Made by a program: the position numbers and the translations under genes | From: Tissierellia bacterium | GTDB taxonomy: Bacteria; Bacillota; Clostridia; Tissierellales; Tepidimicrobiaceae | DNA: 64,000 nt | Direction of reading: 5' to 3' | NCBI GenBank assembly: GCA_012735215.1 | Contig: JAAYHX010000010.1 | Location: forward strand, 1 to 64,000 | The notes under the pieces: model-generated | Told to the model about the DNA's origin: nothing | The model's input: only the letters and a program-made list of their open reading frames with translations | Database searches by the model: none | Shown here: in pieces, positions 1-64,000 of the stretch | How positions within the stretch are numbered: the first letter of the stretch is position 1 | Layout: the number at the start of each line of letters is the position of its first letter

Positions 1-401
1 GCAATTTTATCATTTTCATAGTCTCTTATTGTACTTTGATGAAGTCCACATAATTCAGCTAATTTCCTTTGGCTTAATCCAGATATCATTCTGTATTTGT
101 ATATGATTTGACCAGGAGTGTCTTCTGGCCATTCATTAGCGCCTAATAGATACTCATTTGTTGTATTTAATGCTTGACTAATTTTAGATAAAGTAGTAAC
201 ATAAGGATTTGCATGAGATTTTTCAATTTTTGAAATTGTTTCGGGGCTGATGTTGCATTTTTCAGCTAGTTCTTTTATAGTATAATTGTTTGAGATTCTA
301 CATTTATATAGTCTCTCCCCCAAAGTAGATTCGGGTAGAGTTTCTACATTATATATATAGCACTCAAATGATATGGTTTTGCTTTTTGCTAATACATCCA
401 T
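1..401 (-). CDS. XRE-family regulator with two helix-turn-helix units (partial, runs off left edge)
   Basis: The minus strand is open from an ATG at 401-399 to the window edge, giving at least 133 residues with no stop. Two HTH_XRE-like units are visible: one around TIKELAEKCNISPETISKIE followed by LSKISQALN, and a second around LSQRKLAELCGLHQSTIRDYE. They are joined by a segment containing NEYLLGANEWPEDTPGQ. The TLGERL...TIKEL layout repeated about 65 residues apart resembles a family of duplicated-HTH DNA-binding proteins found in mobile elements. The start is uncertain: the ATG lies in retained comM sequence and has only a weak GGGA upstream. The gene points away from the comM remnant, so its promoter would lie in or across the junction. 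Family identity is likely; its target and role are unknown. Confidence 0.75.
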   Translation of the reverse strand, partial: MDVLAKSKTISFECYIYNVETLPESTLGERLYKCRISNNYTIKELAEKCNISPETISKIEKSHANPYVTTLSKISQALNTTNEYLLGANEWPEDTPGQIIYKYRMISGLSQRKLAELCGLHQSTIRDYENDKI

Positions 402-880
402 GTCCCTGTGGTTATTATGGAGATCCTTATCATGAGTGTAGCTGCTCACAAAATGCCATAGATAGATATTTGAGTAAGTTGAGCAGTCCCCTTTTAGACA
501 GGATAGATATTCATATGGAAGTGCAGCCTGTAAATTATGCCGATTTAAAGGAAGTTAAGAAAGGGGAAACTTCGAAGGATATTAGAGAAAGAGTTGATAG
601 AGCAAGACAGATACAGCTTGATAGATATAAAAAGGAAAACATATTCAGCAATTCTCAATTAAGTCCTAAGAACATTAAAAAGTACTGCAAGCTTAGTAAA
701 GAAGCTGAAATAATAATGGAACAAGCCTTCAAGAAGTATAGGTTTAGTGCTAGAACATATAATAAGATACTAAAAGTAAGCCGAACCATAGCTGATTTAG
801 ATGGGGAAGATATTATACTAGAAAAACATGTTCTAGAAGCTGTTAGATATAGGAGCATAGATAGACAATATTGGGGGTAG
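368..880 (+). pseudogene. comM: comM/yifB C-terminal fragment, N-terminal two thirds missing
   Basis: From about residue 10 the reading frame matches the C-terminal third of ComM (YifB, magnesium-chelatase-like AAA+ ATPase linked to transformation): HPCPCGYYGDP, LLDRIDIHMEV and the closing FSARTYNKILKVSRTIADLD and YRSIDRQYW. Family members are about 500 residues long, but only about 160 recognisable residues remain. The ChlI domain and Walker A and B motifs are absent from the window. Upstream of the CPCG motif the frame is unrelated, and a stop lies at 326-328. The formal ATG at 368 has no ribosome binding site and encodes non-ComM residues, so this is a remnant and not a functional gene. 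The missing part may lie beyond an inserted element to the left. dprA follows directly, the usual comM-dprA order. Confidence 0.85.
388..402. other. Breakpoint between foreign DNA and comM (possible integration junction)
   Basis: comM-like sequence becomes recognisable at about 395-400, where the codons for H-P-C-P-C-G begin. Left of this, the sequence is non-ComM and belongs to the minus-strand two-HTH gene. An abrupt loss of homology inside a conserved motif is what one end of an integrated element would leave. comM is a known insertion target, for example for AbaR islands in Acinetobacter. Neither the other end nor a recombinase is visible, so the exact crossover and the mechanism are inference. 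Confidence 0.5.
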
Positions 881-885
881 GAATA

Positions 886-1977
886 ATGATAAATATTTCT
901 GATCGGGATGTTATCATATGGCTAAATAGCCTCAATATTGGAAATAGAAATATCGAGAAGTTAATGTATCATTTAGATAGCTTAAAGGATCTGTGGACTC
1001 TATCAGTTGATGAAATATATCGATTTAAAGACATTAAAGCTAAAGTCTTGGAGAAGATTATAGTATATAGGGATGAAGATTACTTAAAGAAGTTATTTGA
1101 TTCTTTGCATAAAAAAAGTATTAGGACTGTTACTATTTTTGATGAAAATTATCCAGAATGTTTAAGATATATATATGACAAGCCCTTGGTTTTGCATATG
1201 AAAGGGGAAATAACAGGGGAAGACAGTATAGCTTTAGCAGTAGTAGGGTCTAGGGAAACTACCAGTTATGGTAAGTGGGCTACAGAGTACTTTGTTAAAG
1301 AACTTGTAAAGCTTGATGTGACGATTGTTAGTGGATTAGCCTTAGGGATAGATGGCATAGCCCACCAAACTGCTTTGGAGCATGGGGGAAGAACTATTGC
1401 TGTATTAGGTAATGGATTAGATGTGGTATATCCCAAGAAGAACAGAGAGTTGTATAGATTGATACCAGAAAATGGAGCACTGATTACAGAGTACGGTCTG
1501 ACTGTACAGCCTACAGCTTATAATTTTCCATTGAGAAATAGAATAATTAGTGGTCTATCTCTAGGTGTAATTATAATTGAAGCAAAAGAAAGAAGTGGGT
1601 CCTTAATTACTGCTGAACATGCCTTAGAACAGGGGAAAGAAGTCTTTGCCCTTCCTGGTAATATTAATAGCATATTCAGCAAGGGAACAAACAAACTAAT
1701 TAAGGAAGGCGCTAAAATTATTATGGATATAGAAGATATACTTGAGGAAATATATCAACTTAAGGGTAGAAGGAAAAAGGGCATAGAAGAAGAAAATCTT
1801 TCACAGCTAAGCGATTTGGAAGTATTAGTAGTTGAATCTATGAAGGAAGGTCCTATCCACAGTGATATGATAGCTTTAAGGACTGGATTGGACATTTCTA
1901 CTGTAAATAGTATATTAACTATTTTAGAGATTAAAGGTATTATAAAAGAAATAGCTGGGAGGGTTTTTAGCTTATAA
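886..1977 (+). CDS. dprA: DNA processing protein DprA (363 aa)
   Basis: DprA binds incoming single-stranded DNA and loads RecA during natural transformation. The Rossmann-like core is clear: VVGSRETTSYGKW, VSGLALGIDGIAHQTAL, NFPLRNRIISGLS and ERSGSLITAEHALEQG. A winged-helix region follows at the C-terminus (LVVESMKEGPIHSDMIALRTGL onward in pieces). An N-terminal SAM-like helical region precedes the core. I choose ATG 886 because GGGGGTAGG lies just before it at 872-882; the open frame extends slightly further up to a TTG at 871. It directly follows the comM remnant, so if both were once co-expressed for competence, that partner is now broken. Length is normal for the family. Confidence 0.95.
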   Translation: MINISDRDVIIWLNSLNIGNRNIEKLMYHLDSLKDLWTLSVDEIYRFKDIKAKVLEKIIVYRDEDYLKKLFDSLHKKSIRTVTIFDENYPECLRYIYDKPLVLHMKGEITGEDSIALAVVGSRETTSYGKWATEYFVKELVKLDVTIVSGLALGIDGIAHQTALEHGGRTIAVLGNGLDVVYPKKNRELYRLIPENGALITEYGLTVQPTAYNFPLRNRIISGLSLGVIIIEAKERSGSLITAEHALEQGKEVFALPGNINSIFSKGTNKLIKEGAKIIMDIEDILEEIYQLKGRRKKGIEEENLSQLSDLEVLVVESMKEGPIHSDMIALRTGLDISTVNSILTILEIKGIIKEIAGRVFSL

Positions 1978-2002
1978 AGCTATAATAATGGAGGTGTAGT
2001 AA

Positions 2003-4087
2003 TTGCAGAAGAATTTAGTAATAGTTGAATCACCAGCTAAGGCAAAGACTATTAGTAAATTTTTAGGAAAGAAATATAAGGTTAAAGCTTCCGTAGGACA
2101 TATAAGAGATCTGCCTAAAAGCAGCTTAGGCATAGATATAGATAATAACTTTGAACCTAAATATATTACTATCCGAGGAAAAGGACCAATAGTGCAGGAA
2201 TTAAAAAAAGAAGCAAAGAAATCAGATAAGGTATATCTGGCTACTGACCCTGATAGAGAAGGTGAAGCCATATCTTGGCATTTGGCACACTTGTTGGGTA
2301 TAGATGACCATGAACCAGTTAGAATAGAATTTAATGAAATAACTAAGGAAGCCATACAAAAAGCAATAAAAAAGCCCAGAACTATTGACAAAAATCTGGT
2401 TGATGCACAACAAGCAAGAAGAGTATTAGATAGATTAGTTGGTTATAAAATAAGTCCTTTACTATGGAGGAAGATAAAAAAAGGTCTTAGCGCAGGTAGA
2501 GTTCAATCGGTTGCAGTTAAACTTATATGTGATAGAGAAAAAGAAATAGAGGACTTTGAAGCTGAAGAATATTGGACCATTAAAGCATTAATTGAAAAGG
2601 ATAGCAACATGTTTGAGGCAGCTTTTTATGGGCTAGTAGAAGAAGGAAATGAAAAGAAGATTGATCTTCCTAGTAAAGATAGAGTTGATGAGATAATAAA
2701 CAGCATTGATAAGGACAATTTCATAGTAAAGGAAGTAAAAAAAGGAAGCAAGAAAAGAAATCCCTACGCACCATATACTACCAGTACATTACAGCAGGAT
2801 GCTTCTAGAAAACTAGGTTTTTCCGCTAAAAAAACTATGAGCATTGCACAGCAACTCTATGAAGGTATTGATATTAAAGGCGAAGGAACAGTAGGTTTAG
2901 TTACTTATATAAGAACTGATTCTACAAGGATTTCATCAGAAGCAATTGGAATGGCCAAATCTTATATTATTGATAATTTTGGAAAAGAGTATTCTAATGG
3001 CGGCAAAAACTACAATAATAGGAAAAAAGAAGCCCAGGATGCCCATGAGTGTATAAGACCAACTTCAATACTAAGAAAGCCTAGTGATATCAAGGATTCC
3101 TTAACAAAGGATCAATACCTATTGTATGATTTAATATGGAAGAGGTTTTTGTCTTCCCAAATGAGCCCTGCTATGTATGATACCATATCTGTAAAGCTGT
3201 TATCCAATAATAATCTGTTTAAGGCTAATGGATCAAAATTAGTATTTGATGGGTTCATAAAAGTGTATGGGAAAAATAATCAAGAAGATAAGGAGAAAGA
3301 AACTGAAATCCCAATGCTTTTAGAGGGGGAGGTTTTATCAGCAGATGAGATTAAGCCTGAGCAACATTTTACTCAACCTCCTGCTAGGTATACTGAAGCA
3401 TCCTTGATTAGAACTATGGAAGAGTTAGGCATAGGTAGGCCAAGTACTTACTCTCCAACTATATCAACAATAATTAACAGAAGGTATGTAACTTTAAAAA
3501 ACAAATCTTTCCATCCAACAGAATTAGGAATACTAGTAAATGATTTGTTGGAAGAGTACTTTAAGGATATAGTGGATATCAAGTTTACTGCAGAACTAGA
3601 AGATAAATTGGATAAAATTGCAGAAGGTGATTATAGTTGGCAGTCGGTAGTAGACAACTTCTATGATCATTTTGAAAAGGTATTGAAAAAAGCAGAAGAA
3701 GAAATTACTAACGTAAAGATTGAAGACGAAGTAACAGATGAAATCTGTGAAAAATGCGGTCGAAATATGGTAATAAAGTATAGCAGATATGGGAAATTTT
3801 TAGCTTGTCCAGGATATCCAGAATGTAAAAATACAAAACCAATTATGGATAAAATAGGTATAAAATGTACTAGCTGTGGAGGAGATATTGTTCGCCTTAG
3901 ATCCGGTAAAGGTAGGATATTTTATGGTTGCAGTAATTATCCTAAATGTAAGTTTATGACTTGGGATGAGCCAGTAGCAGAAAAATGTCCAAATTGTGGC
4001 TCCATAATGGTTAAGAAAAAGAATAAAAATGGTACAGTAAAGAAATGTTCAAATAAAGACTGTGGATATAGTTTAAATGAAAACTAA
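2003..4087 (+). CDS. topA: DNA topoisomerase I (694 aa)
   Basis: Type IA topoisomerase that relaxes negatively supercoiled DNA. The N-terminal Toprim domain begins with NLVIVESPAKAKTI and holds the metal site DPDREGEAISWH near residues 81-92. The active-site tyrosine is Tyr302 in GLVTYIRTDSTR. ELGIGRPSTYSPTI belongs to the conserved core. The C-terminus carries three four-cysteine zinc ribbons (CEKCGRN...CPGYPEC, CTSCGGD...CSNYPKC, CPNCGS...CSNKDC). The start is TTG 2003, supported by GAGGTG at 1991-1996. In many Clostridia topA is followed by trmFO and sometimes xerC before hslV; here neither is present. Confidence 0.97.
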   Translation: MQKNLVIVESPAKAKTISKFLGKKYKVKASVGHIRDLPKSSLGIDIDNNFEPKYITIRGKGPIVQELKKEAKKSDKVYLATDPDREGEAISWHLAHLLGIDDHEPVRIEFNEITKEAIQKAIKKPRTIDKNLVDAQQARRVLDRLVGYKISPLLWRKIKKGLSAGRVQSVAVKLICDREKEIEDFEAEEYWTIKALIEKDSNMFEAAFYGLVEEGNEKKIDLPSKDRVDEIINSIDKDNFIVKEVKKGSKKRNPYAPYTTSTLQQDASRKLGFSAKKTMSIAQQLYEGIDIKGEGTVGLVTYIRTDSTRISSEAIGMAKSYIIDNFGKEYSNGGKNYNNRKKEAQDAHECIRPTSILRKPSDIKDSLTKDQYLLYDLIWKRFLSSQMSPAMYDTISVKLLSNNNLFKANGSKLVFDGFIKVYGKNNQEDKEKETEIPMLLEGEVLSADEIKPEQHFTQPPARYTEASLIRTMEELGIGRPSTYSPTISTIINRRYVTLKNKSFHPTELGILVNDLLEEYFKDIVDIKFTAELEDKLDKIAEGDYSWQSVVDNFYDHFEKVLKKAEEEITNVKIEDEVTDEICEKCGRNMVIKYSRYGKFLACPGYPECKNTKPIMDKIGIKCTSCGGDIVRLRSGKGRIFYGCSNYPKCKFMTWDEPVAEKCPNCGSIMVKKKNKNGTVKKCSNKDCGYSLNEN

Positions 4088-4107
4088 TAAAAAAATTACT
4101 GTACTTT

Positions 4108-4136
4108 TTGTCAAAAATGTAGTAATCTATTAAATA
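4108..4136 (+). promoter_or_regulatory. Candidate SigA promoter for hslV-hslU-codY
   Basis: TTGTCA at 4108-4113 is followed after 17 bases by TAAATA at 4131-4136; TATTAA at 4129 is an alternative -10 with shorter spacing. The -35 is good and the -10 is weak. It lies in the 113-base gap between topA and hslV, upstream of the CodY-like box at 4145. Confidence 0.4.
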
Positions 4137-4144
4137 AATGATTC

Positions 4145-4159
4145 AATATTCTGAAAATA
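4145..4159 (+). promoter_or_regulatory. CodY box upstream of hslV-hslU-codY
   Basis: AATATTCTGAAAATA matches the CodY consensus AATTTTCWGAAAATT at 13 of 15 positions. It lies about 9 bases downstream of the candidate -10, where bound CodY would block initiation or elongation. Because codY is the third gene of this operon, it suggests negative autoregulation in response to branched-chain amino acids and GTP. The match is seen directly; the function is inferred. Confidence 0.55.
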
Positions 4160-4200
4160 GGGGGAACAACTTTATTTTTTAATTGATGAGGTGTTTGGAA

Positions 4201-4728
4201 GTGAATGGTACAACTATTGTAGCAGTCAGAAAAAATAACAAAACCGCTATAGCTGGAGACGGTCAAATTACTTTTGGGCAGCAAACCATAATGAAAGCAA
4301 GTGCAAAAAAAGTTAGAAAAATCTATAAAGATAGTGTTATAATAGGATTTGCTGGCTCTGTTGCAGATTCAGTGACTTTAGCTGAAATACTTGAAGAAAA
4401 GCTAGAACAACATAGTGGCAATTTAAAAAGGGCGGCTATAGAGCTAGCCAAGGATTGGAGAAGGGATAGGACTTTAGGCAAGCTAGAGGCTTTGCTAATT
4501 GCTGCTGATAAAGATAACATGTTTCTCTTATCAGGAAATGGTGAAGTAATTGAACCTGAAGAAGGCATAACAGCCATAGGGTCAGGTGGAAATTTTGCAT
4601 TAGCCTCCGCTAAGGCATTAATTAAACACACTGATTTAGATGCAGAAGAAATTGCTAGGGAGTCTATTCTTATTGCTTCGTCTATTTGCGTATATACAAA
4701 CAGTAATGTAATCTGTGAAGTCATCTAA
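4201..4728 (+). CDS. hslV: ATP-dependent protease proteolytic subunit HslV/ClpQ (175 aa)
   Basis: Threonine-type peptidase that forms a double hexamer inside the HslU ATPase. The mature N-terminus should be the Thr in TTIVAVRKN, followed by the conserved [26 protein letters not shown] is the conserved late motif. I choose GTG 4201 because GAGGTG at 4188-4193 is well spaced; this leaves a V-N-G prepeptide before the catalytic Thr. A TTG at 4195 or one at 4183 would lengthen it by a few residues. Its gap to hslU is 13 bases. Expression with codY is conserved in Firmicutes. Confidence 0.94.
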
Positions 4729-4741
4729 GGAGTGTGATCTA

Positions 4742-6127
4742 ATGGAAGATAGGACTCCAAGTCAAATAGTTAAAGAATTAGATAAGTATATAATAGGACA
4801 GGATAAAGCTAAAAAAGCGGTTGCCATTTCTTTAAGAAATAGATACAGAAGAAGGTTGCTGTCAGAGGATATTAGAAGTGAGATCAAACCAAGAAATATA
4901 CTTATGATTGGTCCTACTGGAGTTGGGAAAACTGAAATTGCTAGAAGATTGGCTATGTTAGTAGACATACCCTTTGTAAAAGTAGAAGCTACAAAGTTTA
5001 CAGAAGTGGGTTATGTAGGTAGAGACGTGGATTCAATGGTAAGGGATTTAGTTGAAGAATCCATAAGGATGGTAAAGGCCAAGAAGCTAACAGAAGTTTA
5101 CGAAAAAAGCAGATTATTAGCAGATGAAAAAATTCTGAATATCCTATTACCTACTTCAAAGAAAAGAAGTCATAATCCATTTGAATTGATATTTGCCAAT
5201 GAAAAGGAAATTGAAGAAGTGGATGAAGAAGAAAGAGAATCCATAGCAAATAGACGGAAAGAGTTAATGGAAATGTTAAAAAATGGGGAGTTAGATGACC
5301 AAGTAATAGAAGTAGAAGTAGAAGATAATCACAATTCCACAATTGGGCTGTTTGGGGGACTAGGTCTAGAAGAACTAAACATCAATCTTGGCGATATATT
5401 TGGAGATATGTTGCCAAAGAAACTCAAGAAAAAAAAGCTCACAATTAAAGAAGCAAGAAAGGTCCTTAGCAATCAGGAATCTGAAAAATTAATTGATATG
5501 GAAGAAGTTGTAGAACTAGGGATAAAGAAAGCTGAGGAAGATGGGATAATATTTATAGACGAAATAGACAAGATTGCTGGGAAAAACTATACTTCAGGAC
5601 CAGATGTATCTAGAGAAGGAGTACAAAGGGATATATTGCCAATTGTGGAAGGCACAACAGTTATGACCAAATATGGACCCATTAAGACAGATTATATTCT
5701 ATTTATTGCAGCTGGAGCTTTTCATGTTTCAAAAGTAGAAGATTTAATACCTGAGCTGCAAGGTAGATTCCCTATAAGGGTAGAGTTAGACAATCTGACT
5801 GAAAATGATTTTATTAACATTTTGACGAAGCCCCAAAATGCTTTAATAAAGCAATACCAGCACTTAATGAAAACAGAAGGTGTTGATTTGCAATTTACCG
5901 ATGAATCAATAAATATGATTGCTAAAGTTGCATTTTTAATTAATGAGCAATCAGAAAACATAGGCGCAAGAAGACTTAGTACAGTAATGGAAAAGTTACT
6001 AGAGGATGTGTCCTTTGAAGTACCAGATTTGAATGCTGACAATAAGATCATAATAGATGAAGATTATGTAAAGGAAAGATTGGGGTCATATGTTCAGCAA
6101 AAAGACATAACAAAATATATTTTATAA
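4742..6127 (+). CDS. hslU: ATP-dependent protease ATPase subunit HslU/ClpY (461 aa)
   Basis: AAA+ unfoldase that feeds substrates to HslV. The start region [16 protein letters not shown] is diagnostic. Walker A is GPTGVGKT near residues 57-64, and Walker B is [10 protein letters not shown] near 269. Between them lies a variable, highly charged I domain (about 140-230) that recognises substrates. The sensor and C-terminal part includes [14 protein letters not shown] and [22 protein letters not shown] 4742 is preceded by AAGGAGTG at 4728-4735. Length is normal, and the gene is directly followed by codY 13 bases later. Confidence 0.97.
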
Positions 6128-6140
6128 AAGGAGGATATAA

Positions 6141-6926
6141 ATGACAGAAACACTATTACAAAAAACAAGAAGATTAAATAGAATGATACAAGGTTCAGGA
6201 GCTAAACCATTATCATTTATCGAGCTTAGCAAAATTCTTAGTGATATTTTAGACGCCAATGTATATATTGCTAGTAAGAAAGGTAGAGTATTAGGATATG
6301 CTTTGTCAGAAGGTACAGATTGTGATAAAATTCAGTCAGAAATAGTTAAAGAAAGAAGATTCCCTAAACTATACAATGAACAATTGTTAAGAATAACAGA
6401 GACCAAGGAGAATTTTAAAGAGATTAATGAATGTGTTTTTGATCCAGACACAGAATGTCCATATGGAGATAAGATTTGTACAGTAATACCAATAAATAGT
6501 GCAGGTGAAAGATTAGGCACTCTTGTTCTTGCAAGATATGATAGGGAGTTTAGTGAAGATGACTTGGTGCTGTCAGAATACAGTGCTACTGTTGTAGGTA
6601 TGGAAATACTTAGATCTAAAACTGAGGAAATGGAAGAGGAGTCTAGGAAAAAAGCTGTTGTACAGATGGCAATTGGAACCCTTTCCTATTCAGAACTAGA
6701 GGCTATGGACCACATATTTAAAGAGTTGGATGGAGAAGAAGGCTTAATTGTGGCAAGTAAAATTGCTGACAGAGTAGGTATCACTAGGTCAGTCATAGTG
6801 AATGCTTTAAGAAAACTAGAGTCAGCTGGAGTAATTGAATCCAGATCCTTAGGAATGAAAGGAACTCACATAAAGATTCTTAATGATAAGCTGTTAGATG
6901 AACTAGATAAAATTAGAGAGTTTTAA
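6141..6926 (+). CDS. codY: Global nutrient-responsive repressor CodY (261 aa)
   Basis: CodY senses branched-chain amino acids and GTP and represses stationary-phase genes, often including motility and competence genes. The N-terminal GAF domain begins [17 protein letters not shown], with a typical SYIELSKIL-like [13 protein letters not shown] segment. The C-terminal winged helix (about 195-235) contains [20 protein letters not shown] and [14 protein letters not shown], which are strongly conserved in Firmicutes CodY. AAGGAGG at 6127-6133 precedes the ATG. It is the last gene of the hslVU operon and is followed by a clear terminator. Two CodY-like sites lie nearby, upstream of its own operon and at the flagellar promoter. 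Confidence 0.98.
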
Positions 6927-6939
6927 CTATAGGTTTTCA

Positions 6940-6982
6940 AAAAATAGTGGGACTTAACTATGTTATTTCCCACTATTTTTTT
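6940..6982 (+). terminator. Rho-independent terminator after codY
   Basis: AAAAATAGTGGGA at 6940-6952 pairs with TCCCACTATTTTT at 6968-6980 around a 15-base loop and ends in a T run. It separates the hslVU-codY operon from the flagellar operon. Confidence 0.85.
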
Positions 6983-7091
6983 GCATTTGGGTCTTCAGTA
7001 ATATTTAACAAAAATCGCTAAAATATTCTAGGATAATTGAAAAAAATATTGTATTATAGAAAAGTAAGTTCGATTTATATAAGCGGTCGGC

Positions 7092-7106
7092 ACAATTTTG
7101 AAAATT
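7092..7106 (+). promoter_or_regulatory. Possible CodY-like site overlapping the flagellar promoter -35
   Basis: ACAATTTTGAAAATT matches the 15-base CodY consensus at 11 positions, with the right half (TGAAAATT) perfect. It covers the -35 element at 7098. CodY directly represses the fla/che operon in Bacillus subtilis, so the position is suggestive, but AT-rich DNA gives such matches by chance. Confidence 0.3.
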
Positions 7107-7126
7107 TAGAAATAATCTGTTACAAT
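7098..7126 (+). promoter_or_regulatory. SigA promoter of the flagellar-chemotaxis operon
   Basis: TTGAAA at 7098-7103 and TACAAT at 7121-7126 are separated by exactly 17 bases. This is the only clear promoter between the codY terminator and flgB, so it probably drives much of the following 31 kb. The leader to flgB is about 55 bases and holds no recognisable c-di-GMP riboswitch. Confidence 0.7.
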
Positions 7127-7187
7127 ATATTGAAGTATGGAAATGTATGTATTAACATAAGTTATAAGGGCGAAAGGAGATGAGGAT

Positions 7188-7589
7188 ATGAAGGATTTTA
7201 TGAATAATGTTAACATCCTCGGGAAAGCACTTGATGGTTTATGGCTTCGTAATAAAACAATTAATCAAAATATATCAAATGCTGATACTCCCAATTATAA
7301 AAGATTAGAAGTCAGCTTTGAAGATAGCCTTAAAGCAGCATTAAAAGATCAAGGGATAATGCTAAAAGGTACCCACGATAAACACATTACTTCAGCTAAA
7401 AGTGTTAATGAAGTAACTCCTAGGATAGAAGTGGACAGAGATTATATCTATAGATTTGATGGAAACAATGTAAATATTGATGTGGAATCAGCCAATTTAG
7501 CTAAGAATGCAATTATGTATAATGCGGTTGTTAATCAGATATCAGGTGAGTTTAGCAAGTTGAAAAATGTAATAAATGAGGGGAGATAG
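7188..7589 (+). CDS. flgB: Flagellar proximal rod protein FlgB (133 aa)
   Basis: Rod subunit exported by the flagellar type III system and assembled on the MS-ring. The N-terminal rod motif is seen in NISNADTPNYKRLEVSFED. The C-terminal helix contains VNIDVESANLAKNAIMYNAVV, typical of FlgB. GAAAGGAG at 7174-7181 precedes ATG 7188. It is the first gene of the flagellar operon, with 6 bases between it and flgC. Confidence 0.96.
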   Translation: MKDFMNNVNILGKALDGLWLRNKTINQNISNADTPNYKRLEVSFEDSLKAALKDQGIMLKGTHDKHITSAKSVNEVTPRIEVDRDYIYRFDGNNVNIDVESANLAKNAIMYNAVVNQISGEFSKLKNVINEGR

Positions 7590-7595
7590 GTAGCT

Positions 7596-8036
7596 ATGGG
7601 CTTATTTGATTCAATTAATATTAATGCTTCTGCCCTAACAGCAGAGAAAACTAGAATTGATGTAATAAGCAAAAATATTGCAAATGCTAATACAACCAGG
7701 AGTACTGGAGGATTACCCTATAGAAGACAGCTTGTGGTTTTTGAAGAAAGCAAAACATCAAACTTTGCTGCATATTTGGACAAGTTTAGTAATAGTTTTC
7801 AGGGCAAAGGTGTGAAAGTAAGCAGAATAGTAGAAGATGATACTCCTTATAAGATGAAATATGAACCAGAACATCCAGATGCAGATGAAAATGGATATGT
7901 TATGATGCCTAACGTAGATGTAATAAAAGAAATGGTAGACCTAATAGATGCCCAAAGGGCGTATGAAGCCAATATTACAGCAATCAATACCACAAAAACT
8001 ATGATGATGAATGCACTAGAAATAGGTAGGAGGTAG
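7596..8036 (+). CDS. flgC: Flagellar proximal rod protein FlgC (146 aa)
   Basis: Second proximal rod subunit. It shows the flagellar N-terminal motif SASALTAEK-like NASALTAEKTRIDVISKNIA and NANTTRSTGG. The C-terminal stretch YVMMPNVDVIKEMVDLIDAQ and RAYEANITAINTTKTMM is the standard FlgC signature. GAGGGGAG precedes the ATG. The gene is followed 4 bases later by fliE, matching the usual flgB-flgC-fliE order. Confidence 0.97.
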   Translation: MGLFDSININASALTAEKTRIDVISKNIANANTTRSTGGLPYRRQLVVFEESKTSNFAAYLDKFSNSFQGKGVKVSRIVEDDTPYKMKYEPEHPDADENGYVMMPNVDVIKEMVDLIDAQRAYEANITAINTTKTMMMNALEIGRR

Positions 8037-8040
8037 TTGA

Positions 8041-8340
8041 ATGATTATTAGAACTATAAACTTAGAAAATCCTACAATAGCAGGTAATAACCAAGTAAAG
8101 ACTATTCCAAAGGATGAGGATAAGCAGTTTAGTAGTTTGTTAAAAAATGCACTTGATAAGGTCAATGAGTTGCAAATTCAAAGCGAAGAATATAAACAAC
8201 TGCTAGCTACAGGAGAAGTTGATAGTATACACGATGTAACAATTGCCGCTGAAAAAGCAAGTGTAGCACTACAGCTAACCCTTTCTATTAGAAATAAAGT
8301 AGTGGAAGCCTATCAGGAAATAATGAGAATGCAAATTTAG
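8041..8340 (+). CDS. fliE: Flagellar hook-basal body protein FliE (99 aa)
   Basis: FliE is the adaptor between the MS-ring with its export gate and the rod. The protein shows FSSLLKNALDKVNELQ, then GEVDSIHDVTIAAEKASVAL, then LTLSIRNKVVEAYQEIMRMQ, a nearly complete family signature. Length is typical. AGGTAGGAGG at 8025-8034 provides the ribosome binding site for ATG 8041. Confidence 0.97.
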   Translation: MIIRTINLENPTIAGNNQVKTIPKDEDKQFSSLLKNALDKVNELQIQSEEYKQLLATGEVDSIHDVTIAAEKASVALQLTLSIRNKVVEAYQEIMRMQI

Positions 8341-8367
8341 ATGAATGCGTAGAAATGAGGTGTAGAA

Positions 8368-9906
8368 GTGGGGGAGACAATACAGCAACTTAAGAATCAA
8401 TTAAATGAATATTGGCAAAGCATCGATAAGGGCAAAAAGAAGAAGATAATTATAATTGGAATTGTTACTATATTATCAATATTAATCTTAACTTTCTTAT
8501 TTACAAGGACTAATTACGAAACTCTATATAGCGATCTGTCTTTGGAAGATGTGGGAGAAATAACAGAACGATTAGATGAAATGGGTGTTAAGTGGAAAAC
8601 TCCAAAAGATAACCCTACTACAATACTAGTTCCCTCTGAATTAAAGGACAAGATCAAGATACAGATGGCTTCTGAAGGATTACCTAAAAATGGATATAGC
8701 TTCATGGATGCTTTTAATGAGAGTAGCTGGAGTATGACTGACTATGATAAGAAGGAAAGAATGAAATTCGCTTTACAAAGCGAATTAGCGTCAACAATCT
8801 CTCAAATTGATGGAATTAAAAATGCAACTGTGTACATAAATATTGATGATGATTCAGGCTTTGTTTTACAGGATGACAAAAATGAAACAACTGCTTCTGT
8901 TTTTATTGAGAAAAGTTCTAATAAATCCTTGGATCAACAGAAAATCACAGCAATTCAAAATCTTGTAGCCTCATCAGTCAATATGGATCCTGAGAATGTA
9001 GAAATTATAGATGATGAGGGTAACCATCTAACAGGAGATAGTAATGGATCTGACTTATTGTTAACAGATCAATTAGTAATAAAAAACAACTTAGAAAACA
9101 AGATAAATAATAGTATTAAGAGATTTTTGGAAAATGTATTTGGTATAGGAAATGTTGATGTAAGAGCAAGTGTTGCCATTAACTTTGACAGTGAAAAGAC
9201 AACATCAGTAGAATTTTCTCCTCCTGTAGAAGGAAGTGATGAAGGATTAATAAGGAGCATAGAAGAGGTTGAAGAACATGTAACAGGAGGTGCTGCTGAA
9301 GGTATTCCTGGAGAGTATGAAAATATACCAGATGATGTAATGACTGAAGGCAGCCAGGAAACATATAACAAAAGCAGCAGCATCATTAATTATGAGTTAA
9401 ATCAGATAAACCAAGAAATTTTGAAAGCTCCTGGACAAGTAGAGGATATAACTGTCGCAGTGTTAATTAACAGCAATGTTTTGGTTGATGGTGTACTTAC
9501 TCAAAACACAGAAAGGGATATAGAAAATCTTATCTTTGCTGCTACTGGTTTAAATACTAGGCAAGTAGAAGTAATGGCGGCAAACTTTGATTCAATAGAT
9601 AGGGATACTAGTACAGCAGGTTCAATATTAGAAAGAATAGGTGATAATTGGCCAGTGTGGTTAGCAGTATTAATTGGATTGGTATCTGCAGGAGGATTTA
9701 TTATATACAGAAGAAGGAAGAACAAAGAACTAGAACACATACATCATTTGCAGTATCAAGAGGATGATGAAAGCACTATTCGTGCAGAGGTAGAAGATTT
9801 AGATTTTGAACCAGGTGAATCTGAGATAAAAGAAAAAATAGATAAGTTTGTAGATAAAAATCCAGAAGCTGTTGCTCAACTGTTGAGAACATGGTTAAAC
9901 GAATAG
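8368..9906 (+). CDS. fliF: Flagellar MS-ring protein FliF (512 aa)
   Basis: Forms the membrane MS-ring platform. Two transmembrane segments bracket a large extracytoplasmic region: residues about 25-45 (IIIIGIVTILSILILTFLF) and about 428-447 (WLAVLIGLVSAGGFIIY). Conserved ring-building motifs follow the first segment: LYSDLSLEDVGEITERLDEM and GLPKNGYSFMD. The acidic C-terminal tail, ending ...AQLLRTWLNE, is the FliG-binding part. GTG 8368 is preceded by GAGGTG at 8357-8362. It sits between fliE and fliG as in other Firmicutes. Confidence 0.97.
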   Translation: MGETIQQLKNQLNEYWQSIDKGKKKKIIIIGIVTILSILILTFLFTRTNYETLYSDLSLEDVGEITERLDEMGVKWKTPKDNPTTILVPSELKDKIKIQMASEGLPKNGYSFMDAFNESSWSMTDYDKKERMKFALQSELASTISQIDGIKNATVYINIDDDSGFVLQDDKNETTASVFIEKSSNKSLDQQKITAIQNLVASSVNMDPENVEIIDDEGNHLTGDSNGSDLLLTDQLVIKNNLENKINNSIKRFLENVFGIGNVDVRASVAINFDSEKTTSVEFSPPVEGSDEGLIRSIEEVEEHVTGGAAEGIPGEYENIPDDVMTEGSQETYNKSSSIINYELNQINQEILKAPGQVEDITVAVLINSNVLVDGVLTQNTERDIENLIFAATGLNTRQVEVMAANFDSIDRDTSTAGSILERIGDNWPVWLAVLIGLVSAGGFIIYRRRKNKELEHIHHLQYQEDDESTIRAEVEDLDFEPGESEIKEKIDKFVDKNPEAVAQLLRTWLNE

Positions 9907-9918
9907 GAGCTGATAGAT

Positions 9919-10920
9919 ATGACAAGAAGGTTAAGCGGGAAAGAAAAAGCAGCCATATTCTTAATTGCTTTAGGGCCTGAAAAATCAGCAAATGTTTTTA
10001 AACATTTAAATGAAGATGAAATGGAAGAATTAACTTTACAAATAGCAAATATGAGAATGGTGTCCTCTGAAGAAAAGGATAAAATTCTAGAGGATTTTTA
10101 TCAGTTGGCCCTTGCTCAAGAGTATATCTCAGAGGGTGGAATTAATTACGCAAAAGAGGTTCTTGAAAGGGCATTAGGAGAAGAAAGAGCCATTGATATT
10201 ATTAATAGGTTAACTTCTTCCTTGCATGTAAGGCCTTTTGAATTTGTTAGAAGGGCAGATGCTAATCAATTATTAAACTATATACAGGATGAGCATCCAC
10301 AAACTATTGCCTTGATACTGTCCTACTTAAAACCAACTCAGTCTGCCCAAATACTTTCAAATTTAGATGAAAGTAAGCAGGCTGAAGTAACTAGGCGTAT
10401 AGCAATGATGGACAGAACTTCTCCAGATATTATAAAAGAGGTTGAAAAAATATTGGAAACTAAGTTCTCTGGACTATTAACTCAAGATTTCACTACTACT
10501 GGTGGGGTTCAAAATGTTGTTGACATATTAAACTCTGTAGACAGAGGTACAGAAAAGAATATTATGGATGAACTAGATAGAACTAATCCAGAATTAGGTG
10601 AAGAGATCAGAAAGAGAATGTTTGTATTTGAGGATATTGTTTCCCTTGACAATAGAAGTATTCAAAGGATTATTAGAGAAATTGATAATTCACAGTGGGC
10701 TATTGCATTAAAGGGTGCTAGTGAAGAAGTGAAAGAAGTTATATTTGCTAATATGAGTAAGCGACTTGTAGAGATGATAAAAGAAGATATTGACTTCATG
10801 GGTCCAGTCCGTGTTAGAGATATTGAAGAGGCACAACAAAGCATTGTAAATGTTATTAGAAAATTAGAGGAAGATGGAGAAATAATAACTCCTAGAGGAG
10901 GAGCTGAGGTAATTGTCTAA
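9919..10920 (+). CDS. fliG: Flagellar motor switch protein FliG (333 aa)
   Basis: Rotor protein that contacts the stator and sets rotation direction. The N-terminal domain starts LSGKEKAAIFLIALGPE. The middle domain contains EHPQTIALILSYLKPTQSA. The C-terminal torque helix includes FVFEDIVSLDNRSIQRIIRE and the conserved EDIDFMGPVRVRDIEEAQ. The ATG is preceded by AGGAGCTG. Its 3-prime end overlaps the fliH start by 8 bases, suggesting translational coupling. Confidence 0.98.
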   Translation: MTRRLSGKEKAAIFLIALGPEKSANVFKHLNEDEMEELTLQIANMRMVSSEEKDKILEDFYQLALAQEYISEGGINYAKEVLERALGEERAIDIINRLTSSLHVRPFEFVRRADANQLLNYIQDEHPQTIALILSYLKPTQSAQILSNLDESKQAEVTRRIAMMDRTSPDIIKEVEKILETKFSGLLTQDFTTTGGVQNVVDILNSVDRGTEKNIMDELDRTNPELGEEIRKRMFVFEDIVSLDNRSIQRIIREIDNSQWAIALKGASEEVKEVIFANMSKRLVEMIKEDIDFMGPVRVRDIEEAQQSIVNVIRKLEEDGEIITPRGGAEVIV

Positions 10921-11677
10921 TGTTATTAAGTCATTTAAGGTTGTCGTAGGGGAAGCTCCGACGGAAGAGGATATAGAATTAAAATCTGAGACTATCAGCA
11001 ATGAGGTTTTAAATGAAGCAAAAGAAAAATATAAAAAGATTATTCTTGAAGCTAATAAAAAAGCAGAGAGCATTATTGATTCAGCCCATAAGGAATATGA
11101 GGATCACTTAAATGAGGCTTATGAAAAGGCAAATTCAATATTTGAAGATAGTAAACAGAGAGGCTATAAAGAAGGATATAACTCAGGAGTAGATGAAGGT
11201 TTTAAAAAAGGATACACAGATGGATACGAAGAGGGAAAATCCGAAGCTCAAAAATTAATAGACGGAGCCTTAAAATTAAAAGAAGAATATATCAAAATGA
11301 GAAGTCAGTTGTTAGATGAAACTGAAGAAGACATTATAAACCTAGTAATTTCGATATATGAAAAGGTTATATATAAAAAAGTTGAAGAAGATAAGGAATT
11401 GATTATTTCCTTAGTACAAAATGGAATTAAGGACTTAGAGATTAAGGGCAAGCTTACAATTATAGTCTCTAAGGACGATTATGAGATCATACAAGAAAAC
11501 AAAAAGCTAATATTAGCAGAAGCCACATTAATAGATGAAGTTGAGATTAGAGTAGATAATGATATGAACAAGGGTGATTGTATCTTGGAAACATCTAAAG
11601 GAGATGTGGATATAAGTATTTCAAATCAATTAGAAGAAATAAAAGAGTTAATTATTTCTATCTTAAATAATGAGTGA
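10913..11677 (+). CDS. fliH: Flagellar export ATPase regulator FliH (254 aa)
   Basis: FliH anchors and restrains the export ATPase FliI. The protein is highly charged, with a long coiled coil (about residues 25-75) and then a glycine-spaced repeat typical of FliH: GYKEGYNSGVDEGFKKGY and TDGYEEGKSEA (about 84-105). The C-terminal half has the FliH/YscL fold. The likely start is TTG 10913, inside the fliG 3-prime end and reached by GAGGT just upstream. No ATG of similar quality is available. Function is assigned from the repeat plus position between fliG and fliI. Confidence 0.9.
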   Translation: MSNVIKSFKVVVGEAPTEEDIELKSETISNEVLNEAKEKYKKIILEANKKAESIIDSAHKEYEDHLNEAYEKANSIFEDSKQRGYKEGYNSGVDEGFKKGYTDGYEEGKSEAQKLIDGALKLKEEYIKMRSQLLDETEEDIINLVISIYEKVIYKKVEEDKELIISLVQNGIKDLEIKGKLTIIVSKDDYEIIQENKKLILAEATLIDEVEIRVDNDMNKGDCILETSKGDVDISISNQLEEIKELIISILNNE

Positions 11678-11683
11678 TGAGAT

Positions 11684-13012
11684 ATGGCAGAAAGAATAAA
11701 TGTGGGAAAATATATAGATAGTATAGAGGAAAAGAGATTCATAAAATTTATAGGGAACATTACAAAGGTAACTGGACTTACTATAGAGTCTAATGGTCCT
11801 ATGGCTTCTATTGGAGAGTTATGTTATATATACCCTCACAATAAAGCTCAACCAGTATTGGCTGAAGTAGTTGGATTTAAAGATGATAATATACTTTTAA
11901 TGCCCTTAGGGGATATGGAAGGTATAGCATCAGGAAGCAAGGTAATTGCTAGCGGAAAGTCTCTAAAGGTTCAAGTAGGAGAAGAATTAAAAGGTAGAAT
12001 ATTAGATGGCTTAGGCAATCCCATAGATGGGAAAGGGCCTGTTACTACAAAAAAGACCTATAATGTTTCAAACACGCCTCCTAATCCATTGGAAAGAAAA
12101 GTTATTGATGAACCTCTAACCCTAGGTATAAAGGCAATTGATGGCTTACTTACCTTTGGGAAAGGTCAAAGGATGGGGATATTTGCAGGAAGTGGAGTTG
12201 GGAAAAGTACCCTTATGGGAATGATTGCAAGAAGTAGCTCTGCCGATATAAATGTTATTGGGCTAATAGGAGAAAGAGGAAGAGAAGTAAGAGAGTTTAT
12301 TGAGAAGGATTTAAGAGAAGAAGGTCTTAAAAGGTCTGTTGTAGTTGTGGCTACATCAGACCAACCTGCATTAATCAGAGTCAAAGGTGCTATGGTTGCA
12401 ACGGCAATAGCTGAATATTTTAGAGATACAGGGAAAAATGTAATGTTGTTAATGGATTCTGTTACAAGGTTTGCTATGGCACAAAGAGAAATTGGACTTG
12501 CTATAGGTGAACCACCTGTAACAAGAGGGTTCACTCCTTCTGTATTCAGCGTATTGCCGAAATTATTAGAAAGAGCAGGAACTTCTTCTAAAGGAACTAT
12601 TACTGGATTATATACTGTTTTAGTAGATGGAGATGACATGAATGAGCCAATTACAGATACCGTAAGGGGAATCCTTGATGGACATATAGTATTATCTAGA
12701 AAATTGGCAAATCAAAACCATTATCCTGCTATAGATGTTTTAGCAAGCGTTAGTAGGGTAATGTCAAGTATAGTGAATGATGAACATTTGAATATGGCAA
12801 ATGTAATAAAGAATATGATGGCGGTGTATAAGGAATCAGAAGATCTGATCAACATTGGAGCTTATAAAAGGGGATCCAATAAGGAAATTGACAAGGCCAT
12901 AGATGTAAAGGATGACATAGATAGATTACTAAAACAGAGAGTACTTGAATCATATCCATTAGATGAAACCACTAAGCTTATGAGCCATATAATAAGCAAA
13001 CTCAACAGCTAG
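11684..13012 (+). CDS. fliI: Flagellum-specific export ATPase FliI (442 aa)
   Basis: Hexameric ATPase homologous to F1-beta that energises substrate delivery to the export gate. Walker A is GSGVGKST near residues 168-175. LIGERGREVREFI, MDSVTRFAMAQREIGLA and GEPPVTRGFTPSVFS are the standard family motifs. The ATG at 11684 follows fliH by six bases with a modest GATGAGA site, suggesting coupled translation. Length is normal. Confidence 0.98.
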   Translation: MAERINVGKYIDSIEEKRFIKFIGNITKVTGLTIESNGPMASIGELCYIYPHNKAQPVLAEVVGFKDDNILLMPLGDMEGIASGSKVIASGKSLKVQVGEELKGRILDGLGNPIDGKGPVTTKKTYNVSNTPPNPLERKVIDEPLTLGIKAIDGLLTFGKGQRMGIFAGSGVGKSTLMGMIARSSSADINVIGLIGERGREVREFIEKDLREEGLKRSVVVVATSDQPALIRVKGAMVATAIAEYFRDTGKNVMLLMDSVTRFAMAQREIGLAIGEPPVTRGFTPSVFSVLPKLLERAGTSSKGTITGLYTVLVDGDDMNEPITDTVRGILDGHIVLSRKLANQNHYPAIDVLASVSRVMSSIVNDEHLNMANVIKNMMAVYKESEDLINIGAYKRGSNKEIDKAIDVKDDIDRLLKQRVLESYPLDETTKLMSHIISKLNS

Positions 13013-13029
13013 TATTGGGAGGATTGCAG

Positions 13030-13467
13030 ATGACCAAATTTAATTTCAAGTTGGAAAGAGTATTAAATTACAAAAAGACAGTTGAGGATTATAAGAAGAA
13101 TAAGTTTGGTTTAGTTCAACAGAAGCTTAATAGAGAAGAAGCTATTCTCAATGATTTTAATGTATGTAAGGAATCAGTATTAAATGAGAAAAGCAATTCA
13201 AACTTGATGAAGGTAGGGCATTTAGCTTTATACAATACCTATATTAATGATTTGAATTTAAAGATTCAAATGCAGGAACAGAAGGTTAAGGAAGCTGAAG
13301 TTGAGCTGGAAAAAGCCAAGGAAGAAATGATCCATGCGGTTAAAGAAAAGAAGATATTTGAGAAGTTAAAGGAAAATGAGTTTGAAAAATTTACCTATGA
13401 ATTAAAAAAAGAAGAAGAAAAACTGAATGATACCATAGTTAGCTTTAAAGCTACAACCCAGCAGTAG
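13030..13467 (+). CDS. fliJ: Flagellar export chaperone FliJ (145 aa)
   Basis: Small coiled-coil protein of the export apparatus that resembles the gamma stalk of ATP synthase. It starts FNFKLERVLNYKKTVEDYKK, the common FliJ N-terminus, and is almost entirely helical and charged, with many Glu/Lys heptads. I choose ATG 13030, with GGGAGG at 13017-13022. The frame is open up to a TTG at 13015, but that would put the ribosome binding site inside the gene. Position after fliI supports the call. Confidence 0.88.
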   Translation: MTKFNFKLERVLNYKKTVEDYKKNKFGLVQQKLNREEAILNDFNVCKESVLNEKSNSNLMKVGHLALYNTYINDLNLKIQMQEQKVKEAEVELEKAKEEMIHAVKEKKIFEKLKENEFEKFTYELKKEEEKLNDTIVSFKATTQQ

Positions 13468-13477
13468 GGGGGAGAAA

Positions 13478-14710
13478 ATGGAGAATACATCGAATGTGAA
13501 AGAAAAAAAGACAAGCAAATTTAAAATAGTCATCGTAGTCATTGTGGTTTTGGTATTTTTAGCTGGGATGACTTTTGCATATTTTAAGATTCCCTCACTT
13601 AATAGCAAAATAAATAGTCTTATAGGACGGCTACCATGGATTTCATCTAGAGGTAATCAAAGTTCATTACCAGAAGGTGTAACCAGTGAAAAATTAGATG
13701 ATTTGGCAGACTATTATCTATCTATAGATATGGAGGAAGCTGCTGATAAGCTGTATCTTATAAAAAAAGATGATGAAATGTTATACAGCAGTCTAATTAG
13801 ATTGATGAACAAAAAATCTGCCACAAAAACTGGTGAATTAATTAAATTGGTGAGAAACTTAGAAGGCAGAGATGATTTATTAGTAGCTTTACATGATGAG
13901 TTGACTAAGGAAAAGCAAAGCAAGTTAAACGAAGAAGTAAGTAAACTAGAAGGCCAAGATTTATCAATCACATTGAGGCAGATAGAAGTCCTATTAAGTT
14001 CTGATAATAAGCATAGGGAAGAATTAGCTGACATATTCAATAAAATGGATGAGAATATATTAGCTAACATCATGTATTACCTAGATGAAGAGTTTCAAGA
14101 GCAAATTTACAGTTTGCTTCCTGAAAGTAAGCGATCTAACTTGGAAAGCCAGGTCTTATCTGTAAGCAGCAAAAAATTACAGCTAAAAGATTTGGCTAGT
14201 TTATATGAATCAAAACCTATAGCGGCGGCAATTAAGGAAATAGGAAATACTGAGCTTTATTCCTTGGAAGAGTTAGGTGTCATATATTCAAATATGTCAA
14301 TCCTAAAATCAGCAGAAATTCTATCAAATATTAAGGATGATGACTTCATAAAAGATGTACTTGCTTCTATTAGAAGGGAAGATAGTTTAAACAACCAAGA
14401 ATCCACTGCAAACAAAATAACAGAAGCAATAGAATTTTTAAAAGAGTATAATCAGAAAATAAATGAATTAGCTAAAGTTTATGAGCAGATGAGCCCAGAT
14501 AAAGTTGCTCTTATAACTGAAAAGATGATTAACAATAACAATACTGTTACAGCTCTTCAATGGGATTCAGAACCTGTATTTGAAGTAACTGATGCTGTTA
14601 TTATAACTGATGTATTATCAAAATTAAAAGACAAAACCATTTCAAGGATTATTAATTCAATGTCTACAGACAATGCTCATAAGCTAACTCAAATGTTAGC
14701 TAAGCCATAA
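13478..14710 (+). CDS. Large MotE/YlxF-like membrane protein between fliJ and fliK (410 aa)
   Basis: Occupies the slot of ylxF (MotE-like, MgtE intracellular N-terminal domain family) in Firmicutes flagellar operons. One transmembrane helix lies at about residues 16-36 (IVIVVIVVLVFLAGMTFAYF). The rest is a long helical region with repeated LADIFNKMDENILANIM-like, LASLYESKPIAAAIKEIG-like and LAKVYEQMSPDKVALITEKM-like units, which look like tandem MgtE_N-type repeats. Usual YlxF proteins are about half this size, so the protein seems expanded. It may act as a chaperone or stator-linked factor, but that is inference. GGGGGGAG precedes the ATG. Confidence 0.6.
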   Translation: MENTSNVKEKKTSKFKIVIVVIVVLVFLAGMTFAYFKIPSLNSKINSLIGRLPWISSRGNQSSLPEGVTSEKLDDLADYYLSIDMEEAADKLYLIKKDDEMLYSSLIRLMNKKSATKTGELIKLVRNLEGRDDLLVALHDELTKEKQSKLNEEVSKLEGQDLSITLRQIEVLLSSDNKHREELADIFNKMDENILANIMYYLDEEFQEQIYSLLPESKRSNLESQVLSVSSKKLQLKDLASLYESKPIAAAIKEIGNTELYSLEELGVIYSNMSILKSAEILSNIKDDDFIKDVLASIRREDSLNNQESTANKITEAIEFLKEYNQKINELAKVYEQMSPDKVALITEKMINNNNTVTALQWDSEPVFEVTDAVIITDVLSKLKDKTISRIINSMSTDNAHKLTQMLAKP

Positions 14711-14745
14711 AAACAATATATAAATATATGAAAGGAGGTGAGGGT

Positions 14746-16044
14746 GTGTTAAAAACAGAAGTAATGAATAATGTAAAACCAGCTATGGATAAGGTTGCTA
14801 ACAAAAAAGGCAAAGTATCCAATGCTAATAGTAGTAATGACTTTGCCAGCACATTTGAAAAACTGAAAAGCAAATTAGATCAAAACGCCAGCGTGAATGC
14901 AAAGGATTCAACCCGTAATGATTGCAATATTTCGAAGAACAAAAACTCAGATAGTAAGGATAAGATTAAAGACAGAGTTGCAGAGGATATAGGGGAAGCT
15001 TTAGGCATATTGAATTCAATTAGCCAGATGATCATAACCCTTAAAGAATCAACAGCAAAATTTACAGTAGAAGATCTAGAATCTTTCCATGCAAAATTAA
15101 ATGGATTATTAGATCTAGTTTCAAATTCCCTATCCAAAGAACAGCAGTATTCCTTAGGAGAAAATGAGTTAAATAGGATAAAAGAATTAGTTGCTTTTAT
15201 GATGGCAAGTATTGATGAATTAGAAACTACTAGTGGAGAGGGACTATTAGACTCAAGGTTTCAAGTTGCTCTTAATCAGCTAGAAAATAAAATTACTCAA
15301 TACATTAGCAGTTTGGATATGCACCAGATTGTAGTTGATGAATCAGATATTAATGAGCATAATACAGCTAATATATTAAAGAGTGCAGGTAATCATTTAG
15401 GCCAAGATTTACAGCTAGTAAATAATGGACTAGTAACAGAAAAACAGCTAGAAGATAAAGATAAACAGCAGGTAGATAACAAGTTTGCTATGAATAATAA
15501 TCTTGTAAACATTGAATCCATAACTAGCAACCAAGTCATAGAAGCCAATGAATATGGACAAGCATCAACACAAGAGCTATACAGCTCTAGTTCTGATAGC
15601 CAAGTTTCAAAGGATGATATACTAGGTCAGATAGTTGACAAGTTGAGATTGAATTTAGATGACAATAAGCAGGAAATAGAGATTAAACTGAAACCTGATG
15701 TTTTAGGAAAGCTTATGTTAAAGATGGAGCTAAGGGATGGAGTGCTGACTGCTAAGATGCTTGTAGATAATATAAGGACTAAAGAGTTAATTGAATCAAA
15801 CCTATTGCAATTAAAAGAACAGATAGAAGACAATGGGCTAGACATAAAAACTTTTGAAGTACATGTGGGTACCAATGAAGATTTTGAAAAACAACAAAAT
15901 CATAACTTCAATTTCAAATCTAGACCTAATAAAAAATTGAAGATTAGAGATAGCATAATAGAAGGAACCCAAATGTATGACGAAGGTTTAGTCCAAGGTA
16001 GTGTTATTAACTACCATGAAGGCAAGCTGAATCTATTTGCTTAG
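14746..16044 (+). CDS. fliK: Flagellar hook-length control protein FliK (432 aa)
   Basis: FliK is exported during hook growth and switches export specificity through FlhB. The N-terminal two thirds is low-complexity, rich in N, S, D and K, as expected for the unfolded ruler part. The C-terminal hook-length domain (about 305-385) contains [20 protein letters not shown] and [20 protein letters not shown], the conserved Flg_hook motif. I choose GTG 14746 because GGAGGTGA at 14733-14740 is well placed; the upstream ATG 14728 would put that site inside the gene. Confidence 0.9.
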
Positions 16045-16055
16045 GAGGTGAAAAG

Positions 16056-16508
16056 ATGGGAGTAAATGGAGTTGATACTTCTTCAAATGTATACTGGATA
16101 GATAAGATGGATGATAATAAAAACTCAGCAGATAGCAAGTCAAGTCCCTTAGATAAGGATGCTTTTTTAAAGCTGTTGGTAACTCAATTACAATACCAAG
16201 ATCCTTTAAGCCCTATGGAAGATACTGAGTTTATTGCCCAGTTAGCCCAGTTTAGTTCTCTAGAACAGGTACAGAATCTAAATGAAAACATTAAAACTAT
16301 AGGTGTAGAAATGCTAGATTCAATAGAGACCTTAAAGTTAGGATTATCAGTGATTAATGATAATATTGTTGCAATTGCAGAAGAAATATTGGATAAGCTT
16401 AATGATCTAAACCAAAAGCTATCTGATGAGATCAAATCCAATATAAGTGATATAGAGGAATTGACAAGTTTGAAAAAGGCAGCTGAGCAATATATACAAG
16501 CAGACTAG
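16056..16508 (+). CDS. flgD: Flagellar hook capping protein FlgD (150 aa)
   Basis: Scaffold cap needed for hook polymerisation. The defining N-terminal motif is present: [20 protein letters not shown] followed by [18 protein letters not shown] (about residues 33-72). It lacks the C-terminal Ig-like and tudor-like domains of the longer Gram-negative FlgD, as in the short Bacillus form. AGGAGGTGA precedes ATG 16056. Confidence 0.95.
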
Positions 16509-16549
16509 CATGTAAATTCCTACCAAGCTTAATTTATGGAGATGATATC

Positions 16550-16933
16550 ATGAATGAAATTAATATTAGGCGTTTGGAAAGTAGATTGATTAATACTACT
16601 CAAATTGATAGAGAAAAATCCAACAAAATAGGTGGCAAAGATTTTAGACAGGTTTTGGAAAGTGTTTACAGAAATAATCAAAACATATTATTTTCCAAAC
16701 ATGCTTTAGAGAGAATGGATAGTAGAAATATGGAACTAACCAGTGAAGAGTTGAATAAACTAGAAGCTGCTTTTGATAAAGCAGAGGATAAGGGAGTTAA
16801 GGATGCTTTAATTTTGATGGGAGATAAAGCTTTTATCGCTAGCATAAAAAACAAGACTATTATAACCACATTAAATAAAGATCAATTAAAAGATAATGTT
16901 TTTACAAATATAGATGGAGCAGTTATTATATAA
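16550..16933 (+). CDS. Flagellar operon protein, TIGR02530-type (127 aa)
   Basis: A small protein conserved between flgD and flgE in Firmicutes flagellar operons and known as the TIGR02530 (flg_new) family. The diagnostic segment is FSKHALERMDSRNMELTSEE near residues 45-64, followed by DKAEDKGVKDALILMGDKAF. There is no signal peptide or membrane helix. Function is unknown, and a role in hook export or assembly is only suggested by position. GGAGATG precedes the ATG. Confidence 0.85.
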   Translation: MNEINIRRLESRLINTTQIDREKSNKIGGKDFRQVLESVYRNNQNILFSKHALERMDSRNMELTSEELNKLEAAFDKAEDKGVKDALILMGDKAFIASIKNKTIITTLNKDQLKDNVFTNIDGAVII

Positions 16934-16953
16934 CCGGACCTTTTCAGGGGGTT

Positions 16954-17013
16954 ATGCATATCCGATTGACAGAGGGTATGCGCTGCTCACAAATGAGGAG
17001 GTATGCTTTATGA
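16954..17013 (+). CDS. Putative 19-residue leader peptide overlapping the flgE start
   Basis: An ATG at 16954 opens 19 codons (MHIRLTEGMRCSQMRRYAL) whose TGA stop overlaps the flgE ATG in an ATGA arrangement. AGGGGG at 16946-16951 could serve as a ribosome binding site, but the spacing is only two bases. The reading frame crosses both arms of the hairpin described at 16956, so ribosomes translating it would disturb that structure. It may be a coupling or leader peptide, or chance. Confidence 0.25.
   Translation: MHIRLTEGMRCSQMRRYAL
16956..17006 (+). promoter_or_regulatory. Alternative hairpin element in front of flgE
   Basis: GCATATCC at 16956-16963 can pair with GGGTATGC at 16974-16981 (8 bp, one G-U, 10-base loop). 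It can alternatively pair with GGTATGC at 17000-17006, which adjoins the flgE ribosome binding site GAGGAGG at 16995-17001. The GGTATGC copy is duplicated on purpose-like spacing, and the whole stretch is markedly more GC-rich than its surroundings. Formation of one hairpin would exclude the other, suggesting translational control of hook protein. It matches no riboswitch class I can name. Confidence 0.4.
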
Positions 17014-18272
17014 TGAGATCCATGTATTCAGCAATATCAGGTTTAAGATCCCACCAAACCAAGATGGATGTCATAGGAAATAATATTGCCAATGTAAACA
17101 CTGTGGGATATAAAAAGCAGACGGTTACATTCCAAGAAGTTTTTAGTCAAGTAATTAGAGGGGCTAGTGCCCCAGAAGCTGGCAAGGGAGGTACAAACCC
17201 TCAACAAATTGGATTAGGTGTTGATGTTGGATCTATTAATACTATTCATACTCAAGGATCAACCCAAAGAACAGATAATCCAGATGACTTGATGATAAAT
17301 GGTGAAGGATTTTTTGTAGTGTCAGATGATGTTAATTTGCAGAACAGATACTATACAAGGGCAGGTAATCTATCTTTAGATAGGGATGGCAACTTAGTTA
17401 CAGTTGATGGTTATAAGGTTTTAGGATATGAAATGGATGAAAATGAAAATAGGACCAATACTATAACTTCAATTAGAATCAACAGGTCTCAAACAATAGA
17501 ACCTACACCTACAACCAGAGTCGAAGTTAGGGGAAATCTTGATTCAGGATCAGAAATAGGCGATGAGCACCTAGCTGATACCATCATCAAGGATAGTCTA
17601 GGAAATTCATACGTTGTAACCTTTAAGTTTACTAAGGCTGCTGATGGAAATTGGGATTTAAGCATCGATGCTGTAAAGCCACAGACAGGAGATGGGACAG
17701 ATATAACTGCTACATTAATTCCGGCAAGTGTAACTTTAGAATTTGATGAAGCAGGTAAGTTACTTTCCACAAACAATGTAACTTTAAATATCACAAAGCC
17801 AGGAGTAAACTTTGGTGATGGAGGAAATATTACAATAGAATTTCCTGCTGCAAACTTCACACAATATGCCAATGAAATGGATGCAAAACCTTACGCTATG
17901 GACGGCAATTCTTCAGGAAGCTTGGAAGGTTATACTATAGACTCTAAAGGAGTTGTATATGGAGTATTTTCCAATGGACAGAGCAAAGCTTTAGCACAAT
18001 TGGTACTTGCAAAGTTTGATAACCCAATGGGATTGCAGAAGATGGGCAGTAACCTATTTATAGATTCAAGAAACTCTGGGGAACCCCAATATGGAGCTGC
18101 TGATACTGGAGGATTTGGCTCAGTTGTATCAGGTTCTTTAGAGATGTCAAATGTGGATTTAGCTTATGAGTTTACAGAAATGATCACTACACAAAGAGGA
18201 TTCCAAGCTAACTCAAGAATTATAACTGTTTCCGATGAAATGCTACAAGAGCTTGTTAATATTAAAAGATAA
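17010..18272 (+). CDS. flgE: Flagellar hook protein FlgE (420 aa)
   Basis: Major subunit of the hook. The N-terminus has MRSMYSAISGLRSHQTKMDV and IGNNIANVNTVGYKK, the flagellar rod/hook signature. NPDDLMINGEGFFVVSDD follows, then the D1/D2 variable region. The C-terminus GSLEMSNVDLAYEFTEMITT and QRGFQANSRIITVSDEML closes the family fold. FlgG-type proteins are related, but the length and position after flgD favour hook protein. Start is ATG 17010 or 17013, with GAGGAGG at 16995-17001; the open frame extends upstream to 16914 but encodes nothing conserved. Confidence 0.93.
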   Translation: MMRSMYSAISGLRSHQTKMDVIGNNIANVNTVGYKKQTVTFQEVFSQVIRGASAPEAGKGGTNPQQIGLGVDVGSINTIHTQGSTQRTDNPDDLMINGEGFFVVSDDVNLQNRYYTRAGNLSLDRDGNLVTVDGYKVLGYEMDENENRTNTITSIRINRSQTIEPTPTTRVEVRGNLDSGSEIGDEHLADTIIKDSLGNSYVVTFKFTKAADGNWDLSIDAVKPQTGDGTDITATLIPASVTLEFDEAGKLLSTNNVTLNITKPGVNFGDGGNITIEFPAANFTQYANEMDAKPYAMDGNSSGSLEGYTIDSKGVVYGVFSNGQSKALAQLVLAKFDNPMGLQKMGSNLFIDSRNSGEPQYGAADTGGFGSVVSGSLEMSNVDLAYEFTEMITTQRGFQANSRIITVSDEMLQELVNIKR

Positions 18273-18281
18273 TTAAAAGCC

Positions 18282-18308
18282 CTAAGAAGGGGTTAATCCC
18301 CTTCTTAG
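18282..18308 (+). other. Strong intercistronic hairpin without T tract between flgE and flbD
   Basis: CTAAGAAGGGG at 18282-18292 pairs perfectly with CCCCTTCTTAG at 18298-18308 around TTAAT. It is followed by GCTAAAAATAAG and not a T run, so it is unlikely to be a full intrinsic terminator. It could stabilise the upstream flgE transcript or mark an RNA processing site inside the long operon. Confidence 0.7.
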
Positions 18309-18330
18309 GCTAAAAATAAGGGTGGTATAT

Positions 18331-18543
18331 ATGATAAAGTTAAAAAGATTAAATGGAAAGGAATTTGTTGTAAACTGCGAACTTATTCAATATTTAGAGG
18401 AAACTCCAGATACTGTAATAACCCTAACAACAGGAACTAAAATAGTTGTAGCAGAGACAGTTGATGAAATTATAGAAAAGGTAATTGAGTACAAAGCTAG
18501 TATATTAGACTACAGCAGGAATGCTCGGAGGAAAGAGGTGTAA
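18331..18543 (+). CDS. flbD: FlbD family flagellar protein (70 aa)
   Basis: Small cytoplasmic protein, also called SwrD or YlzI in Bacillus, that supports stator function and swarming. It begins MIKLKRLNGKEFVVNCELI and contains EETPDTVITLTTGTKIVV, the family pattern. ATG 18331 has AAGGGTGG at 18318-18325; an in-frame GTG at 18322 is less likely. It lies immediately before motA, in line with a stator-related role. Confidence 0.9.
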   Translation: MIKLKRLNGKEFVVNCELIQYLEETPDTVITLTTGTKIVVAETVDEIIEKVIEYKASILDYSRNARRKEV

Positions 18544-18546
18544 TAA

Positions 18547-19335
18547 TTGGATATTTCAACAATTGTTGGTATATTATTAGGTACTGTTTTTATGATTTAT
18601 GGTATCATTTTATCTGGTGACCTTGGTACTTATTGGCATATTCCATCATTAGTTATAACACTTGGTGGGACTCTAGCTTCTACTTTAGCAAGTTTTCCTA
18701 TAGATGATTTTACTAATACTGTTAAAGTAGTAAAAAAGGCTTTCGTATATAAGGATATATCACCAGAAGAGGTAATTAAAGAAGTTATAAGATTAGCAAA
18801 TGTGGCTAGAAAAGAGGGATTGCTTGCTTTAGATGAGTATGCAGAAAGTTTAGAGGATCATTTTTTGAAAAAGGGGATAACACTAATTGTTGATGGTACA
18901 GAGCCAGAGCTGGTTAGGAATATATTAGAGACAGAGTTAGTATATTTGGAGGAAAGACATTCTAATGGGCAGAGAGTATTTGAGACAGCGGCTAATTTTG
19001 CTCCGGCTTTTGGTATGATTGGTACTCTCATTGGTTTAATCAACATGCTGAAAACTATAGATGATCCAAACACTATAGGTCCTAATATGTCGGTTGCCTT
19101 AGTTACTACCTTTTATGGATCGGTATTGGCTAATGTAGTCTTTTCACCATTAGCTCAAAAGTTAAAGGAGAGAAACAATAGAGAAATTTTAGTAAAAGAG
19201 CTGATGGTTGAAGGTTTGTTATCAATTCAAGCAGGGGAAAACCCTAGAATTATTGAAGAAAAACTAAAAACTTTTATACCACCAAAGTTGAGAAAGAATT
19301 TTAGAGAACAGTTAGAGAAAGAGGGAGCACAATGA
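18547..19335 (+). CDS. motA: Flagellar stator protein MotA (262 aa)
   Basis: Membrane stator subunit that, with MotB, couples ion flow to torque. Four transmembrane segments are visible, at the N-terminus (two) and around ANFAPAFGMIGTLIGLINML and LVTTFYGSVLANVVFSPLA. A cytoplasmic loop between helices 2 and 3 carries the charged residues for FliG contact. The C-terminus ENPRIIEEKLKTFIPP is conserved. Start is TTG 18547, with AGAGGTG at 18534-18540. Its stop overlaps the motB ATG (ATGA), so translation is probably coupled. Confidence 0.97.
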   Translation: MDISTIVGILLGTVFMIYGIILSGDLGTYWHIPSLVITLGGTLASTLASFPIDDFTNTVKVVKKAFVYKDISPEEVIKEVIRLANVARKEGLLALDEYAESLEDHFLKKGITLIVDGTEPELVRNILETELVYLEERHSNGQRVFETAANFAPAFGMIGTLIGLINMLKTIDDPNTIGPNMSVALVTTFYGSVLANVVFSPLAQKLKERNNREILVKELMVEGLLSIQAGENPRIIEEKLKTFIPPKLRKNFREQLEKEGAQ

Positions 19336-20033
19336 AAAGAAGAAGACAAGTACAAAGTGGTAGCTCTAACTGGCTTACTACCTATAGTGATATGGTAACC
19401 TTATTACTGTGTTTTTTTGTACTACTGTTTACTTTTTCAAACCTAGACGTTCAAAAGTTTAAAAGTGTACTTGCTAGTTTTCAGGGTGGAAGTGGCATAC
19501 TTGAAGGAGGAAATGTAATAGAAACACCAAGTATACGTGATCAAGAAGAACTGGATTTAGAGAAACTCAGAGACATATTAGAAGATTATGCAGATAGTGC
19601 TAATCTAGGAGAAGAGATAACTATATCAATAAATGAAAGAGGATTGACAATTAGGTTTGCAGACAGAGTCTTATTTGACCCAGGAAAAGCTGATTTGAAA
19701 CCTGATGCCAAAGAAATATTAAATGATGTTGCAGAGATTCTGCAAAGAAATGAATTCAAAGATAAATTAATAAAGGTAGAAGGACATGCTGATACTACTC
19801 CAGTATCCCCAAAGGATGGCTTCCCAACCAACTGGGAGTTATCGACTACAAGGGCAACCAATGTATTAAGATTTCTGGTTGAGGAGAAGGGCATTGAAGG
19901 AGGAAGGATCTCAGCATCAGGTTATAGTTACTATAGACCAATTGCCCCCAACGATACAAAAGAAAACAAGGCAAAAAACAGAAGAGTTGACATAGTGATA
20001 TTAAAATCATCCTACGAAAAATATGAACCATAG
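19332..20033 (+). CDS. motB: Flagellar stator protein MotB, PomB/MotS-like (233 aa)
   Basis: Peptidoglycan-anchored stator partner. The single transmembrane segment contains the essential aspartate Asp20 in TTYSDMVTLLLCFFVLLF. A plug region and the OmpA-like peptidoglycan-binding domain follow, with LFDPGKADLKPDAKEIL, VEGHADTTPV and NWELSTTRATNVLRFL. The transmembrane stretch, with Cys-Phe-Phe and the following FSNLDVQKFK, resembles sodium-type PomB and MotS more than proton-type MotB. Ion choice is inference only. Confidence 0.95.
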   Translation: MKRRRQVQSGSSNWLTTYSDMVTLLLCFFVLLFTFSNLDVQKFKSVLASFQGGSGILEGGNVIETPSIRDQEELDLEKLRDILEDYADSANLGEEITISINERGLTIRFADRVLFDPGKADLKPDAKEILNDVAEILQRNEFKDKLIKVEGHADTTPVSPKDGFPTNWELSTTRATNVLRFLVEEKGIEGGRISASGYSYYRPIAPNDTKENKAKNRRVDIVILKSSYEKYEP

Positions 20034-20053
20034 TAAAAGGACGGTGTTGGACC

Positions 20054-20473
20054 ATGAATAAGAAAAACCTTATAATAATTGTATTATTAGTATTGGTGGT
20101 TCTTCTTTCTGTTGCTGGAATAGCCATAGGATTAAAATATTTAAATAGTGATGAAGAAACTGGCGGCAAAAAATTAGAAACCTTTAGCTTAGATCTAAAT
20201 GATATGTATTGTAATATAAAGGATAGCAATAAAATTGTTAAAGTCAATATCACTATTGAAACTAATAGTGAAAATACCCTTAAGGCTATAAGTGATAAAG
20301 TATATCTGATAAGAGATAATATAAATCAAATAATTAGAAATAGAACAGAAGATGAATTAGTGGGTAAGGAAGGACAAGTAAACTTGCAAAATGATATCAG
20401 AGAAAGTTTGATAAAAGTGTTTAACGATGAATCAATAACCAACGTTTATTTCAACGATTTTGTAATGCAGTAA
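20054..20473 (+). CDS. fliL: Flagellar basal body-associated protein FliL (139 aa)
   Basis: FliL surrounds the stator and supports torque. It has a short N-terminus with a transmembrane helix at about residues 5-27 (IIIVLLVLVVLLSVAGIAIG) and an extracytoplasmic domain containing VKVNITIETNSENTL and LIKVFNDESITNVYFNDFVM at the end. The closing pattern is typical of the stomatin-like FliL domain. Position between motB and fliM agrees. Sequence conservation in this family is low, so synteny carries weight. Confidence 0.88.
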   Translation: MNKKNLIIIVLLVLVVLLSVAGIAIGLKYLNSDEETGGKKLETFSLDLNDMYCNIKDSNKIVKVNITIETNSENTLKAISDKVYLIRDNINQIIRNRTEDELVGKEGQVNLQNDIRESLIKVFNDESITNVYFNDFVMQ

Positions 20474-20486
20474 GGAGGTAGAGGCA

Positions 20487-21485
20487 GTGTCCGAAATATT
20501 ATCTCAAAGTGAAATTGATGCCCTACTTCAAGCTCTTAATTCTGGGGAATTAGATGTACAAGAGATGAAGGAAGTAGAACAGTCAAAAAAGATAAAGAAG
20601 TATGATTTTAGAAATCCTCAAAAAATTGCAAAAGACCAATTAAGAACCCTAGAAATTATTCATGATAACTTTGCTAGACTCTTTCATACTTTCTTGTCAG
20701 GCTACTTAAGAGTCCCAGTGAAAATGTCTATTATATCTGTGGAGCAGATTGCTTATAGTGAATATACCAATGCTATATCTAACCCTGCCTTTTTAAATAT
20801 AGTAGACGTCAGCCCATTGAATGGTCAGATATTAATTGACATGTCTACAATAGTAGCTTATACAATAATTGATAGACTTTTGGGAGGGGATGGAAGCAAA
20901 GAGCAAGAAATTAGGGAATTTACAGAAATTGAACTATCACTATTAAGAAGCATGATGGAAAGGGCTATGCCATTAATTAAAGAAGCCTGGAAAAATGTGA
21001 TTCAGTTAGATTTGAGACTGCAAAAGGTGGAGGTAAATCCTCAGTTTGCTCAGATAATTCCACCAAATGAAACAATAGCCCTTATTACAATGAATATAGA
21101 AGTTGGCGAAGTTGAAGGAATGCTCAATGTTTGTATACCTTATTTATTACTAGAGCCTGTTTTAGATAAATTAACAACCAGGTATTGGTTTTCATCTACT
21201 AAAGAGGAATTATCACAAAATCAGATAATTCAAATAAAAAACAGGATCATGAATACTAAGGTAGAGATTAAAGCAGAACTAGGATCGACTTTTGTTAAGG
21301 TGAAGGATATAATCAACTTACAAAAAGGCGATGTTATAAGATTAGATAATAAAGAAAAGAGTGGCATAAAAATAAGGGTGGGCTCTAATGTTAAGTTTAT
21401 AGGAGAAATTGGGATATCAAATAGCAAAATGGCTGTTAAAATAACCAATGTGGTAAAGGATGGTGAGAATGATGAAGAACAATGA
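20487..21485 (+). CDS. fliM: Flagellar motor switch protein FliM (332 aa)
   Basis: C-ring protein that binds phosphorylated CheY. The N-terminal CheY-binding motif is EILSQSEIDALLQAL. The CheC-like middle domain includes YDFRNPQKIAKDQLRTLEII and LSGYLRVPVKMSIISVEQI. The C-terminal SpoA domain (about 255-325) mediates contact with FliY/FliN. GTG 20487 is preceded by AAGGAGGTAGAG. Its end overlaps the fliY start by 17 bases. Confidence 0.97.
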   Translation: MSEILSQSEIDALLQALNSGELDVQEMKEVEQSKKIKKYDFRNPQKIAKDQLRTLEIIHDNFARLFHTFLSGYLRVPVKMSIISVEQIAYSEYTNAISNPAFLNIVDVSPLNGQILIDMSTIVAYTIIDRLLGGDGSKEQEIREFTEIELSLLRSMMERAMPLIKEAWKNVIQLDLRLQKVEVNPQFAQIIPPNETIALITMNIEVGEVEGMLNVCIPYLLLEPVLDKLTTRYWFSSTKEELSQNQIIQIKNRIMNTKVEIKAELGSTFVKVKDIINLQKGDVIRLDNKEKSGIKIRVGSNVKFIGEIGISNSKMAVKITNVVKDGENDEEQ

Positions 21486-22587
21486 TATGCTTTCTCAAGA
21501 GGAAATAGATCTATTGTTAAAGGGAAGTGAAGATGAAAGTAGTTTAAGTAGTGATGAAAATATAACAGATCTTGAGAAGGACACCCTCGGAGAAATTGGA
21601 AATATAAGCATGGGTAGTGCTGCAACAACCCTATCAACCTTATTAAATAGAAAAGTAACTATTACAACACCAAAAATTGAGATTACTACTACTTCTGAAT
21701 TGTCAGCTGAGTATACTATACCTTTTGTAGCGGTGGATGTTAAGTACAAGGAAGGCTTAGAGGGCTCTAATGTATTAGTTATAAAAGAAGACGATGTAAA
21801 GATTATTACTGATATGATGATGGGAAATGATATAAATGTAGAACGTGAATTGACAGAACTAGACTTAAGTGCTATTTCTGAAGTTATGAATCAAATGATG
21901 GGTTCAGCAGCAACTTCACTATCTGAAATGTTCTCAAAGAGGATTGATATTGAACCACCAAGGTCCTATAACATTACGATGGCTGAAGGAGAGGAAAAAT
22001 TAGAGGCCCTTCAGACAGATAAACCAATAATTAAAGTATCCTTTAGAATGATAGTAGATGATTTAATTGATAGTAATATAATGCAGCTTATACCAATAGA
22101 CTTTGGCCAACAGCTTGTAGAAAACCTTATAGGTGATTATGCTGATACTGATACTGTAGAGGAGCCAGAGCTCATTGATATGGATGATTTTAATGTACAT
22201 AGCAGTGAGGTAAAGGAAACAATATCAGTTGAAAGCAGTCCTAAAATGGAGCAAGAAAGGATTGCGGAGGAGCAGGTAGTAGTTAAAAAGCCAAAATTTG
22301 AAGTCTTTGGTGAAAGTCAGCCTAAGAGTAAACAAAAAGAGTCTATTGACCTAGTGGGAGACATACCTGTCGAGCTGACAGTTGAATTGGGCAGAGCTGT
22401 AAAGAAAATTAGTGAAATATTGGAATATGGACCTGGAACAGTTGTAGAGTTAGATAAATTAGTTGGAGAACCTTTAAATATATATGCCAATGGAAAGTTC
22501 ATTGCTAGAGGGGAAGTTGTAGTAATTGATGATAACTTTGGAGTTAGAATAACTGATATAGATAATAATGAAAGGAACAAATTTTAA
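21469..22587 (+). CDS. fliY: Flagellar motor switch phosphatase FliY (372 aa)
   Basis: C-ring component of Firmicutes that fuses a CheY-P phosphatase to a FliN-like domain. The N-terminus MLSQEEIDLLLKGS resembles the CheY-binding peptide. Two CheC-type catalytic patterns are present: LGEIGNISMGSAATTLSTLL and ISEVMNQMMGSAATSLSEMF. A charged linker (about 215-285) precedes the C-terminal SpoA/FliN domain with VELTVELGRAVKKISEIL and FGVRITDI. Starts at 21460, 21469 and 21472 are all possible; none has a perfect ribosome binding site and coupling to fliM is likely. Confidence 0.95.
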   Translation: MMKNNDMLSQEEIDLLLKGSEDESSLSSDENITDLEKDTLGEIGNISMGSAATTLSTLLNRKVTITTPKIEITTTSELSAEYTIPFVAVDVKYKEGLEGSNVLVIKEDDVKIITDMMMGNDINVERELTELDLSAISEVMNQMMGSAATSLSEMFSKRIDIEPPRSYNITMAEGEEKLEALQTDKPIIKVSFRMIVDDLIDSNIMQLIPIDFGQQLVENLIGDYADTDTVEEPELIDMDDFNVHSSEVKETISVESSPKMEQERIAEEQVVVKKPKFEVFGESQPKSKQKESIDLVGDIPVELTVELGRAVKKISEILEYGPGTVVELDKLVGEPLNIYANGKFIARGEVVVIDDNFGVRITDIDNNERNKF

Positions 22588-22602
22588 TAAGGAGGAATGG
22601 AT

Positions 22603-22965
22603 ATGGGAAAAGGAATTTTAATAGTTGATGATGCTTCATTTATGAGAATGATGATAAAGGACATATTAACTAAAAATGGATTTGAGGTTGCAGGGGAAGC
22701 TGAAAATGGCTTAGTAGCTGTAGAAAAGTATAAAGAACTACAACCAGAATTAGTTATCATGGATATAACCATGCCTGAAATGGATGGAATCCAGGCTGTT
22801 AAGGAGATAAAGAGTTTAGATCCTAATGCAAAAATAATCATGTGTTCAGCCATGGGACAACAGGCAATGGTAATAGAGGCAATACAAGCAGGGGCAAGAG
22901 ATTTTATTGTAAAGCCATTTCAGCAGGATAGAGTTATAGAAGCTGTAAAGAAGGCTATGGTTTAA
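22603..22965 (+). CDS. cheY: Chemotaxis response regulator CheY (120 aa)
   Basis: Single receiver domain that carries the signal from CheA to the switch. The acidic pocket is ILIVDDASFMR, the phosphorylation site is Asp54 in LVIMDITMPEMDG, the Thr/Ser is in IIMCSAMGQQ, and the lysine is in DFIVKPFQ. ATG 22603 has GGAGG at 22591-22595; ATG 22597 is also in frame but too close. It sits inside the switch and export genes, the standard Firmicutes position. Confidence 0.97.
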   Translation: MGKGILIVDDASFMRMMIKDILTKNGFEVAGEAENGLVAVEKYKELQPELVIMDITMPEMDGIQAVKEIKSLDPNAKIIMCSAMGQQAMVIEAIQAGARDFIVKPFQQDRVIEAVKKAMV

Positions 22966-23463
22966 ATGACTGGAAAAACATTTATTCAAATATTGATTCT
23001 AATGCTGGCCATAAATCAAAGGGTATATGCTGCTGGGATGGACTACAGTATTGGAAGGGTAATATTAAAGATGATTTTATACTTAGGGATAATCATCCTA
23101 GTATTATTTATGGCTATGTATGGAGCCAAATTTGTTGCTAAGAATTCAAAAAGGTTTGTTACAAGCAGATACATGAAGATAGTAGACGTATTAAATCTTG
23201 GAGCAAACTTTAAAATAATGATGGTGGAAATAGATAATTTAATTTATGTAATTGCATTAGCAGGTAACTCAATTGAATTAATAGACAAGCTACCCAAAGA
23301 TTCTATAGTTCAAATTGATGATTTTCAGGAGCATTTAACTAAATACACATCCCATTTTAAGGGGAAGCATATGAATAGCCTTTATAAAAATTTAGATAGA
23401 ATTTTAAATCGTTTAGATACTATCAATGATAAGGAAGAAGTTGACAATGAAGAAGATAGGTAG
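22966..23463 (+). CDS. fliO: Flagellar biosynthesis protein FliO/FliZ (165 aa)
   Basis: Membrane protein that assists FliP assembly in the export gate. It has an N-terminal signal-like helix, a short external piece and a transmembrane helix at about 37-56 (ILYLGIIILVLFMAMYGAKF), followed by a cytoplasmic domain with SRYMKIVDVLNLGANFKIMM, a common FliO pattern. The ATG begins right after the cheY stop with no gap. Low sequence conservation makes the neighbour fliP important for the call. Confidence 0.88.
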   Translation: MTGKTFIQILILMLAINQRVYAAGMDYSIGRVILKMILYLGIIILVLFMAMYGAKFVAKNSKRFVTSRYMKIVDVLNLGANFKIMMVEIDNLIYVIALAGNSIELIDKLPKDSIVQIDDFQEHLTKYTSHFKGKHMNSLYKNLDRILNRLDTINDKEEVDNEEDR

Positions 23464-24193
23464 AATTCTTTTATTAAGTTTCTTGATCTTGGCAATGCTT
23501 GGTGCAAATACATCTTTTGCACAAGTTGAAAACCCAATATCTGGTATATTAGAAGGTAGTGAGCCTGGGGATTATGTTTTTTCCTTAAGGCTTTTGATAA
23601 TATTGACAATACTAACATTAGCACCATCTATCCTTATAATGCTAACTAGCTTTACAAGGATAATCATTGTTTTATCCTTTATTAGAAATGCAATGGGAAT
23701 GCAGCAAACACCGCCAAATCAGGTTATTGTTGGATTGGCTCTTTTCTTAACCTTTTTTATAATGGCTCCAGTTGCAACTGAAATTAATTCTACTGCCCTA
23801 CAGCCATATATGGAAGAGGAAATTACCTTTGATGCAGCTTTAGATAGGGCTATGGAACCAGTAAGAGAGTTTATGTTTAAACAGACTAGGGATAAAGATT
23901 TAGCATTATTTCTAAATATAAGTGAAACACAAGCTGAAAAACTAGAAGAAATTCCAAATCACGTGTTAATTCCATCATTTATAATAAGTGAGTTAAAAAC
24001 TGCATTTCAAATAGGCTTTGTAATATATATTCCGTTTTTAGTTATTGATATGGTGGTTTCCAGTACACTAATGTCGATGGGTATGATGATGCTACCTCCA
24101 GTAATCATATCCTTGCCTTTTAAAATATTGTTATTCATTTTAGTAGATGGTTGGAGTTTAATAGTCAAATCCCTTGTTATGGGATTTAATTAG
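23447..24193 (+). CDS. fliP: Flagellar export gate protein FliP (248 aa)
   Basis: Core of the export gate. A signal peptide (about 1-26) is followed by membrane helices with RLLIILTILTLAPSILIMLT and FTRIIIVLSFIRNAMGMQQT, then PPNQVIVGLALFLTFFIMAP. The C-terminus has MGMMMLPPVIISLPFKILLF. ATG 23447 is chosen, with GGAAGAAG at 23431-23438; it overlaps the fliO end by 17 bases. The frame's earlier alternative start would place extra residues before the signal peptide. Confidence 0.97.
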   Translation: MKKIGRILLLSFLILAMLGANTSFAQVENPISGILEGSEPGDYVFSLRLLIILTILTLAPSILIMLTSFTRIIIVLSFIRNAMGMQQTPPNQVIVGLALFLTFFIMAPVATEINSTALQPYMEEEITFDAALDRAMEPVREFMFKQTRDKDLALFLNISETQAEKLEEIPNHVLIPSFIISELKTAFQIGFVIYIPFLVIDMVVSSTLMSMGMMMLPPVIISLPFKILLFILVDGWSLIVKSLVMGFN

Positions 24194-24203
24194 GGGTGAT
24201 TAG

Positions 24204-24473
24204 ATGAATCAATCTGATACATTAAAACTAGCTCAAGATGCCATAAGGACAGTTTTGATGATGGCATCGCCAATGTTAATATCCAGCTTAGTAATAGGAT
24301 TATTAATAAGTATAATCCAATCTGTTACACAGATACAGGAAGCTACCTTATCTTTTGTACCTAAAATAATTGCTGTACTTTTAACCTTGGTAATATTTGG
24401 ACCTTGGATTTTAAATATTATAACAGAGTTCACAACAAACTTATTTACAAATGTTAATTTGTTTGTTAAGTAG
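24204..24473 (+). CDS. fliQ: Flagellar export gate protein FliQ (89 aa)
   Basis: Two-helix component of the export gate that packs around FliP and FliR. Both transmembrane hairpin segments are visible: LMMASPMLISSLVIGLLISI and FVPKIIAVLLTLVIFGPWIL, with IQSVTQIQEATLSFVPK between them, a strong FliQ signature. GGGGTGA precedes the ATG. The length of 89 residues is exactly the usual one. Confidence 0.97.
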   Translation: MNQSDTLKLAQDAIRTVLMMASPMLISSLVIGLLISIIQSVTQIQEATLSFVPKIIAVLLTLVIFGPWILNIITEFTTNLFTNVNLFVK

Positions 24474-24486
24474 ATAGGTGTTTTCT

Positions 24487-25257
24487 ATGGCTAATGAGAT
24501 AAACATGTTATTAAGCAAATACCAATTGTTCTTAATAGTCCTTGTTAGGGCATCAGGAGTATTTATTGTTTCACCTTTTTTTAGTTCTCAGAACATATCC
24601 AATACTGTTAAAGTTGGTTTAACAGTTTTTATTTCTATTATTTTGACATTGACATTAGATGTAGATATCCAAGCTTTGGAAATTTCAACTATAGTATTAA
24701 TAATTAAGGAACTAATGGCTGGAATGATAATTGGTTTTATTTGTTACTTATTTTTTACTACATTTTATACAATGGGACAAATTGTTGACATGAGCATTGG
24801 CTTTGGAATGGTAAATGTTATTGACCCCCAAAATAGGATACAGGTACCTTTGATGGGAAACTTCTATTATATTTTGGCATTCTTGATTTTTTTGGGTATT
24901 AATGGTCACCATGCCATTATAAAAGCTTTGATGGATAGTTATAAGTTTATACCTATAGGTGGTTTTACTTTTGATGAGAATATAGTATTTTTAATCATTG
25001 AAATTTTAGGAAGAATTTTTGCCATTGGTTTTATGATCAGTACTCCAATTGTTATTAGTGTTTTTCTACTAAATTTGGTATTGGGGATTTTAGTAAGGAC
25101 CATACCCCAGATGAATGTCTTTGTTGTAGGACTACCTCTAAAAATATTGGTAGGTCTACTAATTATGATGATCACAATGCCAATTTTCAGTTCCATAGTA
25201 TCCAAACTTGTTACTTTGATGTGGGACAAGATCTATGAGTTTTACAAAATACTATAA
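24487..25257 (+). CDS. fliR: Flagellar export gate protein FliR (256 aa)
   Basis: Polytopic membrane protein, about six helices, that completes the FliPQR gate. Recognisable are VRASGVFIVSPFFSSQNISN, MGQIVDMSIGFGMVNVIDPQ, and the late stretch FLLNLVLGILVRTIPQMNVF with VVGLPLKILVGLLIM. ATG 24487 is used, with GATAGGTG at 24473-24480; an in-frame GTG at 24478 is part of that site. It is followed by flhB after 11 bases, the usual order. Confidence 0.97.
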   Translation: MANEINMLLSKYQLFLIVLVRASGVFIVSPFFSSQNISNTVKVGLTVFISIILTLTLDVDIQALEISTIVLIIKELMAGMIIGFICYLFFTTFYTMGQIVDMSIGFGMVNVIDPQNRIQVPLMGNFYYILAFLIFLGINGHHAIIKALMDSYKFIPIGGFTFDENIVFLIIEILGRIFAIGFMISTPIVISVFLLNLVLGILVRTIPQMNVFVVGLPLKILVGLLIMMITMPIFSSIVSKLVTLMWDKIYEFYKIL

Positions 25258-25268
25258 AGGTAGATGCT

Positions 25269-26357
25269 ATGAAGATATATATGAATTTACAGTTATTTGC
25301 GGAGTCTGAAAAAACTGAAAAACCGACCCCTAAAAAGCGAAGAGAGGCCAGAAGAGAAGGGCAAGTTTTACAGAGTAAAGAAGTTACATCAGCTTTTGTA
25401 CTTATAGTTGCTGTCATAGGAATAAAGGTTCTGGGCAATTATATTATAAACTATTTTATGGATTTCATTAATGAAATATATACATATATAGCTAATGTTG
25501 ATGAATTCTATTATCAAAGCAATTTAAAGATTAATTTTTTCAAGATTCTAATCTCTTGTATTAGCATAGCTGGACCTATTATAGCTATTACAACCTTAGC
25601 CGCTCTAATAATCAGCTATTTACAAGTTGGATTCTTGTTTACAACTAAACCCTTAGTAATCAAATTTAACAGGTTGAATCCAGTGGAAGGATTTAAGAGG
25701 CTCTTTTCTAAAAGAGCCTTAGTTGAACTGATAAAATCTATACTAAAGATCGCTTTTATAGGTTATGTGGCTTATTCATTTATAACTAAAAATTTTGATA
25801 GAATTATCGATTTACCCTTTTATGAACCAAAGGGAATATTATTAAACTTTGGCAGCATTGCATATGATTTTGCTATTAGAATATTGGGAGTTTCTATTGG
25901 GATAGCTTTTATAGATTACTTCTTTCAATGGAGACTGCATGAAAAGAGCCTTATGATGACAAAACAAGAAATTAAGGAAGAATATAAGCAAACAGAAGGG
26001 GATCCATTAATAAAATCAAAAATAAGAGAGAAACAGAGACAGATTTCAATGCGCAGAATGATGCAGGAGGTCCCCAAGGCCGATGTAATCATTACCAACC
26101 CAACCCATTTTGCTGTAGCTATAAAGTATGATAAGGACCTGTATAATGCACCTTATGTGGTTGCAAAGGGAGCTGATCTAGTTGCAGAAAATATTAAAAA
26201 GGTTGCTAAAGAAAACTCAGTGCCAATAGTAGAAAATAAGAGTCTTGCAAGAATGTTATATAACACTTTAGAAATTGGAGATTTAATTCCAGAAGAGCTC
26301 TATGAAGCTATAGCTGAAATATTGGCTTATGTATACACACTTAAAGATAACTATTAG
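25269..26357 (+). CDS. flhB: Flagellar export switch protein FlhB (362 aa)
   Basis: Membrane protein that changes export specificity from hook to filament. The N-terminus carries LQLFAESEKTEKPTPKKRRE and REGQVLQSKEVTSA. Four transmembrane helices follow (about 40-215). The self-cleavage motif NPTH lies near residues 276-279 in ITNPTHFAVAIKYD. The C-terminal cytoplasmic domain ends IPEELYEAIAEILAYVY. Start ATG 25269; a shorter start at 25281 (ATG) is possible. Confidence 0.97.
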   Translation: MKIYMNLQLFAESEKTEKPTPKKRREARREGQVLQSKEVTSAFVLIVAVIGIKVLGNYIINYFMDFINEIYTYIANVDEFYYQSNLKINFFKILISCISIAGPIIAITTLAALIISYLQVGFLFTTKPLVIKFNRLNPVEGFKRLFSKRALVELIKSILKIAFIGYVAYSFITKNFDRIIDLPFYEPKGILLNFGSIAYDFAIRILGVSIGIAFIDYFFQWRLHEKSLMMTKQEIKEEYKQTEGDPLIKSKIREKQRQISMRRMMQEVPKADVIITNPTHFAVAIKYDKDLYNAPYVVAKGADLVAENIKKVAKENSVPIVENKSLARMLYNTLEIGDLIPEELYEAIAEILAYVYTLKDNY

Positions 26358-26368
26358 GAGGAAGCAAT

Positions 26369-28393
26369 ATGAAGTTCGGAGATATAATTGTTGCTTTAGG
26401 TATTATAGCTATAGTTATTATAATAATTATACCTATACCTACAGGCTTGTTAAGTGCTCTATTATCACTAAATATAGCCTTGTCTATTTTAATACTACTT
26501 ATTTCTATGTATGCAGAGGATGCTCTAAAAATATCTATCTTTCCTTCCCTATTGCTTATTGCAACTTTGTTTAGGATGTCCCTGAGTATTTCTACAACTA
26601 GGTCTATATTAAGTGCAGGAGATGCTGGGAAGGTAGTTGAGACATTTGGTAATTTTGTTATAGGAGACAATATTGTTGTTGGATTTGTAATTTTCTTGAT
26701 AATTGCTCTAGTACAGTTTATAGTTATTACAAAGGGCGCAGAGAGGGTTGCAGAAGTATCAGCCAGGTTTACCCTAGATGCAATGCCTGGTAAACAGATG
26801 GCTATAGATGCAGATCTAAATGCTGGCTTAATTACTGAAGATGAGGCTAAAAAAAGAAGAAAAGATGTCCAAAGATATGCAGACTTCTATGGGGCTATGG
26901 ATGGTGCTTCCAAGTTTGTAAAAGGGGATGCAATTGCTGGATTTATTATTATTTTTATAGATATTATTGGTGGTTTGATTATCGGTGTACTTTCTGGTAT
27001 GTCTGTAGTTGAGGCTGTAGAGAAGTATGTACGTTTAACTGTGGGGGATGGATTGGTTTCCCAGATCCCTGCTTTGCTAATTGCTACCGCAACTGGAATT
27101 ATTGTAACAAGGGCTGCCTCCGAAAATAATTTAGGTAAGGAGCTAATACAACAGCTTTTTGGTAATTATCCAAAGCTTTTATATGTTGTGGGTTCTGTTA
27201 TGATTATTTTGGGTATAACAACTCCCCTACCTTTTTCATTTATAGTTTTGGGGACTATTTTTATCTTTGTAGCCTATGCAATGGACAAAAAGCCTGTAGA
27301 AGAAATTGCGGAGCCTGAGGAAGACATATCTCCAGCTGAGGACTTAAGAAAACCTGAAAGTGTTCTAGGATTGCTTAAGGTCGATGATATAGAACTTGAA
27401 TTTGGATATGGGCTTATTCCCTTAGCAGATGTGGAGCAAGGTGGAGACTTGCTAGATAGAATTGTAATGATAAGAAGACAAATTGCAATGGAACTAGGCT
27501 TAGTAGTTCCAATTGTACGATTAAGAGATAATATTCAGTTAAATCCTAACGAATATGTAATTAAAATTAAAGGAGTTAAGATTGCAAAAGGAGAAGTATA
27601 CTTTGACCACTACTTAGCTATGGATCCTGGAACAGCTGAAGGTGATTTGGAAGGAATAGAAACGGTCGAACCAGCTTTCGGTTTACATGCTAAATGGATT
27701 ACTGAAAAGGAAAGGGAAAAAGCAGAAGTTTTTGGTTATATAGTAGTTGACCCGCCATCTGTTATTGCAACCCATCTGACAGAGGTAATTAAGGAGAAGG
27801 CTCATGAGCTACTTGGAAGACAGGATGTTAAGATGCTAATTGATAATGTTAAGGAAGAACATCCAGCAGTGGTGGAAGAATTAGTACCTAAGATATTATC
27901 TTTAGGAGATATACAAAAGGTTTTATCTAACCTGTTAAAAGAGCAAATAAGCATAAGAGATATGGTAACAATTCTAGAAACCTTAGCTGACTATGGAAGG
28001 ATTACTCATGACACAGATTTGCTTACTGAGTACGTAAGGCAAAAGCTTTCTGGGTATATTACAAACAAGTATGTTGAAGAAAGAAATCAATTAACTGTAG
28101 TAACCTTAGATAATTCAGTGGAAGAAGCCATTATGAACTCTATAACAAAAACTGAAACAGGATCCTATTTATCACTAGAACCCAGTACTGCTCAAAGGAT
28201 ACTAAACAATACACTAAAGGCAGTCAAAAAGCTAACCAATATTGGAGAACAACCTATTGTTTTAACGGCCCCAATAGTAAGACTGTATTTCAAGCGTTTA
28301 ACAGAGCAGCTGACAAGGGATTTAATTGTGCTATCATACAATGAAATAGATCCTACGGTTGAAGTAAAATCTGTTGAGGTGGTGAGCATGTAA
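26369..28393 (+). CDS. flhA: Flagellar export gate protein FlhA (674 aa)
   Basis: Largest export gate protein, thought to be the proton/substrate-handling ring. The N-terminal half has about eight membrane helices. The FHIPEP signature appears as ERVAEVSARFTLDAMPGKQM then AIDADLNAGLITEDEAKKRR near residues 126-165. The C-terminal cytoplasmic ring domain includes HLTEVIKEKAHELLGRQDVK. AGGAGG precedes the ATG. Its stop shares bases with the flhF start (TAATG), indicating coupling. Confidence 0.98.
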   Translation: MKFGDIIVALGIIAIVIIIIIPIPTGLLSALLSLNIALSILILLISMYAEDALKISIFPSLLLIATLFRMSLSISTTRSILSAGDAGKVVETFGNFVIGDNIVVGFVIFLIIALVQFIVITKGAERVAEVSARFTLDAMPGKQMAIDADLNAGLITEDEAKKRRKDVQRYADFYGAMDGASKFVKGDAIAGFIIIFIDIIGGLIIGVLSGMSVVEAVEKYVRLTVGDGLVSQIPALLIATATGIIVTRAASENNLGKELIQQLFGNYPKLLYVVGSVMIILGITTPLPFSFIVLGTIFIFVAYAMDKKPVEEIAEPEEDISPAEDLRKPESVLGLLKVDDIELEFGYGLIPLADVEQGGDLLDRIVMIRRQIAMELGLVVPIVRLRDNIQLNPNEYVIKIKGVKIAKGEVYFDHYLAMDPGTAEGDLEGIETVEPAFGLHAKWITEKEREKAEVFGYIVVDPPSVIATHLTEVIKEKAHELLGRQDVKMLIDNVKEEHPAVVEELVPKILSLGDIQKVLSNLLKEQISIRDMVTILETLADYGRITHDTDLLTEYVRQKLSGYITNKYVEERNQLTVVTLDNSVEEAIMNSITKTETGSYLSLEPSTAQRILNNTLKAVKKLTNIGEQPIVLTAPIVRLYFKRLTEQLTRDLIVLSYNEIDPTVEVKSVEVVSM

Positions 28394-29463
28394 TGAAGGT
28401 CAAAAGGTATGTTGGTTCCTCTGAGTATGAAGTTATGAATAAATTAAAAAATGAGCTTGGTTCTGATGCAATTATTTTAAGCACTCGTACTGTTAGACAA
28501 AAAGGTTTTATAGGTTTTTTTAAGAAACCTTTAATTGAGGTTGTTGCTGCCTATGAAAAGAGGAATTCTAGTGGACGTAAGGATAGGTCTGATGAGAATC
28601 TTTTAAAAATCAATAGGGAATTAGATGATATAAAAAGGATGGTAGCACAAATAAGTGTTAGCAAAGATGATAATCAAGTACATCCAAAAGTAAAGAGATA
28701 TTGGATCAAACTAATAGAAAATGGGGTAGACAGCTCCATTGCTACGTCCATATTTAAGAGATTGAGCGATCAAATAAATTTAGATAATAAGGATGATTAC
28801 ACCATTGGTAAAATTGTAAGACAGGTAATAGCTGAAAGTATTGGAGATTCGGAACCTATAAATATAACAAAAAGCAGTCAAAAAATTATATTCTTAGTAG
28901 GACCTACTGGTGTAGGGAAAACAACTACTCTAGCAAAACTTGCAGCTCAAGTAGTATTAAGCGGCAACTATGATGTTGGCCTTGTTACCTCTGATACTTA
29001 TAGAATAGCTGCAGTTGAACAGTTGAGAACTTACAGTGATATATTAAAAGTTCCTTTAGAAGTCATTTATACAGAGGAAGATATGTATAAAGCTTTAGTA
29101 ACTTTTAAAGATAAGGATGTTATTTTTGTAGATACAACAGGTAGAAATCATCGTGAAATAAAAGAGGATGATGAAATATTTAGTATTATGAATTCTATTA
29201 ACAACAAGGAGATATATTTATTATTAAGTCTAAATACTGATTTTACAGCTTTAAAATCAATAGTTAAACACTATAGCTTTATTGATAGCTTTAAGATAAT
29301 TTTTACTAAGTTAGATGAGTCTGAAACTATGGGTAATATCTTAAATATTAAATACCTTACTAACAAACCAGTGTCATACATTACGACTGGACAAGATGTT
29401 CCTAACGATATAGAAATTTTGGATAAAAACAAGATAGTTAGTTATCTATTAGGAGAGGTTTAG
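28393..29463 (+). CDS. flhF: Flagellar SRP-like GTPase FlhF (356 aa)
   Basis: SRP-family GTPase that determines where flagella form. The N-terminal B domain begins MKVKRYVGSSEYEVMNKLKN. The P-loop [17 protein letters not shown] lies near residues 170-186, followed by VGLVTSDTYRIAAVEQLRTY and VDTTGR. The C-terminus has the GTPase closing motif SYITTGQDVPNDIE. The start overlaps the flhA stop by one base. flhG follows with a single base gap. Confidence 0.96.
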   Translation: MKVKRYVGSSEYEVMNKLKNELGSDAIILSTRTVRQKGFIGFFKKPLIEVVAAYEKRNSSGRKDRSDENLLKINRELDDIKRMVAQISVSKDDNQVHPKVKRYWIKLIENGVDSSIATSIFKRLSDQINLDNKDDYTIGKIVRQVIAESIGDSEPINITKSSQKIIFLVGPTGVGKTTTLAKLAAQVVLSGNYDVGLVTSDTYRIAAVEQLRTYSDILKVPLEVIYTEEDMYKALVTFKDKDVIFVDTTGRNHREIKEDDEIFSIMNSINNKEIYLLLSLNTDFTALKSIVKHYSFIDSFKIIFTKLDESETMGNILNIKYLTNKPVSYITTGQDVPNDIEILDKNKIVSYLLGEV

Positions 29464-29464
29464 G

Positions 29465-30355
29465 ATGAAAGACCAGGCAGAAAAACTAAGGAAAATGATT
29501 TCTAGTTTAGAAACTAACACTGTTGAGAATAAGAAGGCTTATCGAGCTAAGGTAATAGCAATAACTAGTGGTAAAGGCGGTGTAGGAAAGACAAATTTTG
29601 CCGTAAATTTTGCTATATCTCTTAGGTCTTTAGGATATAAAGTGTTAATACTAGATGTGGATTTTGGACTAGCAAATGTTGATATAATAAGTGGAATAAA
29701 TATAAGAAATACAATTTCAGATTGCCTTGTAGCAGGTGCAGATATAGAAGAAGTAATTAACGAGGGTCCTAATGGGATAAAGATCATATCTGGAGGCTCA
29801 GGACTTCATGAGCTCTCCATTATGAACCAAACTAATATTATGAAATTTCTGAATCTAATTGAGAAGTTGGAAACAACAATGGATTTTATCATCATAGATA
29901 CAGGAGCAGGCGTGTCTAGTACAGTGTTGGAGTTTGTTATGGCTGCGGAAGAAGCTATAGTCGTTACGACCCCTGATCCAACTTCCATAATGGATAGTTA
30001 CACTGTAATAAAAACTCTTACTTTGAATGGATATAAAGGTAGATTAAATGTATTAGCAAATATTGTTGATAATAGAAAAGAAGCATATTATACATACAAT
30101 AAATTAGAAGCTGCTTCCAAGAGTTTTCTTAAATGTAACCTTAATTTTCTAGGTTATTTAGAAAAATCCGATGCTGTAGTAAGTGCAGTTAGAAGTCAAA
30201 CACCCTTTATCTTATCAAGTCCTAGATCATCAGTATCAAAAAATATGAAAATAATAGCTCTGAAATTTGCTGATTCAAATAGATATGCTTATAATTATAA
30301 TAAGAAGAGCAATTTTGTGGACAAGCTGAAAAAATTAGTATTTTCAAAAAGGTGA
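29465..30355 (+). CDS. flhG: Flagellar number regulator FlhG/YlxH, MinD-like ATPase (296 aa)
   Basis: ParA/MinD-type ATPase that partners FlhF. The deviant Walker A is TSGKGGVGKTNFAVNFA near residues 34-50. LDVDFGLANVDIISG and IIDTGAGVSSTVLEFVMA are the other nucleotide-site motifs. The N-terminus DQAEKLRKMISS resembles the DQAXXLR peptide by which FlhG activates FlhF. A C-terminal amphipathic segment with KSNFVDKLKKLVFSKR may be the membrane-targeting helix. Confidence 0.95.
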   Translation: MKDQAEKLRKMISSLETNTVENKKAYRAKVIAITSGKGGVGKTNFAVNFAISLRSLGYKVLILDVDFGLANVDIISGINIRNTISDCLVAGADIEEVINEGPNGIKIISGGSGLHELSIMNQTNIMKFLNLIEKLETTMDFIIIDTGAGVSSTVLEFVMAAEEAIVVTTPDPTSIMDSYTVIKTLTLNGYKGRLNVLANIVDNRKEAYYTYNKLEAASKSFLKCNLNFLGYLEKSDAVVSAVRSQTPFILSSPRSSVSKNMKIIALKFADSNRYAYNYNKKSNFVDKLKKLVFSKR

Positions 30356-30360
30356 TTGAG

Positions 30361-31029
30361 GTGATAACAATTACAGACATATTAAAGATAGGGGACAAAA
30401 TTGAACTCCTAAGAGTTGATTCTTTAAATGATGAAACCAGGTACCCAAGTCAAGTATTAGATATTATAGATGAAGATACTCTAGTAATCAGTGGCCCAAT
30501 CTATAAAAGCTATTTAGTAAACTTAAGAAAAAGTGAAGTAATTAGGGTCATCTGCATCGTAAAGGATAAAGGAAGATATTCATTTGATGCAGAGATATTA
30601 AATGTTGAGCATGAAAATGTTTATAAGATTGAAATCAGAAGAATTTCAGAGATAGTAAAACATCAAATGCGTAATTATTTTAGACTGGATGTTACTCTTC
30701 CTATAATCAAGTATTTTACTATAACAGAAGATGAAAATCAAAGGACTTTAAAAGAAAATTGTAGAAGTAAAGACCTCAGTGGGGGCGGAATGAGATTATA
30801 TTCAAATTATGAGCATAATGTAGGCGATATAGTTAGCTGTGAATTTAAAGTAGATGAGCATATTTTAGAACTGAAGGCTAAAGTAGTTAGAGTAGAGAAG
30901 ATTGATACCTTTGAATTTAATTTTGGCCTTGGTTTAGAATTCATTGATATAGGAGAAAGAGACAGAGATAAGATAATTCAGTATCTATTTTCAGTACAAA
31001 GAGAGTTAAGAGAAAAAGGGATGATATAA
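30361..31029 (+). CDS. PilZ-domain flagellar brake protein, YcgR-like (222 aa)
   Basis: Probable c-di-GMP receptor. It has an N-terminal YcgR-like beta domain (about 1-95) and a C-terminal PilZ domain. The PilZ binding residues are present: R-NYF-R in MRNYFRLD near 103-108, and DLSGGGMRLYS near 137-147 (the [D/N]xSxxG motif). Binding to c-di-GMP would slow or bias the motor. Its place between flhG and cheB is common in Clostridia and in Bacillus (ypfA/dgrA homologues elsewhere). I use GTG 30361, with AGGTGA at 30350-30355; GTG 30352 is an alternative. Confidence 0.88.
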   Translation: MITITDILKIGDKIELLRVDSLNDETRYPSQVLDIIDEDTLVISGPIYKSYLVNLRKSEVIRVICIVKDKGRYSFDAEILNVEHENVYKIEIRRISEIVKHQMRNYFRLDVTLPIIKYFTITEDENQRTLKENCRSKDLSGGGMRLYSNYEHNVGDIVSCEFKVDEHILELKAKVVRVEKIDTFEFNFGLGLEFIDIGERDRDKIIQYLFSVQRELREKGMI

Positions 31030-32079
31030 ATGATTAGAGTGCTTATAGTGGATGATTCTACTTTTTTTCGAAAGCTGTTAAAAGACATACTAATAAAAGA
31101 TGAAGAATTGGTTGTAGTAGGGGAAGCTAAAAATGGAAAAGAAGCATTAAGAATGATTCCCTTGTTAAAGCCAGACCTTATAACTCTTGATATTGAAATG
31201 CCAATTATGGATGGTATTACAACTTTAAAACATATATCAAAGGATTATAGGATACCTGTTGTAATGTTAAGCAGTTTGACTACTGAAGGAGCTACCATGA
31301 CCTTAAGAGCATTAGAAGAAGGAGCTGTTGATTTTATACCCAAACCAACTAATATATTCAGCATATCAGAGGAAGATTTAAGGATTGAGATATTGAGCAA
31401 GATCAAAACAGCTGCCAAATGCAATTTAAGCTCTAAGCCTTTTATGTTTCAACATAAAAAAGTTATTAGCCCTAAAAAGCTAAGCCCTATAGCAAAAGAT
31501 AGCAATTTTGAGTATATAGTAGCCATAGGAACTTCAACCGGAGGACCCAGGGCTTTACAAGAAGTTATTCCTATCCTTCCCCAAAATATAAATGGGAGTA
31601 TTTTAATAGTACAGCATATGCCACCGAAGTTTACTAAGTCATTAGCTGATAGACTTAATAGCTTATCGGAAGTATATGTAAAAGAAGGAGAAGAGGGTGA
31701 TAAGCTTAACAGAGGTTGGTGTTATATAGCACCAGGAGACTATCATATGAGGGTAGTTAAAGATGGTAAGGATTATGTTATTAAGCTAGATAAGGAAGAA
31801 AGAGTAAAAGGATTAAGGCCATCAGTCGATGTATTAATGGAATCAGTAGCTAATCTTGAGGGTATAAACAAAGTAGGAGTTATTATGACTGGCATGGGGT
31901 CCGATGGATCCGATGGTATAATCAAAATGAAGAAATCTAATAGTTATACATTGGCACAAGATGAAGAATCATCTACAGTATTTGGAATGCCTAAAGCTGC
32001 AATTAAAACTAACTGTATAGACAAGGTTATCTCCTTAAGCCAAATTGCAAATGAAATTACTCGAATAGTGGGGGTGTAA
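31030..32079 (+). CDS. cheB: Chemotaxis methylesterase CheB (349 aa)
   Basis: Response regulator that removes methyl groups from chemoreceptors and may deamidate them. The receiver domain has VDDSTFFRK and the phosphorylated Asp54 in LITLDIEMPIMDG. The C-terminal methylesterase catalytic residues are Ser169 in GTSTGGPRA, His196 in QHMPPKF and Asp292 in MGSDGSDGI. The ATG starts directly after the pilZ stop. No cheR is present in the window, so the methyltransferase must be encoded elsewhere. Confidence 0.97.
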   Translation: MIRVLIVDDSTFFRKLLKDILIKDEELVVVGEAKNGKEALRMIPLLKPDLITLDIEMPIMDGITTLKHISKDYRIPVVMLSSLTTEGATMTLRALEEGAVDFIPKPTNIFSISEEDLRIEILSKIKTAAKCNLSSKPFMFQHKKVISPKKLSPIAKDSNFEYIVAIGTSTGGPRALQEVIPILPQNINGSILIVQHMPPKFTKSLADRLNSLSEVYVKEGEEGDKLNRGWCYIAPGDYHMRVVKDGKDYVIKLDKEERVKGLRPSVDVLMESVANLEGINKVGVIMTGMGSDGSDGIIKMKKSNSYTLAQDEESSTVFGMPKAAIKTNCIDKVISLSQIANEITRIVGV

Positions 32080-32081
32080 AC

Positions 32082-34091
32082 ATGGATTTAGACATGAACC
32101 AATATATGAATTTGTTTATTGAAGAAGTTAACGAACATTTACAAAATATGAATGATATTTTACTAGAATTAGAAAAAGACACAACTAATACTTCTCTTAT
32201 TAATGAGCTTTTTAGGGTTGCTCACACATTAAAAGGCATGTCTGGAACTATGGGATTTGTAAACATGGCTGATTTGACCCATGAAATGGAAAATGTACTT
32301 GATGAAGTCAGAAATAATAGGATTAAGCTAAATGAGAGCATTGTAGATATTTTATTCGAATGTTTTGATGTTTTAGATGAAAACATAAGTTACATAATAG
32401 AGAACAAGAAAGAGATGGATAGCAGTAACAAAGAACTTATAGATCGGTTGAGAAGCATAGTAAGTATAGATAACAATAATGATTCAGCAAGCAGCATGGA
32501 AAACGTAGAGAATAGCAAAATGAATAACTATGTTATGAATGTAATAAATGAGGCAAGTAAAAGAGGATTAAATGTTTTTAACATCGATATAAGTTTGAGT
32601 CCTACTTGCATGCTAAAATCTGCACGAGCTTTTGTAATTATAAATACATTAGACGCTATGGGAGATATCGTTTATACTAATCCACCTACAGAAGATATAG
32701 AAGACGAAAAATTTGATCTTAAATTTTCTTTGACATTAATAACCGCTGTTGATAAAGATATCTTATTAAGTACATTAAATAAAATTTCTGAAGTAGAAAG
32801 TATAGAGATAGAGGTAGTAGAAAGTGTAGAGTTAGAAGAGACAGAGGATATTGAACATTATGACAGTCAATTTATTGATCCTAAAGTATATAAAGATGTT
32901 AACAGCAAAAAGTCCGGCGACAAGGACAAGATGAATAAAGTCAAAAAAGTAGCAAAAACTGTAAGAGTTGACATAGATAGACTTGATAACCTGATGAACT
33001 TAGCTAGTGAGTTGATAATAATTAAAAACAGGATGGATGATTTAAGTGGCACTTCCAACAGGGAGGACATGCTCCAAACTATTGAATACTTGGAAAGGAT
33101 AACAACTAATTTACATAATGCTGTTATGAAGGTTAGAATGGTTCCAATAGAAAGAGTATTTAATAGATTCCCTCGTATGGTCAGGGACTTATCTAAAGAG
33201 TTAAACAAAAAAGTAGATTTGCGCATGTATGGAGAAAATACAGAAGTTGATAGAACTGTAATAGACGAGATAGGTGACCCATTAATTCATATTATTAGGA
33301 ACTCCCTTGATCATGGTATAGAAGATCCACAAGAAAGAGTAAAACTAGGAAAACCTGAGGAAGGCAAGCTCATATTAAAAGCTTATCCTGATGGAAACAA
33401 TGTAGTAATTGAAGTAATAGATGATGGTGGCGGTATTGACTTTGAAAAGGTAAAACAAAAATCTATCGATAGGGGATTAATAACAGAAGTAGAAGGAGAA
33501 AAGATTACTGAAAAAGAACTGGCTAATATTTTGTTTGAACCTGGCTTTAGCACATCCGATAAGATAACTGAAGTATCAGGTAGGGGAGTAGGACTAGACG
33601 TAGTAAAGAACAAAATTGAATCAATAAATGGTACAATTGAGTTAGATAGCCAAAGGGGCAAGGGGACTACATTTACAATAAGGATTCCACTAACCTTAGC
33701 TATAATTCAAGCCCTTCTAATTAAGTTAAAAGATGAAACTTATGCTATACCCTTAAGTTCAATTACTGAAATTATTAATGTTAACAAGGAAAATATCAGA
33801 AGTATACAAGAGCATGAGATCATGTTATATAGGGGTAAGACTATACCTATTGTTAGGTTAGACAAATTGATGGGGTTAGAGATGGACGAGCTAACTGATG
33901 AATATATAGCAGTAGTAGTTAGAAAGGGAGATAAGTTAGCAGCTCTCCTAGTTAATAGCCTGATTGGGCAACAAGAAATAGTGATAAAGCCTTTAGGTAA
34001 GTATTTATCATCTATAAGATATTTCACTGGAGCTACTATATTAGGAAATGGAGATGTTTCACTGATTTTAGATGTTAACTCATTAGTATAA
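32082..34091 (+). CDS. cheA: Chemotaxis histidine kinase CheA (669 aa)
   Basis: Central kinase of chemotaxis. The Hpt domain holds the phosphorylated His48 in RVAHTLKGMSGTMGF. A CheY/CheB-binding P2 region and acidic linkers follow (about 140-290). The dimerisation part begins KTVRVDIDRLDNLMNLASEL. The ATPase domain has DPLIHIIRNSLDHGIE (N box), IDDGGGIDFEKV (G1), SGRGVGLDVV (G2) and GTTFTIRIPLTLAI. The C-terminal CheW-like domain runs from about 535 to the end. cheW follows directly. Confidence 0.98.
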   Translation: MDLDMNQYMNLFIEEVNEHLQNMNDILLELEKDTTNTSLINELFRVAHTLKGMSGTMGFVNMADLTHEMENVLDEVRNNRIKLNESIVDILFECFDVLDENISYIIENKKEMDSSNKELIDRLRSIVSIDNNNDSASSMENVENSKMNNYVMNVINEASKRGLNVFNIDISLSPTCMLKSARAFVIINTLDAMGDIVYTNPPTEDIEDEKFDLKFSLTLITAVDKDILLSTLNKISEVESIEIEVVESVELEETEDIEHYDSQFIDPKVYKDVNSKKSGDKDKMNKVKKVAKTVRVDIDRLDNLMNLASELIIIKNRMDDLSGTSNREDMLQTIEYLERITTNLHNAVMKVRMVPIERVFNRFPRMVRDLSKELNKKVDLRMYGENTEVDRTVIDEIGDPLIHIIRNSLDHGIEDPQERVKLGKPEEGKLILKAYPDGNNVVIEVIDDGGGIDFEKVKQKSIDRGLITEVEGEKITEKELANILFEPGFSTSDKITEVSGRGVGLDVVKNKIESINGTIELDSQRGKGTTFTIRIPLTLAIIQALLIKLKDETYAIPLSSITEIINVNKENIRSIQEHEIMLYRGKTIPIVRLDKLMGLEMDELTDEYIAVVVRKGDKLAALLVNSLIGQQEIVIKPLGKYLSSIRYFTGATILGNGDVSLILDVNSLV

Positions 34092-34104
34092 AGGAGGGAA
34101 TAAT

Positions 34105-34545
34105 ATGACATCTAACCTTCATAATAAGTATGTGACATTTAAGTTAGGCAAGGAATACTACGGACTACCCATAGATAATGTTTTATCTATAGAGAAACCT
34201 AGTAAAACAACTAGGATCCCTAATGCACCTGATTATATAATCGGTCTTATCAACTTAAGAGGAGATGTAATACCTGTTATTGACTTGAGAGTAAAATTGG
34301 GTATGGAAAAAATAGGTATAGATAAGGATTCAAGGATAATTATTGTAAGAGAAAAGGATATAGTAGTAGGTTTGATGGTTGATTCTTCTAAGGAAGTATT
34401 GGATATAGATGAAGAGAATATAGACAAGCCCCCTGAAAGTGAGGATGACACAATTGTAGACTATATTAGCGGTATTGGGAAAAAGGATGAAAGGCTTGTT
34501 ATAATATTAAACTCAATGAGATTATTGGATATAAGGAGCCAATAA
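34105..34545 (+). CDS. cheW: Chemotaxis coupling protein CheW (146 aa)
   Basis: Adaptor that links receptors to CheA. The single CheW domain shows FKLGKEYYGLPIDNVLSIEK and IIGLINLRGDVIPVIDLRVK, both classic. There is no signal peptide. AAGGAGGGA precedes the ATG. It follows cheA by 13 bases and precedes cheC by one base. Confidence 0.96.
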   Translation: MTSNLHNKYVTFKLGKEYYGLPIDNVLSIEKPSKTTRIPNAPDYIIGLINLRGDVIPVIDLRVKLGMEKIGIDKDSRIIIVREKDIVVGLMVDSSKEVLDIDEENIDKPPESEDDTIVDYISGIGKKDERLVIILNSMRLLDIRSQ

Positions 34546-34546
34546 T

Positions 34547-35149
34547 ATGGGAAAAGAAAGGATTGATAATTTCCTAATTGATGTTTTAAAAGAAATTGGT
34601 AATATTGGTTCGGGTAATGCAATAACTGCTCTTGCAAATATGCTATCTAAAAAAATAAATATGAGCGTACCAAAAGTAAGGATTATTGATTTCAAGGATA
34701 TTTCTACAATATTGGGTGGAGAAGAGGAAGTAGTTGTAGGTATATATTTAAACCTTGAGAAAGACATAGAGGGTAACATAATGTTCATCCTTGATATGGA
34801 ATCAGCAGTAAACTTATTGAACATGTTGTTGCCTAGACAAATAGAAGAATTAGATGAATTATCAATATCTGCTTTATCAGAAGTAGGTAATATTGTAGCC
34901 TCTTCTTACGTAAATGCTTTGAGCACATTGACAGACCTTAAAATAGCTGTTTCAGTACCTTCATTAGCCATCGATATGGCCGGTGCCATTCTCTCAGTGC
35001 CAGCTATCCAATTTGGCCTTGTGTCGGATAAGGCTCTATTTATAGAAACCATTTTCCAAGAGGGGGACAACTTAGTTAAAGGTAGTTTGTTTTTGTTACC
35101 AGACATTGAATCCTTTGAAAAAATATTATTGCTATTGGGAGTATTGTAA
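34547..35149 (+). CDS. cheC: CheY-P phosphatase CheC (200 aa)
   Basis: Dephosphorylates CheY-P and regulates CheD. Two copies of the catalytic pattern (D/S-xxx-E-xx-N) are present: LIDVLKEIGNIGSGNAITAL and ISALSEVGNIVASSYVNAL. This co-occurs with the related FliY, so the organism has at least two phosphatases. It overlaps no gene, and cheD begins one base after its stop. The conserved cheC-cheD pair matches Bacillus-type adaptation. Confidence 0.95.
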   Translation: MGKERIDNFLIDVLKEIGNIGSGNAITALANMLSKKINMSVPKVRIIDFKDISTILGGEEEVVVGIYLNLEKDIEGNIMFILDMESAVNLLNMLLPRQIEELDELSISALSEVGNIVASSYVNALSTLTDLKIAVSVPSLAIDMAGAILSVPAIQFGLVSDKALFIETIFQEGDNLVKGSLFLLPDIESFEKILLLLGVL

Positions 35150-35150
35150 T

Positions 35151-35633
35151 ATGAAAGTAATTAAAGTAGGTATGGCAGACCTAAAAGTAACAAAGGCTCC
35201 AGGTATTTTAACAACCCTTGGATTAGGTTCCTGCGTGGGAATTGCTTTACACGATGGAGTAAATAAAATTGCCGGATTAGCTCATGCCATGTTACCTTCT
35301 TCCGATGAGATCTCAAACAATCATAATAAAGCCAAATTTGTTGACACCGGAATAGATATGCTAATAGAAAAGATGATTATGGAAGGAGCTAATAAAAACC
35401 ACTTGGTGGCCAAAATTGCAGGAGGTTCACAGATGTTCTCATTTAGTAGCAATAATAATATTTTAAAAATTGGCGAAAGGAATGTTTTAGCGACAAGAAA
35501 AAAGTTAAAAGAGCTTGGCATTAAGATTATCTCGGAAGATACAGGTGGGAACTACGGAAGAACTATTGAGTTAAATTCTGAAGATGGTTCATTAATGGTA
35601 AAAACAATTGGTCATGGAATAAGATTCATTTAG
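35151..35633 (+). CDS. cheD: Chemoreceptor glutamine deamidase CheD (160 aa)
   Basis: Deamidates receptor glutamines and binds CheC. The catalytic Cys28 is in LGLGSCVGIALHD and His45 in LAHAML, spaced as in Thermotoga CheD. KFVDTGIDMLIEKM and GGSQMFSF are further family motifs. Start is ATG 35151, immediately after the cheC stop; the reading frame is also open upstream inside cheC but shows no homology there. Confidence 0.95.
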   Translation: MKVIKVGMADLKVTKAPGILTTLGLGSCVGIALHDGVNKIAGLAHAMLPSSDEISNNHNKAKFVDTGIDMLIEKMIMEGANKNHLVAKIAGGSQMFSFSSNNNILKIGERNVLATRKKLKELGIKIISEDTGGNYGRTIELNSEDGSLMVKTIGHGIRFI

Positions 35634-35656
35634 TTCCCATTAAGGAGGTAATAAAT

Positions 35657-36400
35657 GTGAATACTGATGAGCTTTGGCAACAATATAGTAAAACAAAAGA
35701 TAAAAATATTAGAAAAAGCCTTATCGAAAGCTATGTAGGTTTGGTAAAGATTATAGCTGGAAGAATGTATAATTATTATGGAAGTAAGATCGAATACGAT
35801 GATTTAGTTAGTTTTGGAGTATTGGGACTTATAGATAGCATAGAGAGGTTTGATATAGAAAGAAATATAAAATTTGAAACCTATGCACAAATAAGGATCA
35901 AGGGTGCCATAGTTGATAATATTAGAAAACTAGATTGGATGCCAAGGTCCTTAAGAAGAAAATCCAAAGAAGTACAAGAGGAAATGCTGAAATTAGAAAA
36001 CAAATTAGGCAGGACACCTACAAATCTTGAATTGGCAGAACATTTAAAAATGCCCTTAAAAGAACTAGAAGAAGTATTAGCTGATACAGTTAATTATAAT
36101 GTAACCTCTCTGGAGGACTTGCTAGCAAACAAGGGTGGAGAACACTTAGTAGGTGATGAAAAAGAAATAAGTCTACCTGAAAAGGCTTTTGAAAGAAAGG
36201 AGCTAAAAGAGATATTAGGAGACATTATTGAACAGCTGCCTTCAAACCAAAAGACTGTAATATCTTTATACTATTATGAAGAACTAACCTATAAAGAAAT
36301 AGGTAAAATTATGGAGCTGTCCGAGTCAAGAATTTCACAAATACATAGCAAGGCCATATTGAATATTAAGAACAAATTATATAAAATGGGAGTATACTAA
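35657..36400 (+). CDS. sigD: Flagellar sigma factor SigD/FliA (247 aa)
   Basis: Alternative sigma factor for late flagellar and chemotaxis genes. Region 2 contains YDDLVSFGVLGLIDSIERFD and FETYAQIRIKGAIVDNIRKL, then DWMPRSLRRKSKEV, a strong FliA/WhiG signature. Region 4 ends with YYEELTYKEIGKIMELSESR and ISQIHSKAILNIK. Start is GTG 35657 with GGAGG at 35644-35648; an ATG two bases earlier is immediately stopped. No flgM is present here, so the anti-sigma factor lies elsewhere. Confidence 0.96.
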   Translation: MNTDELWQQYSKTKDKNIRKSLIESYVGLVKIIAGRMYNYYGSKIEYDDLVSFGVLGLIDSIERFDIERNIKFETYAQIRIKGAIVDNIRKLDWMPRSLRRKSKEVQEEMLKLENKLGRTPTNLELAEHLKMPLKELEEVLADTVNYNVTSLEDLLANKGGEHLVGDEKEISLPEKAFERKELKEILGDIIEQLPSNQKTVISLYYYEELTYKEIGKIMELSESRISQIHSKAILNIKNKLYKMGVY

Positions 36401-36422
36401 TAAACATCAGGGGGTATTTAAT

Positions 36423-37817
36423 ATGCATATGATTTCTCCAAATATTATCTTGGAAGTCTCAACTAATGGATTAGAAGGGTATATAACTATTAATGAAGCC
36501 AATTCTAATGAAGGAAACTCAGATGAAGTTTTAGATCTTAATGAAATCATAGATAAGATAAGGGAAATAATTAAGTATGGTCTTGATGAAGAAAAATTAG
36601 TAAGTTTATTAACTACTAGTGGACCAGTATATAAGGAGTGTATTGCAAGAGGAGTATCACCTATTGATGGAAAAGATGGATACATAAAGTATTATTTCGA
36701 CTTAGAGAAAAAGTCTAAGCCAAAAATAAGAGAAGATGGAACTGTAGATTATAAGGAATTGGATATTATAAACAATATATCAGCTGGAGAAGTATTAGCA
36801 GAGCTAATACCCCCTAAGCCAGGGAAAAATGGTATTAGAGTTACGGGAGAAACGATAGCATATAAAATGGGGAAACTACCCAGATTGAAATATGGGAAAA
36901 ATGTCAAACTACTTGATGATGGGAAGACCTTAGTAGCAGAAAAAAGCGGCTTAGTAACAATCATTGGTGGTAAAGTAGTTGTTTTAGATGTGCTTAAGGT
37001 GGAGAATGTAGATAATAATGTAGGGAATATACGATTCGATGGAACGGTATTAGTCAGAGGAAATATATTAAACGGGTTTAAAGTAGAAGCTGATGGAGAT
37101 GTGCAAGTAAATGGTGTCGTAGAGGGTGGATACATAGAGAATACAGGAAATGTAATAGTAAAAAAAGGTATACAAGGATACAATAAATTAGTTGTAAAAA
37201 CCCGGGGAAGTTTATCTACTAAATTTATTGAAAATTCGGTAATTTCATCCTATCAAAGCATTACAGCTGAATACATCATGCACAGCGAGATTTCATGTAG
37301 AGAAAATTTGACTTTACTAGGTAGAAAGGGTCTAATTGTAGGAGGAATATGTAGAGCAGGTAAGCAAATTAGGGCAAAAACAGTTGGATCAATGATGTCA
37401 ACAAATACTACTTTAGAAGTAGGCATAGATCCTGAAATTCGAGACAAATACAAAGGAATAACTGATCAAATTAAAGACTATGAAGCCAACATAAAAAAAA
37501 TAGAAAAAACTATCTTTCTCTTAGAAAAGATGAAAAAGACAAATGGTTTGGATATGGAGAAGGATGCCATATATATTAAGCTATTAAAAACCAAAGAAAG
37601 CCTAGTGGCAGAACATAGGGAACTTATAGAGTTGCGTTCAAGTTTCGAAGATAAAGTAAAAAATGCGACTAGAGGTCGCATTATAGTTGAAGATGTTGTG
37701 TTTCCAGGAGTAAAGATTGTTATTGGCAATAGCTCCATGATAGTTAGACATGAGATGAAAAACAGCGTATTCTATGTGGAGGAAGGAGAAATAAAAGTAC
37801 GGCCCCATTGGGAGTGA
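36423..37817 (+). CDS. FapA/DUF342 family protein (464 aa)
   Basis: Large cytoplasmic protein of the FapA (formerly DUF342) family, common after sigD in clostridial flagellar clusters. Recognisable are IPPKPGKNGIRVTGE, the beta-rich repeated segment VLVRGNILNGFKVEADGDVQ and VNGVVEGGYIENTGNVIVKK (polymeric beta-solenoid), then a coiled coil at about 345-405. Members have been described as flagellar assembly or septum-linked factors, but a molecular function is not established. CAGGGGG precedes the ATG at 36423. It lies 22 bases after sigD. Confidence 0.85.
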   Translation: MHMISPNIILEVSTNGLEGYITINEANSNEGNSDEVLDLNEIIDKIREIIKYGLDEEKLVSLLTTSGPVYKECIARGVSPIDGKDGYIKYYFDLEKKSKPKIREDGTVDYKELDIINNISAGEVLAELIPPKPGKNGIRVTGETIAYKMGKLPRLKYGKNVKLLDDGKTLVAEKSGLVTIIGGKVVVLDVLKVENVDNNVGNIRFDGTVLVRGNILNGFKVEADGDVQVNGVVEGGYIENTGNVIVKKGIQGYNKLVVKTRGSLSTKFIENSVISSYQSITAEYIMHSEISCRENLTLLGRKGLIVGGICRAGKQIRAKTVGSMMSTNTTLEVGIDPEIRDKYKGITDQIKDYEANIKKIEKTIFLLEKMKKTNGLDMEKDAIYIKLLKTKESLVAEHRELIELRSSFEDKVKNATRGRIIVEDVVFPGVKIVIGNSSMIVRHEMKNSVFYVEEGEIKVRPHWE

Positions 37818-37821
37818 TTTT

Positions 37822-38142
37822 ATGTATATAAGGCCAGTTGATTATGTGAATTTAATTAGCAAAGCCCAAGATGTAGCAAAGATCAAACAGTTAGAGACGA
37901 ACAAATCAGTATATCAATTTGATAACAGCATTGCCCAACAGGAAAAGCAAGTAAAGGAGAAACAAAAAAAAGTAAATAATCCTAATAAAAGTGAAAACAT
38001 AGTTATTAATGATAACAGGGAAAATAAGGGTAATAATCAAAGTGATAAAGGAAGTAAACAGGATAGAGAAAAAGAAAAAAACAAGTCAACTAGCAATTAT
38101 AAAACAAGGGATGGCAGCTGTACCATAGATATTAAAGTTTAG
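37822..38142 (+). CDS. Small hydrophilic protein of unknown function (106 aa)
   Basis: Begins MYIRPVDYVNLISKAQDVAK, a start shared by short proteins I associate with clostridial flagellar clusters. The middle is a Gln/Lys-rich coiled coil and the rest a low-complexity N/K/S/D tail ending DGSCTIDIKV. There is no signal peptide, membrane helix or enzymatic motif. Its ribosome binding site is GGGAG just before the ATG, and it is 4 bases after the DUF342 gene, so it is clearly operonic. I do not recognise a function. Confidence 0.6.
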   Translation: MYIRPVDYVNLISKAQDVAKIKQLETNKSVYQFDNSIAQQEKQVKEKQKKVNNPNKSENIVINDNRENKGNNQSDKGSKQDREKEKNKSTSNYKTRDGSCTIDIKV

Positions 38143-38148
38143 GATGAG

Positions 38149-38607
38149 GTGATTAAAATAGACACCCTATTAAATGTTATAGGAATTATATTAATAGTTG
38201 TTTCTATTATACTTATTAACCGGAGCAACAGAAGCGAAAAGAGGATGTATGAAGAAATTACTTCAATGTATGACGATGTAAAAAATTACTATAGTTCATT
38301 AGAAAATGTGATTAATACCTTTGACGACCTAGTAGAAAATAGTCTCACTAAAATTGAAAGATTCCAAGGCTCAAATGATTATAAGGTTGAAGAAGTTATC
38401 AGTGAAAACAGTTCAGAAACAATAACAAAAAATATTTTAATAGATAATGATATTATCAACAATGATGTGGATGATGACAAACAAATGGTATATGAAAAAA
38501 TATTAAATCTTAGAAAAATAGGCTTGTCTAGTAGGGAAATAGCTCAAAAATTAAAAATAGGTGTAAGAGAAGTGGAAATAATATTGAAGATGATGGAAAA
38601 AAAATAG
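38149..38607 (+). CDS. SwrB-like membrane protein with C-terminal helix-turn-helix-like tail (152 aa)
   Basis: Has an N-terminal transmembrane helix (about 6-24, LLNVIGIILIVVSIILIN), a coiled-coil stretch (about 30-75), a low-complexity linker, and a C-terminal segment KILNLRKIGLSSREIAQKL followed by KIGVREVEIILKMM. The layout and position downstream of sigD match SwrB (YlxL) of Bacillus, which promotes FliF/FliP assembly and SigD output. Sequence similarity is weak, so the name is by architecture and synteny. Start is GTG 38149, with AGGA at 38141. Confidence 0.55.
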   Translation: MIKIDTLLNVIGIILIVVSIILINRSNRSEKRMYEEITSMYDDVKNYYSSLENVINTFDDLVENSLTKIERFQGSNDYKVEEVISENSSETITKNILIDNDIINNDVDDDKQMVYEKILNLRKIGLSSREIAQKLKIGVREVEIILKMMEKK

Positions 38608-38626
38608 CCTTTCTTATACAAAATTA

Positions 38627-38655
38627 TTGATTAAAGTTCTTTCTTGTGATATACT
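38627..38655 (+). promoter_or_regulatory. SigA promoter of rpsB
   Basis: TTGATT at 38627-38632 and TATACT at 38650-38655 are 17 bases apart. Transcription would start near 38662, giving a leader of about 95 bases before rpsB. It opens the translation gene cluster after the flagellar super-operon. Confidence 0.65.
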
Positions 38656-38662
38656 ACCAAAG

Positions 38663-38745
38663 GGATTACACACGTGTTCTGATATTTAAAGAGGTGCCTT
38701 AGTAGGTCCTTTAAATAGATGAGGAATGCGGAGGAAAAAAACATG
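38663..38745 (+). ncRNA. Candidate rpsB leader RNA
   Basis: The 5-prime leader holds the palindrome ACACGTGT at 38670-38677, then ATTTAAAG at 38684-38691 pairing with CTTTAAAT at 38709-38716 around a 17-base loop with GGTGCC...GGTCC. Ribosomal protein S2 leaders that bind S2 are known in several bacterial groups, so autoregulation is plausible. I cannot confirm a match to a known family without a covariance search. Confidence 0.4.
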
Positions 38746-38758
38746 GAGGTGTATTATT

Positions 38759-39496
38759 ATGTCAGTTGTAACAATGAAAGCTTTATTAGAAGCAGGTGTA
38801 CATTTTGGTCATCAAACCAGAAGATGGAATCCAAAGATGGGACAGTATATTTTTACTGAAAGAAATGGAATTTACATCATCGATTTACAAAAAACAGTAA
38901 AACTAGTGGAAGAAGCATATAATTTTGTAAAAGATGTAGTAGCTAATGGAGGAGAAGTAATCTTTGTAGGAACAAAAAAACAAGCTCAAGAAGCAATAGA
39001 AACAGAAGCTCAAAGATGTGGAATGCATTATGTTAATCAAAGATGGCTTGGTGGTACTTTAACTAACTTCAAAACTATCAAGAAAAGAATCGATAGATTA
39101 CATGAGCTTGACAAGATGGAAGAAGAGGGAATCTTTGATGTATTGCCTAAGAAAGAAGTAATCCAACTAAAACATGAAAGAGAGAGATTGGAAAAATTCT
39201 TAGGTGGAATTAAAAATATGGAACGCATTCCAGATGTACTGTTTGTTGTTGATCCAAGAAAAGAGAAAATAGCAGTTAGTGAAGCAAGAAAATTAGGGAT
39301 TCCAGTAGTTGCTATCGTAGATACAAACTGTGATCCCGATGAAATAGACTACGTTATTCCAGGAAACGATGATGCAATTAGAGCTGTTAAGTTATTAACA
39401 GAAACTATAGCTAATGCTGTTTTAGAAGGTAAGCAAGGAGAACAGATGACAGACGTGGATAGTTCTCAAGATACAGAAAATGTAGTAGAGGAATAA
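38759..39496 (+). CDS. rpsB: 30S ribosomal protein S2 (245 aa)
   Basis: Small-subunit protein at the head-platform hinge. It shows [51 protein letters not shown] and [15 protein letters not shown], the full family signature. ATG 38759 has GGAGGTG at 38745-38751; an upstream in-frame ATG at 38726 would place that site inside the gene. A short acidic C-terminal tail is normal. tsf follows after a terminator-like hairpin. Confidence 0.98.
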
Positions 39497-39505
39497 ATCA
39501 CAGTA

Positions 39506-39547
39506 GGTAAGAGTATAAGAGGGTCCTTTTTGCTCTTACCATTTTTT
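39506..39547 (+). terminator. Terminator or attenuator between rpsB and tsf
   Basis: GGTAAGAG at 39506-39513 pairs with CTCTTACC at 39533-39540, followed by ATTTTTT. No promoter is obvious between it and tsf, so it probably acts as a partial terminator that lowers tsf relative to rpsB. Confidence 0.65.
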
Positions 39548-39568
39548 AACAATTTTAGGAGGGATAAA

Positions 39569-40216
39569 ATGACTATAAGTGCACAATTAGTTAAGGAACT
39601 TAGAGAAAGAACTGGAGCTGGAATGCTTGATTGTAAAAAGGCATTAGTTGAGACTAACGGAGATATTGAAAAAGCAATTGTAATTCTTAGAGAAAGGGGA
39701 TTATCCCAAGCAGCTAAAAAGGCTGGCAGAATAGCAGCAGAAGGTTTAGTTGAAGCCTATATTCATGGAGGAAGAATAGGAGTACTTATTGAAGTTAACT
39801 GTGAAACAGATTTTGTTGCAAAGAATGAAGATTTCAAGGCTTTTACTAAGAATATGGCTATGCAAGTAGCTGCTTCAAATCCAAAATATGTTAGCAGAGA
39901 AGATGTACCTGAAGAACATATCAAGCAAGAAAGAGAAATTCTTACACAACAAGCGCTTAATGAAGGTAAGCCAGAACATGTAGTTTCAAAGATTGTAGAC
40001 GGTAGAATTGAGAAGTTCTTCGAGAATGTATGTTTATTAGAACAACCTTATATTAGAGATACTGATATCAAAGTTAAAGACCTACTAAATGAGTTAATAG
40101 CAAAGATAGGCGAGAATATTCAAATTAGAAGATTTGTTAGATTTGAAGTTGGAGAAGGTATAGAAAAAAGAGAAGAAAACTTTGCTGAAGAAGTAGCTAA
40201 GCAAATGAATATGTAA
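39569..40216 (+). CDS. tsf: Elongation factor Ts (215 aa)
   Basis: Nucleotide exchange factor for EF-Tu. It has the N-terminal [20 protein letters not shown], the central [20 protein letters not shown] and the EF-Tu contact motif [14 protein letters not shown]. The C-terminus [20 protein letters not shown] is typical of the short Firmicutes form. ATG 39569 has TAGGAGGG upstream; the frame extends to 39530 without homology. Confidence 0.98.
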
Positions 40217-40253
40217 TTTAAATGGAGAACACATTGTTGTTCTCCATTTAAAT
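40216..40253. repeat. Perfect 16-bp inverted repeat after tsf
   Basis: ATTTAAATGGAGAACA at 40216-40231 is exactly complementary to TGTTCTCCATTTAAAT at 40238-40253, with a 6-base loop. It starts within the tsf stop codon region. No long T run follows, so it may terminate weakly, protect the mRNA end or mark processing. Confidence 0.8.
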
Positions 40254-40291
40254 AAATGTTTAATATTCGTAATATATGAGGGAGGATTCTT

Positions 40292-41008
40292 ATGACGGAA
40301 CCGATCTATAAGAGAATTGTGCTGAAATTAAGTGGTGAAGCATTGTCTGGAGAAAAAGGATATGGAATAGATATCAACACTGTAAATAAGATATCTGAGG
40401 AAATAAAAAAATTAAGAGAATTAGATGTACAAGTAGCTGTAGTAGTAGGTGGAGGAAATTTCTGGAGAGGTAGATCTGCTGACGAAATGGACAGGGCGAC
40501 TTCTGATTATATGGGAATGCTCGGTACTGTTATAAATGCCTTGGCTCTTCAGGATTCATTAGAAAAAATAGGTGTTGTTACTAGAGTTCAGACTGCTATT
40601 GAGATGAGGCAGATAGCAGAGCCCTATATTAGGAGAAGAGCTATTAGGCATTTGGAAAAGGGAAGAGTAGTGATATTTGCTGCTGGTTCCGGGAATCCAT
40701 ATTTTTCAACAGATACTACAGCTGCATTGAGAGCTGCTGAAATAGAAGCGGAAGTTATTTTACTAGCTAAAAAGGGAGTAGATGGGGTTTACGATTCAGA
40801 TCCAAAAATAAACGATTCTGCTAAGAAATTTGACAGGCTGAATTACATAGATATATTGAATATGGGACTGGGAGTTATGGATTCTACTGCTACATCTCTA
40901 TGTATGGATAATAAAATACCACTAATAGTATTTGGCATTGATAAGCCAAATAATATTGTAGATGTGGTATTAGGTAAAAAAATCGGAACTTATGTAAAGG
41001 AGGTATAA
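40292..41008 (+). CDS. pyrH: UMP kinase (238 aa)
   Basis: Phosphorylates UMP to UDP in pyrimidine biosynthesis. The amino-acid-kinase fold is evident: [50 protein letters not shown] and [35 protein letters not shown] is also conserved. GAGGGAGG precedes ATG 40292. It lies between tsf and frr, as in almost all bacteria. Confidence 0.98.
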
Positions 41009-41010
41009 GC

Positions 41011-41568
41011 ATGTATTTGGATATCCATAAGGAAGCGGAAGACAAAATGAAAAGAACTATTGAGATCTACAAGGAAGAATTAAAGGGCATAAGGGCAGGA
41101 AGGGCCAATCCAGCGCTTTTAGATCAGATAACATTGGATTATTATGGTACTATTACTCCTTTAAAACAATTAGCAAGTATAACCGCTCCTGAACCAAGAT
41201 TATTAGTTATACAGCCATGGGATGTTAACTTAATACCTGCAATTGAAAAAGCAATCTTAAAGTCGGATTTAGGTTTAAATCCTTCAAATGATGGAAAGCT
41301 TATTAGGCTTCCTATTCCATTGCTTACAGAAGAAAGAAGAAAGGAATTAGTTAAGTTAGTTAAGAAAAGTTGTGAAAATGCTAAAGTTTCAATAAGAAAC
41401 ATAAGAAGAGAGACAATTGATGAGATTAAAAAGATGGAAAAAAACAAGGAATTGAGTGAAGACGATAGAAAAGCTGCTGAAAATGAAACCCAAAAGATTA
41501 CTGACAACTATGTGAAGTTGATTGATGAATTGACCAGTAAAAAAGAGGAAGAATTATTAGAATTATAA
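41011..41568 (+). CDS. frr: Ribosome recycling factor (185 aa)
   Basis: Splits post-termination ribosomes with EF-G. Diagnostic segments are [34 protein letters not shown] and [20 protein letters not shown] followed by [12 protein letters not shown]. Length is exactly the family norm. The start ATG 41011 lies 2 bases after the pyrH stop, with AAGGAGG inside the pyrH end. An intrinsic terminator follows. Confidence 0.98.
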
Positions 41569-41573
41569 AGTTC

Positions 41574-41599
41574 CCCCTTCTTATATAGAAGGGGTTTTT
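41574..41599 (+). terminator. Intrinsic terminator between frr and uppS
   Basis: CCCCTTCT at 41574-41581 pairs with AGAAGGGG at 41587-41594, followed by TTTTT. It is compact and lies just before the uppS ribosome binding site, so some read-through must feed uppS unless it has its own promoter. Confidence 0.75.
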
Positions 41600-41619
41600 G
41601 ATGATGAGGAGGAATACTA

Positions 41620-42363
41620 TTGAAAAGAATAAACCTATCCAATTTAATAGATCAAATTGATATGAATAGGATTCCAAAGCATATTGCAATTATAATGGAT
41701 GGTAATGGCAGATGGGCAAAAAAGAGATTTTTACCTAGAACTGCAGGCCATCGGGAAGGGGTAGAAAGAGTAAGCGAAATAGTCGAGGCTGCTAGCAATT
41801 TAAATATTGAATGCTTATCCTTATATGCCTTTTCCACTGAAAATTGGAAAAGGCCTAGTGAGGAAGTTGAGGCTCTAATGAATCTACTTATTTTATATAT
41901 TAAAAGGGAACTAGATAGGCTTCACAAAAACAATATAAGGTTACAAACTATGGGGGATATTTACAAACTGCCCACAAAAGTAGTAGATCAAGTAGAAATT
42001 GCCCTAGAAAAGACCAAGGATAATACTGGCATGGTGCTAAACATTGGCTTAAATTACGGGGGAAGGGACGAAATAGTCAGAGCTGTAAAAAATATTTTAG
42101 CTGATGTAAAAAAGGGTAAACTAAAAGAAGAAGACATTAATCCTAATATTTTTAGCAAATACCTCTATACTTCAGAATTACCAGATCCAGATTTGCTAAT
42201 TAGACCAAGTGGTGAGTTGCGATTAAGCAATTTCATGCTTTATCAAGTTGCATATACAGAGTTTTGGTTTTCTGAAATATACTGGCCTGATTTTAAACCG
42301 GAGCATCTATACAAAGCCATTATAGATTACCAACAAAGAGATAGAAGGTTTGGGGGAATTTAG
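41620..42363 (+). CDS. uppS: Isoprenyl transferase, undecaprenyl diphosphate synthase (247 aa)
   Basis: Makes the C55 lipid carrier for peptidoglycan and wall polymers. The catalytic Asp27 lies in IAIIMDGNGRWAKKR. CLSLYAFSTENWKRP, GLNYGGRDEIV, DLLIRPSGELRLSNF and AYTEFWFSEIYWPDF are the other signature blocks. TTG 41620 is the start, with GAGGAGG at 41606-41612. It is directly followed by cdsA, with no spacing. Confidence 0.97.
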   Translation: MKRINLSNLIDQIDMNRIPKHIAIIMDGNGRWAKKRFLPRTAGHREGVERVSEIVEAASNLNIECLSLYAFSTENWKRPSEEVEALMNLLILYIKRELDRLHKNNIRLQTMGDIYKLPTKVVDQVEIALEKTKDNTGMVLNIGLNYGGRDEIVRAVKNILADVKKGKLKEEDINPNIFSKYLYTSELPDPDLLIRPSGELRLSNFMLYQVAYTEFWFSEIYWPDFKPEHLYKAIIDYQQRDRRFGGI

Positions 42364-43143
42364 GTGAAATCACTTATTATAAGAACTGCAAGTGGTGTTG
42401 TTATAGTGCTATTAACTGTATTAGCTATAATAACAGGTAAAAGCTCTTTAGCTTTTTATGTTTTTTTATTATCTATTATCGGCATTAGAGAATTTTACAT
42501 GGCAGTGGCAAATAAGAACATTTATCCGGTTAAGATCATAGGATATATAAGCTGTATTGGTTTTTTACTTAATGGTTTAAATTACAGTTGGGCTAGCTCG
42601 CTTAATATTTTCTTGTTTGCACTTGTGGGCTTGCTACTATCAGTATTTATAATAAAAGGTATAGGATTTATTGATGCAGCAGTAACAATTTTTGGTATTT
42701 TTTACATACCATTTTTATTTCAACATATTATATATTTAGATAGCAAAATCTATGTGGCTTTAATATTCATGGTATCATGGGGAACTGATACCTTTGCATA
42801 TGTATTTGGATGTTTATTTGGTAAGCACAAGTTATGTCCTAAACTGAGCCCCAAAAAGACTATTGAAGGTTCTATTGGTGGAATACTGGGATCTATAGTT
42901 TTAGTGTTTTTGTTGGCTACCTATTTTAAATTAAAGCCCTTGTGGTTTTTTATAGTAATTGCCTTAACTGGCTCAATAATTGCTCAAATTGGAGATTTAA
43001 CAGCTTCTAAGATTAAGAGACTTACTGGCATAAAGGATTTTGGCTTTATAATGCCTGGTCATGGAGGTATATTAGATAGGTTTGACAGCATATTGTTTGT
43101 AGCCACTTATACCTATTATTTGCTAAAAATCTTTTACAACTAG
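42364..43143 (+). CDS. cdsA: Phosphatidate cytidylyltransferase (259 aa)
   Basis: Converts phosphatidic acid and CTP to CDP-diacylglycerol. It is a polytopic membrane protein, with about eight helices. The signature is near the C-terminus: KLSPKKTIEGSIGG, AQIGDLTASKIKRLTGIKDF and MPGHGGILDRFDS. Start is GTG 42364, immediately after the uppS stop, with GGGGGAA upstream. The dxr gene usually found next in Firmicutes is absent. Confidence 0.96.
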   Translation: MKSLIIRTASGVVIVLLTVLAIITGKSSLAFYVFLLSIIGIREFYMAVANKNIYPVKIIGYISCIGFLLNGLNYSWASSLNIFLFALVGLLLSVFIIKGIGFIDAAVTIFGIFYIPFLFQHIIYLDSKIYVALIFMVSWGTDTFAYVFGCLFGKHKLCPKLSPKKTIEGSIGGILGSIVLVFLLATYFKLKPLWFFIVIALTGSIIAQIGDLTASKIKRLTGIKDFGFIMPGHGGILDRFDSILFVATYTYYLLKIFYN

Positions 43144-43158
43144 ATTGGATGGTGAAAT

Positions 43159-44172
43159 ATGTTAACATTAGTATCTGCAGTATTTGTTTTTTTTATAATA
43201 ATACTCTTTCATGAATTTGGTCACTTTATTGTAGCAAAGGCTGCTGGAATAAAGGTTAATGAGTTTTCTATAGGTATGGGGCCAAAATTGATTCAGAGGA
43301 AGAAAGGTGAAACAAAATATTCTATTAGAGCTCTTCCTGTTGGTGGCTACTGCAGTATGGAAGGAGAAGACCAGCAATCTGATGACCCCAGAGGTTTTAA
43401 TAATGCTTCCACTAAAGCTAGAATTGCAGTTATATTAGCTGGTTCTATAATGAACTTGATACTAGCTATAATTGTATTATCCATAGTATCCTATAGTCTC
43501 GGTGTTCCTACAACTAGTGTATCTGAAACTATAGCAGATTCACCTGCTGAATTAGCAGGCATTAAAAGTGGAGATGTCATTATAAGCATTAACGATGTAA
43601 ATATTAACAGCTGGGATGACATAATAAATGAAATAGGCAGTTCTAATCCTGAAGATGCAATGAAGGTAAAGGTATTGCGTGATAAAGAAACTATTGATAT
43701 TACTTTAAAGCCAACTGTAAGTGAAGACAATCGAGTAATGATTGGAATTGTTCCATTGAATGAAAGGTCATTCAAATCTGCAATTGTAGGTGGTTTTAAA
43801 GAAACTATTGAAATGATGCAAATAATGTTTAATTTTATTCAGATGATTTTTAAAGGTGGAGTAAGTGCAAGAGACTTATCGGGACCTGTTGGGATTATAT
43901 ATACCATAGGTGAGGCAGCAAAATATGGATTTATTAATCTACTCTACTTAATGGGATTTATCAGTGTTAATTTAGGTGTATTTAACTTATTACCTGTGCC
44001 AGCCTTGGATGGCAGTAGAATTATATTCATACTAATAGAAATTATAAGGGGTAAGCCTATTGATCCTGAAAAGGAAGGATACGTGCACTTTGTTGGCTTT
44101 ATACTGTTAATACTTCTTATGATAACAGTGACATACTTTGATATTAATAGATTCAATATATTTGGAAGGTGA
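43159..44172 (+). CDS. rseP: Intramembrane site-2 metalloprotease RseP (337 aa)
   Basis: Zinc protease that cleaves transmembrane anti-sigma factors or signal peptides. The metal motif is HEFGH with His18, Glu19 and His22 in the first helix. A PDZ domain lies at about 115-190 (PAELAGIKSGDVIISIND). The second motif NLLPVPALDGSRI completes the active site near residue 275. There are four membrane helices. GGATGGTGAAAT precedes the ATG. ispG is 4 bases downstream. Confidence 0.96.
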   Translation: MLTLVSAVFVFFIIILFHEFGHFIVAKAAGIKVNEFSIGMGPKLIQRKKGETKYSIRALPVGGYCSMEGEDQQSDDPRGFNNASTKARIAVILAGSIMNLILAIIVLSIVSYSLGVPTTSVSETIADSPAELAGIKSGDVIISINDVNINSWDDIINEIGSSNPEDAMKVKVLRDKETIDITLKPTVSEDNRVMIGIVPLNERSFKSAIVGGFKETIEMMQIMFNFIQMIFKGGVSARDLSGPVGIIYTIGEAAKYGFINLLYLMGFISVNLGVFNLLPVPALDGSRIIFILIEIIRGKPIDPEKEGYVHFVGFILLILLMITVTYFDINRFNIFGR

Positions 44173-44176
44173 TTAA

Positions 44177-45226
44177 ATGCATAGGAAGAAAACAAGAAAG
44201 ATTATGGTAGGTAAGGTACCAGTAGGTGGGGATAGTCAAATTTCTGTGCAATCTATGACCAATACTTTGACAAAGGATGTAAAATCCACAGTTAATCAGA
44301 TAAAGGAACTTGAAAGAGAGGGCTGCCACATTATTCGTGCAGCCATAACTGATTATGATGATGCTAAAGCTATAGAGGAGATTAAAAAAGATATAAGCAT
44401 TCCCTTTATTGCTGATATTCAATTTGACTATAAATTAGCCATTGCAGCTGTTGAAAAGGGAGCTGATTGTTTGAGAATTAACCCTGGTAACATAGGGTCA
44501 GTACAAAAGGTAAAAGAGATTATTAAATGCTGTAAAGAGAGAACGGTGCCCATTAGAATAGGAGTTAACTCAGGTTCTATTAAAAAGGAGTACTTGGAAA
44601 AATATAATGGGGTAAATGCTGATTCAATAGTATATAGTGCAATGGAGCAAATAAGATTGTTAGAAGATATGGATTTTAGAGAGATAAAGATCTCTTTAAA
44701 AGCTAGTGATGTTAAACTTACCATAGAAGCATATGAAAAGATGTCACAAATGGTTGATTATCCTTTACATTTGGGAGTTACTGAAGCAGGACCTAAATTA
44801 AGAGGTACTGTTAAATCTGCCATAGGAATAGGGACTTTGTTATCTAAGGGTATTGGAGATACCATTAGAGTATCTTTAACTGGAGATCCAGTTGATGAAG
44901 TAAGAGTTGGAAGAGAGATTTTAAGATCCCTTGACTTGCTGAATGAAGGAGTAGACATTATATCCTGTCCTACATGTGGAAGAACTAAGATCCAGTTGAT
45001 TAAACTAGTAGAGGAAGCAGAAACAAGGCTTGAAAATATTAAAAAACCCATTAAAGTAGCTATAATGGGATGTCCTGTAAATGGTCCAGGAGAAGCAAGA
45101 GAAGCGGATATAGGTATAGCAGGAGGTAATGGGATTGGTATAATATTCAAAAAAGGGAAAGTAATTAAGAAGGTACAAGAAGATAGGTTAATTGATGAGT
45201 TGATTGAAGAGATTAATAATCTTTAA
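44177..45226 (+). CDS. ispG: 4-hydroxy-3-methylbut-2-en-1-yl diphosphate synthase IspG/GcpE (349 aa)
   Basis: Iron-sulfur enzyme of the MEP isoprenoid pathway. It begins RRKTRKIMVGKVPVGGD and SQISVQSMTNTLTKDVKSTV. The 4Fe-4S ligands are the cysteines of ISCPTCGRT and the downstream MGCPVNGPGEA, with the late glutamate in the following segment. Its presence shows use of the MEP pathway, although dxr is not in its common neighbouring place. ATG 44177 has AAGGTGAT upstream. Confidence 0.97.
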   Translation: MHRKKTRKIMVGKVPVGGDSQISVQSMTNTLTKDVKSTVNQIKELEREGCHIIRAAITDYDDAKAIEEIKKDISIPFIADIQFDYKLAIAAVEKGADCLRINPGNIGSVQKVKEIIKCCKERTVPIRIGVNSGSIKKEYLEKYNGVNADSIVYSAMEQIRLLEDMDFREIKISLKASDVKLTIEAYEKMSQMVDYPLHLGVTEAGPKLRGTVKSAIGIGTLLSKGIGDTIRVSLTGDPVDEVRVGREILRSLDLLNEGVDIISCPTCGRTKIQLIKLVEEAETRLENIKKPIKVAIMGCPVNGPGEAREADIGIAGGNGIGIIFKKGKVIKKVQEDRLIDELIEEINNL

Positions 45227-45247
45227 TAAGTGGAGAGGTATGATTAT

Positions 45248-45919
45248 ATGCTAGGAGTAAAAGATATTGTTATTAGATTAATCTTATCTGTACTTCTATC
45301 AAGCATTATTGGCTTGGATAGGGAAAGCATAAACAAACCAGCTGGGTTAAGGACTCATGTATTGGTTTCTCTAGCATCTACATTAATTATGCTGCTTTCC
45401 CTATATTTATCTGATATATATAGTACCGGATATTATTATTCAGATAGATTAGCTTCTCAAGTAATAAGTGGTATTGGCTTTCTTGGTGCAGGGACTATAT
45501 TGAGAAGGGATAAGGGAATCATAACTGGTTTAACTACAGCTGCAAGCCTATGGGCGGTGGCAGCAATAGGCTTGGCAGTTGGTGCCGGTTTTTATATAGG
45601 TGCCGTATTGACTACTGGATTGGTAATTGTTACTTTGATTTTATTCCAAAAATTCAATATTAAATTGCCCAGTAGAAAGAGTAGACTAATAATCAGTTTA
45701 AAAATAATATCTATTGATAAGCCTGGACAGATAGGTAAAATTGGCCAAATACTGGGTAATTACAATGCAAATATTTTGAGCATAGGCATTGAACATACAG
45801 AAAACAAGTTGATTGCTATCAATATGGCAGTTGCTTTAGAAAGCTCTGATTTTACACTTGAAATAGTAAACTCTCTAGAGAATTTAGAGGGAGTTGTGGA
45901 AGTTTTCCAATACAACTAA
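45248..45919 (+). CDS. MgtC/SapB family membrane protein (223 aa)
   Basis: Integral membrane protein with about five helices in the first 140 residues. It carries LLSSIIGLDRESINKPAGLR, THVLVSLASTLIMLLS and SGIGFLGAGTILRRDKGI, the MgtC/SapB core. The soluble C-terminus (about 145-223) is an ACT-like domain. Roles in magnesium homeostasis or membrane ATPase control are known for relatives, not proven here. ATG 45248 is used, with GAGAGG at 45233-45238; GTG 45230 is in frame. Position between ispG and polC is uncommon. Confidence 0.88.
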   Translation: MLGVKDIVIRLILSVLLSSIIGLDRESINKPAGLRTHVLVSLASTLIMLLSLYLSDIYSTGYYYSDRLASQVISGIGFLGAGTILRRDKGIITGLTTAASLWAVAAIGLAVGAGFYIGAVLTTGLVIVTLILFQKFNIKLPSRKSRLIISLKIISIDKPGQIGKIGQILGNYNANILSIGIEHTENKLIAINMAVALESSDFTLEIVNSLENLEGVVEVFQYN

Positions 45920-45938
45920 GGGGGCTAAAGCGAGAATA

Positions 45939-48900
45939 ATGGACAAAGCTGATAAGTTATTAAGGAATATATTTGATAAAAACAATATTTCATTTGATTC
46001 CATTGTTGATTATTTATATGTGGACAAAGTAAAGCTAAATAGAAAAAAGCAAATCCTTAAAATATGTTTAATCTCAAAGAAATTTACATTAGAAAGTAAA
46101 CTTGAAAAGTTAATAGAAATTTTTGAAGAAAAATTTCCTCAGCTAAAAGTAGATTTGTGCATTAGATATGATATATCAGAAGACAAACAGAATTTCATGA
46201 AGGAATATTGGAATAACATACTCTACAACATTGAAAAGAGCATACCCTCTAGCAAATGCTGGATTGAAAAGGTTAAATATTCTTTTGAAGGAGATACTTT
46301 GATCATTTATTCAGATGTTGAAGGGGTTGCTTATGCCTTAAAAAGCAATCAAGTAGATATATTAATTAGAGATAAGATAGAAAAAGAACTAGAGCTAAAT
46401 ATAGATGTCATAATAGACGACTCTAAAGCCGAAAAGGATGAAGACAGATTCATAATGGAGATAGAATCAGAGGCTAAGGAGATTTCCATTGATCTATTAA
46501 AGAATAATGGCCAAGATAAAAAAGCAAATAGTAATAGTTCAGTATCTGTAATCAAAGATTATGTTTTTGGTAGAAAAATCGAAGAAGAACCTATTAAGAT
46601 AAATCAGATTACACTTGATAATAGCTCTGTGATTATATCAGGTGAAGTGTTTTCTATAGAGTATAAGGATTTAAAAGGTAAGAAGAAATTGGCTACCTTT
46701 AATATTACAGATTTGACAGATTCTATAACGGTAAAGGTTTTTCTAAGTGAAAAGCAGTATGAGGAATTCAACGCTAATGTTCGTAGTGGATCCCATGTAA
46801 TAATACAAGGGGATATTCAATTTGATAACTACATGAAATGTATGGTGTTGATGCTAAAATCATTAAATGTGATAGATAAAAATCCAAGGATGGATACTGC
46901 TAAAGAAAAACGAGTAGAACTACATTTACATACTCAGATGAGTGCTATGGATGGGATAACTAGTTTCAAGAAAATTTGCAAACGGGCAAAGGAATGGGGA
47001 CATAAGGCAATTGCAATTACAGATCATGGAGTAGTACAGGGTTTTCCAGAAGCAATGGATGCAGCAAAAGAAACTGGGCTTAAAGTAATCTATGGAGTAG
47101 AAGGATATTTAGTAGATGATAAGAGGTCAATACTAACTAATTTTGATACAGAGAAAGAATTTAATCAGTTTGTTGTTTTTGACATAGAGACTACTGGCCT
47201 TTCTCCAACTAATGATATGATAACTGAAATAGGAGCAGTGAAGATAGTAAATGGCCAAATTGTTGAAGAATACAATCAGTTAATCAATCCAGAAAGAAGT
47301 ATTCCTGAAAATATTGTTGAATTGACAGGCATAACTAATGAGATGGTCAAAAACATGCCAACAATTGATCAAGTACTACCAAAGTTTGAAGAGTTTGTAG
47401 GTGATGCCGTTTTAGTTGCTCATAATGCAGCTTTTGATGTAGGATTTATCAGAGAACAGTTAAGAAGAAGAGGGAAAGAATTAAAAAATCCTATATTGGA
47501 TACATTGGAGTTATCTAGAAACTTGCTTTCTCATCTAAAAAGCCATAAGTTAAATATAATTGCAAAACATCTAAATATTAGCTTAGTAAATCATCATAGA
47601 GCTGTTGATGATGCAAAGGCAACAGCAGAGATATTTCTAAAGTTTATAGAGCTATTAAAGAGAAGAGGAATCAGTGATATTGCAAACATAAATGATATCC
47701 AGTCAAACAAAGGTGACTTTAAAGGTGAATCCTATCATGTTATTATTTTGGTGAAGAACCTAGTTGGATTAAAAAATCTATATAAGCTAATATCCGAATC
47801 CCATTTAAACTATTTTTATAAAAGGCCAAGAATACCAAAGTCCTTATTAAGTAAGCATAGGGAAGGACTTATAATAGGTAGTGCTTGTGAAGCTGGTGAG
47901 CTATATAGAGCCATAATCAGAAACAAGGATGGTAAAGAGATCAATAATATAGTGAAATTCTACGACTATCTAGAAATACAGCCTATAGGTAACAATATGC
48001 ATTTAGTCAGAGATGGATTGGTAGAGGGGGAAGAGGAGCTAAAAAATATAAATAGAAGGATTGTAGAATTGGGAGAGAAATTTGGCAAACCAGTAGTTGC
48101 AACAGGAGATGTACATTTCTTAGATCCCGAAGATGAAGTATATAGAAGAATCTTAATGCATGGTCAGGGGTTTTCAGATGCAGATATCCAACCACCTCTG
48201 TACTTTAAAACTACAGATGAGATGTTAGAGGAATTCAAATATTTAGGTCCAGAGAAGGCTGAGGAAGTGGTTATAAAGAACACGAATTCAATAGCCAATA
48301 TGGTGGAAGACTTACTTCCTATTCCCGATGGAACCTATCCTCCAGTTATAGAAGGGGCAGAAGAAGAGTTAAGGAGCATGACCTATAACAGAGCTATAGA
48401 AATCTATGGGGATCCATTACCCAAGCTTGTAAAAGAGAGACTAGATAAGGAATTAAATTCTATTATAAAGAATGGTTATGCAGTCATGTATATAATTGCT
48501 CAAAAGTTAGTAGCAAAATCTTTGTCTGATGGCTATCTGGTGGGGTCTAGGGGTTCTGTAGGGTCATCTTTTGTTGCTACCATGAGTGGTATCACTGAGG
48601 TTAATCCATTAGTTCCTCATTATTTTTGCCCGAACTGCAAGTATAGTGAATTTATAGAGGATGGTTCTGTAGGTTCAGGGGCAGACTTGCCAGATAAGAC
48701 TTGTCCATCATGTAATACAAAGTTAGAGAAAGACGGCCATGATATTCCCTTTGAAGTGTTCTTAGGTTTTGAGGGAGATAAAGAACCTGATATAGACTTA
48801 AACTTTGCTGGTGAATACCAACCTAGAGCACATAAATATACAGAAGAACTATTCGGTAGGGGTTTTGTATATAGGGCCGGAACTATAGGTACTATTGCAG

Positions 48901-50213
48901 AAAAAACTGCTTATGGTTTTGTCAAAAAGTATTTTGAAGAAAAGGGTAAAAGTGTTCATCCAGCAGAGATTGATAGACTGGTTAAGGGACTAACTGGTAT
49001 CAAGCGTACTTCTGGACAGCATCCAGGCGGGGTAATGATAGTTCCAAGAAATAAGGAAATATATGACTTTACTCCTATACAATACCCGGCCGATGATAAA
49101 AACTCAGGTGTTATAACTACGCATTTTGATTATCATGCGATTAGTGGTAGAATACTAAAGCTTGATATATTAGGCCATGATGTGCCTACTATTATTAGGA
49201 TGCTAGAGGATATAACAGGAGTAGATCCTAGATCCATTCCCCTTGATGATAAAGAGACCATAAAAATTTTCACTAGTCCAGAACCTTTAAATCTTAAAGA
49301 TAATAATTTTCAAATAGATATAGGGAGTTTAGGGATACCAGAGTTCGGGACAAAATTTGTTAGACAAATGCTTTTGGATACAAAGCCTAGTACCTTTGCA
49401 GAGTTAGTAAGAATTAGTGGGCTTTCTCATGGCACGGATGTGTGGCTGAATAATGCTCAGGAATTAGTTAGGAGTGGAAAAGCTACCTTAAGTGAGGTTA
49501 TATCAACAAGGGATGACATTATGCTGTTCTTGATTTATGCTGGGCTAGACAAGAAAAGAGCTTTTAAGATAATGGAAAGGGTTAGAAAGGGTAAAGGATT
49601 AGCTGAAGAGGATATTGAATACATGCAACAGTTTGCTCTTCCAGAATGGTATATAGATTCATGCCAAAAGATAAAGTATATGTTCCCAAAGGCTCACGCA
49701 GTAGCCTATGTAATGATGTCCTTTAGAATTGCATATTTTAAAGTACATTACCCTGAAGCTTTTTATGCAACCTACTTTACCACCAAGGCAGAAGATTTTG
49801 ATGCCCACTTGGTTGCAAAGGGTAAAAGAGCAGTTGATGATAAGGTAAGAGAATTGAACAGCTTAGGTAACAATATGACTGCTAAGGAGAAAAATCTACT
49901 TACTGTTTTAGAAGTGGTTCAGGAGATGTTTGCAAGGGGTTATTCTTTTGCAAAAGTAGATTTGTATAAGTCAGATAGTGACAAATTCATACTAGGGGAA
50001 AATGGAATTATACCACCTCTTAAGTGTTTGGAAGGAGTAGGAGAGACTGCTGCCAGAAATATAGTAAAGGAAAGAGAAATAGAAAAGTTCATTTCAGTAG
50101 AGGATTTGATCAACAGAACTAAGATAAGTAAAACCGTAGTAGAAGCATTGCGTGACCATGGTTGCTTAAGTAACCTACCAGAAACTAATCAAATTAGCCT
50201 TTTTAATATTTGA
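45939..50213 (+). CDS. polC: DNA polymerase III alpha subunit PolC type (1424 aa)
   Basis: Main replicative polymerase of low-GC Gram-positives. Domains in order: an N-terminal region, an OB-fold (about 220-320), a PHP domain beginning RVELHLHTQMSAMDGI near 325, an inserted 3-5 proofreading exonuclease with FVVFDIETTGLSP near 411, and the remaining PHP. A zinc-binding site follows near 896 (CPNCKYSEF...CPSCNTKL), then palm aspartates in EPDIDLNFAGEYQ near 948, and a helix-hairpin-helix near 1360 (CLEGVGETAARNIV). ATG 45939 is chosen, with AAGGGGGC upstream at longer than ideal spacing. Length is normal for clostridial PolC. Confidence 0.98.
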   Translation: MDKADKLLRNIFDKNNISFDSIVDYLYVDKVKLNRKKQILKICLISKKFTLESKLEKLIEIFEEKFPQLKVDLCIRYDISEDKQNFMKEYWNNILYNIEKSIPSSKCWIEKVKYSFEGDTLIIYSDVEGVAYALKSNQVDILIRDKIEKELELNIDVIIDDSKAEKDEDRFIMEIESEAKEISIDLLKNNGQDKKANSNSSVSVIKDYVFGRKIEEEPIKINQITLDNSSVIISGEVFSIEYKDLKGKKKLATFNITDLTDSITVKVFLSEKQYEEFNANVRSGSHVIIQGDIQFDNYMKCMVLMLKSLNVIDKNPRMDTAKEKRVELHLHTQMSAMDGITSFKKICKRAKEWGHKAIAITDHGVVQGFPEAMDAAKETGLKVIYGVEGYLVDDKRSILTNFDTEKEFNQFVVFDIETTGLSPTNDMITEIGAVKIVNGQIVEEYNQLINPERSIPENIVELTGITNEMVKNMPTIDQVLPKFEEFVGDAVLVAHNAAFDVGFIREQLRRRGKELKNPILDTLELSRNLLSHLKSHKLNIIAKHLNISLVNHHRAVDDAKATAEIFLKFIELLKRRGISDIANINDIQSNKGDFKGESYHVIILVKNLVGLKNLYKLISESHLNYFYKRPRIPKSLLSKHREGLIIGSACEAGELYRAIIRNKDGKEINNIVKFYDYLEIQPIGNNMHLVRDGLVEGEEELKNINRRIVELGEKFGKPVVATGDVHFLDPEDEVYRRILMHGQGFSDADIQPPLYFKTTDEMLEEFKYLGPEKAEEVVIKNTNSIANMVEDLLPIPDGTYPPVIEGAEEELRSMTYNRAIEIYGDPLPKLVKERLDKELNSIIKNGYAVMYIIAQKLVAKSLSDGYLVGSRGSVGSSFVATMSGITEVNPLVPHYFCPNCKYSEFIEDGSVGSGADLPDKTCPSCNTKLEKDGHDIPFEVFLGFEGDKEPDIDLNFAGEYQPRAHKYTEELFGRGFVYRAGTIGTIAEKTAYGFVKKYFEEKGKSVHPAEIDRLVKGLTGIKRTSGQHPGGVMIVPRNKEIYDFTPIQYPADDKNSGVITTHFDYHAISGRILKLDILGHDVPTIIRMLEDITGVDPRSIPLDDKETIKIFTSPEPLNLKDNNFQIDIGSLGIPEFGTKFVRQMLLDTKPSTFAELVRISGLSHGTDVWLNNAQELVRSGKATLSEVISTRDDIMLFLIYAGLDKKRAFKIMERVRKGKGLAEEDIEYMQQFALPEWYIDSCQKIKYMFPKAHAVAYVMMSFRIAYFKVHYPEAFYATYFTTKAEDFDAHLVAKGKRAVDDKVRELNSLGNNMTAKEKNLLTVLEVVQEMFARGYSFAKVDLYKSDSDKFILGENGIIPPLKCLEGVGETAARNIVKEREIEKFISVEDLINRTKISKTVVEALRDHGCLSNLPETNQISLFNI

Positions 50214-50237
50214 TTTTTTTAGTTTGTATGATATAAT
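50210..50237 (+). promoter_or_regulatory. SigA promoter upstream of rimP-nusA
   Basis: TTGATT at 50210-50215 and TATAAT at 50232-50237, 16 bases apart, begin inside the last codons of polC. Transcription would start near 50244 and run through a terminator-like hairpin before rimP. Confidence 0.6.
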
Positions 50238-50275
50238 AGTACTAAAGAAGGAAGGCAAAATATTTGAAACCTAGC

Positions 50276-50306
50276 AAGAGTGGGCATATCCCACTCTTAT
50301 TTATTT
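50276..50306 (+). terminator. Hairpin in the rimP leader (terminator or attenuator)
   Basis: AAGAGTGGG at 50276-50284 pairs perfectly with CCCACTCTT at 50290-50298, then ATTTATTT. It follows the rimP promoter and also the polC stop, so it can both end polC transcripts and attenuate rimP-nusA. I recall similar AAGAGTGGG hairpins in front of rimP in other Firmicutes, but I cannot check this here. Confidence 0.65.
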
Positions 50307-50382
50307 AATTTGTTCATGAACTAAGAAAGTATATTTATTTTGGCATTACAAAAACTAGTTATAATCTATTGGAGGTGATTTT

Positions 50383-50847
50383 ATGAGTAGTAGAAACTTA
50401 TTGAGTACAATAAGAAAACATTGTGAACCAATTATTGAGCAATTAGGATACGAGCTAGTTGATTTAGAATTTATAAAAGAAAGTGATGGTAAATACTTAA
50501 GGTTCTACATATGGAAACCTGAAGGAATAACAATAGATGATTGCCAAAATGTTAGTGAGGTTATTGGTGATAAGCTAGATGAAATAGACATAATACAGGA
50601 AAGCTATTATCTAGAGGTTTCTTCTCCTGGCCTAGATAGACCTTTGAAAACTGATAAGGATCTGAAGAGAAACCTAGGTAAAGATATAGAAGTAAGCCTA
50701 TATAAAAGTATAGACAAGAAGAAAAAAATAATAGGAGAGTTAGTTGATTATAATGATGAAAATATTACTGTAAAAAATGAAGATTCTGAGATAATAGAAA
50801 TTGACAGGAAAATAATCTCAAAGATAACTTTGGCTGTAAAATTTTAA
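50383..50847 (+). CDS. rimP: Ribosome maturation factor RimP (154 aa)
   Basis: Helps 30S assembly around S12. The N-terminal domain has CEPIIEQLGYELVDLEFIKE and LRFYIWKPEGITIDDCQNVS. YYLEVSSPGLDRPLKTDKDL is the conserved family hallmark. A small SH3-like C-terminal domain follows. Start ATG 50383 is preceded by GGAGGTGA. It leads the nusA-infB operon as in most bacteria. Confidence 0.97.
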   Translation: MSSRNLLSTIRKHCEPIIEQLGYELVDLEFIKESDGKYLRFYIWKPEGITIDDCQNVSEVIGDKLDEIDIIQESYYLEVSSPGLDRPLKTDKDLKRNLGKDIEVSLYKSIDKKKKIIGELVDYNDENITVKNEDSEIIEIDRKIISKITLAVKF

Positions 50848-50862
50848 GGGAGGGTTATTTTG

Positions 50863-51927
50863 ATGAATGCAGAATTTATAGAGGCCCTTGAAGAAATAGA
50901 AAAAAGTAAGGGAATCTCTAAGGAAACTATTTTAGATGCATTAGAAGCAGCATTAATATCAAGCTATAAGAAAAATTTTGGTACATCCCAAAATGTTGAG
51001 GTAATAATAAATAGAGAGAATGGTGAAATAAAGGTATTTGCTAAAAAGACAGTAGTAGAAGAGGTATCTAACCCTTCACTTGAGATAAGTCTAGAAGATT
51101 CAAGAAAAGTAGATGATAAGTATGAGTTGGGAGATACTGTAATATTAGAAGTAACACCAAAAAACTTTGGTAGAATAGCAGCACAAACTGCCAAACAAGT
51201 TGTAATACAAAGAATTAAAGATGCTGAACGAGAAGTTATATATAATGAATTTGTAAATAGAGAGAATGAAATCATAACTGGGATGGTACAAAGAATTAGT
51301 AAAAACAATGTATATATTGATTTAGGAAAAACAGAAGGCATACTGCCTCCCACAGAACAGATAGAAGGAGAAGTATATAATCAAGGAGATAGGCTGAAAT
51401 TGTATGTTCTTGAAGTAAAGAAAACATCAAAGGGCCCACAAATAATTCTTTCTAGATCTCATCCAGGACTTATTAAAAGACTATTTGAGTTGGAAGTACC
51501 AGAAATACAAGAAGGAATAGTGGAGATTTATGCTATATCAAGAGAAGCAGGTTCAAGGACCAAAATTGCTGTTTATTCTAAGGATCCAAATGTAGAACCG
51601 GTAGGAGCATGTGTAGGACTAAAGGGCAGCAGAGTAAAGGCAATAGTAGATGAACTTAATGGAGAAAAAATTGATATAGTCGTATGGAGTAAAGACATAA
51701 AAGAATTTATAGCAAACAGCTTAAGTCCATCAAGTGTAACAAAAGTAGAAGTAGATGAGAAAAACAAATCGGCTTTAGTAGTTGTACCAGACTATCAGCT
51801 TTCTTTAGCCATAGGTAAGGAAGGTCAAAATGCAAGACTTGCTGCTAAGTTAACCAACTGGAAGATTGATATTAAAAGTGAAAGTCAGTATCAAGAGCTG
51901 GCTCAGGATGGAGATTTAGAATCTTAG
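50863..51927 (+). CDS. nusA: Transcription termination/antitermination protein NusA (354 aa)
   Basis: Binds RNA polymerase and modulates pausing and termination. The N-terminal domain contains FIEALEEIEKSKGISKETIL and AQTAKQVVIQRIKDAER. The S1 domain (about 135-200) has GMVQRISKNNVYIDLGKTEG. KH1 and KH2 follow, with DPNVEPVGACVGLKGSRVKA and VPDYQLSLAIGKEGQNARLA. The acidic C-terminal repeats of proteobacterial NusA are absent, as usual here. ATG 50863 is used; a TTG at 50860 is in frame. Confidence 0.97.
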   Translation: MNAEFIEALEEIEKSKGISKETILDALEAALISSYKKNFGTSQNVEVIINRENGEIKVFAKKTVVEEVSNPSLEISLEDSRKVDDKYELGDTVILEVTPKNFGRIAAQTAKQVVIQRIKDAEREVIYNEFVNRENEIITGMVQRISKNNVYIDLGKTEGILPPTEQIEGEVYNQGDRLKLYVLEVKKTSKGPQIILSRSHPGLIKRLFELEVPEIQEGIVEIYAISREAGSRTKIAVYSKDPNVEPVGACVGLKGSRVKAIVDELNGEKIDIVVWSKDIKEFIANSLSPSSVTKVEVDEKNKSALVVVPDYQLSLAIGKEGQNARLAAKLTNWKIDIKSESQYQELAQDGDLES

Positions 51928-51945
51928 CAATGGGGTGATAATGAT

Positions 51946-52224
51946 TTGAAAAAGAAGAAGCTTCCTATGAGAAAGTGTGTTGCATGTGGTGAAAACAAGC
52001 CTAAAAAAGAACTAATAAGAGTAGTTAGAAGTACAGAAGGCATTGTAGAAATTGACTTAACTGGAAAAAAGAACGGACGAGGTGCCTATATTTGTTCGAG
52101 TACTGAATGTGTGAAAATGGCCAAGAAGAATAAGAATCTTGTTAAAGCCTTAAAAGCAGAGGTGTTAGATGAAGTATATGAAAAGCTATTTGAGTTAATA
52201 GATTCAAATAATGTTTCGGAGTAA
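51946..52224 (+). CDS. rnpM: RNase P modulator RnpM (YlxR), 92 aa
   Basis: Small RNA-binding protein, formerly YlxR, recently reported to bind and modulate RNase P RNA. It shows RKCVACGENKPKKELIRVVR and GKKNGRGAYICSSTEC, the conserved YlxR motifs. Start is TTG 51946, with GGGGTGAT upstream. The ylxQ gene (L7Ae-like) usually located between ylxR and infB is missing: infB starts 33 bases downstream. Confidence 0.92.
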   Translation: MKKKKLPMRKCVACGENKPKKELIRVVRSTEGIVEIDLTGKKNGRGAYICSSTECVKMAKKNKNLVKALKAEVLDEVYEKLFELIDSNNVSE

Positions 52225-52257
52225 TTATCACCTTAAAAATATTAGGGGGTGCATATA

Positions 52258-54285
52258 TTGGCAAAAATAAGAGTATACGAGTTAGCAAAAGAATTAAAAA
52301 TGACTAGCAAAGACCTTATAAGTAAAATAAAAGACTTAGACTTAGATATTAATAGCCATATGAGTTCATTGGAAGAAGAAGAAGCAGAAATGATAAAAGA
52401 GTTAATAGAGGAAGAAAAAAAATTGAATAAATCAAATAATAAAACAAACAAGAAATCAAAAAAACCAGGTAATGGTAAAGAAGATAAACAGAAAAAACAT
52501 ATTAATGATGATAATGTAGATGATAATAAAATAAGTTTAATTGAAATAGAAGATACTATAGTAGTAAAAGATTTTGCTGAAAAAGTTGGTATTAGTGCAA
52601 CAGAGCTAATTACAAAGTTAATAGGATTAGGTGTAATGGCTGGAATGAATGATTCAATAGATTATGAGGTTGCTTCTTTAATTGGAGAAGACTTAGGATT
52701 TAAAGTAATTAAGAAGGGTACCACTGATGATACAGAAGGTGATTTGAAATTAGACTTTGAAGATGATCCTGAAAACCTAAAGCCAAGGGCACCTGTGGTT
52801 ACTGTTATGGGCCATGTTGATCATGGAAAAACATCTTTACTAGATGCAATAAGAAAAACTTCCGTTACCAAAAAAGAAGCTGGTGGAATTACTCAGCATA
52901 TAGGGGCATCAATAGTGAATACTAAAGGTAATAAGATTACTTTCTTGGATACTCCTGGCCATGAAGCCTTTACATCTATGAGGGCAAGGGGAGCTCAAGT
53001 TACAGATATAGCAGTATTAGTTGTAGCAGCCGATGATGGTGTTATGCCTCAAACCATAGAAGCTATTAACCATGCTAGAGCAGCTAAAGTTCCAATTATA
53101 GTAGCAATAAATAAAATGGACAAACCAACTGCAAATCCAGATAGAGTAAAGCAGGAGTTGACAGAACATGGTCTGGTTCCAGAAGAGTGGGGCGGAGATA
53201 CTATTACAGTTCCTGTATCAGCATTAAAGAATGAAGGTTTAGATGAGCTATTAGAGATGATCTTACTGGTGGCTGAAATGCAGGAATTGAAGGCTAATCC
53301 AGACAGGCCAGCGGTAGGAACAGTCATCGAAGCTCAGTTAGACAAGAATAGAGGTCCTGTTGCAACTGTAATTGTACAAAAAGGAACATTAAATGTAGGA
53401 GATGCTGTAATATGTGGTTCAGCTAGCGGTAAAATTAGGGCTATGTTTGATGATAAAGGGAAAAGAGTAAAGAATGCTGGTCCTTCTGTACCAGTTGCAG
53501 TGTTAGGGTTATCTGAAGTTCCAGAAGCTGGAGATAAGCTATATGTTGTTGAGGACGAAAAAGTAGCCAGGGCATATGCAGAGAAGAAGAAAGAGGAAAT
53601 TAGGCAAGAACAACTTAAGGCTACACAAAAAGTATCTTTAGATGGCTTGTTTGAAAAAATACAAGCAGGAGAGATAAAGGATTTAAATGTAATAGTAAAG
53701 GCTGATACAAGAGGAACAATTGATGCTATAAGAAAATCCTTAGAGAAAATTGGAACAGAAACAGAAGAAGTAAAGGTAAACATAATCCATAATGGAGTTG
53801 GGGGGATTACTGAAACTGACGTAATGCTAGCATCTGCTTCTGATGCATTAATTATTGGATTTAATGTTAGACCAACTCTAAATGCAATGGATATGGCTAA
53901 GCTTGAAAAAGTTGATATAAAAACTTATAGAATAATATATGAAGCTATTGAAGATATTAAAGCAGCCATTAAAGGAATGCTAGAACCAAAATATGAAGAA
54001 GAGGTAATAGGCAGAGCTGAAGTCAGAGCGACCTTTAAAGTGCCTAATGTGGGAACAGTTGCTGGTATTTATGTACAACATGGTAAAATAACAAGAAATT
54101 CAACTATTAGATTGCTAAGAAATGATACAGTTATTTACGAAGGTGAAATTGCATCCTTAAAGAGGTTTAAAGATGATGTTCGTGAGATAGCTTCAGGATA
54201 TGAAGGTGGTTTAGGTCTACAAAATTTCAACGACATTAAGGAAGGAGACGTTCTAGAAGCATATATTATGAAGGAAGTAAAGTAG
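52258..54285 (+). CDS. infB: Translation initiation factor IF-2 (675 aa)
   Basis: GTPase that delivers initiator tRNA. The N-terminus is [20 protein letters not shown], followed by a short charged linker and a second IF2_N-like unit around [17 protein letters not shown]. The G domain begins near 178 with [20 protein letters not shown], then [18 protein letters not shown] and INKMDKP. Domains II to IV follow with FNVRPT and [20 protein letters not shown] 52258 gives the family start; GTG 52249 is upstream in frame. GGGGGTG at 52244-52250 is the ribosome binding site. Confidence 0.97.
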
Positions 54286-54298
54286 AGGTGTGACCTAT

Positions 54299-54676
54299 AT
54301 GAATAAGAGAAGGATAAATAGAATATCTGAAGAAATTAGAAAAGTTATTTCTGAGTTATTATCAAGAGAAATTAAGGACCCAAGAATAAGCCCAATGACA
54401 AGCGTTACAAAAGTTGAAGTTACTAACGATTTAAGCTATGCTTATATATATATTAGCGTATTGGGTAATGAGGAAGAAAAGGAGAACACAATTAAAGGGC
54501 TACAAAATGCTAAGGGATTTATTAGAAGGGAAATAGGGAATAGGATAGATTTAAGGGTCCTTCCAGAACCAGTTTTTTATTTGGACGAATCCATTGAGCA
54601 GAGTTTGTATATATCCAAATTGATTGATAAGGTCAATAAAGAAGACAGGGAAAAAAGAGGAGATGACAATGAATAA
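54299..54676 (+). CDS. rbfA: 30S ribosome-binding factor RbfA (125 aa)
   Basis: KH-fold factor for late 16S rRNA maturation. It has RRINRISEEIRKVISELLSR followed by EIKDPRISPMTSVTKVEVTN and LRVLPEPVFYLDESIEQSLY, the standard family motifs. ATG 54299 is preceded by GAGGTG at 54285-54290. It overlaps nrnA by 8 bases, indicating coupled translation. Confidence 0.96.
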   Translation: MNKRRINRISEEIRKVISELLSREIKDPRISPMTSVTKVEVTNDLSYAYIYISVLGNEEEKENTIKGLQNAKGFIRREIGNRIDLRVLPEPVFYLDESIEQSLYISKLIDKVNKEDREKRGDDNE

Positions 54677-55643
54677 TAACCTGGATCTGTTAATGGATCA
54701 AGCTGCTGATCTAATAAATAAATATGATAATATATATATTTGTTCACATGTTCAGCCTGATGGTGACAATATAGGTTCAACTCTAGCATTATATATGGCA
54801 ATCTGTAAGATTAAAGATAAAGTAAATGTTATAAAAGTAGATGAAATACCATCAGACTTCCTCTTCCTCCCTAATTCACAAGTATTTCAAGAATATTCCA
54901 CAGAAATGCCTGTAGATTTATTTATTGCTCTAGATAGCAGCGATATTGAAAGGTTGGGACCAGGCAAGAGCTTGCTTAAGAAAGCAAAAAAGATCATAAA
55001 TATTGATCACCATGTTACAAATGATAACTTTGGTGATGTTAATATTGTATTGCCATCTGCTAGTGCAACTGGAGAAATAGTATATAGTTTTATAAAACAC
55101 ATGAATATTGAAATTGATAAGGATATAGCAACCTGTTTATATACAGCAATCAGCACAGATACAGGTAGGTTTATGTATAGTAACACAACCTATGAAACCC
55201 ATTTAATTGCATCAGATCTTTTAAATACTGGCCTTGATTTAAATCTTGTTAATATACATCTTTATCAAAATAGAAGTATAGAAAGAACAAGGTTATTTTT
55301 AGAGGCTTTATACAACATGGAGCTTTATTTAGATGACCAAATTGGTATAGCTACTGTTACTCAAGAGATGTTATCTAAGCACAATGCTAAGCTTGAAGAT
55401 ACAGAGGGAATAGTTTCTTTCATAAGGGACACTGATACAATAGAAGTAGCGTGCTTATTAAAGGAAATATCAGAAAAAGAAATAAAAGTAAGCCTTAGAA
55501 GCAAAAAAAGTGTAGACGTATCTACAATTGCATTAAAATTTGGTGGAGGAGGCCATATAAGGGCAGCTGGTTGCACAATATATGACGCTATAGATAATGT
55601 AAAGAATATAGTATTAGAAGAAATACAGAAAAGTTTTAGGTGA
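54669..55643 (+). CDS. nrnA: DHH-family nanoRNase/pAp phosphatase NrnA (324 aa)
   Basis: Degrades 2-5 nt RNAs and dephosphorylates pAp. The DHH catalytic residues are in SHVQPDGDNIGSTLAL, IALDSSDIERLG and IINIDHHVTNDNFGD. AISTDTGRFMYSNTTYETH is a further conserved block. The DHHA1 C-terminus ends with FGGGGHIRAAGCTI. ATG 54669 is chosen, with AGGAG at 54658-54662. The rbfA-nrnA-truB order is conserved in Firmicutes. Confidence 0.95.
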   Translation: MNNNLDLLMDQAADLINKYDNIYICSHVQPDGDNIGSTLALYMAICKIKDKVNVIKVDEIPSDFLFLPNSQVFQEYSTEMPVDLFIALDSSDIERLGPGKSLLKKAKKIINIDHHVTNDNFGDVNIVLPSASATGEIVYSFIKHMNIEIDKDIATCLYTAISTDTGRFMYSNTTYETHLIASDLLNTGLDLNLVNIHLYQNRSIERTRLFLEALYNMELYLDDQIGIATVTQEMLSKHNAKLEDTEGIVSFIRDTDTIEVACLLKEISEKEIKVSLRSKKSVDVSTIALKFGGGGHIRAAGCTIYDAIDNVKNIVLEEIQKSFR

Positions 55644-55647
55644 TCAT

Positions 55648-56538
55648 ATGGATGGAATAATTAATATATTTAAGCCCAAAGGTATTACTTCTCATGATGT
55701 AATTAAAGAGCTGAGAAAACACCTAAATATTAAAAAAATTGGTCATACGGGGACCCTAGATCCCAACGCTACAGGAGTGCTACCTGTATGCCTAGGTAAG
55801 GGAACCCGTATTAGCGAATATTTGCTAAATGTTGAAAAAGAATATATAGCTGAGTTGACCTTAGGACTGGCTACTGATACTCAAGATAGCGAGGGGAAAA
55901 TCTTAAACTATTCAAATAAAGAAGTAAGTATTCAAGATATATATAGGGCTTTTGATAACTTTAAAGGAGAGATAGAGCAGATTCCTCCTATGTATTCTGC
56001 CATAAAGGTGAAGGGGAAAAAACTATATGAGTTGGCTAGAAAGGGAGAGACTATAGAAAGAAAGCCCCGTAAAGTTCATATATATGACTTACAGATAAAA
56101 AATATACATGAAAACAAAATAGTATTCTATGTAAAATGTTCAAAAGGAACCTATGTTAGGACGTTATGTGATGATATTGGTAAATTATTGGGTACTTATG
56201 GATATATGTCATATTTAATAAGGGTTGGAGTTGGAGAGTTTAAAATATGTGATAGTATAAGTTTAGACTATCTGAAGGGATTAGATAGGGAGGAAATAGG
56301 ATCATTTATGTATCCATTAGATAAATCCCTAAACCATTTAAGTTCAATCACAGTAGATGAGAGATATTACAAACAGTTGATTAATGGGAATATTATTGTT
56401 GTAAAGGATTTTGATAATCTTGAGAGTAAATTAGACCAACTCCTAAAAGTCTATTGTAAAGATATTTTCATAGGAATAGGACTTTTGATTAAAAGAAACA
56501 ATATAATTAATTTAAAAATGGACAAAGTACTCATATAA
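55648..56538 (+). CDS. truB: tRNA pseudouridine-55 synthase TruB (296 aa)
   Basis: Makes pseudouridine in the T loop of tRNAs. The catalytic Asp38 is in GHTGTLDPNATGVLPVCLGK. IEQIPPMYSAIKVKGKKLYE and CSKGTYVRTLCDDIG are the other motifs. A C-terminal PUA-like region is present (about 225-296). The ATG is separated by 4 bases from nrnA and its ribosome binding site is weak (AGGTGAT), consistent with coupling. Confidence 0.97.
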   Translation: MDGIINIFKPKGITSHDVIKELRKHLNIKKIGHTGTLDPNATGVLPVCLGKGTRISEYLLNVEKEYIAELTLGLATDTQDSEGKILNYSNKEVSIQDIYRAFDNFKGEIEQIPPMYSAIKVKGKKLYELARKGETIERKPRKVHIYDLQIKNIHENKIVFYVKCSKGTYVRTLCDDIGKLLGTYGYMSYLIRVGVGEFKICDSISLDYLKGLDREEIGSFMYPLDKSLNHLSSITVDERYYKQLINGNIIVVKDFDNLESKLDQLLKVYCKDIFIGIGLLIKRNNIINLKMDKVLI

Positions 56539-56548
56539 GGTGATAATG

Positions 56549-57472
56549 ATGGAAATAATTGATTTGAGGGACTCTGAAGGAGATCTAACAGGTAAAGCCG
56601 TTGCTTTAGGAAATTTCGATGGAATTCATGTTGGTCATCAACAGCTAATAATGAGCAATATTCATGAAGCAAGAAAGAGAAACTTAAAGTCAGCTGTCTT
56701 GATGTTCAAAAATCATACCAAGGAACTTTTGCTAAGCAATAAGGAATCTAAGCTACAGTTATTAACTAATTTCCAACAAAAAATTGAGATTTTCAAAAGC
56801 TTTGGATTAGACGCTATATATATGATTGATTTTGATGAAAGCTTAATGAAACTTTCTCCAGATGAGTTTATTGATAATATATTGATTAAAAGTTTAAATG
56901 CTAAACTAATAACAGTTGGCTTTGACTATAGGTTTGGTTATAGGGCCTCAGGGGATAGTGAATATTTGAAAAAGTCAGCTCTTAACAAGGGATTTTATGT
57001 TAGTGTTATTCCTCCAGTTCATATTGGAGAAGAAATAGTAAGCAGCACTGCCATTCGCAAGTTTATTAGATCTGGTAACATAATGAAGGCAAATGAATTT
57101 TTAGGCAGAAATTACACTATAATAGGGACAGTAATAGAAGGTAAAAATAGAGGTAGAAGTCTAGGATTTCCAACAGCCAATATAAGGCTACAGGACAATT
57201 ATGTTATTCCTAAAGAGGGAGTATATCTAACTAACACACATTTAAATAATAATAAATTTATTAGTTTAACTAACATAGGATATAATCCAACTTTTAATGA
57301 AAATGAGCTTAAAATAGAAACATATATTTTGGATTTTAGTGGTAACTTGTATGGTAAAACACTAGAAATTCAATTTATTGACTATATCCGTGATGATATA
57401 AAATTCAACAGGGTTGATGAATTGATTCATCAGATTGAAGAAGATGTAAAACATATTAAAAAGTATTATTAA
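56549..57472 (+). CDS. ribF: Bifunctional riboflavin kinase/FAD synthetase RibF (307 aa)
   Basis: Converts riboflavin to FMN and then FAD. The adenylyltransferase domain starts VALGNFDGIHVGHQQLIMSN and includes FDYRFGYRASGD and SSTAIRKFIRSGNI. The kinase domain begins near 180 with GRSLGFPTANIRL and ends in FIDYIRDDIKF. ATG 56549 is preceded by AAGGTGAT; ATG 56546 is equally in frame. Position after truB and before rpsO is conserved. Confidence 0.96.
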   Translation: MEIIDLRDSEGDLTGKAVALGNFDGIHVGHQQLIMSNIHEARKRNLKSAVLMFKNHTKELLLSNKESKLQLLTNFQQKIEIFKSFGLDAIYMIDFDESLMKLSPDEFIDNILIKSLNAKLITVGFDYRFGYRASGDSEYLKKSALNKGFYVSVIPPVHIGEEIVSSTAIRKFIRSGNIMKANEFLGRNYTIIGTVIEGKNRGRSLGFPTANIRLQDNYVIPKEGVYLTNTHLNNNKFISLTNIGYNPTFNENELKIETYILDFSGNLYGKTLEIQFIDYIRDDIKFNRVDELIHQIEEDVKHIKKYY

Positions 57473-57474
57473 TA

Positions 57475-57503
57475 TTTACAATTATAAAATTATGTGTTAA
57501 GAT
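57475..57503 (+). promoter_or_regulatory. Candidate promoter for rpsO
   Basis: TTTACA at 57475-57480 and TAAGAT at 57498-57503 are 17 bases apart. It lies in the ribF-rpsO gap, upstream of the structured leader. Confidence 0.4.
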
Positions 57504-57519
57504 AATTTTAAAGTATTTG

Positions 57520-57566
57520 CCTTGGCTATGTTTAGCGTTTCCTCGGCGCTTTACTTAGCTAATGGT
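57520..57566 (+). ncRNA. Candidate rpsO (S15) leader RNA
   Basis: TTGGCTA at 57522-57528 can pair with TAGCTAA at 57556-57562 (one G-U). Nested inside is AGCG at 57534-57537 pairing with CGCT at 57547-57550. The GC-richer nested hairpin directly precedes the rpsO ribosome binding site. S15 autoregulates through leader structures in several phyla, so this is a good candidate; the folding is by eye. Confidence 0.4.
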
Positions 57567-57594
57567 ATATATATAAATTTAGAGGAGGTATAAT

Positions 57595-57864
57595 ATGTCA
57601 ATTACAAAAGAGCAAAAAGAAAAAATAATTGCAGAGTATAAGTTGCATGATAGCGACACTGGATCACCAGAAGTACAAATCGCTATTTTAACTTACAGGA
57701 TTAATGCTTTAACTGAACATCTTAAAACTCATAAAAAAGACCATCATTCAAGAAGAGGATTATTTAAAATGATTGGTCAAAGAAGAGGCTTATTAAGATA
57801 TTTAGAGAAGAAAGATATCAATAGATATCGTGAGCTAATTGAAAAATTAGGCATTAGAGGTTAA
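57595..57864 (+). CDS. rpsO: 30S ribosomal protein S15 (89 aa)
   Basis: Primary 16S rRNA-binding protein of the platform. It shows [38 protein letters not shown] and [16 protein letters not shown], nearly identical to the family consensus. Length is standard. GAGGAGGT at 57582-57589 precedes the ATG. The rpsO-pnp order is conserved from Firmicutes to Proteobacteria. Confidence 0.99.
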
Positions 57865-57867
57865 TAG

Positions 57868-57895
57868 AGCGGGGGTGATATACCCGCTTTATTCA
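57868..57895 (+). terminator. Weak terminator-like hairpin after rpsO
   Basis: AGCGGG at 57868-57873 pairs with CCCGCT at 57883-57888 and is followed by TTATTCATT. It may lower read-through into pnp, as the rpsO-pnp gap is regulated in other bacteria. Confidence 0.5.
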
Positions 57896-57967
57896 TTATA
57901 ATTTTAAATTATTATGGCGTTTATATTTTATAATAGGATATAATATATTGTTAGAAGGAGGTTGTGT

Positions 57968-60082
57968 ATGGAAAGGCAATTTACTTATAATTTAGCAGGA
58001 AGCGAACTTATAGTAACAGTGGGAAAAGTTGCTGAGCAAGCTAATGGATCTTGTATTTTGCAATATGGAGATACTGTTGTATTGGTTACAGCCTGTGCTT
58101 CAAAGGAACCAAGAGAAGGAATAGACTTTTTTCCATTAAGTGTTGACTTTGAAGAAAAACTATATGCAGTAGGGAAGATTCCAGGAGGATTCATTAAGAG
58201 AGAGGGAAAGCCAAGCGATAAAGCAATCTTAACTGCAAGATTAATTGATAGGCCTATTAGACCACTATTCCCTGATGGCTACAGAAATGATGTGCAAGTA
58301 ATAGTAACAGTACTATCTGTTGATCAAGATCATGCGCCTGATATATTAGGAATGATTGGTTCTTCAATAGCATTGTCTATATCTGATATTCCTTTTAAAG
58401 GACCTACAGGAGCAGTAGCTGTTGGACTTGTTGATGGAGAGTTTGTTATCAATCCAAATTCAAAACAAAGAGAAAAATCTGATTTGAGCCTTACAGTTGC
58501 AGGTACAAAGGACGCTATCATGATGGTTGAAGCAGGTGCTAACGAAGTACCAGAAGATGTTATGCTAGATGCCATAATGCTAGCCCATGAAGAAATTAAG
58601 AATATTTGTAAATTTATTGAAGAAATACAAGCAGAAATTGGAAAAGAAAAACATGACTTTGAAGTTTTCATGCCGGACGAAGAGATTGCAAAAGAAGTGG
58701 AAGAGTATGCGAAAGATAGTTTAATTGATGCCATAAGAACTGAAGACAAAACTGAGAGAGAAGAAAATATTGATAAAGTAATGAAAGAAACAATAGAACA
58801 TTTTGCTGAAAAGTATCCAGACAACGATAAGGACATTAGCGAAACTTTAAATAGGTTGCTAAAAGAGGAAATGAGAAGGCTTATTATAGAAGAAGGAATA
58901 AGACCTGATAATAGAAAAGCTGATGAAATAAGACCAATTAAATCAGAGGTTGGATTGCTTCCTAGAGCTCATGGATCTGGATTGTTTACAAGAGGGCAAA
59001 CTCAAGTATTAACTGTTGCAACTTTAGGAGCAAGAAGCGATGTTCAGATAATAGATGGAATTGGAGAAGAAGAAACTAAGAGATACATGCACCACTATAA
59101 TTTCCCACCATATAGTGTTGGGGAAACCAGAGTAATAAGAGGACCTGGAAGAAGAGAAATAGGTCATGGGGCTTTAGCAGAAAGAGCATTGGAACCAGTT
59201 ATTCCATCAGAAGATGAATTCCCATATACAATAAGACTAGTATCAGAGGTGTTAAGCTCTAATGGATCAACCTCACAAGCCAGCGTTTGTGGTAGTACAC
59301 TAGCTTTACTAGATGCAGGGGTTCCAATTAAAAAATCTGTAGCAGGTATAGCTATGGGCTTAATAAAATCAGGTGATAAGACTGTTATATTGTCAGATAT
59401 TCAAGGAATGGAAGACCACTTTGGAGATATGGATTTTAAGGTAGCTGGAACAAGAGATGGAATTACAGCCTTACAGATGGATATAAAAATATCAGGTATA
59501 GATAGAGATATATTAAAAGAAGCTTTGGAAAGGGCGAAACATGGAAGATTTCATATTCTAGACAAGATGGATGAAGCTATTTCCAAACCTAGAGACCATT
59601 TATCCCCTTATGCACCAAGGATATTCAAGATGAAGGTAGATCCAGATAAGATTAAGGATATCATAGGTCCTGGTGGTAAGATGATCAACAAGATCATAGA
59701 TGAAACAAATGTAAAAATTGACATAGATAATGATGGTATAATATTAATTGCAGCTGAAGATATAGAAAAAGGACAAAGGGCAATTGATTTGATAAATAAC
59801 ATCGTTAAAGATGTAGAAGTTGGGGATATTTATACTGGAAAAGTAGTAAGAATAGTATCTTTTGGAGCTTTTATAGAGCTATTTAATGGAAAAGAAGGTT
59901 TGCTTCATATTTCAAACATCTCCCATGAGAGGATAGATAAGGTAGAAGATGTACTATCTATTGGAGATGAGGTTTTAGTTAAAGTAATAGAGATAGACCC
60001 TCAAGGTAGAATTAACTTGTCTAGAAAAGCAGTATTGCCAAAAGAATCAAAACCTAATAAAAAGCCAAAAGATAATAAATAG
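57968..60082 (+). CDS. pnp: Polyribonucleotide nucleotidyltransferase PNPase (704 aa)
   Basis: Phosphorolytic 3-5 exoribonuclease of RNA decay. Two RNase PH domains are seen; the first includes [20 protein letters not shown] and [14 protein letters not shown], the second [27 protein letters not shown] and [15 protein letters not shown]. Then KH ([18 protein letters not shown] near 560) and S1 ([18 protein letters not shown] near 623) domains. ATG 57968 has AAGGAGG at 57955-57961. A lysine-rich tail ends the protein. Confidence 0.98.
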
Positions 60083-60098
60083 AATAGTAAATAAAGTT

Positions 60099-60131
60099 AC
60101 ATGAACCACAAGTAGGTTCATGTTTTTAATT
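60099..60131 (+). terminator. Intrinsic terminator after pnp
   Basis: ACATGAACC at 60099-60107 pairs perfectly with GGTTCATGT at 60115-60123, followed by TTTTAATTT. It ends the rpsO-pnp unit. Confidence 0.8.
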
Positions 60132-60201
60132 TATAAATTTCATAAATATATGTCTATCCTTCTGAATATAATGTCTTAGAAGAATATTTGGAGGGATAGA
60201 T

Positions 60202-60909
60202 GTGAAGTTGATTGTGATTAACAAAAGGATATTGTATGGGTTAATTGCAATTGTTATTATTTTAATTGTAATAGCTATTGGTATACATTTTTATAATAAA
60301 TCTGAAGAAACATTTAATTTGGACGTGTATTATAAGGGAAATATAGATGATAAAATAATTGCTTTTGCCTGTAATGTAGACTGGGGCAATGAATATATAA
60401 AACCTATGCTTAATATATTGTCTGAACACAATATAAAGATAACTTTTTTTGTAACTGGTAGGTGGGCAAAAGAAAACCAAGAGCTACTGAGGACAATCTA
60501 TAATGAGGGGCATGAAATAGGGAATCATGGATATGAACACTTGGAATATGATAAGTTAAATTACGAAAAAAACAGGGAGCAGATATTAGTAGCTCATGAT
60601 ATTATTAAAAAGACATTAGGCATAGAGTCAAGATTTTTTGCACCTCCTGCTGGAGCATATAATGAAAACACTATTAAGGCTGCTAAAGATCTTGAATATG
60701 AAGTTGTTATGTGGAGTATTGACACCATAGACTGGAGAGAAGATAGTACAAAAGATATAATAATCAAGAGAATTACTGATCGATTGCACAATTCAGCCAT
60801 CATACTAATGCATCCAACAGAAGAAACTGTAAATGCGCTACCAGAAATTATTTCATATATATTTAATAAAGGATATAAAATTGGTAAAATAGGTGATGTA
60901 ATAAAATAA
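60202..60909 (+). CDS. PdaB-like polysaccharide deacetylase family protein (235 aa)
   Basis: Membrane-anchored NodB-fold protein, with one helix at residues about 11-30 (YGLIAIVIILIVIAIGIHF) and the enzymatic domain outside. NodB motif 1 is altered to CNVDWGNEY; motif 2 is GHEIGNHGYEH; motif 3 lies around RFFAPPAGAYNENTI; and late motifs are MWSIDTIDWRE and IILMHPTEETV. PdaB relatives act on spore-cortex peptidoglycan. The usual first catalytic Asp is replaced by Asn, so activity is uncertain. GTG 60202 has GGAGGG at 60190-60195. Confidence 0.85.
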   Translation: MKLIVINKRILYGLIAIVIILIVIAIGIHFYNKSEETFNLDVYYKGNIDDKIIAFACNVDWGNEYIKPMLNILSEHNIKITFFVTGRWAKENQELLRTIYNEGHEIGNHGYEHLEYDKLNYEKNREQILVAHDIIKKTLGIESRFFAPPAGAYNENTIKAAKDLEYEVVMWSIDTIDWREDSTKDIIIKRITDRLHNSAIILMHPTEETVNALPEIISYIFNKGYKIGKIGDVIK

Positions 60910-60932
60910 TTGAATAAGGAGGAAGTAACTAA

Positions 60933-62216
60933 TTGCACTTAAAATATAAGCTAAATAATGGGACAAGAATTGTAATGGAAGAGGTTCCTTATGTTAATTC
61001 GATTTCAATAGGGGTGTTTATAAGAGCAGGATCTATTAATGAAAACAAAAAAATTAATGGTATCTCCCATTTTATTGAACATATGCTTTTTAAAGGAACT
61101 AGGAATAGAACTGGGAAGGAGATAGCAGAGTTTATTGATAATATAGGTGGGGAGCTGAATGCTTTTACAGAAACAGAGTATACTTGTTTTTATGTTAGAA
61201 CACTGGACAAGCATGTTGAAGAAGCTATTGATATATTGTCTGATATAATAAACAATCCACTTTTTAGTGATGATGATATAGAGAATGAAAAAAGAGTTAT
61301 TATAGAGGAAATAAAGATGTACATGGATTCTCCAGAAGATCTGGTTTATAATATGTTAAATGAAACTATGTTTAAAGATTCATCTTTGTCCTTACCAATA
61401 TTAGGAACTCTCAAGAGCATAAACAATCTACAAAAAGAGGCTATTATTGATTATTATAACAAATTTTATGTTCCTGAAAACATGGTTATATCTGTGGCTG
61501 GTAACTTTAATTCAAAGAAAGTATTAGCTATGCTAGAGAATAAATTTTGTAAGAAACCCTGTGGGAATCTGATGGATAAATACTTACCTAGTATATGTGA
61601 AAGTCCTTTGATTAAACAGAACATAAAATATAAGCATAAAGAAATTGAGCAATTAAATCTCTGCTTGGGGATGGAAGGTATAAAGCGAGGGGATAAAGAC
61701 TTATACCCTTTAATTATAGTAAATAATGTATTAGGTGGATGTGTAAGTTCAAGGTTATTTCAAAAAATAAGAGAGGAAAAGGGGTTAGTATACTCTATTT
61801 ATTCCCACTTGGATATATATAAAACTACAGGTGCTTTTTCTATCTATGCTGCCCTAAGCTCAGACCAGATAATAAAGGTGGCTGGGTTAATATATGAAGA
61901 GATTAATAGATTGATGAGAGATCTAATGACAAAGGATGAACTAAAAAAGGCAAAAGAACAGATAAAGACCAGCTATATACTTGGTCTTGAAGATACATTC
62001 AGCAGAATGGCTAATTTGGGAGAATCTGAACTATTGTTAGGAAGAATCCTTCCAACTCAAGAGATATTAGATACAATTGATAGAATAGAGATGGATGATA
62101 TAGAACGGGTTGTTCTAAAAGTATTTAATAAGGATAAATACAATCTTGTATACGTTGGAAATATAAAAAACCAAGAGCATGTTAATGAGAAACTAAAGAA
62201 TATCTTGTTTAATTAG
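60933..62216 (+). CDS. M16 family zinc peptidase, YmxG/MlpA-like (427 aa)
   Basis: Predicted processing protease. The inverted zinc motif HFIEH gives His46, Glu49 and His50, and the third ligand lies in NEKRVIIEEIKMY. GGELNAFTETEYTCFYV and YVPENMVISVAGNF are strong family blocks. Member proteins lie after pnp in Firmicutes, near sporulation genes. Start is TTG 60933, with AAGGAGGA at 60916-60923. It is a full-length single-copy protein, lacking a signal peptide. Confidence 0.92.
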   Translation: MHLKYKLNNGTRIVMEEVPYVNSISIGVFIRAGSINENKKINGISHFIEHMLFKGTRNRTGKEIAEFIDNIGGELNAFTETEYTCFYVRTLDKHVEEAIDILSDIINNPLFSDDDIENEKRVIIEEIKMYMDSPEDLVYNMLNETMFKDSSLSLPILGTLKSINNLQKEAIIDYYNKFYVPENMVISVAGNFNSKKVLAMLENKFCKKPCGNLMDKYLPSICESPLIKQNIKYKHKEIEQLNLCLGMEGIKRGDKDLYPLIIVNNVLGGCVSSRLFQKIREEKGLVYSIYSHLDIYKTTGAFSIYAALSSDQIIKVAGLIYEEINRLMRDLMTKDELKKAKEQIKTSYILGLEDTFSRMANLGESELLLGRILPTQEILDTIDRIEMDDIERVVLKVFNKDKYNLVYVGNIKNQEHVNEKLKNILFN

Positions 62217-62269
62217 GATAATTATTAAATTAAAATGAATAATTGCCATTATAAGAAAGGAAGGTAGAG

Positions 62270-62704
62270 ATGAAAAAAATAAGGATAAAATATCATAGCG
62301 ATCAAATTGAAAAACTTAGGTATATTGATGGTAAAAGTGACTGGATAGATTTGAGAGCAGCTGAGCACGTAGTGATGAAAAAAGGAGAGTTTAAGCTAAT
62401 ATCTTTAGGCGTATCAATGGAATTACCAGAAGGCTACGAGGCTCTTATAGTACCAAGGAGTAGCACCTATAAAAATTTTGGAATAATACAAGCCAACCAT
62501 TGTGGAGTCATAGATGAAAGCTACTGTTCCAATGATGATGTATGGAAATTCCCAGCAATTGCTATGAGGGATACAGAAATACATGTTAATGATAGAATAT
62601 GTCAATTCCGTATTATTAAGCACCAGCCAGTTATAGAATTTGAAGAAGTTGATGATCTAGGCAATGAAACACGGGGAGGATTTGGCAGTACAGGGATTAA
62701 ATAA
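62270..62704 (+). CDS. dut: dUTP diphosphatase (144 aa)
   Basis: Trimeric dUTPase that keeps uracil out of DNA. Motif 1 is WIDLRAAE, motif 2 is [11 protein letters not shown], motif 3 includes [16 protein letters not shown] and AIAMRDTEI, motif 4 is DRICQFRI and motif 5 [10 protein letters not shown]. All five are present. The [10 protein letters not shown] version of motif 3 is a form I associate with Firmicutes and phages. GGAAGG precedes the ATG. A terminator follows, so it is a short unit. Confidence 0.95.
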
Positions 62705-62732
62705 GGATAAGCTTAATATTTAATTTGCCTTT

Positions 62733-62769
62733 AGGATTGAGATTATTTGATAAGAACTCAATCCTTTTT
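62733..62769 (+). terminator. Intrinsic terminator after dut
   Basis: AGGATTGAG at 62733-62741 pairs with CTCAATCCT at 62757-62765, followed by TTTTA. It separates dut from the sporulation-type gene downstream. Confidence 0.75.
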
Positions 62770-62816
62770 ATTATTTGGTAGAGTAATGAAGTAAATAATG
62801 TAGAGATATTTATACA

Positions 62817-62845
62817 GCATATCATATAAAATATTATCATAAATG
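62817..62845 (+). promoter_or_regulatory. Distal SigE-like promoter upstream of the YlmC/YmxH gene
   Basis: GCATATC at 62817-62823, a 14-base spacer and CATAAATG at 62838-62845 resemble the mother-cell SigE consensus (KMATATT, CATACAMT). The -35 is nearly perfect, the -10 is moderate. The downstream gene belongs to a sporulation-linked family, which makes it plausible. Confidence 0.35.
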
Positions 62846-62865
62846 ATATTATTAAATAAATAGCT

Positions 62866-62896
62866 CTTTCATAAAATCAAATCACTTTCATAAAAT
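62866..62896 (+). promoter_or_regulatory. Direct repeats CTTTCATAAAAT forming a second SigE-like promoter
   Basis: CTTTCATAAAAT occurs at 62866-62877 and again at 62885-62896, 19 bases apart. The second copy includes CATAAAAT, matching the SigE -10 CATACAAT at 7 of 8 positions, and the first provides TCATAAA as a weak -35 with a 13-base spacer. It could equally be a two-site operator. Confidence 0.35.
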
Positions 62897-62927
62897 ATTA
62901 TAACAATAACTGAAAGGAGTTGATAAT

Positions 62928-63161
62928 ATGCTGCTAAGTGAGCTAGGAGGTAAAGAAATCGTTAACTTGAATAACGGTGAAAGATTAGGCATTATAGCAG
63001 ATACTGATATAGTTGTCGATGAGCAGACAGGACATATAATTTCACTGTTGATTCCCGATAGAAAAATTCAATTTAAGCTGTTTGGAAATAATAATGAGTT
63101 GGAGATTCCTTGGGAATCTATAAGAAAAATAGGCCAAGATATGATTATTATAGAATTGTAA
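62928..63161 (+). CDS. YlmC/YmxH family sporulation protein, PRC-barrel (77 aa)
   Basis: Small PRC-barrel-type protein of a family annotated as sporulation-associated in Clostridia and Bacilli. It begins LLSELGGKEIVNLNNGERLG and ends WESIRKIGQDMIIIEL, a clear match to YlmC/YmxH. There are no membrane segments. GAAAGGAG at 62912-62919 precedes ATG 62928. A terminator directly follows, making it monocistronic. Molecular function is unknown. Confidence 0.88.
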   Translation: MLLSELGGKEIVNLNNGERLGIIADTDIVVDEQTGHIISLLIPDRKIQFKLFGNNNELEIPWESIRKIGQDMIIIEL

Positions 63162-63165
63162 CCTT

Positions 63166-63199
63166 ATTAGCCTGATAGTATATCAGGCTAATATTTTTA
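63166..63199 (+). terminator. Intrinsic terminator after the YlmC/YmxH gene
   Basis: ATTAGCCTGATA at 63166-63177 pairs perfectly with TATCAGGCTAAT at 63181-63192 around a 3-base loop, followed by ATTTTTAT. Confidence 0.85.
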
Positions 63200-63253
63200 T
63201 AAAATATGAGCATATTATAATTAGCATAAATAATTATAAGTGGAGGTTAAATA

Positions 63254-63949
63254 ATGATCAAAAAAGCAGAACAAGAGCAAAACAAAAACACAGAAACTAT
63301 TGAAAATATAGATAAAGTTGGTATACCCAACGTTCCAAACTTTGAAAACAATATTCAGTTTATAACTATAATAGGAGAAATTGAGGGACATAACACTTCC
63401 TCTTCAGGTAAAAAAGCAACAAAATATGAGCATATCATACCTATGCTAATTGCAGCTGTACAAGATCCAAAGATTGAAGGTTTGTTCATAATATTGAATA
63501 CTGAAGGGGGAGATGTGGAAGCTGGACTTGCTCTAAGTGAGATGATAAATAGTATAGACAAACCAAAGGTGTCTTTAGTGTTGGGAGGAGGGCACAGTAT
63601 AGGTGTACCATTAGCTACAGCTACAGACTATTCTTTTATAGTTCCTACTGCTGCTATGACTATTCATCCCATTAGAACAACTGGACTGGTAATTGGAGTA
63701 CCTCAAACTTTTAGGTATTTTCAAAAAATGCAAAAGAGAATTAATGACTTTATATTACGAACTTCTAATATCTCAGAAGAAACACTGATGAATTTAATGT
63801 TTGCTACTGATGAGTTAGCAAATGATGTGGGGACTATACTTATCGGCAAGGACGCAGTTGATTATGGATTAATTGATGAAGTTGGAGGCTTTGACAAGGC
63901 TTTAAGAAAATTAAATGAACTTATAGATAATAAGAAAAATATGATATAA
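63254..63949 (+). CDS. tepA: ClpP-like translocation-enhancing protein TepA (231 aa)
   Basis: Cytoplasmic serine peptidase of the ClpP/crotonase clan, found near ftsK in Firmicutes. The catalytic Ser115 is in GGGHSIGVPLATA and His138 in MTIHPIRTTG, with a later Asp. IGEIEGHNTSSSGKKATKYE and NTEGGDVEAGLALSEMI are typical. It degrades signal peptides or small acid-soluble spore proteins in relatives. GTGGAGG at 63240-63246 precedes the ATG. Only an RBS-like AAGGGGG follows before the window ends. Confidence 0.93.
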   Translation: MIKKAEQEQNKNTETIENIDKVGIPNVPNFENNIQFITIIGEIEGHNTSSSGKKATKYEHIIPMLIAAVQDPKIEGLFIILNTEGGDVEAGLALSEMINSIDKPKVSLVLGGGHSIGVPLATATDYSFIVPTAAMTIHPIRTTGLVIGVPQTFRYFQKMQKRINDFILRTSNISEETLMNLMFATDELANDVGTILIGKDAVDYGLIDEVGGFDKALRKLNELIDNKKNMI

Positions 63950-64000
63950 TAAATTGTTTTTTAAATATGTTGCCTAAAAGGGGGATTATTATTAATTTTT

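Follow-up and report, generated by a model that had tools for sequence, protein, structure and literature searches.

A phage serine integrase gene that appears to shed a helix-turn-helix tail upon integration in comM

We analyzed the window (a 64,000-nucleotide stretch of DNA, namely positions 1-64000 of contig C24 of genome G000, in which position 1 is the true contig end) and found that it opens with the end of a virus that has inserted itself into comM. The helix-turn-helix (HTH) "regulator" at this end is the cut-off 3′ part of the phage's integrase ORF, which is split, and thereby separated from the integrase, because the attP site lies inside that ORF. Judging from the sequences compared below, the integrase of the free phage is long and carries two HTH domains at its C terminus, and integration leaves a short form.

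The plus-strand ORF at window positions 368-880 corresponds to the C-terminal part of YifB/ComM (TIGR00368 positions 345-499 of 499; Pfam PF01078 and PF13335), and from this ORF and its domain matches, we assign positions 398-880 on the plus strand to the comM 3′ part (a YifB family Mg chelatase-like ATPase). Homology to comM sets in with the core CCATGTCC (window 398-405), where the gene is cut inside its NPCPCG motif; an earlier interpretation made from the letters alone (the sequence-only reading) had correctly noticed a break within this motif at ~395-400. The missing 5′ part is terminal on contig C4 (L001:1444-2568; TIGR00368 positions 7-351), is normal up to MNPCPC, and ends in the same core. 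The comM halves on C24 and C4 are complementary stretches of TIGR00368, and joining the C4 flank to the 3′ part in the window restores ...ASMNPCPCGYYGDPYHECS... over the junction. The next ORF after comM (871-1977), which we take to be dprA, appears intact and untouched by the insertion, as had been stated earlier. Moreover, when a junction-spanning comM peptide was used as a query against 61 relatives, 57 were matched, with comM spanning the junction in 52, cut there in 4 (G000, G014, G019, and G060), and matched weakly in 1 (G009); the peptide had no match in 4 of the 61. Genome G007 contains two comM-like matches to the same peptide (G007:C143 and G007:C114).

The other element end is found at the end of contig C4, where the last 67 codons of a large serine recombinase (LSR) gene cross the core opposite comM and reach a stop codon in comM DNA. 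This 67-codon C terminus has no convincing Pfam match and was identified by identity, being 82% identical to a 606-aa open frame in G019 and 78% identical to a 736-aa open frame in G014, both of which carry LSR domains. Nowhere in the assembly that contains the window was a Recombinase domain detected; the element interior is therefore missing from that assembly, and the element is known from its two ends alone. With the comM 5′ half and an LSR end both located on C4, the proposal that a site-specific recombinase brought an element into comM, and that the window begins with one end of it, is borne out, as is the expectation of a short shared core, which is ATCCATGTCC with a TG crossover, and of relatives with an intact comM.

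On the minus strand, the ORF at positions 3-449 is open at the contig end and contains two HTH_3 stretches (E 8.7e-24), in agreement with the two-HTH gene that the sequence-only reading had described at the junction. Positions 3-401 of this strand comprise the HTH half, that is, two XRE/HTH_3 domains with which the integrase ORF ends in the free phage. The HTH half runs off the contig at position 1, matches the tail of the G014 fusion at 76% identity, and is in frame with the LSR end once the element ends are reconstructed. Fused ORFs were read directly in G014 (718 aa), in the Paenibacillus phage Paisley (695 aa), and in the IMG/VR contig L127 (713 aa, with an attP-like inverted repeat inside the ORF), and the G014 and Paisley proteins combine Resolvase, Recombinase, Zn_ribbon_recom, and HTH domains. 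The prophage LSRs of G019 and G237 contain all three LSR domains without the HTH domains, and the same Resolvase, Recombinase, and zinc-ribbon domains are present in the P0001 and P0002 LSRs. The prophage LSR frames stop 3-169 codons beyond the core, in host DNA. In G413 (L118), the frame runs 169 codons into comM 3′ DNA, in a different frame, which gives a 739-aa open frame.

From the att comparison in G000, G014, and G019 and from 16 reconstructed attP/attB pairs, we place attR at window positions 375-428 (unstranded), comprising (i) an element half-site at 375-400, (ii) the TG at 401-402, and (iii) a comM half-site at 403-428. We deduced the TG crossover from the positions at which G019 and G237 differ in sequence, together with the center of the attP inverted repeat. 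Most attP sequences were reconstructed, not read directly, and the site appears to be an imperfect inverted repeat around the 2-bp crossover; a plain palindrome score put the attP center in first place for L127, though for neither Paisley nor G014. Joining the element ends left the LSR-to-HTH frame open in all 16 reconstructed comM elements, 12 of which have both ends on one contig and 4 of which (G000, G060, G443, and G508) pair ends from different contigs. The joined comM flanks were likewise in frame over the junction in 16/16 (86 bp checked in each), and as a wrong-frame control, the two other HTH-side frames closed after 1-38 codons. In G508, a frameshift upstream leaves the LSR frame open for just 45 codons before the core, and in G241 and G000, the LSR is covered only in part by the available sequence. 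Dinucleotide and orientation agree in all 16 comM elements, an agreement that follows from the reading of the shared core and is a matter of consistency, not an independent test.

In G014, the attP contig spans early genes, the integrase-HTH gene, and an endolysin gene, in this order, and shares overlaps of 98 bp with the attR contig and of 95 bp with the attL contig, with 10-N gaps between contigs. From these overlaps, G014 looks like an excised phage assembled beside its integrated form. A tandem dimer, with attL, attP, and attR in one scaffold, was considered and dropped in view of the 10-N scaffold gaps and the 95-98 bp overlaps, which leave a tandem array in G014 less likely.

The integrase and HTH parts lie at opposite prophage ends. 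In G019, the element is a myophage-like prophage whose genes cover head, sheath, baseplate, packaging, lysis, and replication functions; G237 contains a myophage-like prophage with sheath, tape measure, portal, and terminase genes; and G241 contains portal, terminase, and baseplate-hub genes. A tail of this kind resides in the serine recombinase gene of the Paenibacillus phages Harrison and Paisley, which are 100% identical over the 206 aa searched, and among the phage records listed (the best 20 of 32 records in one phage-record search), these two phages, with three records, are the only ones with a tail within the recombinase gene. In the family of G249 (Paenibacillus fonticola), 16 of 394 genomes contain a relative of the Harrison/Paisley tail, and an LSR is present at E 1e-60 in 12 of these 16 Paenibacillaceae genomes. 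Leaving out G336, G374, G390, and G644 (no LSR at E 1e-60) as well as G265 (LSR at a contig end), we reconstructed 11 pairs, all of them in comM at the same codons, with the HTH end adjoining the comM 5′ part in 9 and the orientation reversed in 2 (G443 and G351). Upstream of the LSR, adjacent or one ORF away, 9 of the 11 elements contain a gene with an HE(L/M)CH motif (L116, L117, L118, L119, L120, L121, L123, L124, and L126), and the five of these nine genes that were scanned all match Peptidase_M78 (IrrE/ImmA type). G508 and Paisley contain a separate XRE gene directly before the LSR instead.

A GidA-family gene is the target in the IMG/VR record G645, which contains two LSRs, one of them from a prophage with both an HTH end and an LSR end in this gene. 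The 5′ host fragment matches Pfam GIDA, NCBIfam gave no name for the two host fragments of the record, and the target gene is presumably trmFO. When the element ends are joined at the shared CAGAAGC, a 703-codon LSR-HTH ORF results, and the host flanks, once joined, form an open frame; the two other HTH-side frames close after 2 and 16 codons. Further, this element keeps an XRE gene and an IrrE-type peptidase gene. The second LSR of the record (L128 and L163) ends about 200 bp off in apparently the same GidA-family gene, and G645 thus apparently contains two prophages in one GidA-family gene.

Change in the HTH half is highest at the third codon position (0.30, 0.21, and 0.49 for positions 1, 2, and 3), and its dN/dS is about 0.13-0.22 in 9 of 10 pairs (one pair being saturated), values that are rough, as dS is near saturation in several pairs and the pairs share members. 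By these substitution patterns, the HTH half is under purifying selection. The linker between the core and the HTH domains shows a smaller contrast between codon positions (0.27, 0.20, and 0.34) and a dN/dS of about 0.27-0.54, indicating weaker selection, and attP constraint also acts on the linker just after the core.

The sequences show that, in this phage family, the integrase frame runs through attP into the two-HTH tail, and that integration at the TG-centered NPCPCG site of comM (or in the GidA-family gene, in one relative) splits the integrase gene at the attP core. The prophage keeps a short integrase ORF, with the catalytic, recombinase, and zinc-ribbon domains where examined and with its stop in host DNA, and the HTH part is stranded at the other prophage end. 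We propose that excision would restore the long ORF, a state of which G014 resembles a snapshot. The tail would then work only within the long integrase made by the free phage, as an integration- or establishment-phase device that may (i) favor attP × attB recombination, (ii) block re-excision, or (iii) repress phage promoters during integration; it might act on DNA near attP or hold the enzyme in integration mode. Excision would be left to the short enzyme made by the prophage, together with a separate directionality factor. Since an excision factor would be useless in the tail's position, the likeliest role of the tail is in integration or in establishing lysogeny. We consider it probable that the tail is an integration- or establishment-phase part of a long integrase that is lost on integration. 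More tentatively, the system may be a self-editing bacterial serine integrase that loses its DNA-binding tail by integrating, such that the state of the phage DNA, free or integrated, is recorded in the structure of the enzyme and sets its direction. The weaker selection on the linker speaks against the favored reading of an integration- or establishment-phase tail, as does the fact that the HTH half could be made alone wherever an ATG is present near the core or further in. Also on this side of the balance are the reconstruction of most attP sites, the four joins across contigs, the upstream frameshift of the G508 LSR, and the missing interior of the window's element.

The main rival to this reading holds that integration frees the HTH part as a repressor, which is expressed from the prophage end and makes immunity integration-dependent; the elements that have a start codon close to or at the core count in its favor, and those that lack one count against it. 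The two XRE domains of the HTH part suit such a role, mycobacteriophage BPs offers a precedent, and the unfused relatives of the tail of the GidA-family element, which are phage regulators beside a divergent XRE gene, fit a repressor as well. Among 18 prophage HTH halves, 5 (G000, G019, G237, G241, and G351) carry an ATG at the core or close to it and 4 more (G413, G467, G559, and G443) carry one further in, and the HTH half of the GidA-family element has its ATG at the core. However, two of the 18 (G508 and G312) lack ATG, GTG, and TTG alike in the stretch from the upstream stop to the first HTH domain, the sole start in G060 is a GTG 43 codons upstream, and the Shine-Dalgarno scores of the HTH-half starts are mostly weak (the best being -5.2, for a TTG in G559). 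For the window's HTH half, an internal TTG start was dropped, as it is unconserved and has no Shine-Dalgarno-like stretch. Moreover, a consensus scan of the minus strand at window 250-900 found no sigma-70-like promoter, and the upstream host DNA differs with element orientation, so that the elements have no shared promoter. The separate XRE gene before the LSR in Paisley and G508, and the XRE and IrrE-type peptidase genes of the GidA-family element, also count against a freed repressor, which we regard as somewhat unlikely.

The start codon of the window's HTH half bears on the interpretation given in the sequence-only reading, namely a stand-alone genomic-island regulator, the element's own first gene, whose start and perhaps promoter would be taken from comM DNA. 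The first in-frame ATG of the window's HTH ORF (complement of 399-401) does lie at the junction, across the shared crossover core, and was said to sit in retained comM sequence; it is not purely comM DNA, bases 399-400 being element-side and base 401 being the first base of the deduced TG crossover (401-402). Fused ORFs read directly, a frame conserved across attP, start codons that vary among elements, and the promoter scan without a match all speak against such a gene, and we consider it highly improbable. What that reading observed is confirmed, and its interpretation is partly supported. A further possibility is that attP merely lies at the end of the integrase gene and that read-through is incidental, leaving the tail functionless in the fused protein. 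All three LSR domains are present in the prophage LSR part by itself, and tailless LSRs function in many phages, both of which agree with this explanation; yet the frame is open in the 16 comM elements, the GidA-family element, and the three directly read ORFs, it is kept across tail-carrying LSR lineages that are about 40% identical or less to each other, and the tail is subject to the selection described above. An incidental origin of the fusion is, in our judgment, quite unlikely.

LSRs targeting comM (a magnesium chelatase gene) are already known, with 12.4% of predicted site-specific integrases targeting this family (PMC10083194). They share the LSR family and the target gene with the present elements, although the relevant passages of that paper do not mention an attP inside the LSR gene, and "helix-turn-helix" occurs 0 times in its main text. 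Archaeal suicidal (SSV-type) integrases also have their recombination site inside the integrase gene, which integration divides; in the part of a review concerned with them, such self-disrupting integrases are called exclusive to archaea, and the split parts are described as inactive (PMC8371274). An attP within the integrase ORF is common to both systems, but the archaeal enzymes are tyrosine recombinases, whereas ours is a bacterial serine recombinase with a PF00239 resolvase domain, and in place of inactive parts, the HTH tail alone would be lost here, the three LSR domains being kept in G019 and G237. In the integration-dependent immunity of mycobacteriophage BPs, attP lies inside the repressor gene (PMC4557955). 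There too, attP is in an ORF with a DNA-binding product whose length differs between free phage and prophage, but as described for BPs, what the repressor loses is a C-terminal degradation tag, and the integrase is encoded by a gene of its own, whereas the split here falls between integrase and HTH domains. Engineered fusions of integrases with directionality factors show that a C-terminal fusion alters serine integrase behavior (PMC5737554); as reported in the sections concerned, these are laboratory-made and favor excision, whereas the natural tail belongs to the free form and is absent from the prophage integrase. The solved chain 9dxd contains YokA with YotN. The main text of a 2025 study of 96 P. 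larvae phages does not contain "attP" or "attachment" (PMC11860570), and searches of open-access PMC listings brought up no report of an LSR-HTH gene with an attP inside it. The elements described here would be a bacterial serine-recombinase counterpart in which integration cuts off an HTH tail and not the catalytic core, which is relevant to how serine integrases keep direction; they offer natural integrases that are long or short depending on the state of the phage, together with the matching att sites, for one host gene in both orientations.

Searches beyond the window delimit the distribution of the tail. A genome contig scan gave 29 relatives, among them a single close one, L062 (Clostridium sp. 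Cult2), and no fused LSR-HTH frame was present among its loci. Viral-contig scans found nothing fused with the Tissierellales-side tails and only their own records with the two IMG/VR tails, and a plasmid collection contained no match to the tail. Hits in the phages Vegas and Abouo were set aside as separate regulator genes, not recombinase tails, and the LR1 hit was set aside as having no annotated gene beneath it and lying apart from the integrase. Within the order Tissierellales, 7 of 249 genomes were matched, comprising split copies in G000, G019, G237, G241, and G060, the fused copy in G014, and a weak HTH match in G045. G060 also contains, on contigs C7 and C30 (L041 and L043), degenerate second copies of both element ends, which include an attP-like junction with stops, as if an older copy had decayed.
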